Source: a virus
Reading direction: 5' to 3' (one strand)
Virus record (IMG/VR): IMGVR_UViG_3300032050_000798
Location: 1 to 24,272 of that record
Length of the DNA stretch: 24,272 nucleotides
Positions 1 to 24,272 of this stretch are shown here, piece by piece. Under the pieces are notes generated by a model. That model made no database searches. It worked only from the letters and a program-made list of their open reading frames with translations, and was not told the origin of the DNA. How positions within the stretch are numbered: the first letter of the stretch is position 1; each line of letters starts with the position of its first letter. The position numbers were made by a program, and so were the translations under genes.

Positions 1-1371
1 AACTATCCAAAACTATATAGATATCAAAATGTGTCTGGTATTAATCAGTGGGTGTTAATTGATAACACTGATAGCGTAAGTCAAAATGGTATTCTATTTG
101 CAGATGCTCGTTGGGCTCCAGATGGTGCTGTTAATACAACTGACCCAGCAACAGGCGCTATCCCAACTATCAAATCGTTGCTAACAAGCAATCACACTGA
201 TTTAGATGCACCAGATCCAGCACTATATCCTAGAGGTACATTGCTATGGAACACCCGTGCAAGCGGATACAATGTTAAGGAATATAGACCTAACTACTTT
301 AGTCAGCAAGCATATCCATTAGACTCTGCACAAACAGAAACTGGCGCATGGGTTACAGTAAGCGGTTTTGACGTTACCGGAGTGCCAAATTTTGGTCGTA
401 AAGCTCCACGTGGTGTAGTTGTTGCTGCATTAAAGTCCAGCATCGACAGCAGTACAGAATTGAGAGAAGACGCAAACCAGTTTAACTTAATCAGCTGCCC
501 TGGATATCCAGAACTTATTCCTAACATGATTGCGTTGAATGAAGATCGCGATAATACAGCGTTCATCATTGGTGATTCACCAATGAGACTGCAAGCCACT
601 GGAACAGCAATCCAAGGATGGGCACAAAATACTAGTGATGTAACCAGCACTGGCGAATACGGTTTAGCCACTGTTAACCCTTATGTGGGTGTATATTATC
701 CACAAGGTCAAACAAATGATCTAAGTGGGACCGCAGTGGTTGTACCGTCAAGTCATGCAGTAATTCGTGCAATGATTAAGAGTGACAATATTAGCTATCC
801 ATGGTTAGCGCCTGCTGGAACACGTCGTGGTCTAATTGATAATTTAAACGCAATTGGCTACATTGATCAAGACAGCGGAAGGTTCATTAGTATTGGTGTA
901 ACACAAGGTCTTCGTGATGTTATGTACACTAATAAAATTAATCCGTTGACATTCTTGCCAGGTAATGGTCTACTAATTTACGGACAAAAGACATTAAGTT
1001 CAACTCCTAGTGCATTAGACCGCATTAATGTTGCTAGACTGGTTAACTATCTAAGACAACAATTGAATGTGATCGCAAGGCCATTTATATTTGAACCAAA
1101 TGATCCAATTACTCGTAACGGTATTTTAACAGTTGTAAACAGCTTGTTAAATGACCTTGTAGCAAAACGTGGTATTACAGACTACCTAGCAGTTTGTGAT
1201 TCATCAAATAACACACCAGAACGTATTGCTAGAAATGAACTTTATGTCGATGTTGCTATTCAGCCAACAAAAGATGTTGAGTTTATTTACATACCAATTA
1301 GGTTGAAAAACCCTGGTGAAATCCAAGCTGGTAATTTAGCATCAGCTTCAGCCGTAGGAACAGGAGCATAA
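1..1371 (+). CDS. 18: Tail sheath protein (T4 gp18-like), 5' end cut off by window
   Basis: This is the contractile sheath subunit that polymerises around the tail tube and drives DNA injection. The reading frame is open from base 1 (NYPKLYRYQ... in frame), so the GTG at 31 is not the true start and the N-terminus lies outside the window. The C-terminal half carries the typical gp18 pattern: GLLIYGQKTL, then a conserved helix (NVARLVNYLRQQL), FIFEPND, and near the end YLAVCDSSNNTPERIARNEL followed by EFIYIPIRL. These match what I know of the T4-type sheath C-terminal domain, the best conserved part of the family. The tail tube gene follows after one base with a clear CAGGAG ribosome site inside the sheath 3' end, the usual 18-19 order. 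Identity is confident; only the missing start is uncertain. Confidence 0.93.
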   Translation, partial: NYPKLYRYQNVSGINQWVLIDNTDSVSQNGILFADARWAPDGAVNTTDPATGAIPTIKSLLTSNHTDLDAPDPALYPRGTLLWNTRASGYNVKEYRPNYFSQQAYPLDSAQTETGAWVTVSGFDVTGVPNFGRKAPRGVVVAALKSSIDSSTELREDANQFNLISCPGYPELIPNMIALNEDRDNTAFIIGDSPMRLQATGTAIQGWAQNTSDVTSTGEYGLATVNPYVGVYYPQGQTNDLSGTAVVVPSSHAVIRAMIKSDNISYPWLAPAGTRRGLIDNLNAIGYIDQDSGRFISIGVTQGLRDVMYTNKINPLTFLPGNGLLIYGQKTLSSTPSALDRINVARLVNYLRQQLNVIARPFIFEPNDPITRNGILTVVNSLLNDLVAKRGITDYLAVCDSSNNTPERIARNELYVDVAIQPTKDVEFIYIPIRLKNPGEIQAGNLASASAVGTGA

Positions 1372-1372
1372 T

Positions 1373-1990
1373 ATGGCAGTTTCATCGTTAACAAGATTTA
1401 CAGTACCCTTAGGTGGTAACCAAAGTGCTACCACTCAAGGTTTATTAATGCCAAAATTAAAGTTTCGTTATCGCGTAACTTTTGAAAAATTTGGTGTAAG
1501 CAACCCTAAAACAGAAATGACCAAACAAGTTATGTCATTTGCTCGACCTCAAGTCACTTTCGATCCAGTGGAAATTCCTGTATATAACAGTCGTGTGTAC
1601 ATTGCAGGCCGCCCAACTTGGAACGCAGTGGCAACTACTCTCAGAGATGATGCAGGCGGCAATGTAAGTAGACTAGTTGGCGAACAGTTACAGAAACAAT
1701 ACGATTTTATGGAACAGGCTAGTGCAAGTTCCGGTATTGATTACAAATTTGTAACAACAATAGAAATGTTGGACGGTGCTAATGGAACAGTTGAACCCAC
1801 TGTACTAGAAGCATGGCAATTGTATGGTTGTTTCTTAACAGATGTAAATTATAATGATTTAGATTATGGTAGCAATGACCCAGTAACTATTACAATGAGT
1901 ATTCGTTACGATAACGCTATTCAAACAACAGGTGCAGGCGTTGGCTCTCCAGGCCTTACACAGTTTAATACAGCAGCTATCACAGGCTAA
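1373..1990 (+). CDS. 19: Tail tube protein (T4 gp19-like)
   Basis: This is the major tail tube subunit; hexameric rings stack inside the sheath to form the DNA conduit. The product is 205 aa, somewhat longer than T4 gp19 (163 aa). It carries the expected tube-fold features: a FRYRVTFEKFG strand, the MSFARPQVTFDPVEIPVYNSRVYIAGRPTW segment where the central strands lie, YDFMEQ, an EMLDGANG turn, WQLYGCFLTDVNYNDLDYG, and a terminal VTITMSIRYDNAI strand. The start ATG is preceded by CAGGAG at 1361-1366 with 6 bases of spacing. It lies immediately downstream of the sheath gene and is followed by a strong intrinsic terminator, so the 18-19 transcript ends here. Nothing unusual is seen in the protein. 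Confidence 0.93.
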   Translation: MAVSSLTRFTVPLGGNQSATTQGLLMPKLKFRYRVTFEKFGVSNPKTEMTKQVMSFARPQVTFDPVEIPVYNSRVYIAGRPTWNAVATTLRDDAGGNVSRLVGEQLQKQYDFMEQASASSGIDYKFVTTIEMLDGANGTVEPTVLEAWQLYGCFLTDVNYNDLDYGSNDPVTITMSIRYDNAIQTTGAGVGSPGLTQFNTAAITG

Positions 1991-2009
1991 TAGTTTAAAC
2001 ATGTATCTA

Positions 2010-2033
2010 AAGCCCACTTCGGTGGGCTTTTTT
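2010..2033 (+). terminator. Rho-independent terminator after the tube gene
   Basis: A perfect 8-bp stem AAGCCCAC/GTGGGCTT is closed by a TTCG tetraloop (2018-2021) and runs into a T tract. The C(UUCG)G loop is a very stable form. It separates the sheath/tube transcript from the next gene, which has its own late promoter directly downstream. Confidence 0.92.
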
Positions 2034-2038
2034 ATTTG

Positions 2039-2045
2039 ATAAATA
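2039..2045 (+). promoter_or_regulatory. T4-type late promoter core, 5 bases before ATG
   Basis: ATAAATA matches the core of the T4 late promoter TATAAATA. The next gene's ATG (2051) follows after exactly 5 bases (TTTTT). In T4 the start point lies about 6 bases past the octamer, so transcription would begin at or next to the A of the ATG. Confidence 0.65.
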
Positions 2046-2050
2046 TTTTT

Positions 2051-4501
2051 ATGGCCTCATTATATAATGCCGATCTAAAGCCTATCCAAGCAGGGCAATC
2101 CACTCATCCCTACGATCATGCCACACGACTATTTTTGGCAGATAATTTTAGATTAGCTCCTAAACAGAGTTTTCTTTATTATGTAGTAATTAATCTAGAT
2201 CCAAGTCAGACTCAATTGGGCGGCGGTTTTTTAGGCGCTGCTTTAAGTTTTGCAGATAGATATCAAAGTTTAGAAACTGGGATGCTGGTAAAAAGTGTAG
2301 ACTTGCCCAAGTTTACTGTAGATACAAAAACTTTAAATGCATATAATAGAAAAAATATTATACAGACCAACATTAAGTATGATCCAGTAGATATCAAATT
2401 TCATGATGATGCAGCAGATGTAATTACAAATTTTTGGAATGATTATTATACATATTACTACAGGGACAGTGATTACTCTACAACGGCATACGGCCAACCA
2501 TACAAGTATCAACCACGAAATAAAATAGGTTGGGGTTTTTCACCGCGAAATAATTCATTGCCAAATTTTCTAAGCAGTATTAGGATTTTTAGTTTACATA
2601 ATAAAAGATTCACAGAATACTATTTGGCTAATCCAATTATTACTAATTGGAGGCACGGTGAACACAGAGCAGCTGGAAGTAATGATACTTTAGAAAATAG
2701 TATGACTGTTGCATATGAAACTGTAAAATATTTTACAGGTTATGTAAATCCAGTAAGTGTTGATGGGTTTAGTTTATTACATTACGACAATACTCAGAGT
2801 CCAATTTCTACTAGCACTACTAATATATACAGTGATGTAGGAATTTTAGGAGCAATCGATGGTGCTCCAAAAGATCTACGAAAACCAGATGGCACAGACG
2901 GTTCTGGCGGACCAGTGTCTAGTCTTCTATCAATGTATCGTTTATATAATAACGTTAAAAATGTTAATTTAAACAATGTTGTTGGCTCAGTTGTGGGTAA
3001 CTATGGTGTTTCCGTAATAAACAATGCATTAAATGGCAGAAGTAATCCATTTAATTTTCCTATCACGCCCGGCGAATCGACACAGACAGGCTTTAATAAT
3101 ATTGTTGGCAGCAGCGGCTATAGCGTAGGAACACCCGGCCCGGGAGTGTCTATTGGTGGTGCTCTTACTGGCATTGCCGTTGGAGCAGCAGTAAATACAA
3201 CGAATGCGGTATTAGGCACTGTTGCTTCTGCAATTGACAGGGGAATAGTCACCGCAACCGACTCAGTAATATCAGCAGGTAGTACCGCAGTATTTGATAC
3301 AGTAAATAATAATGGAACGGTGGTAGTAAATCCTGCAAGTCTTCAAACGGTTACAGGAACAACAACTGCCTCTATAGTTGATTCATCGGGTCAAGTGGTA
3401 GCACAAATTCAAACCACTGCTACCGCATCTGGGGTATTTAATCCCGATAATTTAACAGAAAATCTAATTTACGGACAAAGAACAACGGACCCGTCCGGCC
3501 AAGAATATATCAGTAATGTATATAGAGATGGTACTGTAATAAAATATGATGCTGCTACTGGGAACCCTTTGCAATACATTCCTGGATCTGCTACAGCATC
3601 AGTTATTGGTACCCCTGGGCAAGTTGTTCCAATAACACAAGATACACGAACTCTTGCAGCTCGAGGCGTAACACTACCAAGCAACGGTGTACAATACAGA
3701 ACAGATCCACAAACAGGTATAGTATATACTGTTGGCGGAACTACCAGCGCAGTAATTACTAACACTATTGCTGGCGCTACTGGCGCAGTATCTGGACTGT
3801 ATGCTGGTCAAGCAATTAATCAAGCACTAAGCAATACATTCCTTGGTAAATCTCTTATTGGCAGAACTATTGCTACATCGTTGTCCACTGTTACAGGAGC
3901 TGCGATAGGAAGAGCAGTTAATAATGGTCTTCAGCCTATTATTAATAAAGCGTCGGGTGCAATCGTTCAAGCTTGGGACGATTCAGCTGACAAAGTTAAA
4001 AATGTAGTTTCTTCATGGACTGGTACCGGTGGATATGATCCGTCTAAACCATTAGATAATATAGTAGGACCTCCGATATCAGATGGATTTGGTGGAGTTA
4101 AATATACGTATAAAGACGGAACTGTGCGATCTGTAGATGCCGAAGGAGTTCAAGTAGTGGCACCAGGAAATAATGACACTGGATTATTGAGTTTCTACAA
4201 CAGAGCACCTGGCGTAAATTCAGATTCAGCAGCAGCAGGACCTCCATTCGGCGCTGTATGGACTACCACAGATGGTATTCCGGTTAATTTTGGCGTTATC
4301 GGCGGTGCTTTAGCACAGGATAATCCGTATGAAATAACACCAGTCTCGTTGCCAATTTTAGCGGATGACACATCATCAGCAAATCAATATTTGGCATTGG
4401 CACCTGATGATAGTTTTTATAGTTCTCCAGAAGCTTATCCTAGTTCATACAACAGCGGAATCACTGTTGCAGGATTTGGGTACGACGACAATGTCGGATA
4501 A
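2051..4501 (+). CDS. Tail-tube-fold baseplate/tail protein with long C-terminal extension
   Basis: The product is 816 aa. Residues about 80-140 resemble the tail-tube fold: LVKSVDLPKF, then NAYNRKN, KYDPVDIKFHDDAADVITNFWNDYYTYYY. This pattern occurs in T4-like phages in tube-related baseplate proteins (gp54/gp48 family), so a role at the tube-baseplate junction is the best guess. The remaining 500 or so residues are Gly/Ala/Thr/Asn-rich, with a hydrophobic stretch around 545-590 (IAGATGAVSGLYAGQAINQA and following). Two short DGT-type turns recur (RDGTVIKYDAATG, KDGTVRSVDAEG). T4 gp54 is only about 320 aa, so this is a large extension. A TTG at 2036 is in frame but falls within the late promoter; the ATG at 2051 is preferred. 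The exact gp number is uncertain. Confidence 0.6.
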   Translation: MASLYNADLKPIQAGQSTHPYDHATRLFLADNFRLAPKQSFLYYVVINLDPSQTQLGGGFLGAALSFADRYQSLETGMLVKSVDLPKFTVDTKTLNAYNRKNIIQTNIKYDPVDIKFHDDAADVITNFWNDYYTYYYRDSDYSTTAYGQPYKYQPRNKIGWGFSPRNNSLPNFLSSIRIFSLHNKRFTEYYLANPIITNWRHGEHRAAGSNDTLENSMTVAYETVKYFTGYVNPVSVDGFSLLHYDNTQSPISTSTTNIYSDVGILGAIDGAPKDLRKPDGTDGSGGPVSSLLSMYRLYNNVKNVNLNNVVGSVVGNYGVSVINNALNGRSNPFNFPITPGESTQTGFNNIVGSSGYSVGTPGPGVSIGGALTGIAVGAAVNTTNAVLGTVASAIDRGIVTATDSVISAGSTAVFDTVNNNGTVVVNPASLQTVTGTTTASIVDSSGQVVAQIQTTATASGVFNPDNLTENLIYGQRTTDPSGQEYISNVYRDGTVIKYDAATGNPLQYIPGSATASVIGTPGQVVPITQDTRTLAARGVTLPSNGVQYRTDPQTGIVYTVGGTTSAVITNTIAGATGAVSGLYAGQAINQALSNTFLGKSLIGRTIATSLSTVTGAAIGRAVNNGLQPIINKASGAIVQAWDDSADKVKNVVSSWTGTGGYDPSKPLDNIVGPPISDGFGGVKYTYKDGTVRSVDAEGVQVVAPGNNDTGLLSFYNRAPGVNSDSAAAGPPFGAVWTTTDGIPVNFGVIGGALAQDNPYEITPVSLPILADDTSSANQYLALAPDDSFYSSPEAYPSSYNSGITVAGFGYDDNVG

Positions 4502-4507
4502 TTAAAT

Positions 4508-4891
4508 ATGCAAGAACAATTATATAATCCAGTTCAACCCACTAACATAGAATCCAGCGGGACAACTAAAACAACAAAATACTTTAACAATTATTTTGCT
4601 GGAACAGTTGACATTGATCAAAATATCAACGATTCAATATTAAGTTATTTTGAACAACAAACAGGCAACCCAGAAACTGCAAGATTATTGGTCCTTGCAG
4701 TAATTGAGACAGCAAAAGTTCAACGAGAAAATCCTATAGACGTTTTAAATCAGTTTCAAAAGATGCCCGAAGGTGAATTAAACACATTTATAGCATTGTA
4801 TCTTAATACTTCAAGAGTTAATACTAGCTTTCTAGGAATAAAAACAAGTCCTAACTCTAATCAATATGTTACAAGAACTATAATAGCATGA
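4508..4891 (+). CDS. Small conserved T4-like phage protein, function unknown
   Basis: The product is 127 aa. The central part (NDSILSYFEQQTGNPETARLLVLAVIETAKVQRENPIDVLNQFQKMP) is predicted helical, followed by GELNTFIALYLNTSRVNTSFLGIKT and a basic end. The pattern of alternating helices with a terminal RTIIA looks like a small conserved protein I recall from marine T4-like phages next to tail and neck genes, but I cannot attach a function. Its ATG lies 6 bases after the preceding stop. Its own stop overlaps the gp4 start (ATGA at 4888-4891), which implies translational coupling and a structural or assembly role. Confidence 0.6.
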   Translation: MQEQLYNPVQPTNIESSGTTKTTKYFNNYFAGTVDIDQNINDSILSYFEQQTGNPETARLLVLAVIETAKVQRENPIDVLNQFQKMPEGELNTFIALYLNTSRVNTSFLGIKTSPNSNQYVTRTIIA

Positions 4892-5322
4892 GCAAGTATA
4901 GTCAGGGTAAGTATACAATAAAAAATCCTGAAAAATATATAGGAAAACGAGATCCAACTTATAGGTCTAGTTGGGAATTTGCTTTTATGAATTTTTGTGA
5001 TAGTAACCCTGCAGTGGTGCAATGGGCCAGTGAAGCAATTCATGTAAATTACAGAAATCCTTTTACAAATAAAAATACAATTTATGTTCCTGATTTTTTA
5101 ATCATTTATGTTGATAAAAACGGCAAACGTCACGGTGAAGTAATTGAAGTAAAGCCTACAAAAGAAACCACAATGGAAGCAGCCAGGAGCGTAAGGGACA
5201 AAGCAGCAGTGGCTCTTAACATGTACAAATGGGAAGCTGCAAGAAAATTTTGTGCAGCACAAGGTCTCACTTTTAGAGTTGTCAACGAAACTGATATTTT
5301 TGCTGGTACCAAAAAGCGGTAA
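4888..5322 (+). CDS. 4: Head completion protein, T4 gp4-like, PD-(D/E)XK fold
   Basis: The product is 144 aa, close to the 150 aa of T4 gp4, which acts on filled heads before tail joining. The sequence shows KYTIKNPEKYIGKRDPTYRSSWE at residues 8-30, VPDF at 67-70 and GEVIEVKP at 83-90. This is the layout of a PD-(D/E)XK nuclease core: E30 on the first helix, D69 in the PD motif, and E87-x-K89. The family is known to have this nuclease-like core. The start overlaps the previous stop (ATGA). The next gene begins 8 bases downstream behind its own late promoter core. High confidence in family, moderate in active nuclease function. Confidence 0.85.
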   Translation: MSKYSQGKYTIKNPEKYIGKRDPTYRSSWEFAFMNFCDSNPAVVQWASEAIHVNYRNPFTNKNTIYVPDFLIIYVDKNGKRHGEVIEVKPTKETTMEAARSVRDKAAVALNMYKWEAARKFCAAQGLTFRVVNETDIFAGTKKR

Positions 5323-5325
5323 ATA
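5320..5325 (+). promoter_or_regulatory. Late promoter core, 5 bases before ATG
   Basis: TAAATA (GTAAATA with the base before it) is followed by CCGTT and then the ATG at 5331. This repeats the 5-base spacing seen at 2039 and 10352. No ribosome site can be found between it and the ATG. It overlaps the stop codon of the gp4 gene. Confidence 0.55.
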
Positions 5326-5330
5326 CCGTT

Positions 5331-5825
5331 ATGACGAAGAAACTTGAAGACCTTTTTAATTTGCCTGAAAAACTGCCAGACGATGCAACACCCGAACAAG
5401 CCACCGCAGCACTAGAAGAACAAAAATCTGTGTTTGCAGACATAGACAATGCCATAGACAAAATCGATCAAGCCTTGCCTAAAGTAAAAGGCCTTGATGC
5501 CAGCGATCGAGAAATGGATGAACTGGCTGACTTAGCTAAAAATCGTTTCAATGATCTAATGGATTTGGGGATGAACATGGAAGCCAGATTCAGTGGGCAA
5601 GTATTTCAAACAGCCGGAGTACTGTTGGGTCATGCAATCACAGCCAAACAAGCCAAGTTAGATAAAAAATTGAGAATGGTGGATCTACAGTTAAAGAAAA
5701 TGAGATTAGATCATCAACTTAAACAAGACGGCGCTGGTGTAGGTAATGATGCCATTGACGGGCAAGGGGTAGTGTTAGATAGAAATGCATTATTAGCACA
5801 AATACTAAACAAACCCAAGCAATAA
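5331..5825 (+). CDS. 16: Probable small terminase subunit (T4 gp16-like)
   Basis: The product is 164 aa, the same length as T4 gp16, which binds DNA ends and regulates the packaging motor. It is largely helical: an acidic N-terminus (LFNLPEKLPDDATPEQA), a coiled-coil-like segment (VFADIDNAIDKIDQALPKV), and a central pair of helices (DLAKNRFNDLMDLGMNMEARFSGQVFQTAGVLLGHAITAKQAKLDKKLRMVDLQLKKMRLD) that resembles the oligomerising helical core of gp16 proteins. The C-terminus is short and polar. It lies between gp4 and internal head protein genes, while gp17 is about 5.8 kb downstream; in T4 the two are adjacent. There is no Shine-Dalgarno sequence, only the late promoter core 5 bases upstream. 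Another helical head or neck protein is the alternative. Confidence 0.62.
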   Translation: MTKKLEDLFNLPEKLPDDATPEQATAALEEQKSVFADIDNAIDKIDQALPKVKGLDASDREMDELADLAKNRFNDLMDLGMNMEARFSGQVFQTAGVLLGHAITAKQAKLDKKLRMVDLQLKKMRLDHQLKQDGAGVGNDAIDGQGVVLDRNALLAQILNKPKQ

Positions 5826-5838
5826 TTACCAGATTTTA

Positions 5839-5845
5839 ATAAATA
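5839..5845 (+). promoter_or_regulatory. Late promoter core with short SD-bearing leader
   Basis: ATAAATA lies 19 bases before the preferred ATG at 5865. Unlike the other late promoters here, the short leader contains AGGA at 5855-5858, 6 bases before that ATG, so this gene would have a conventional ribosome site. Confidence 0.5.
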
Positions 5846-5864
5846 TCGTATATTAGGAATGAAT

Positions 5865-6488
5865 ATGAAACCATTTAAAGCCTATCTAACTGAAAGTCAT
5901 AGAACATATGATTTTAGAATTAGATTAGCCTGCGAGCTACCAGGCGATCTAATCTCTAAAATTAAAACTGTTTTAGAAGCTTACAAATTAGATTCTATTA
6001 GTAAACCAAAACGATTACCAATTCAAGAAACTCCAGAGTTTCCTAATATGGGACCTGTTGAAGTTAGTGTAATGGAAATTTCTTTGAACTACCCATGCAA
6101 TGACGAACAAGTTAGAACATTGATTGCAGAGCGAGCAGGAATTAATCTAGCTTGTATTAAAGTTAATCCTACAAATAGCCCGTATGAAGCTGCACTGCAG
6201 GGATTAGAACAGAGTAATAAATCTTCACAGCCTGGTGAATCTGTGTTATTACAGCCTGACATGGTGGCTGAAAAAGTAGAATCAGATTTGGTAGGAAATG
6301 CAAGAATCCCTAATTTAATTAAAGAGTTAGAAGAAACTCGCAAGTACGAGTACCCTGAAGCTGCTGGAAGCAAATCGCCCGCAGCAAAAACAACAAACGA
6401 GTTGCCGCAAGGAAGCGCAAGTCCAATCGGCACACATAAAAACAAAATAATTAACCCACGTGGTATGAAAGCAGGAAACGGAAAATGA
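5865..6488 (+). CDS. Conserved head-region protein with capsid-targeting-like N-terminus
   Basis: The product is 207 aa from ATG 5865, chosen because AGGA lies 6 bases upstream; ATG 5859 would add only MN. The first ten residues MKPFKAYLTE resemble the T4 internal-protein capsid-targeting sequence MKTYQEFIAE, which ends at a gp21 protease (L/I)xE site. Residues about 15-100 predict a beta-alpha-beta-beta-alpha-beta order (TYDFRIRLACEL, helix, LPIQETPEF, VEVSVMEISLNYP, helix, ACIKVNP), that is, a ferredoxin-like domain by inference. The remainder is low-complexity and polar and ends in basic residues. The stop overlaps the next start (ATGA at 6485). I recognise it only as a conserved protein of T4-like marine phages; a packaged internal protein is the working guess. 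Confidence 0.6.
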   Translation: MKPFKAYLTESHRTYDFRIRLACELPGDLISKIKTVLEAYKLDSISKPKRLPIQETPEFPNMGPVEVSVMEISLNYPCNDEQVRTLIAERAGINLACIKVNPTNSPYEAALQGLEQSNKSSQPGESVLLQPDMVAEKVESDLVGNARIPNLIKELEETRKYEYPEAAGSKSPAAKTTNELPQGSASPIGTHKNKIINPRGMKAGNGK

Positions 6489-8683
6489 GCGATAACATTT
6501 ATAATATTCTAAATAATTTTAATAAAGTAGCTCAGGAGCCTCAAAAGCCTGCTACACAATCACAACCTAAAGCTAAAACGCAGCTTCAAGAAAGCATGGA
6601 TCATGTACTAGCAGAGAAGTATATGGGATTTAAAAAGGCCGCCAGTGCTGATAAAAAATCAGGCGAAGGCGACTCATTACGTATTGGTTCAAACCTTCCA
6701 CAAAGCGACACTGAAACATTTGGGATTGAACCAGGTAGAGGTTACAAGGTTAACACCCCCAAAGACTGGAAGCCCGGTGACAGACCACGTGCTATACAGC
6801 AACTTATCCCTACGCAAGATAAAAAAGACCACATTCGTAGCCGTTTAGGCAAACATAAAGCCCCAGTACTGCCAGAAGGTGAAGTTGAAGAAAGCGGATT
6901 ACAAGCATACTTAGGCAATAAGAAGTATGGTAAAGACGGCATGGATGCGTTACGCAAAGCAGGCCGTGATGGCGCCAGTAAAGAAAAAATGGCTAAGATC
7001 CGTGCCAAACATGACAAGATGGACGAAGCTGCTAAACCGGACTATATTGATTTAGATAAAGATGGCAATAAAGCTGAGCCTATGAAAAAAGCTGCCAAAG
7101 ATGCCAAGTCTAAGAAAGTACAAGAAGTTGCACCTCCAGGAGCTAAAGCAGAACGCATGGTCAAGCATATCAAAAAAGGATATGCCAAAGACGGCAAACT
7201 ATCTAAGACAGAAAAAAGCAAAGCATACGGCGCGGCCTGGAAAGCACATAACAAAGGCAAAATTGAAGAAGCAATTAAAGCCATGTATGAAGCTGGATTT
7301 AGTAAAGAACAGATCATCGAAGGATGGGATGACATGATGAAGTCTGTTGAAAAACGAAGTAAAGATAAAGGTACTGGAAAGTTTGACAAGAAACAAATTT
7401 CCACAGGCACTGTTTATACTCGTAAATATGATCCAAAAACTGGCGAAACTGATGACAGTGAAAACGTAACAGCAGTTAAACGTGGCCGCGGGCGTCCTAA
7501 AAAATCTACGTTTGAAAGTTCTACTACTGCCAATAAAATGATTGCTGAACATTTCAGAGAGTTCATTGAAGGTAGTATTCAAGGTGGTGTATGGACATCT
7601 AATCCTCCTAAGAAAGGACAACCTAATGTACCTGTTCCGCAAAATATAGATGGCGGAAGTGCAAGTCCCGCACCTAAAACACCACAATCTCCGAAACCAT
7701 CTACTCCTAAGACTTCAGAACCCCCAATGGGTTCTATTAAAGGTGGAGTATGGACTGCTGAACCGCCAAAGCCAGGTGAAAAAGGAGTAGCTGTTCCTAG
7801 TGCTCTGCCAGAAGATGACATGGAAGAAGGCAATGCATTTGGCGGCGCAGTTGCAAAAGCCAAAGCAGACGGAGTGCAACCTGGTGAAACTATTAAAGTA
7901 GGTGGTAAAACTTATCCTGTCAAAGAAGGCGAAGAGCTATTACAAATGCTTCGTATTGCTGGCATTAAAGTATTAGAAGATACACAGCTAGACGAATGCG
8001 GTATGAGTTCTATGGGCAATGGCATGATGGGTCAGCATGAACAAGAAGGCCGAATGAATGTCAGTACTAATATGAGCAGCGATGGCAACAAAAGTGTGAC
8101 TATTACTGCCGATGGTAACTCTGCATTAGAACTAATGCAAATGCTAAAACTAGCAGGCATGGGCGGTGACGGCGAAATGTCGCATGAACACCCAAAAAGT
8201 GTTATGGTTGTTAGTACAGGGGACGATGAAGAAGAATTAAGTGAAAGAATGCCTTTGCCTAAGATAGGAGCCGACGGTCAATTTGATCCAGGTGATATGC
8301 AAAAATTGCAGCAAGCAAGAGCCAACCGTGAGCAAATGAGTTTGGAATTATCAAAACAACATGCATTAAATACTGCTAAACCAGAAACTTTAAAACCTTC
8401 AACTTCAACTCCAGCAGCTCCAGTGTCACAAGGAGTTCCAACAAACGTTCCAGAAGAAGAAGTAGATGAAGCCAAAGACGAACGTTATCATGCAAACACT
8501 ACTCCAGAAGAACATGTAATGCCTGTACAAGTACAAACTAAAGGCGGTAATGGTGACGTAGCCGGTAGAGAAAAGAAAATGACTCCGCATGGATATCAAT
8601 TTGGTGACAACCCTCAAGCAATGAAAGAAAGCATGAGTTTGAAACTGATTAAAGAATACGAAGCTATTAAGGTGAAAAAATGA
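6485..8683 (+). CDS. Large repeat-rich, basic internal head protein candidate with AT-hook
   Basis: The product is 732 aa, mostly low-complexity, with islands of conserved sequence. Residues 184-194 hold KPDYIDLDKDG, a DxDxDG calcium-loop-like motif. Residues 212-259 (VQEVAPPGAKAERM..., ending AWKAHNKGK) form a block I recall from structural/scaffold-type proteins of marine T4-like phages. Residues 332-340 (KRGRGRPKK) are a textbook AT-hook. GS-I-x-GGVWT...PPK..G..VPVP is repeated at 363 and 416 around a proline-rich linker. LLQMLRIAGI (485) and LMQMLKLAGM (550) form a second repeat pair. It overlaps both neighbours by ATGA junctions. DNA binding inside the head is inferred from the AT-hook and basic composition. 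A prohead core or scaffold role is an alternative. Confidence 0.65.
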   Translation: MSDNIYNILNNFNKVAQEPQKPATQSQPKAKTQLQESMDHVLAEKYMGFKKAASADKKSGEGDSLRIGSNLPQSDTETFGIEPGRGYKVNTPKDWKPGDRPRAIQQLIPTQDKKDHIRSRLGKHKAPVLPEGEVEESGLQAYLGNKKYGKDGMDALRKAGRDGASKEKMAKIRAKHDKMDEAAKPDYIDLDKDGNKAEPMKKAAKDAKSKKVQEVAPPGAKAERMVKHIKKGYAKDGKLSKTEKSKAYGAAWKAHNKGKIEEAIKAMYEAGFSKEQIIEGWDDMMKSVEKRSKDKGTGKFDKKQISTGTVYTRKYDPKTGETDDSENVTAVKRGRGRPKKSTFESSTTANKMIAEHFREFIEGSIQGGVWTSNPPKKGQPNVPVPQNIDGGSASPAPKTPQSPKPSTPKTSEPPMGSIKGGVWTAEPPKPGEKGVAVPSALPEDDMEEGNAFGGAVAKAKADGVQPGETIKVGGKTYPVKEGEELLQMLRIAGIKVLEDTQLDECGMSSMGNGMMGQHEQEGRMNVSTNMSSDGNKSVTITADGNSALELMQMLKLAGMGGDGEMSHEHPKSVMVVSTGDDEEELSERMPLPKIGADGQFDPGDMQKLQQARANREQMSLELSKQHALNTAKPETLKPSTSTPAAPVSQGVPTNVPEEEVDEAKDERYHANTTPEEHVMPVQVQTKGGNGDVAGREKKMTPHGYQFGDNPQAMKESMSLKLIKEYEAIKVKK

Positions 8684-9735
8684 AAATACGTGACGTCATT
8701 GTAGAAAACAATATTGAACTAGGTGATAGCTTCGATATCGAATTGGGCAACATAGTTATCGAAACTGGTATTGTTGGTTTTATGCATGATGGCGTCATAG
8801 TAGAAGCCGACGAGAAAACAATGACATTACTAGGTATTAGTGGTGCCTTGTTTGAAAGTGTAAAATTAGCAGAAGTAAGCCTGGGTGGTTATCATAAAAA
8901 AGCTTCTATGGGTAAAGCTATGGCACAAATGAATGCTGTATTTGCTGCTAGTCCCGAAGAGCGCGAAAAGAATCTTGCAATTGCTAAACGTCGAGAGCGA
9001 GGATTAGCTAGAGTTAAAACTAGGTCTGACAAGGCCATGGCTGCTCAACGAGAGAAAGCACAAGCAGATGCATTGACTCAAGATAGAGCAAATTTACCAG
9101 AACTAAAAGCTGCATTGGCCAAGTTGGAAAGAGAATTTGATCCTTCATTCGAATACAGTGACGATCATAGTTTCTGGACAAGACAACGGGGAATCAAAGA
9201 TAGTATCAGTGGATTGCAGCAGAGAATTGCCCGTGCGAGTCAACAGGATGTAACTGAAGGTCGAATGGCCGAAGTCGATGATCTATTTCAAAATTTAGCA
9301 AACGGTACTATGGATATCTATGATGTTATGAACAATCCACAGGATGCCGTTGAGAAATATGTATCTGAAAAATTACAAGATATGTACGACAACATTTCTA
9401 TAGACAATCGTTTACATCCAGATGACGACTTCGAGCAAATCATTGATATTATGGGAGAACAACTGGCAGATGAATATGGCACAGACGAAATGCAAGAAGC
9501 CAAATATCAAGGCAGGGAAGTTGCATTAGGCAAGCCCATGCAAGGTGATGTTAAAAAATCTAAAGTGTATGTCCGCGGACCAAAAGGCAATGTTGTTAAG
9601 GTAAACTTTGGCGATAAAAAGATGAAGATTAAAAAATCAAATCCTAAACGCCGTAAAAGTTTTAGGGCAAGACATAATTGTGCCAATCCTGGTCCAAGGT
9701 GGAAAGCTCGTTACTGGTCGTGCCGTGCTTGGTAA
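8680..9735 (+). CDS. Probable prohead/internal structural protein with conserved basic C-terminal module
   Basis: The product is 351 aa. The N-terminal tag MKIRDVIVE resembles a T4-type targeting/cleavage tag. Next come a beta-rich segment (IVIETGIVGFMHDGVIVEADEKTMTLL) and a conserved helical block (VSLGGYHKKASMGKAMAQMN, then EREKNLAIAKRRERGLARVKTRS). A long charged helix and an acidic stretch (about 200-272) follow. The last 78 residues (274-351) form a strongly basic module, GREVALGKP...VKVNFGDKK...RRKSFRARHNC...KARYWSCRAW. I recall this C-terminal module from structural proteins of cyanophages and other marine T4-like phages, but have no proven function for it. The two cysteines and the aromatic end suggest a small folded domain. 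The start overlaps the previous stop (ATGA). Confidence 0.65.
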   Translation: MKIRDVIVENNIELGDSFDIELGNIVIETGIVGFMHDGVIVEADEKTMTLLGISGALFESVKLAEVSLGGYHKKASMGKAMAQMNAVFAASPEEREKNLAIAKRRERGLARVKTRSDKAMAAQREKAQADALTQDRANLPELKAALAKLEREFDPSFEYSDDHSFWTRQRGIKDSISGLQQRIARASQQDVTEGRMAEVDDLFQNLANGTMDIYDVMNNPQDAVEKYVSEKLQDMYDNISIDNRLHPDDDFEQIIDIMGEQLADEYGTDEMQEAKYQGREVALGKPMQGDVKKSKVYVRGPKGNVVKVNFGDKKMKIKKSNPKRRKSFRARHNCANPGPRWKARYWSCRAW

Positions 9736-9738
9736 TAT

Positions 9739-10122
9739 ATGAAAATTAAAGATATTATCTTAGAAGATAAAGTAGGAGATATTCCTCCTCGACTACAACA
9801 AGCCACTGTGGGAATGGATAAATTTCGCGATGCCCAATTCGCTGACAGAGTATACGAATTAAATCGTGTAATGATGGCAGTGGCCGCAGCAGATGGAATA
9901 AATCCATTAGCGCCTGAAGTAGACGGAGAATCCTGGGCTGGTAGAAATAATTTAGCTTTTCCTTACACTCCCGAAGAACAAAAAATGTTGAAAGATGCTT
10001 TTGGTGTAGTAGGCAGTCACTATGAAGATTTAAATAATGGTGATTTTAAAAGTAGAGAACTTAACAGTACAAATAAAACCAGTCCGGTAGCCAAACCTAA
10101 AAAGAACAAGTATGGCGTATAA
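9739..10122 (+). CDS. Conserved small phage protein with MKIKDIILE tag
   Basis: The product is 127 aa. It opens with MKIKDIILED, the third such tag in this gene run. The body (FADRVYELNRVMMAVAAADGINPLAPEVDGESW, then FPYTPEEQKMLKDAFGVVGSHYEDL) is helical, and the end is lysine-rich (KPKKNKYGV). I believe related proteins exist in marine T4-like phages near head genes, with no known function. It starts 3 bases after the previous stop, and its TAA overlaps the next ATG (TAATG at 10120-10124), so it belongs to the same translationally coupled operon. A minor head protein or cargo delivered with the DNA is an inference from the tag and position only. Confidence 0.6.
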   Translation: MKIKDIILEDKVGDIPPRLQQATVGMDKFRDAQFADRVYELNRVMMAVAAADGINPLAPEVDGESWAGRNNLAFPYTPEEQKMLKDAFGVVGSHYEDLNNGDFKSRELNSTNKTSPVAKPKKNKYGV

Positions 10123-10331
10123 TGGACGAAATTCAAGAACTTAAAATGTTAGCCGGGATTGGCAATCGTCCCAAATGGAGTACCTATGAAGGCTATCCTG
10201 GCAGTAACATCAGCGTTACCGGAAATGAAAAAGCCCAGCTGATGCGTAAAAACGACATCAAACCGGGCACTGACGCTTGGTTTAAACTTTGGTTTAGTAA
10301 ACCGTATCTTACAAAAGAAACTCCTATCTAA
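10122..10331 (+). CDS. Small conserved phage protein, unknown function
   Basis: The product is 69 aa. The N-terminal helix MDEIQELKMLAGIG carries the same L-x-M-L-A-G-I type motif seen twice in the 732-aa protein. The second half (SNISVTGNEKAQLMRKNDIKPGTDAWFKLWFSKPYLT) reads like a compact conserved domain. The start overlaps the preceding stop (TAATG), which supports expression as the last gene of the head-protein operon. I do not recognise a function. The next gene begins 32 bases downstream behind a separate late promoter. Confidence 0.6.
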   Translation: MDEIQELKMLAGIGNRPKWSTYEGYPGSNISVTGNEKAQLMRKNDIKPGTDAWFKLWFSKPYLTKETPI

Positions 10332-10351
10332 TTAGTTTTACCTAACCGGTG

Positions 10352-10358
10352 ATAAATA
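10352..10358 (+). promoter_or_regulatory. Late promoter core, 5 bases before ATG of the GIY-YIG gene
   Basis: ATAAATA is followed by AGTAT and the ATG at 10364. It has the same 5-base spacing as the structural genes. It argues for ATG 10364 over the in-frame GTG at 10349, which lies upstream of the expected start of transcription. Confidence 0.6.
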
Positions 10359-10363
10359 AGTAT

Positions 10364-10993
10364 ATGAATACTTATTATGTCTACGCCTATTTAAGAAAAG
10401 ATGGCACTCCGTATTATATTGGTAAGGGTACAGGAGACCGCGCATTTACTAAAAGCAGGGGAGAAATAGGTAAACCGACAAAAGATAGAATAATTATCGT
10501 CGAATCGAATTTGACTAATGTTGGTGCATTGGCTTTAGAGCGCAGACTTATTAAGTGGTACGGTAGAAAAGATTTAGGTACCGGTATTTTACGCAATCAA
10601 ACAGACGGTGGTGACGGTGTTGTCGGTTATGTTTATACACCAGAGCAAAAAGAGATAAAGTCTAAACGATTGAAAGGGATAAAGAAAAAGCCACTTTCGG
10701 AAAGTACTAAGCAAAAATTAAGAGATATTAATTTGGGAAAACATTTAGCACCATTTACACCAGAGCATAAACAAAAAATTTCAAAAGCACTAAAAGGTAA
10801 GGCACGAAGTGCTGCCCACAGTGAAAAATTGTCAGCTGCCCTTAAAGGCAGGACTCCTGCCAATGAAGAACGAGTAAACTATTTGAAAGCAATGGAGGCA
10901 GGAAAGACAGAATGCGAATACTGCGGTAAAGTTACCATTTTAGGAAACTACCGCAGATGGCATGGTAATAATTGTCGTTACAAAACTATCTAA
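10364..10993 (+). CDS. GIY-YIG homing-type endonuclease with NUMOD3 repeats
   Basis: The product is 209 aa. The nuclease core is at the N-terminus: YYVYAYL (residues 4-10) and YYIGKG (17-22) are the GIY and YIG strands, followed by [11 protein letters not shown] with the conserved arginine region. Residues about 85-160 hold repeated NUMOD3-like DNA-binding helices ([47 protein letters not shown]). The end holds a C-x2-C-x12-H-x3-C zinc-finger-like motif (C184, C187, H200, C204). Such enzymes nick or cut phage DNA to spread their own genes. It stands between head and terminase genes, convergent with an HNH gene whose stop overlaps this one. Free-standing homing endonucleases of this kind are common in T4-like phages. 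Confidence 0.9.
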
Positions 10994-11514
10994 GACTTTG
11001 GCTTAATGCCCAAATATTGATACCAACTCTCATGTCGGACCTGTACAGGCCGTTCCCTCCACTTTTTAATTAGTTGAAAGTGATCTGGTTTATACGGCAT
11101 CCGAAGTGGCTTAATCAGCTTGTGGCCTTTTTTATGGTTACAATCTTTACAAGCCGTTACACTGTTTTCCCAAGTAGTTTTTCCTCCTTGAGCACGTGGG
11201 ATCACGTGGTCTAGCGTAAGTTCTTTGTGTTCGAAAACTTCGCTACAGTACTGACATTGGTACATGTCACGTAGAAACATGTTACTACGTGAAAACTTTG
11301 CTGACTTTTTAAAGTGGAAATATTCTTTGGTAACTGCAACACAGGGCACATTCATACTGAAATTTTCACTACGAATTACCCAGTCTTCATATTCTTCAAC
11401 CACAGTGATGCGATCCAAGAAGTAAAGTTTGACAGCATGTTGCCAACCTATAACACTTAGAGGTAAAACTGAAATTGGATTGTAGTCGCTGTTCAGCAGC
11501 AGTACATCAGACAT
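10990..11514 (-). CDS. HNH endonuclease
   Basis: The product is 174 aa and is the only sizeable gene on the minus strand. The N-terminal half ([29 protein letters not shown]) is the typical leader domain of a widespread bacterial/phage HNH family. The HNH core follows: C87-x2-C90, LDHVIP (D102, H103), W115-ENS with N117, and C122-x2-C125-NHKKG, so the metal-binding cysteines and catalytic histidine are all present. Its TAG stop overlaps the TAA of the GIY-YIG gene by three bases of sequence (CTAA at 10990-10993). Late-promoter-like TAAATA cores lie upstream on the minus strand at about 11561-11572, divergent from the gp17 promoter. A mobile endonuclease or a packaging-associated nuclease are both possible; HNH proteins often sit beside terminases. 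Confidence 0.88.
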
Positions 11515-11538
11515 TTTGAAATCTCACTGGTTAATTCA

Positions 11539-11545
11539 ATAAATA
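11539..11545 (+). promoter_or_regulatory. Late promoter core upstream of gp17, followed by ATG-TAA
   Basis: ATAAATA is followed by CTATT and an ATG at 11551, again 5 bases. Here the ATG is immediately followed by TAA, a start-stop with no coding content. The gp17 ATG lies 33 bases further on, so gp17 would have a leader beginning with this minimal reading frame. Confidence 0.55.
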
Positions 11546-11583
11546 CTATTATGTAATATTTACTTATTTAGAGCAACCGAAAT

Positions 11584-13149
11584 ATGGCAAAACCTTTAGA
11601 AAATGTGCTGATAAAAAAGCCAAATATGCAGGAAAGCTACACTGAACAACAACTTCGAGAAGTTATTAACTGTGCAGATCCTGTAACAGGTCCGCAATAT
11701 TTTCTTGACAATTATTTTTACATCCAGCATCCCACCAGAGGGCGTATGCTCTATCAGCCTTTCGAATATCAACGTAGGTTAGTAAACACTTACCATAATT
11801 ATAGATACAGTATAAGTCTCATGCCTCGCCAAACAGGAAAGTCTACTACGGCTGCGGGCTATCTGCTTTGGTATGCAATGTTTGTGCCTGACAGTACAAT
11901 TTTGGTGGCAGCACACAAATACACCGGATCCCAGGAAATTATGCAGCGTATTCGTTATGCATATGAAAGTGTACCTGATTTTATTCGCGCTGGTGTTACT
12001 AGTTATAATAAAGGCAGTATAGATTTTGATAATGGATCTCGCATAGTCAGCGCCACTACTACAGAAAATACCGGTCGTGGTATGTCTATATCATTGTTAT
12101 ACTGCGACGAGTTTGCATTCGTTCGGCCAACTATTGCCAGTGAGTTTTGGACTTCTATTAGTCCTACGTTAGCAACTGGTGGTAAGTGTATTATCACAAG
12201 CACACCCAACAGCGATGAAGACCAATTTGCACAGATTTGGAGACAAGCAAACAAGTGCATCGACGAATACGGTAACGAAACTGAATTAGGTGTTAACGGG
12301 TTCAGATCGTACAGAAGCAAATGGCAAGAACACCCTGATAGAGACGATGTATGGGCCACTGAAATGCGGGCTCAACTGGGAGAAGAACGTTTTCGTAGAG
12401 AAATGGAATGTGAATTCATTATATATGATGAGACACTAATTAATCCTATTTTTCTAACAGAAATGGCCGGCATTGATCCTTTGATAAAACAAGGTCAAGT
12501 ACGTTGGTATAAAAAGCCCGAGCAAGGAAACGTGTATATTGTTGCACTAGACCCTAGTTTAGGCACAGGTGGTGACCCAGCAGCAATTCAAGTACTAGAG
12601 CTACCTAGTATGAAACAGATAGCAGAGTGGCAACATAATAAAACGCCAGTTCAAACCCAAATTAAAATTTTATCTGAAATTACAAAAACTTTAGTTGAAT
12701 CTACAAAATCTAACAATGATGTTTATTACAGTGTTGAAAACAATACCTTAGGTGAAGCTGCTTTGGTGGCTATAAGTGAATTTGGCGAAGAAAATATTAA
12801 AGGTATGTTTTTAAGTGAGCCCAAAAAACAAGGATCTAATAGAGTGTACCGAAAAGGTTTTACTACTACTAACAAATCAAAATTATCTGCTTGTGCTAAA
12901 TTAAAAAATTTAATCGAAACCAGAAAATTACATGTTGCCAGTAAAGCCCTGGTCAGCGAATTGAAAACTTTTATTGCATCTGGCAGTGGGTATGCCGCGA
13001 AACTTGGGGAAACAGATGATTTGGTTATGTCGTTGATTCTTGCTGTTAGAATGGCAGTGTTCTTAAGAGAATTCGACCCGAACTTGGACGAAAAACTAAA
13101 AGATGACAGGGACGACATAATAATGCCAATGCCCTTCATAATGATTTGA
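11584..13149 (+). CDS. 17: Large terminase subunit (T4 gp17-like), ATPase and nuclease
   Basis: The product is 521 aa; T4 gp17 is 610. It powers DNA translocation into the prohead and cuts the concatemer. Visible motifs: adenine-binding LYQPFEYQRRLV (56-67); Walker A PRQTGKST (81-88); Walker B LLYCDEF (171-177) with D175/E176; coupling motif STPN (206-209). The RNase H-like nuclease domain has D323 in VALDPSLGTGGD, E385 in YSVENN and D478/D479 in ETDDLVMS, matching the D-E-D triad of T4 gp17. The C-terminus ends in a hydrophobic MPMPFIMI tail, similar in kind to the portal-contacting tail of T4 gp17. The ribosome site is weak. The gene is separated from the probable gp16 by internal head genes and two endonucleases. 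Confidence 0.95.
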   Translation: MAKPLENVLIKKPNMQESYTEQQLREVINCADPVTGPQYFLDNYFYIQHPTRGRMLYQPFEYQRRLVNTYHNYRYSISLMPRQTGKSTTAAGYLLWYAMFVPDSTILVAAHKYTGSQEIMQRIRYAYESVPDFIRAGVTSYNKGSIDFDNGSRIVSATTTENTGRGMSISLLYCDEFAFVRPTIASEFWTSISPTLATGGKCIITSTPNSDEDQFAQIWRQANKCIDEYGNETELGVNGFRSYRSKWQEHPDRDDVWATEMRAQLGEERFRREMECEFIIYDETLINPIFLTEMAGIDPLIKQGQVRWYKKPEQGNVYIVALDPSLGTGGDPAAIQVLELPSMKQIAEWQHNKTPVQTQIKILSEITKTLVESTKSNNDVYYSVENNTLGEAALVAISEFGEENIKGMFLSEPKKQGSNRVYRKGFTTTNKSKLSACAKLKNLIETRKLHVASKALVSELKTFIASGSGYAAKLGETDDLVMSLILAVRMAVFLREFDPNLDEKLKDDRDDIIMPMPFIMI

Positions 13150-13161
13150 TAACCGTTTAGC

Positions 13162-13168
13162 ATAAATA
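13162..13168 (+). promoter_or_regulatory. Late promoter core, 7 bases before ATG
   Basis: ATAAATA is followed by 7 bases (TATAATA-CC region) and the ATG at 13176. It lies in the 26-base gap after gp17. With T4 spacing the mRNA would have a leader of 0-2 bases. Confidence 0.5.
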
Positions 13169-13175
13169 TAATACC

Positions 13176-14642
13176 ATGATTGAAATTGATAAAGTAGCTG
13201 AAAATTTATTTGACAAGATTCGCAGCCGATTTGACTCTGTTAACATCGGAGACGAAAACGCCAAAGCCACGCTGGACCCTTCCTTGGCCAGATTTTTTAA
13301 TTTCGATTATATCAGAGATGGCAAAGAGTTTGGAAACATAACAATCAGTCTAGTAGATGACAACAATCTCAAAGTTTATTTTGATAAAGAGATTGATAAA
13401 GGCATGACTCCAGAAGAAAAAAAAGTATGGTATGCTTTTTTAAAAAATTTAAGACTTTTTGCTAAAAGAAATTTATTAACTTTTGACATTAGGGATATTG
13501 CCAAAAGCGGATTAAATTTGCGAGATCTTAAACATGCTAATAAAAATGCAGAAGTATTGAACAAAGACGATATCCGTGTAACAGAAAGTAAACAATACGG
13601 AACAAGTCGCAGCAGCTATGAACTTTACGACAATGTAAAAATTATAGCCAGACACAGCAAGCCAATTGTAGACGAAACTCTTCCCGGTGCAAGAAGCCGA
13701 AATATACAGGCATTCTACATCGAGAATTCCTTGGGTGAACGATTCAGACTGCCCGAAGGCACTACATTTAATGGCGCAAGAGCATATGCTCGTCACGTAA
13801 AAAACAATGGTGCAATACACGACGATTTTGGACAACATATAACTAAAATTATTAAAGAAATGTCGTCTTTGAAATTGTTTGTTCGAAATATGCGGGGCAG
13901 GACCTTCGAAGACATCGAGACGTCTCAAATGGTAGAAAGTGCCATTGATCATTATGGTAAATTGCATCGAGACTTATTTACTATACGAGGTCAGCGCGGG
14001 TATGAACAATATAAATCATTGTGGCAACCAGAAGTAATGGATGAAGACCAATTCGATATCGACGAACTTCGTGAACGATTTGTTCGCAAAGTATTTGATG
14101 ATAGATTAATGGATGCACTGCCTGTGGTTCGACGAGCGTATATGCAAAGAAAAAATGCAGTGTCGGATGAATTCGAATCGTGGGCCAACGGTATAATTGA
14201 AAATATCGGTAATACTATAGACGATCAAAATAAAAAACATGCCAGCTTAAAATTGGATGTGGAAGAAGACGCAGAAGATGGCAACGGCAACACAGACAGT
14301 CCATTTGCAAACAGCTTAACTTCAGCTGACTCGGATGGCAATGTAATAGACGGCGACGCAGAGGACGAACAACTAGTTCAACTTTTTCAAGAGCATGGAT
14401 TCGAATTTAGATTCAGTGACGGAGTGTATTATTTTGAAAGTCGAGAAGAACTAGAGCGAGCTAAAGATATTATAGCAGCATGGGATCCACATTTTGAATT
14501 CCCTCGTATGGGAGTTTATGAATATGGGTACGGCAGCTACGGAAGTACCACTGCTGATAGAGAAATTGGTAGCTACAGCAATGGTGTAATGGAAGAACTA
14601 GAAACCAATCTTCTCAAACAGTTAGCTGGTATTACCAAATAA
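13176..14642 (+). CDS. Conserved phage protein of unknown function, 488 aa
   Basis: The N-terminal half is mixed alpha/beta (ARFFNFDYIRDGKEFGNITISLVDDNNLKVYFDKEI, then FLKNLRLFAKRNLLTFDIRDI). It is followed by a segment with YGTSRSSYELYDNVKIIARHSKPIV and RSRNIQAFYIENSLGERFRLPEGTTFNGARAYARHV. Residues about 215-345 are helical and charged. An acidic, Asn/Asp-rich linker (about 365-400) leads to a C-terminal domain (EHGFEFRFSDGVYYFESREELERAKDIIAAWDP) and a terminal helix ending LLKQLAGITK. I recall similar unannotated proteins from aquatic T4-like phages but know no function. It lies between gp17 and gp32 behind its own late promoter, so a late, virion- or DNA-associated role is likely. It does not look like a portal protein. 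Confidence 0.6.
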   Translation: MIEIDKVAENLFDKIRSRFDSVNIGDENAKATLDPSLARFFNFDYIRDGKEFGNITISLVDDNNLKVYFDKEIDKGMTPEEKKVWYAFLKNLRLFAKRNLLTFDIRDIAKSGLNLRDLKHANKNAEVLNKDDIRVTESKQYGTSRSSYELYDNVKIIARHSKPIVDETLPGARSRNIQAFYIENSLGERFRLPEGTTFNGARAYARHVKNNGAIHDDFGQHITKIIKEMSSLKLFVRNMRGRTFEDIETSQMVESAIDHYGKLHRDLFTIRGQRGYEQYKSLWQPEVMDEDQFDIDELRERFVRKVFDDRLMDALPVVRRAYMQRKNAVSDEFESWANGIIENIGNTIDDQNKKHASLKLDVEEDAEDGNGNTDSPFANSLTSADSDGNVIDGDAEDEQLVQLFQEHGFEFRFSDGVYYFESREELERAKDIIAAWDPHFEFPRMGVYEYGYGSYGSTTADREIGSYSNGVMEELETNLLKQLAGITK

Positions 14643-14659
14643 CTTGAGTTCTATCTCTG

Positions 14660-14695
14660 GCACAGTTATACTTTAATTGTGCTAAACAAATTTTT
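14660..14695 (+). terminator. Possible weak intrinsic terminator
   Basis: The stem GCACAGTTA/TAATTGTGC (14660-14668 with 14674-14682, one G-T pair) has a 5-base loop. The T run (14691-14695) starts 8 bases after the stem, which is late for an efficient intrinsic terminator. Its position between the 488-aa gene and the gp32 promoter fits a terminator. Confidence 0.4.
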
Positions 14696-14706
14696 AATCT
14701 TTTGTC

Positions 14707-14736
14707 TTGACAGACTAAATACAAATGTTATATACT
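14707..14736 (+). promoter_or_regulatory. Sigma-70 promoter of the gp32 gene
   Basis: TTGACA (14707-14712) and TATACT (14731-14736) are separated by 18 bases. It lies 63 bases before the gp32 ATG, which itself has AGGAGA 6 bases upstream. This is a host-type promoter, unlike the late promoters of the structural genes. Confidence 0.75.
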
Positions 14737-14754
14737 GCAACGGTGCAGTGTATA
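14729..14754. repeat. Inverted repeat overlapping the gp32 promoter -10
   Basis: Arms 14729-14739 (TATATACTGCA) and 14744-14754 (TGCAGTGTATA) pair over 11 positions, one of them G-T, around ACGG. The left arm covers the -10 box and the right arm the start region, so it is placed as an operator would be. If transcription starts upstream of it, it could instead be a leader hairpin. Confidence 0.6.
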
Positions 14755-14798
14755 TCTAAGCACAACAAAGACCATCTTAAATTACATAGGAGAACATT

Positions 14799-15788
14799 AT
14801 GGCAACATCTTTAGCAGAAATTCGCGCAAAATTACAAGCGCAAGAGAGCAAAGGCCAAGGCGGCCAATCAGGCGGAGACAATGGCATTTACGCTCATTGG
14901 AACATCCCAGAAGGCACTACAGCTCGTGTACGATTCCTTCCAGACGCAAACACTAAAAACACTTTTTTCTGGGTCGAACGACTAATGATTAAACTGCCTT
15001 TTGCAGGCATTAAAGGTCAGGTAGACAGCAAGCCCACTTTTGTGCAAGTACCTTGCGTAGAAATGTGGGGCGAAGCTTGCCCAATCTTGGCAGAAGTACG
15101 TACATGGTTCAAGGACAAGAGTCTTGAAGAAATGGGTCGTAAATATTGGAAGAAAAAATCTTATCTATTCCAAGGTTTTGTTCGCGATAATCCGCTGAGC
15201 GATGACAAGCCAACTGACAATCCGATCCGTCGTTTTATTATTAGCCCTCAGATTTTTAATCTGGTAAAAAATGCACTCATGGATCCAGAATTGGAAAATC
15301 TACCCACCGACTACGAAGGCGGCTTGGATTTTAACATTAAGAAAACTAGTAAAGGCGGATACGCCGATTATAATACTAGTACTTGGGCTCGTAAAGAAAG
15401 TGCATTGACTCAAGCCGAACTTGAAGCAGTTGAGAAGTTTGGATTATATAATCTGGCAGACTTTTTGCCTAAAAAGCCCAGTGACGTTGAGTTGAAGATC
15501 ATTAAAGAAATGTTCGAAGCCAGTGTAAACGGTGAACCATTTGATGCAGACAAGTGGAGTGCTTATTACAAACCGGCCGGCATGGCTGTGGCTGCTGGCA
15601 ACAAGTCCGATGACACCACCCCTGCGGCAAAACCTGTAGCAGTGTCTCGTCCAGTACCTGCGGCAACACATGACGATCCTCCATTTGAAGTAGACGAGCC
15701 AGAAGTCACTGCACCAGTAGCAGCAGCTAAACCTGCTAGTCAACGTGCAGAAGATATTTTGGCAATGATTCGTAATCGTCAAAAGTAA
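14799..15788 (+). CDS. 32: Single-stranded DNA-binding protein (T4 gp32-like)
   Basis: The product is 329 aa (T4 gp32: 301). It coats ssDNA at forks and recombination intermediates and works with UvsX. The N-terminus (SLAEIRAKLQAQESK) is the basic self-interaction region. The OB-fold core includes WNIPEGTTARVRFLPD, FFWVERLMIKLPFAG and YLFQGFVRDNPL. C86 and C94 lie in VPCVEMWGEACPI, but the full four-ligand zinc site of T4 (His plus three Cys) is not evident, as I recall for cyanophage versions. The C-terminal tail is Pro/Ala-rich with an acidic patch (DDPPFEVDEPE), the expected protein-interaction tail. It has its own sigma-70 promoter, an operator-like repeat and a strong ribosome site, consistent with high early expression. 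Confidence 0.93.
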   Translation: MATSLAEIRAKLQAQESKGQGGQSGGDNGIYAHWNIPEGTTARVRFLPDANTKNTFFWVERLMIKLPFAGIKGQVDSKPTFVQVPCVEMWGEACPILAEVRTWFKDKSLEEMGRKYWKKKSYLFQGFVRDNPLSDDKPTDNPIRRFIISPQIFNLVKNALMDPELENLPTDYEGGLDFNIKKTSKGGYADYNTSTWARKESALTQAELEAVEKFGLYNLADFLPKKPSDVELKIIKEMFEASVNGEPFDADKWSAYYKPAGMAVAAGNKSDDTTPAAKPVAVSRPVPAATHDDPPFEVDEPEVTAPVAAAKPASQRAEDILAMIRNRQK

Positions 15789-16606
15789 TGAAACTTACAG
15801 TTGTACTAGGCGCCTCAGGAGAGGCGTCTTTTGACATCTCACTCAACGACAACAACTTTGTCCGTAAATGGCTGAATGAATTTCGTTGGTGCCTGGACAA
15901 TTGTAATATCAACCAACAAGAAGCGTTTTCGGGTTTACTGACTTTAAGTGAAGCTGAGCAAATTTTAAGAAGTGCTTGTGTCACTATTAATAAGTATTTG
16001 AAAAATTTCATTGAAATTCGTACAGATTTTGTCTCTCAACCACAAGAATATTTCAATTACCTGCATTTAAAATTTGAACAGTTAAGTGGAGAGTTTGGTA
16101 AACCCACCAAACTGTTTAGTATTGCAAAGCCAGAGCTCAAAGAAGCTATACGCAATCTGAATTATTTTGTTCATAGAATTGAAAAAAAACAAAAAGTGAT
16201 TCCCAGTCTTTATTTGAGTTTTAATAAAGATCAATATCGACGACTTCCGTTGGAAAAATCAGACTACGAATATTTTGATTTTAAATTTCCACCCGGCACG
16301 TTATGTTTACATTATGTTGAACTTGGAAAAGAATTTTTAGATTTGTACGAAGATAATTTATCCGTCGAATATTCAAATTTTAAAAATTTACACTATTACA
16401 GCGGAGAAGCATCTCTTATGTTAAGTGAAGTTGATTTTTTTAAAGATTTAAAATATGTAGAATGGATTAAATCGAATAAGTTCGATCCTTATGATAAAAC
16501 ATTAGGACATGGTCGTATTCCTTTGGGCTCGGTTGACAACCCGGCCGATGTTTATAGTAAAATTCAAGAACACAAACATATAAAAAATATTTTAATTAAG
16601 GACTAA
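15788..16606 (+). CDS. Unknown protein between gp32 and UvsX, 272 aa
   Basis: The start overlaps the gp32 stop (TAATG at 15786-15790), so it is coupled to gp32. The N-terminus is beta-like (MKLTVVLGASGEASFDISL). Most of the rest is helical with many aromatic residues, including RKWLNEFRWCLDNCN, LSEAEQILRSACVTINKYLKNFIEI and AIRNLNYFVHRIEKK. A PPGTLCLHYVELGKEFLDLYEDN segment and YVEWIKSNKFDPYDKTLGHGRIPLG lie towards the C-terminus. No transmembrane segment or catalytic signature is obvious. Its place in the gp32-uvsX operon suggests a replication or recombination accessory role, but I do not recognise the family. Confidence 0.6.
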   Translation: MKLTVVLGASGEASFDISLNDNNFVRKWLNEFRWCLDNCNINQQEAFSGLLTLSEAEQILRSACVTINKYLKNFIEIRTDFVSQPQEYFNYLHLKFEQLSGEFGKPTKLFSIAKPELKEAIRNLNYFVHRIEKKQKVIPSLYLSFNKDQYRRLPLEKSDYEYFDFKFPPGTLCLHYVELGKEFLDLYEDNLSVEYSNFKNLHYYSGEASLMLSEVDFFKDLKYVEWIKSNKFDPYDKTLGHGRIPLGSVDNPADVYSKIQEHKHIKNILIKD

Positions 16607-16608
16607 TT

Positions 16609-17676
16609 GTGGCAAATAAACCATTTGATTTATCAAAATTTAGAAAAAGCATCACTAAAAGTATCGACGGTATTAGCGTAGGATTCAGAGATCCAGACAC
16701 ATGGATCTCTACTAACAACTATGCACTAAATTATCTTATCAGCGGGGACTTTAATAAAGGAATCCCCATGGGCAAGGTCACTGTATTTGCAGGAGAGTCT
16801 GGAGCAGGTAAAAGTTTTATTTGCTCAGGCAATCTTGTTAAAAATGCCCAACAACAAGGCATTTATGTTATCTTAATTGACACTGAAAATGCACTGGATG
16901 AAGCATGGCTACACGCCCTGGATGTTGATACATCTGAAGATAAGCTATTAAAACTGAACATGGCAATGATTGATGACGTTGCCAAAATGATCAGCGAATT
17001 CGTTAAAGAGTATAAAACACTGCCAGAAGCAGAAAGACCTAAAGTTTTGTTTGTACTAGATTCACTGGGTATGCTTTTAACGCCAACAGACGTTAATCAG
17101 TTCCAAGCAGGCGATATGAAAGGTGACATGGGACGTAAACCCAAAGCCCTAACCGCGTTAGTGCGTAACTGTGTAAACATGTTTGGTGATTTAAACTTGG
17201 GTCTGGTGGCAACAAACCACACCTACGCAAGTCAAGACATGTTTGATCCAGACGATAAAATTAGTGGTGGTCAAGGCTTTATCTATGCAAGCTCTGTTGT
17301 TGTCGCTATGCGTAAACTCAAGCTCAAAGAGGATGAGGATGGTAACAAAATCAGCGAAGTTAAAGGTATTCGTGCTAGCTGCAAGATTATGAAAACTCGT
17401 TATGCCAAGCCATTTGAAAGTGTTCAGGTAAAAATTCCTTACGAAACTGGTATGAACCCTTACAGTGGTTTGGTTGATATGTTTGAAGCTAAAGGTTTAT
17501 TGTCGAAAGAAGGCAATAGTCTTAAATACACTCTAGCAGACGGTACAGTTATTAAGCAATTTCGCAAAGCATGGGAGCGAAACGAAAATAATAGCTTAGA
17601 TAACGTAATGGCGGATTATATTAAGAATCCCCATCAAAAATTGTCTGTTAATGATGAACAGGAAATTGAAGAATGA
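16609..17676 (+). CDS. uvsX: UvsX, RecA-like recombinase
   Basis: The product is 355 aa (T4 UvsX is 391). It catalyses strand exchange on gp32-coated ssDNA in recombination-dependent replication. Walker A is GESGAGKS (62-69), closer to bacterial RecA than to T4. Walker B is VLFVLDS (146-152, D151). The NHTYASQDMFDPDDKISGGQGFIYASSVVVAMRK segment corresponds to the L2/DNA-binding and core strand region of RecA proteins. The C-terminus is acidic (NDEQEIEE). The start is GTG, supported by AAGGA 6 bases or so upstream and by the MANKPFDLSKFRKSI reading. Its stop overlaps the next gene (ATGA). It is co-transcribed with gp32 by context. Confidence 0.95.
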   Translation: MANKPFDLSKFRKSITKSIDGISVGFRDPDTWISTNNYALNYLISGDFNKGIPMGKVTVFAGESGAGKSFICSGNLVKNAQQQGIYVILIDTENALDEAWLHALDVDTSEDKLLKLNMAMIDDVAKMISEFVKEYKTLPEAERPKVLFVLDSLGMLLTPTDVNQFQAGDMKGDMGRKPKALTALVRNCVNMFGDLNLGLVATNHTYASQDMFDPDDKISGGQGFIYASSVVVAMRKLKLKEDEDGNKISEVKGIRASCKIMKTRYAKPFESVQVKIPYETGMNPYSGLVDMFEAKGLLSKEGNSLKYTLADGTVIKQFRKAWERNENNSLDNVMADYIKNPHQKLSVNDEQEIEE

Positions 17677-17897
17677 CAATTGATACAGAGTTATTAGGCG
17701 AAGTTTATTCGACACTTAAACAATATATACCTCAAAAGGACAGGCAAGAAGCCAGTGATAATCTAATGAGCATATTAGTTGATTTATTGGGCGATATAGA
17801 ACTTAAAGAATTTAGTGGGATCGACAGTTATACTAAGCGTAGTTATGATGAATATGCTGGTAATTCATTGGATGACGAAGAGGATGATGAGGAATGA
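17673..17897 (+). CDS. Small acidic protein downstream of uvsX
   Basis: The product is 74 aa. The first 50 residues are helical (ELLGEVYSTLKQYIPQKDRQEASDNLMSILVDLLGD). The tail is strongly acidic (SLDDEEDDEE), the sort of tail seen in proteins that compete for nucleic-acid-binding partners. It overlaps the uvsX stop by ATGA, and the next ATG follows its own stop directly. Function unknown; a regulator or partner of UvsX or gp32 is a context-based guess. Confidence 0.6.
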   Translation: MTIDTELLGEVYSTLKQYIPQKDRQEASDNLMSILVDLLGDIELKEFSGIDSYTKRSYDEYAGNSLDDEEDDEE

Positions 17898-19040
17898 ATG
17901 AATAACTATTGTTCTCAGAAATTTTGGTGGTTGACTGTTGACTTAGAAAAACAAACTACCGCGAGTTGCTGTACTGCAACTGAAGAACAAATTGATAAAA
18001 ACTGGATTAAAGATAACCCAGGAAAACTATTTAATACCCCGTCGCTGATCCGTGATAGGGAATTATTTCTAGAGGACAAAAGAGTACCCAATTGTGATGT
18101 TTGCTGGAAGGCAGAAGATGCTGGCATTACAAGCCGCCGGCTAAGTTTGGAATCAAATTTAAAAACTCACACAGATTTATACTCGACTCCGTCGGTGTTA
18201 CATTTTATTGTAAGTTCCGACTGTAATCTTACTTGTTCTTATTGTTCTAAACAATTTAGTAGCTCTTGGGCACAGGACATCGTAAAAAATGGTAGTTATA
18301 ACGTATCATCAGATGTTAATAGGTATCAGATGACTACCCGAGATCGGGTAATTTTTAAAATGAGTCAGAAAGAATTAGAAAATGCTCCTACCAGATCGTT
18401 ACTATTAAACGAGGTAACATTATTAAATTATGATAAAATTATTATTACGGGCGGAGAACCTTTTTTATATTTAAATCTATTTAATTTAATTAAAAATCTA
18501 AATGCCACTACGACCATAGAAATATGGACAGGGTTAGGTGTTAATTCAAAACGACTATCGTCGGAAATAGAAAAAATTAAATCGATCCCAAATGTTTGTA
18601 TAGTTATTAGTGCAGAAAATATAAATGAGTTATATGAATTTAATAGATTTGGACACACATACCATCAATTTTGTAAAAATTTAGAAATTCTTAAAGAGTC
18701 AAGCATACCATTAAAGTTTAATGCAACTATGAGCAATACTACAATTTTTGGATTAGCTGATTTTATAGAAAATTATCAAGATTATGATATAAGTTTTCAG
18801 TTGTGCTTGCACCCAACGTTTTTATCTCCCAATGTGTTAGACAGTGAAAGTAAACATCGTGTGTTGGAGTCGTTGTCGATTTATAAAGAAAGACTTAAAT
18901 CGTTATTCGAAACTGTGCCTCAAGATTATACAATAGATCAAAAAATAGAACTAACAAATTTTATTAAAGAGTTTGCAAAGAGAAGAAATTTATCATTGGA
19001 TATATTTCCAAAATCTTTTATTAAATGGATTAACGAGTAA
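17898..19040 (+). CDS. Radical SAM protein, twitch/SPASM-like
   Basis: The product is 380 aa. The radical SAM cluster motif C-x3-C-x2-C is at C109, C113, C116 (CNLTCSYC), and GGEP at 185-188 is the SAM-binding motif after the second strand. The N-terminal part holds further cysteines (C24, C25, and C66-x2-C69-W in VPNCDVCWKAED followed by SRR), typical of the twitch-type proteins that carry extra cysteines outside the core. It therefore reductively cleaves SAM to make a radical; the substrate is unknown, and such proteins often modify peptides or sugars. The ATG abuts the previous stop, with GAGG upstream. Its codons are notably AT-rich. Similar proteins are, to my knowledge, found in aquatic phages without assigned substrates. 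Confidence 0.85.
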   Translation: MNNYCSQKFWWLTVDLEKQTTASCCTATEEQIDKNWIKDNPGKLFNTPSLIRDRELFLEDKRVPNCDVCWKAEDAGITSRRLSLESNLKTHTDLYSTPSVLHFIVSSDCNLTCSYCSKQFSSSWAQDIVKNGSYNVSSDVNRYQMTTRDRVIFKMSQKELENAPTRSLLLNEVTLLNYDKIIITGGEPFLYLNLFNLIKNLNATTTIEIWTGLGVNSKRLSSEIEKIKSIPNVCIVISAENINELYEFNRFGHTYHQFCKNLEILKESSIPLKFNATMSNTTIFGLADFIENYQDYDISFQLCLHPTFLSPNVLDSESKHRVLESLSIYKERLKSLFETVPQDYTIDQKIELTNFIKEFAKRRNLSLDIFPKSFIKWINE

Positions 19041-19492
19041 TGTGGTATAATCAAGTTGTTCAGGATCTGGGTAATATACCTGCGTTCATAATTTACTATG
19101 AAAATGAATTAGCAGATGCTAAGTTTGATTGCACTATCAAAGGTCATTTAGAAAAAAATATTGCATCCTTGCCGGGTATAACCGAACTTCGTTTTAATCA
19201 GTTACAAGAGATTGAAGCCATTCTTAATTATTTAAATATTCAGTTGCGTAAGATACGTAAACGGCATTTTCAAAAATATTTAGAAAATTATCCTCGAGCA
19301 CTAACGAGCAGGGATGCTGAAAAGTATGTTGATGGTGAAGATGAAGTAATTGACTTTGAAACAATAATTAACGAAGTTGCCTTAGTCCGTAATAAATGGC
19401 TAGGACTTATGAAAGGCTTGGAAAGTAAAAACTTTATGATAGGCCATGTAAGTAGACTCAGAACTGCGGGCATGGAAGACATTACTTTATAA
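19040..19492 (+). CDS. Possible UvsY-like recombination mediator
   Basis: The product is 150 aa and all-helical, with basic and charged helices (FNQLQEIEAILNYLNIQLRKIRKRHFQKYLENYPRAL). The C-terminal third (SRDAEKYVDGEDEVIDFE..., then a long helix ending in KGLESKNFMIGHVSRLRTAGMED) matches T4 UvsY in layout: UvsY has VLSADKDVLKVD, a long helix, then SRGFAIKHIQDMR near its end. UvsY loads UvsX on gp32-coated ssDNA, and its size (137 aa) is comparable. The likeness is a by-eye comparison, not an alignment score. The gene lies two genes downstream of uvsX. Its ATG overlaps the radical SAM stop (TAATG). The alternative is an unrelated conserved phage protein. Confidence 0.45.
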   Translation: MWYNQVVQDLGNIPAFIIYYENELADAKFDCTIKGHLEKNIASLPGITELRFNQLQEIEAILNYLNIQLRKIRKRHFQKYLENYPRALTSRDAEKYVDGEDEVIDFETIINEVALVRNKWLGLMKGLESKNFMIGHVSRLRTAGMEDITL

Positions 19493-19500
19493 GTAGTTGT

Positions 19501-20262
19501 ATGAAAATTGTACTAGTAACAGGTGGATTCGACCCCATACATTCAGGGCACATTGCCTATTTTAACGCAGCCAAACAGTTAGGAGATATTCTAATTGTTG
19601 GCGTTAACAGCGACAAATGGTTAGAACGCAAAAAAAGCAGGGCATTTATGCCATGGCATGAACGTGCTACAATCATCGATAATCTTAAAATGGTGGATTT
19701 TGTCTACGAATTTTACGATGATGACGGATCTAGTATAGATGCAATTAAGAGAGTTAGGGAAGCATATCCCGATGCAAAAATCATTTTTGCTAATGGGGGC
19801 GATCGTACTAAAGATAATATACCAGAGATGGCTTTCGAAGATGCCAATTTGGAATTTGTTTTTGGTATCGGGGGTGAAGATAAACGTAATTCGTCTAGTT
19901 GGATATTAGAAGAATGGAAGGCACCTAAGACATCTCGCGCATGGGGGTATTACCGGATTCTGCACACTTGCGGCCCAGGAGTAAAACTTAAAGAACTCAC
20001 TGTGGCACCTAAGACTTGTTTAAGTATGCAACGTCACGAAAAACGTGCAGAATTTTGGTTTGTGGCTGAAGGGCAAGCAGCAGTATATACATTGGATTCA
20101 AGCACAGATCATGATTTAAAATGTAGTTTAGTGGCCCATCAAAGTACATTTATTGATACCAATGAATGGCATATGCTATGCAACGAAACAGATCAGCCAT
20201 TAAAGCTTATTGAAATTCAATACGGCGAAAATTGTATTGAAGAAGACATCGAAAGAAAATAA
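19501..20262 (+). CDS. Cytidylyltransferase-type nucleotidyltransferase fused to a cupin
   Basis: The product is 253 aa. The N-terminal domain (1-140) has the nucleotidyltransferase signature GGFDPIHSGH (HxGH at 14-17), the WHERATII segment, and KRNSSSW in place of the usual C-terminal signature. Such domains join a nucleotide to a phosphorylated small molecule (glycerol-phosphate or sugar-phosphate types). The C-terminal domain (about 147-250) is a small cupin of the mannose-6-phosphate isomerase type: RAWGYYRILHTCGPGVKLKELTVAPKTCLSMQRHEKRAEFWFVAEGQA, with H179 and E184 as probable metal ligands. The fusion suggests activated-sugar chemistry, perhaps for surface glycan modification. It follows the previous gene after 8 bases and faces three tiny genes on the other strand. 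Confidence 0.85.
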   Translation: MKIVLVTGGFDPIHSGHIAYFNAAKQLGDILIVGVNSDKWLERKKSRAFMPWHERATIIDNLKMVDFVYEFYDDDGSSIDAIKRVREAYPDAKIIFANGGDRTKDNIPEMAFEDANLEFVFGIGGEDKRNSSSWILEEWKAPKTSRAWGYYRILHTCGPGVKLKELTVAPKTCLSMQRHEKRAEFWFVAEGQAAVYTLDSSTDHDLKCSLVAHQSTFIDTNEWHMLCNETDQPLKLIEIQYGENCIEEDIERK

Positions 20263-20263
20263 A

Positions 20264-20341
20264 TTACCTTTTAGGTAGTCTTCCGTAATTTACCCAATCC
20301 CAATCTTCATCGGTCATTGGGATCCAATTAGTAGTATCCAT
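20264..20341 (-). CDS. Tiny gene, 25 aa
   Basis: It encodes MDTTNWIPMTDEDWDWVNYG followed by RLPKR. GAGG lies 5 bases before the ATG. The start overlaps the end of the 34-aa gene in another frame. The peptide is tryptophan- and acid-rich with a basic end. Evidence is the ribosome site, operon position and non-random composition. Confidence 0.5.
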   Translation of the reverse strand: MDTTNWIPMTDEDWDWVNYGRLPKR

Positions 20342-20432
20342 TGTAGCCTCGCTTGATTGCATTTTTCCTGCTTTCAGCAATCACTTCAGCCCAATCTACT
20401 AAAAAATTCCAGATTTTGATTGTAATTTTCAT
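20328..20432 (-). CDS. Tiny gene, 34 aa
   Basis: It encodes a peptide beginning MKITIKIWNFLVDWAEVIAE and ending with a basic RKNAIKRGYNGYY stretch. The first half is an amphipathic or membrane-surface helix; the second is basic with a Tyr-Tyr end. The ATG overlaps the stop of the upstream 52-aa gene (ATGA), and AGGAGA lies about 9 bases before it. Tiny genes of this type, with an aromatic helix and a basic RK...YY end, are in my recollection common in marine T4-like phages. Function unknown. Confidence 0.5.
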   Translation of the reverse strand: MKITIKIWNFLVDWAEVIAESRKNAIKRGYNGYY

Positions 20433-20587
20433 ATAAAATTTCTCCTAGCAGTTTGATAGTTATAGTGCCTAATCCAAAGTTCTATTTCGGCTGCACTTTT
20501 AGGTTGTTTACTTAAAATATAAGATTCTACGTTGTCTTGGTAAGACGTTTCTTTAAAAAGACTTTTGATCCATTTTAAAAAGTTCAT
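20429..20587 (-). CDS. Small gene, 52 aa, first of a minus-strand mini-operon
   Basis: It encodes a protein beginning MNFLKWIKSLFKET, continuing through QPKSAAEIELWIRHYNYQTA and ending RRNFI. AAAGGA lies 5-6 bases before the ATG, a clear ribosome site. A minus-strand late promoter core (20637-20631) lies about 45 bases upstream. The hydrophobic-basic N-terminus could bind membrane. Three small frames with ribosome sites and overlapping ends in a row argue strongly that this strand is coding. No function recognised. Confidence 0.6.
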   Translation of the reverse strand: MNFLKWIKSLFKETSYQDNVESYILSKQPKSAAEIELWIRHYNYQTARRNFI

Positions 20588-20601
20588 TTTGTTCCTTTAT
20601 C

Positions 20602-20629
20602 AGTGTTTCTACTATTAGTGTTTCTACTA
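20602..20629. repeat. Tandem 13-base repeat, 15-base period
   Basis: AGTGTTTCTACTA occurs at 20602-20614 and again at 20617-20629. It fills the leader between the minus-strand late promoter core and the 52-aa gene. It could be a protein-binding site or a slippage product. Confidence 0.7.
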
Positions 20630-20630
20630 G

Positions 20631-20637
20631 TATTTAT
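20631..20637 (-). promoter_or_regulatory. Late promoter core on the minus strand
   Basis: TATTTAT on plus reads ATAAATA on minus. It lies 44 bases before the 52-aa gene and 39 bases from the divergent plus-strand core at 20676, so the two would drive divergent late transcription. Confidence 0.5.
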
Positions 20638-20675
20638 GTTGCGTTGCAATATCTAAACCGATATTAAAATTTCTA

Positions 20676-20682
20676 ATAAATA
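20676..20682 (+). promoter_or_regulatory. Late promoter core, 7 bases before ATG
   Basis: ATAAATA is followed by CACTACT and the ATG at 20690. No ribosome site lies between them, as at the other close-set late promoters. Confidence 0.55.
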
Positions 20683-20689
20683 CACTACT

Positions 20690-21913
20690 ATGACTAACGA
20701 TATTCGTAAATTTATTAATATAGTGGAAGAAGATCCGGAAAAATTACGTTCTGCAATCTCCAAACGGGTTGAAAAAATACCAGATGAACAAGACTTAACG
20801 GATATTTTAAAATTTACCAACAAGTACGGTATCAAAAAAGATGTAGAAAAATTTACAACATTGCGTAATTATAAAGGCATTGTTAGTAATGTTTTCTTAG
20901 AAGCATTAGCCAATGCAAATTTAACCGATGCTGAAATTAAAAAGTTTTTAAAAAAGCTGAGTACAGACGGAATATTAGACGAACGGAAATTATTAACTCC
21001 ACGTAAATTGCATAGCTATGCAGAATTGATAGACAGTGAATATAGAAAAACTTTTGATGCTATCAAAGTTGATATTTTTGAAAAAATTTCTGGAAAAATA
21101 GGCGAAAAAGGCGATGTGGGTAAAGGCGAATATATGTTAGACATTATTAGCCCGGGAGTAAATCGTCGTGGGGCTCCGGGGGATTTGGATATTGATGGGA
21201 CTAAAATTGAATTAAAAGCCGGCCAAAACGGAAGACTTGGTCCAGCCGGCAGTCAAGCATTGGTGGGACGTTTTTCCAGAGAATATGCACCTATAATAAA
21301 ACAGATTGACCCCGAAGCAGAGATTCCAACGGATAATAGCCAAATTGCAGAAATTTTTAATCCTAAATTAAACATGTCGGCATTTAGTGCTTTTTTTGGC
21401 AATGACAGCAAAAAAGTAAAGCTAGCACTAAAAGCAATGTTGGAAATGCATTACCCTAGTGTAAATGTCAATTCAATGGTTAATAAAATTGTTGGACCAA
21501 ACGGTGTCATTAATGGCACAGAATTAAAAAAACAAATGCTTAACACTAGTTTTGACGTATATAAAGCTGATAAAGATTTTGACGGTATTATAATTATGGA
21601 TAGTGCAGTCACTGGATTTTTATATGTGAATAGTGGCGATGATGTTGCTGCAATATCTGACCAACTTGGTGTGAGCTTTCCAAGTTGGACAGACACACAG
21701 GGTAACTGTATGAAAGTTACATTAAGTGCAGGAGCACTTAAGGCTGCAGGACAAGCAGCAGGCATTCTACCAACAGCCAAATCAAAACAATCGAAAGTCA
21801 GAGATCCGTCATCAGTGGCAGTTGCTACACACGGAGTGACCGGACTTAAACCAACTCGGTCAAAACCGGCTCCCGCCGCACCTACAATATCTGCACCACG
21901 TGCTCGCAGATAA
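20690..21913 (+). CDS. Candidate PD-(D/E)XK nuclease-like protein, 407 aa
   Basis: The N-terminal 130 residues are helical and charged (MTNDIRKFINIVEE, then EQDLTDILKFTNKYGIKKDVEKF). At 144-185 lies GKGEYMLDIISPG...GAPGDLDIDGTKIELKAGQNGRLG. E147, D165 and E174-x-K176 have the order and spacing of a PD-(D/E)XK active site, with GKGE as the first-helix glutamate and DGTKIELK as the strand pair. The following GRLG resembles what I recall in phage nuclease-like proteins with GDI.VDG..VEVKG motifs. The C-terminal half contains DFDGIIIMDSAVTGFLYV and a Pro/Ala/Arg-rich basic tail. It may be a DNA end-processing or defence-related enzyme delivered late. The function is inferred from motif only. The stop is followed immediately by a perfect sigma-70 promoter. 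Confidence 0.55.
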   Translation: MTNDIRKFINIVEEDPEKLRSAISKRVEKIPDEQDLTDILKFTNKYGIKKDVEKFTTLRNYKGIVSNVFLEALANANLTDAEIKKFLKKLSTDGILDERKLLTPRKLHSYAELIDSEYRKTFDAIKVDIFEKISGKIGEKGDVGKGEYMLDIISPGVNRRGAPGDLDIDGTKIELKAGQNGRLGPAGSQALVGRFSREYAPIIKQIDPEAEIPTDNSQIAEIFNPKLNMSAFSAFFGNDSKKVKLALKAMLEMHYPSVNVNSMVNKIVGPNGVINGTELKKQMLNTSFDVYKADKDFDGIIIMDSAVTGFLYVNSGDDVAAISDQLGVSFPSWTDTQGNCMKVTLSAGALKAAGQAAGILPTAKSKQSKVRDPSSVAVATHGVTGLKPTRSKPAPAAPTISAPRARR

Positions 21914-21916
21914 TGT

Positions 21917-21945
21917 TTGACATTAATTCCTGATTAGTATATAAT
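21917..21945 (+). promoter_or_regulatory. Perfect-consensus sigma-70 promoter for the tRNA block
   Basis: TTGACA (21917-21922), 17 bases, TATAAT (21940-21945). The predicted start is at about 21952, just before the first tRNA at 21955. Confidence 0.9.
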
Positions 21946-21954
21946 AACTCTATA

Positions 21955-22032
<78 letters not shown>

Positions 22033-22046
22033 TATACTTTTAATAA

Positions 22047-22259
22047 ATGAAAAACCAGCCTATTTACGTATTGAGAGAAGCTGAAGTTGCGCCCAGTAAT
22101 ATAGTCATGACTACCGGCTCTGATGAAATGCTTAAGATTACCAAAGACGGATTTTATGTTCGTGGGGTAAAGGTACAACAAGACGAGAGAGAAGCAGAAG
22201 CCGTGTATAGTGCTTTTTTGCAGTGGATGAGCTATATGGCGTTGACAAGAAATTATTAA
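22047..22259 (+). CDS. Small conserved phage protein between tRNA genes, 70 aa
   Basis: It reads MKNQPIYVLREAEVAPSNIV, then MLKITKDGFYVRGVKVQQDEREAEAVYSAFLQWM. The LKI..DGFYVRGVKV..D..EAE.VY.AF.QW pattern is one I recall from small proteins of marine phages; function unknown. It starts 14 bases after tRNA-Ile without a clear ribosome site (TTTTAATAA precedes the ATG). The -35 box of the next promoter (22242) is built into its last codons. It would be co-transcribed with the tRNA from the 21917 promoter. Confidence 0.65.
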   Translation: MKNQPIYVLREAEVAPSNIVMTTGSDEMLKITKDGFYVRGVKVQQDEREAEAVYSAFLQWMSYMALTRNY

Positions 22260-22270
22260 ATCAGTATAAT
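22242..22270 (+). promoter_or_regulatory. Perfect-consensus sigma-70 promoter before tRNA-Leu
   Basis: TTGACA (22242-22247), 17 bases, TATAAT (22265-22270). The -35 lies inside the 70-aa gene. The start would be near 22277, directly before tRNA-Leu at 22280. Confidence 0.9.
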
Positions 22271-22279
22271 AGACACATT

Positions 22280-22371
22280 GCCCGGATGGTGAAATTAGGT
22301 AGACACAACAGACTTAAAATCTGTCGCTTTCCGAAAGGGGCGTGCCGGTTCGATTCCGGCTCCGGGCACCA
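22280..22371 (+). tRNA. tRNA-Leu (TAA)
   Basis: The 92-base gene includes encoded CCA. Acceptor GCCCGGA/TCCGGGC, anticodon stem ACAGA/TCTGT with loop CTTAAAA, a long class II variable arm (CGC..., CGAA loop, ...GCG), and T arm CCGGTTCGATTCCGG. It is a normal bacterial-type tRNA-Leu. Confidence 0.97.
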
Positions 22372-22385
22372 ATTTAAAACAAAAG

Positions 22386-22393
22386 TATAAATA
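22386..22393 (+). promoter_or_regulatory. Full T4 late promoter octamer
   Basis: TATAAATA is the complete T4 late consensus. No start codon lies within 10 bases. Transcription would begin near 22399, upstream of the sigma-70 promoter at 22416, so the leader gene region may also be expressed late. It could be chance in AT-rich spacer. Confidence 0.4.
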
Positions 22394-22415
22394 ATTTTAA
22401 CTTTATCAAAAGTAG

Positions 22416-22444
22416 TTGACAGAAAAGACTAAATAAATTACAAT
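22416..22444 (+). promoter_or_regulatory. Sigma-70 promoter of the attenuator region
   Basis: TTGACA (22416-22421), 17 bases, TACAAT (22439-22444). The predicted start is about 22451, only a few bases before the ATG of the leader frame at 22455. Confidence 0.85.
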
Positions 22445-22454
22445 AGAAACTGTT

Positions 22455-22589
22455 ATGAACACATTCGCATCATTATCGCAGATACATTGCAGAGCCAAAC
22501 AGGCAGGCTTTATGCCCACCTATTGGTCTGTGATTAGTACCCTAAGTAATGATCGCACACCAGAGGGATCGGGGGTCCGGGAGACCTAA
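22455..22589 (+). CDS. Possible leader peptide, 44 aa
   Basis: The frame begins MNTFASLSQIHCRAKQAGF, passes through TYWSVISTLSND and ends RTPEGSGVRET. The composition looks protein-like rather than random. The ATG is about 4 bases after the predicted transcription start, so the message would be nearly leaderless. The 3' end of the frame overlaps the antiterminator arm described below, and an intrinsic terminator follows. It may be a leader peptide controlling the 53-aa gene, or a small functional protein in its own right. Confidence 0.45.
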   Translation: MNTFASLSQIHCRAKQAGFMPTYWSVISTLSNDRTPEGSGVRET

Positions 22590-22648
22590 GAGTAATAAAA
22601 TACACTTAAACTCCAAAGGACCCCAGGATTAAACACCCTGGGGTTTTT
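22571..22648 (+). promoter_or_regulatory. Putative transcription attenuator (antiterminator/terminator pair)
   Basis: GGGGTCC at 22572-22578 is fully complementary to GGACCCC at 22618-22624, which overlaps the 5' arm of the terminator hairpin (22620-22627). The two structures exclude each other. A third small hairpin, GGTC/GACC (22574-22577 with 22583-22586), would sequester the antiterminator arm. The leader stop codon (22587-22589) lies just past that arm, so a ribosome finishing the leader frame would cover it. Confidence 0.5.
22620..22648 (+). terminator. Intrinsic terminator
   Basis: The stem ACCCCAGG/CCTGGGGT (22620-22627 with 22637-22644) is followed by TTTT (22645-22648; the stem's last T extends the run to five). 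It lies between the leader frame and the 53-aa gene. Confidence 0.85.
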
Positions 22649-22666
22649 GTTTATATAAAGGAGATT

Positions 22667-22828
22667 ATGAGGAAGATAGATTTAAAACGAAGAATGCGTG
22701 AGGTAAGGTTTACGACAGAGCACACTCTGACACCTGAACAGCGTAACAAGTTGATTCAGGATAAGTTAGAACGTGCTAGGCTAGACTCTGAAACTCGCAA
22801 ACGAGTTGACAGTCGAACTTACGCATAA
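22667..22828 (+). CDS. Small basic protein, 53 aa
   Basis: It begins MRKIDLKRRMREVRFTTEHT, continues with LTPEQRNKLIQDKLERARLD and ends SETRKRVDSRTYA. It is strongly charged and helical and could bind RNA or DNA. AAAGGAG lies just before the ATG (3-base gap from GGAG). Expression from the 22416 promoter requires readthrough of the terminator at 22620. No family recognised. Confidence 0.6.
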   Translation: MRKIDLKRRMREVRFTTEHTLTPEQRNKLIQDKLERARLDSETRKRVDSRTYA

Positions 22829-23080
22829 TTTCAACAGTGTAAAAAGGTGGAAACGAGGTCCACGCTACACACTCTAAAAAGTAGCAAACGGGCGTACTGA
22901 AGCATAAAACCCATGGCGATAACATGGGGAGTCAGAATCAGGTCAGGGTATTGACCCTGTCATATCCTGCGGAAACGCAGGGTATTCTAAAACATACTAC
23001 ATGCACAATTGGGTAGACATGGTGTTCGCTGAGTTGAAAGATTCAGAAAGATACTTTGGTAGTATGTTTTAGAATACCTT
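22829..23080 (+). ncRNA. Candidate structured RNA A
   Basis: No convincing gene fills this stretch, but it is dense in hairpins. GTGG/CCAC encloses an AAACGAG-containing loop (about 22847-22864). GCTAC/GTAGC is at 22864-22868 with 22881-22885. CCCATG/CATGGG is at 22910-22915 with 22923-22928. CAGGGT/ACCCTG is at 22944-22949 with 22954-22959. A GAAA-capped stem TATCCTGCG/CGCAGGGTA ends at 22984. Last is a perfect 20-bp inverted repeat, 22981-23000 with 23059-23078. The final repeat shares bases with the GAAA stem, so the two compete. Motifs GAAACGAG and TAACATGGG recur in structured RNA B. A 23-codon frame (MHNWVDMVFAELKDSERYFG...) starts at 23001 in the last loop, so a coding role is not excluded. 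Confidence 0.5.
22981..23078. repeat. Perfect 20-bp inverted repeat with 58-base loop
   Basis: GGTATTCTAAAACATACTAC (22981-23000) is the exact reverse complement of 23059-23078. The 58-base loop opens with an ATG at 23001. Confidence 0.95.
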
Positions 23081-23147
23081 TGGATGAAAACAACAGTGTC
23101 TCCTTAGAAGAGCCTGTGTTAAACTAGATTTTAACCACCAAAAGTAT

Positions 23148-23176
23148 TTGACAATTATATATGTTGAATGTATACT
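23148..23176 (+). promoter_or_regulatory. Sigma-70 promoter for the second tRNA group
   Basis: TTGACA (23148-23153), 17 bases, TATACT (23171-23176). The predicted start, near 23183, rules out a frame start at 23148 and supports ATG 23199 for the next gene. Confidence 0.85.
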
Positions 23177-23198
23177 TGTGAAAGTTAGGAAAAATAAT

Positions 23199-23378
23199 AT
23201 GAAAACAACTTCGACGTTCAAACTTAATAAAACTGTGAAAACAATGTTGGCAACAGGTCGATTTCGATCACAGGAAGATCGTAATGGATTTAAACGTGCA
23301 ATGATTGATGCACAAGTCAGCGGCGAAATGCAATCTAAAAATTCACAGAAACGTTCTAAGAACAGTGAACAAGAGTAA
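23199..23378 (+). CDS. Small basic protein, 59 aa
   Basis: It begins MKTTSTFKLNKTVKTMLATG, continues with RFRSQEDRNGFKRAMIDAQ and ends in a polar Ser/Lys/Asn/Gln tail. AGGA (23187-23190) lies 8 bases before the ATG, and the promoter ends at 23176, so this start is secure. The core TFKL....K..LA.....R..FKRAMI.A. resembles small proteins I recall from marine T4-like phages; function unknown. It heads a transcript that continues into tRNA-Asn, tRNA-Leu(TAG), tRNA-Gly and the omega homologue. Confidence 0.65.
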   Translation: MKTTSTFKLNKTVKTMLATGRFRSQEDRNGFKRAMIDAQVSGEMQSKNSQKRSKNSEQE

Positions 23379-23387
23379 ATAATATAT

Positions 23388-23464
23388 TCCCCGATAGCAC
23401 AGTTGGTAGATGCGTCTGACTGTTAATCAGAATGTCCGTGGTTCGAGCCCACGTCGGGGAGCCA
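23388..23464 (+). tRNA. tRNA-Asn (GTT)
   Basis: The 77-base gene includes encoded CCA. Acceptor TCCCCGA/TCGGGGA, anticodon stem TCTGA/TCAGA with loop CTGTTAA, T arm CGTGG...CCACG, discriminator G as expected for Asn. Confidence 0.97.
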
Positions 23465-23473
23465 GATTTTAAT

Positions 23474-23550
23474 GCCCCGGTGACGGAATTGGTATACGTG
23501 TTGGTCTTAGAAGCCAAATTTTAGGAGTTCGAGTCTCCTCTGGGGCACCA
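23474..23550 (+). tRNA. tRNA-Leu (TAG) with short variable loop
   Basis: The 77-base gene includes encoded CCA. Acceptor GCCCCGG/CTGGGGC, a 3-bp D stem ACG/CGT of the Leu kind, anticodon stem TTGGT/GCCAA with loop CTTAGAA, T arm AGGAG...CTCCT and discriminator A. Only 5 bases (ATTTT) lie between anticodon and T stems, whereas bacterial tRNA-Leu normally has a long class II arm. Confidence 0.9.
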
Positions 23551-23575
23551 AAATATAGAGTAAATAGATTTATAT

Positions 23576-23649
23576 GCGGGGTTCGTATAGTGGTAATACC
23601 TTAGCCTTCCAAGCTAAAGCGAGGAGTTCGATTCTCCTACCCCGCTCCA
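23576..23649 (+). tRNA. tRNA-Gly (TCC)
   Basis: The 74-base gene includes encoded CCA. Acceptor GCGGGGT/ACCCCGC, anticodon stem TTAGC/GCTAA with loop CTTCCAA, T arm GAGGAG...CTCCT, discriminator T as usual for Gly. Confidence 0.97.
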
Positions 23650-23671
23650 TTAACAATTAATTAAAGTAATA

Positions 23672-23896
23672 ATGAAAAATTTAGAATCTCGTAGTTCGTT
23701 GGTTGACACTGATAAATGTGTAGAGAACATCGGTAGCAGATTTGATTTGGTTTTAGTGGCCAGTGCAAGAAGTCGTGAGATTTCTAGGCGTAACAAGTCT
23801 AGTAATCAACTACAGCACAGGCACCCAAACATCTCTGCTCTATTAGATGTGCAAGAAGGTCGAGTAGGACGAGAATACTTGAAAAAAGTTAATTGA
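23672..23896 (+). CDS. RNA polymerase omega subunit homologue
   Basis: The product is 74 aa. Residues 11-38 ([28 protein letters not shown]) match the conserved core of bacterial omega (E. coli: [25 protein letters not shown]). [17 protein letters not shown] (54-70) matches the second conserved block (E. coli: VIALREIEEGLINNQIL). In the host enzyme omega clamps the beta-prime C-terminal region and supports assembly, and it affects ppGpp response and sigma choice. The linker ([15 protein letters not shown]) is basic where host omegas often have acidic residues. It follows tRNA-Gly by 22 bases without a strong ribosome site. It could substitute for host omega to retune the polymerase. Homology is confident; the effect on transcription is inference. 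Confidence 0.85.
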   Translation: [74 protein letters not shown]

Positions 23897-24178
23897 ATAA
23901 CCCGGTTTACTCTTTGCCGTAAATAAAAGAGCGTCCCTGAAACGAGAGAACAGGGGGTACACTAGGACTTGACCTTACGGTCCCGCTAACATGGGATACC
24001 GAAAACAATCTAGGGTGTGGTCTAACGCCATCCCATAAGAATAAATGTTACGGACAGAGTAACAGCTCAGTTCAGGGCTTTTGTGGTGAAAGTGGCTGAA
24101 CAATTTTATAAGTGTATAACACACCCTGCCGATAAGACAGGCTCTGTTTGTGAAAATGTTGTATGCTTATAAAATTGA
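23897..24178 (+). ncRNA. Candidate structured RNA B
   Basis: There is no coding frame of note. Hairpins: CCCTG/CAGGG (23935-23939 with 23951-23955) enclosing an AAACGAG loop; GACC/GGTC (23971-23974 with 23979-23982); ATGGGAT/ATCCCAT (23991-23997 with 24030-24036) enclosing GGTGT/ACGCC; GTTAC/GTAAC (24047-24051 with 24059-24063); GTTCAG/CTGAAC (24070-24075 with 24096-24101). Last is a 21-bp helix 24101-24121 with 24157-24177 (12 perfect pairs, then 9 with three G-T), capped by a 35-base loop containing CCTG/CAGG. It shares GAAACGAG and TAACATGGG, in the same order, with structured RNA A. Its 3' end abuts the last tRNA, so it may be cut out during tRNA processing. Confidence 0.5.
24101..24177. 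repeat. Inverted repeat, 12 perfect pairs extendable to 21
   Basis: CAATTTTATAAG (24101-24112) is the exact complement of 24166-24177. The helix continues inward with G-T pairs to 24121/24157. Confidence 0.9.
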
Positions 24179-24254
24179 TGCGGAGTGTTAGAAGAGGTAT
24201 CTGGCAAGGCTCATAACCTTGAGGTCGGTGGTTCGAATCCACCCTCCGCTACCA
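24179..24254 (+). tRNA. tRNA with CAT anticodon, initiator-like (fMet)
   Basis: The 76-base gene includes encoded CCA. Acceptor pairs 2-7 are GCGGAG/CTCCGC, but position 1 (T) faces T at 72, so the end pair is unpaired, the hallmark of bacterial initiator tRNA (usually C1-A72). Anticodon stem CAAGG/CCTTG with loop CTCATAA has two of the three initiator G-C pairs. The GGTCGG-TGG-TTCGAATCC stretch resembles bacterial tRNA-fMet. The D arm is short and partly G-T paired. Initiator function is inferred. Confidence 0.8.
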
Positions 24255-24272
24255 CAATTTGCGTTCTTAGCT

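Follow-up and report, generated by a model that had tools for sequence, protein, structure and literature searches.

The window analysed in this study, a linear virus record of 24,272 bases, contains towards its end a tRNA array in which a small gene resembling rpoZ, the gene for the omega subunit of RNA polymerase, is embedded. The features of this locus are, with the source of each call in brackets:

23148..23176, + strand: sigma-70 promoter-like site, TTGACA-17-TATACT, 11 of 12 matches (promoter scan)
23199..23378, + strand: small ORF following this promoter-like site, candidate gene only (ORF list)
23388..23464, + strand: tRNA-Asn(gtt) (tRNA search)
23474..23550, + strand: tRNA-Leu(tag) (tRNA search)
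23576..23649, + strand: tRNA-Gly(tcc), ending 22 bases before the omega start (tRNA search)
23672..23896, + strand: phage omega (rpoZ-like) gene, 74 amino acids, ATG start, TGA stop (curated profiles, phmmer, selection)
23672..23692, + strand: N-terminal extension of seven residues beyond the E. coli start (ungapped alignment, motif count)
23693..23707, + strand: codons 8-12, S S L V D compared with M A R V T at residues 1-5 of E. coli omega (ungapped alignment)
23705..23863, + strand: core matched by the TIGR00690 rpoZ profile (profile match)
23858..23887, + strand: ten-residue C-terminal signature, residues 63-72 (alignment, motif count)
23897..24124, + strand: conserved structured non-coding RNA directly after the omega stop, ends chosen and not mapped (covariation, covariance model)
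24179..24254, + strand: tRNA-Met(cat) (tRNA search)

The promoter-like site at 23148 is followed by the small ORF, of which homologues occur in 26 omega loci (window copy counted), by three tRNAs and then by omega. The original prediction had placed the gene in a tRNA block with strong promoters, and such a block is indeed present. Six tRNAs lie between 21,955 and 24,254, and four sigma-70-like sites of the + strand, at 21917, 22242, 22416 and 23148, match at 11 or 12 of 12 positions; the scan returned 18 sites with at least nine matches against a shuffle mean of 13.5 and, like all such scans, is no evidence of function. The site at 23148 also occurs in two related loci (L005, L007), is identical in two others (L001, L003) and is absent from the aligned stretch of a fifth (L006). 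No terminator-like site was found on the + strand ahead of omega in the window scan. Omega may be co-transcribed with the tRNAs and be made early. Its start, on the other hand, lacks a good Shine-Dalgarno sequence.

As judged from its sequence and predicted fold, this ORF encodes a bona fide omega of RNA polymerase. The protein passes the cut-offs of two curated models, TIGR00690 rpoZ (29.3 bits, cut-off 23.6, E 6.7e-7, omega residues 12-64) and the Pfam family RNA_pol_Rpb6 (PF01192; 27.9 bits, cut-off 26, residues 15-64). The predicted coordinates were right, and the profile search returned omega as anticipated. The conserved omega blocks recognised in the original prediction, including RFDLVLVA, reappear in a phmmer search against the PDB, in which 21 distinct omegas top the list (best E 1.3e-6) and residues 13-70 are aligned, a similarity well outside what chance would give. 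The PHROGs collection yielded no family for this protein. A profile built from 82 distinct phage omegas found its best PDB omega with an E of 7.8e-17, while the first protein other than an omega, estrogen receptor beta, followed at E 0.0015. An AlphaFold model of the window omega reached a pLDDT of 88.5 and a pTM of 0.76, and all 50 Foldseek matches listed for it were chains of RNA polymerase complexes or RpoZ; against solved structures the probability was 1.00 with E no better than 7e-3, the protein being small. The VIA Z of up to 8.1 over 67 residues is middling by the tool's own note. When nine further viral omegas were compared with TIGR00690, six exceeded the cut-off (L026, L093, L023, L159, L161, L030), two stayed under it (L008, L036) and one (L088) gave no match; for the eight members of the phage clade beyond the window this amounts to five over, two under and L088 without a match. 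Pairwise dN/dS values among phage omega relatives lay between 0.03 and 0.15 in 20 of 21 scored pairs, the remaining pair, with two changes in all, having 0.28; these pairs are hand-picked close relatives and non-independent, with one pair of unequal length skipped. Given the curated matches, the predicted fold and the low dN/dS, the omega gene is real and maintained under purifying selection.

The record in which this gene lies has a clear phage character. A PHROGs scan of ten window ORFs gave, among its matches, a tail tube protein, a terminase large subunit, an ssDNA-binding protein and a UvsX-like recombinase. The nearest isolates of the terminase are Pseudomonas jumbo phages of the PA5oct kind (57% identity), and the recombinase has its best isolate match in the Agrobacterium phage Atu_ph07 (69.5%), with CBB and GAP32 reaching about 70% over slightly less. 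Taking both proteins together, the nearest isolates are the jumbo myoviruses PA5oct, Phosso, Atu_ph07 and CBB, for which reason the label "T4-like" given in the original prediction appears too narrow. Matches to the window terminase were present in eight of the 30 omega-carrying virus records searched and absent from the other 22, which are perhaps fragments or other phages; the four largest of the matching carriers measure 367, 356, 353 and 191 kb and share 61-66% identity. As the terminase and recombinase have jumbo kin and large carriers hold a matching terminase, the window is probably a piece of a jumbo-type genome. A further ORF of the window (19501-20262, + strand) resembles a heptose 1-phosphate adenylyltransferase in its N-terminal part and has homologues in 14 omega loci.

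Omegas of this kind are not confined to one record. Three other IMG/VR records (L001-L003) encode exactly the same protein, and a first scan of IMG/VR retrieved 46 omega loci. A second scan with an alignment yielded 187 viral relatives, the best 80 of which were kept, so that the later counts refer to 103 partly redundant loci and 82 distinct proteins. Since VGREYLKK and block-1 peptides served as scan patterns, the search passed over omegas that have neither of them. An equivalent scan of 84,980 prokaryote genomes gave 12 relatives, none of them with VGREYL. In its core blocks, its predicted fold and its length the phage omega corresponds to bacterial omega (rpoZ, TIGR00690 / PF01192), the best-scoring examples of which come from Pseudomonadota, but it differs from it by its VGREYLKK-type end. 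In a tree of 68 columns, 57 phage omegas were separated from 33 bacterial ones by a single branch (100/99, recovered in 200 of 200 bootstrap trees), and this split also holds without the N-terminal columns. The bacterial rows of this tree are the best-scoring ones, from Pseudomonadota and one "Bacterium MnTg04", so that other phyla are hardly sampled, and the root was not inferred. The phage omegas constitute a true, phage-specific offshoot of an established protein family.

A phylogeny with host omegas had originally been proposed as a way to the donor lineage. It did recover a separate phage clade but did not single out a donor, as AU p-values of 0.24-0.29 were obtained for the phage clade joining beta-, gamma- or alpha-type omegas, labels which are a reading of sequence type, and none of the three placements was rejected with these short sequences. 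The VGxExLKKV end that the phage omegas share with betaproteobacterial-type ones may be taken as a donor hint, though only as a lead. Searches with betaproteobacterial-type and gammaproteobacterial-type omega queries returned one and two viral loci, respectively. Of the latter, L161 is another tRNA-array phage omega, and L160, 93% identical to the gamma-type query and with no tRNA found, looks like host sequence. The beta-type omega (L159:3893-4231) falls inside the beta group (98/90), with no tRNA found; its contig carries a tail sheath protein 36% identical to that of the window and, adjoining, a likely homing endonuclease according to an ORF reading. Here a different phage has apparently acquired a betaproteobacterial-type omega on its own. 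Since this omega is of beta-type and lies on a contig with a tail sheath, uptake of omega by phages seems to have happened on two or more occasions.

The phage omega profile found no omega in ten isolate phages; the controls which confirmed that the search works were bacterial (6/6 genomes; 288/299) and not phage. A tblastn search of the isolate-phage collection hit five records, two of them named Acinetobacter phage MD-2021a (E 4e-5; CAKLQH020000003.1 and CAKLQF020000004.1) and three at E 0.8-0.9 without annotation, one of which has just 1571 bases. The MD-2021a omega was rejected as a phage gene, as the record that was opened, the first of the two, contains gmk-rpoZ-spoT along with pilus and bacterioferritin genes and is bacterial chromosome. 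This example demonstrates that omegas in collections of phage sequences can be contamination, and the same might be asked of the window, which could be a mis-binned or chimeric contig bearing a bacterial gene. That possibility is practically negligible: the window has a terminase, a UvsX-like recombinase, a tail tube and an ssDNA-binding protein, the same locus recurs in several records, neither gmk nor spoT was recognised by eye among the window ORFs, and the phage clade stands apart from the bacterial omegas compared. Whereas the bacterial rpoZ of the MD-2021a record lies between gmk and spoT, the phage omegas form their own clade and lie in tRNA arrays.

The association with tRNAs extends well beyond the window. 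A tRNA is present within 3 kb in 98 of 103 omega loci, and 77 of them have four or more. In 61 of the 101 loci with more than 100 bases upstream, omega begins at most 70 bases after a tRNA on the same strand (gaps computed before six omega start sites were revised), as it does in the window, where it follows tRNA-Gly. Irrespective of side, a tRNA stands no more than 70 bases away from 79 of 97 omega genes, compared with 502 of 1603 other ORFs; this comparison relies on mechanically called ORFs and on loci that are in part redundant, and six of the 103 loci were dropped from it, five of them without any tRNA. As the adjacent tRNAs differ from locus to locus (Gly, Met, Asn, Pro, Leu, Arg, Ile and others), the common feature is the tRNA array and not one particular tRNA. 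Recurrent protein neighbours, each cluster being annotated via one representative, include a phosphoesterase of calcineurin-like type, present in 45 of 82 omega groups, and a possible dual-specificity phosphatase that stays under the Pfam cut-off, present in 44. A DUF2828/DUF7788-type phage RNA-binding protein recurs in 27 groups and an AAA_33 / polynucleotide-kinase-like protein in 22.

A further component of the array is the RNA of about 230 nt directly downstream of omega, which in the light of its covariation is an undescribed, strongly covarying structured RNA. No ORF of at least 40 amino acids follows the omega stop on the + strand, and Rfam 15 gave no match to this stretch at the gathering threshold; with a relaxed threshold just an opposite-strand RNase P fragment of 13.7 bits, touching 24128-24272, appeared. 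Homologues were found in 45 loci, the window copy (L047) counted; where a locus extends at least 4 kb to either side of omega, 28 of 53 have the RNA. Copies lie, for example, at L079:4385-4614, L161:7203-7430 and L017:8775-9002. In an alignment of 30 sequences, 21 of 25 predicted pairs change on both sides, and 96.2% of the alignment cells pair, compared with 79.0% in shuffles and 37-52% in slid versions. The covariation score came to 0.554, compared with 0.235 for shuffles; the number of pair types was less striking, as 4 of 500 shuffles reached it. Predicting the structure on the alignment that was also used for scoring works in its favour, though the lead over the shuffles is wide. On its own, the stretch 23905-24178 folds with a z of only -2.5. 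A covariance model detected the RNA in 38 of 87 sources (27 model members and 11 new ones, two of them weak), in all cases on the omega strand, and with stricter filters in two of eight large carriers and none of ten isolates. As its distance from omega varies from -6.4 to +3.5 kb, the RNA is a component of the tRNA array and is not tied to omega alone. A second unusually stable fold lies at 22830-23100 (+ strand; z -6.6, 0 of 200 shuffles as low), with a long hairpin at about 22980-23080, and is conserved mainly in close relatives.

Which polymerase the phage omega serves is indicated by what its carriers encode. Some jumbo phages encode their own polymerase (excerpts of PMC7824862), and omega could accordingly be a subunit of a phage-encoded multi-subunit enzyme. 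However, the beta-prime domain PF04997 was absent from eight carrier records of 121-367 kb, whereas all 14 controls matched. A very divergent beta-prime or incomplete records could account for this result, yet we consider a phage-encoded polymerase very unlikely. With no PF04997 in the carriers and every control positive, the partner of the phage omega is most likely the host RNA polymerase core, on which it would likely replace the host omega. A comparable case is phage-encoded bS21, likewise a small subunit of a host machine found on large phages and thought to replace the host copy (excerpts of PMC9723584); bS21 serves the ribosome and omega the polymerase, so that the two are compared in the way they work, with no homology claimed.

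Phage omegas have been named automatically before, as two proteins of uncultured Caudovirales phages, A0A6J5T227 (73 aa, 30%) and A0A6J7WH19 (72 aa, 39%; identities from Foldseek rows), which have a similar predicted fold, carry the UniProt name "DNA-directed RNA polymerase". A description of a phage-encoded omega or of omega replacement by phages was not found in the open-licence literature, in line with the original prediction that such replacement is little described; this is a weak absence, the Greek letter being unsearchable. The available excerpts of PMC12753301 and PMC10134851 deal with host rpoZ, those of PMC12619734 state that the authors found no RNA polymerase homologues in an aquatic lineage, and in those of PMC7824862 the terms "omega", "rpoZ" and "Rpb6" do not occur.

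A possible reason for such a replacement is offered by the N-terminus. The alarmone ppGpp binds at site 1 on the omega/beta-prime interface, where omega residues 2-5 are among the contacts (excerpts of PMC7676912). With omega lacking these residues, ppGpp binding was at background, while RNA polymerase with the same deletion plus three beta-prime substitutions bound ppGpp just about twofold worse; in E. coli transcription the effect of site 1 is much smaller than that of site 2 (excerpts of PMC7676912). In an ungapped alignment the window omega does not have the M-A-R-type N-terminus but S-L-V-D at positions 2-5, with Leu at 3 and Asp at 5. Arg occupies position 3 in 20 of the 82 distinct phage omegas but in 38 of 39 scored bacterial ones, and position 5 is Asp in 49 of the 82 phage omegas but Thr in 38 of the 39 bacterial ones. 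An acidic residue at position 3 or 5 is present in 53 of 82 phage omegas and in none of the scored bacterial ones (39 of 41 were scored, and the other two both begin with MAR). Eight phage omegas have an in-register M[ASP]R start as in E. coli. The N-terminal states cluster on the tree, requiring nine steps for position 3 and six for position 5, and in the supported set around the window (97/91) position 5 is acidic in 24 of 28 rows. The window sub-clade deviates from bacterial omega by both an extension and a changed ppGpp stretch. Residues 6-7 of the extension are the Ser-Arg of a motif, SR-x(3-4)-[IVL]-[DN], found in 43 of 82 distinct phage omegas; with a 3-residue insertion in the alignment, this Ser-Arg could take the place of Ala2-Arg3.

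The loss of ppGpp-contacting residues, suggested for inspection in the original prediction, is consequently seen in the window omega under the ungapped alignment but not throughout the family, and a loss of site 1 is plausible for the window omega. As the 20 proteins with Arg3 and the eight with an in-register start retain bacterial features, escape from ppGpp is unlikely to have been the founding role of phage omega. Genes with a potential link to ppGpp are present in some carriers: RelA/SpoT-like HD proteins over the cut-off occur in two of 16 carrier records (G004, G021) and a DksA/TraR-type zinc finger in two others (G026, G027). Isolates without a detected omega also possess such genes (HD_4 in W02 over the cut-off and in four below it, the zinc finger in W01 and W06), so these genes do not track omega, and their support for a connection to ppGpp is circumstantial. 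The HD proteins of L017 (14131-14694) and L169 (G021) have YIVHP and LHDVVEDT motifs and are possible small alarmone hydrolases, the former scoring 79 bits with TIGR00691, far under the cut-off of that long model.

The pattern of conservation permits another explanation, namely that the phage omega is mainly an assembly or stability factor which helps beta-prime to fold and holds the core, its N-terminal changes being drift after release from ppGpp signalling; a phage of large size would require a greater amount of active polymerase, to which additional omega would contribute. Omega has been described as a beta-prime chaperone (excerpts of PMC5811629), and the alignment columns that never or hardly vary fall in the core blocks and at the C-terminus instead of the N-terminus. 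In addition, a weakly supported branch (85/79) has five of the seven in-register M-x-R rows of the tree (L022, L023, L026, L039, L094; not L029 and L103) on its bacterial side. Drift fits poorly, however, with the retention of the extension motif in about half of the proteins and of an acidic position 5 in nearly all rows around the window, and hosts presumably already have enough omega. We regard this explanation as possible but doubtful.

The C-terminus invites a different idea, in which the VGREYLKK end and the extension offer a phage activator or sigma factor a phage-specific surface on which to dock on the host polymerase. Of the 82 distinct phage omegas, 38 have VGREYL[KR]K exactly, as against none of 41 bacterial ones, the relatives from the genome scan included, a frequency that is inflated by recruitment because VGREYLKK was also a search pattern. 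GafA of RcGTA activates by binding the host omega (excerpts of PMC9638019), so that a virus-like element also works through this subunit, although RcGTA uses the omega of its host and the phages studied here bring their own. "Group 2" jumbo phages likely use their own sigma factors on the host polymerase (excerpts of PMC7824862). Yet betaproteobacterial-type omegas have the similar VGxExLKKV end and the bacterial L136 has VGREVL, and no partner gene has been identified; an adaptor of this sort appears rather unlikely.

We therefore return to replacement of the host omega. That the gene encodes a functional omega of a jumbo-type phage, made early with the tRNAs and replacing the host omega on the host core, is in our view fairly probable. 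The phage omega would be made early from a host sigma-70 promoter together with the phage tRNAs, would bind host beta-prime and would displace the host omega on the host core. In the window sub-clade, SSLVD in place of MARVT together with the extension would then spoil ppGpp site 1 at the omega/beta-prime interface, and the polymerase marked in this way would go on reading strong promoters of the tRNA type as ppGpp rises in the starving host. We propose this sparing of tRNA-type promoters through the changed N-terminus only tentatively, and the wider notion that a widespread phage omega lineage renders the host polymerase ppGpp-blind at site 1, letting phage tRNA and early promoters escape stringent control, is speculative. 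The roles offered in the original prediction, a block of ppGpp signalling, stabilisation of a reprogrammed polymerase or a preference for the phage late sigma factor, are in the same way hypothetical.

To redirect the host polymerase, phages are known to use inhibitors, sigma factors and enzymes that modify it, and the exchange of a core subunit would be a route unlike any of these. If the proposal is true, it would represent a viral counter to the stringent response through subunit exchange and a physical link between phage tRNA arrays and transcription control. The natural omega variants with and without the ppGpp motif are, moreover, material for probing omega and site 1.
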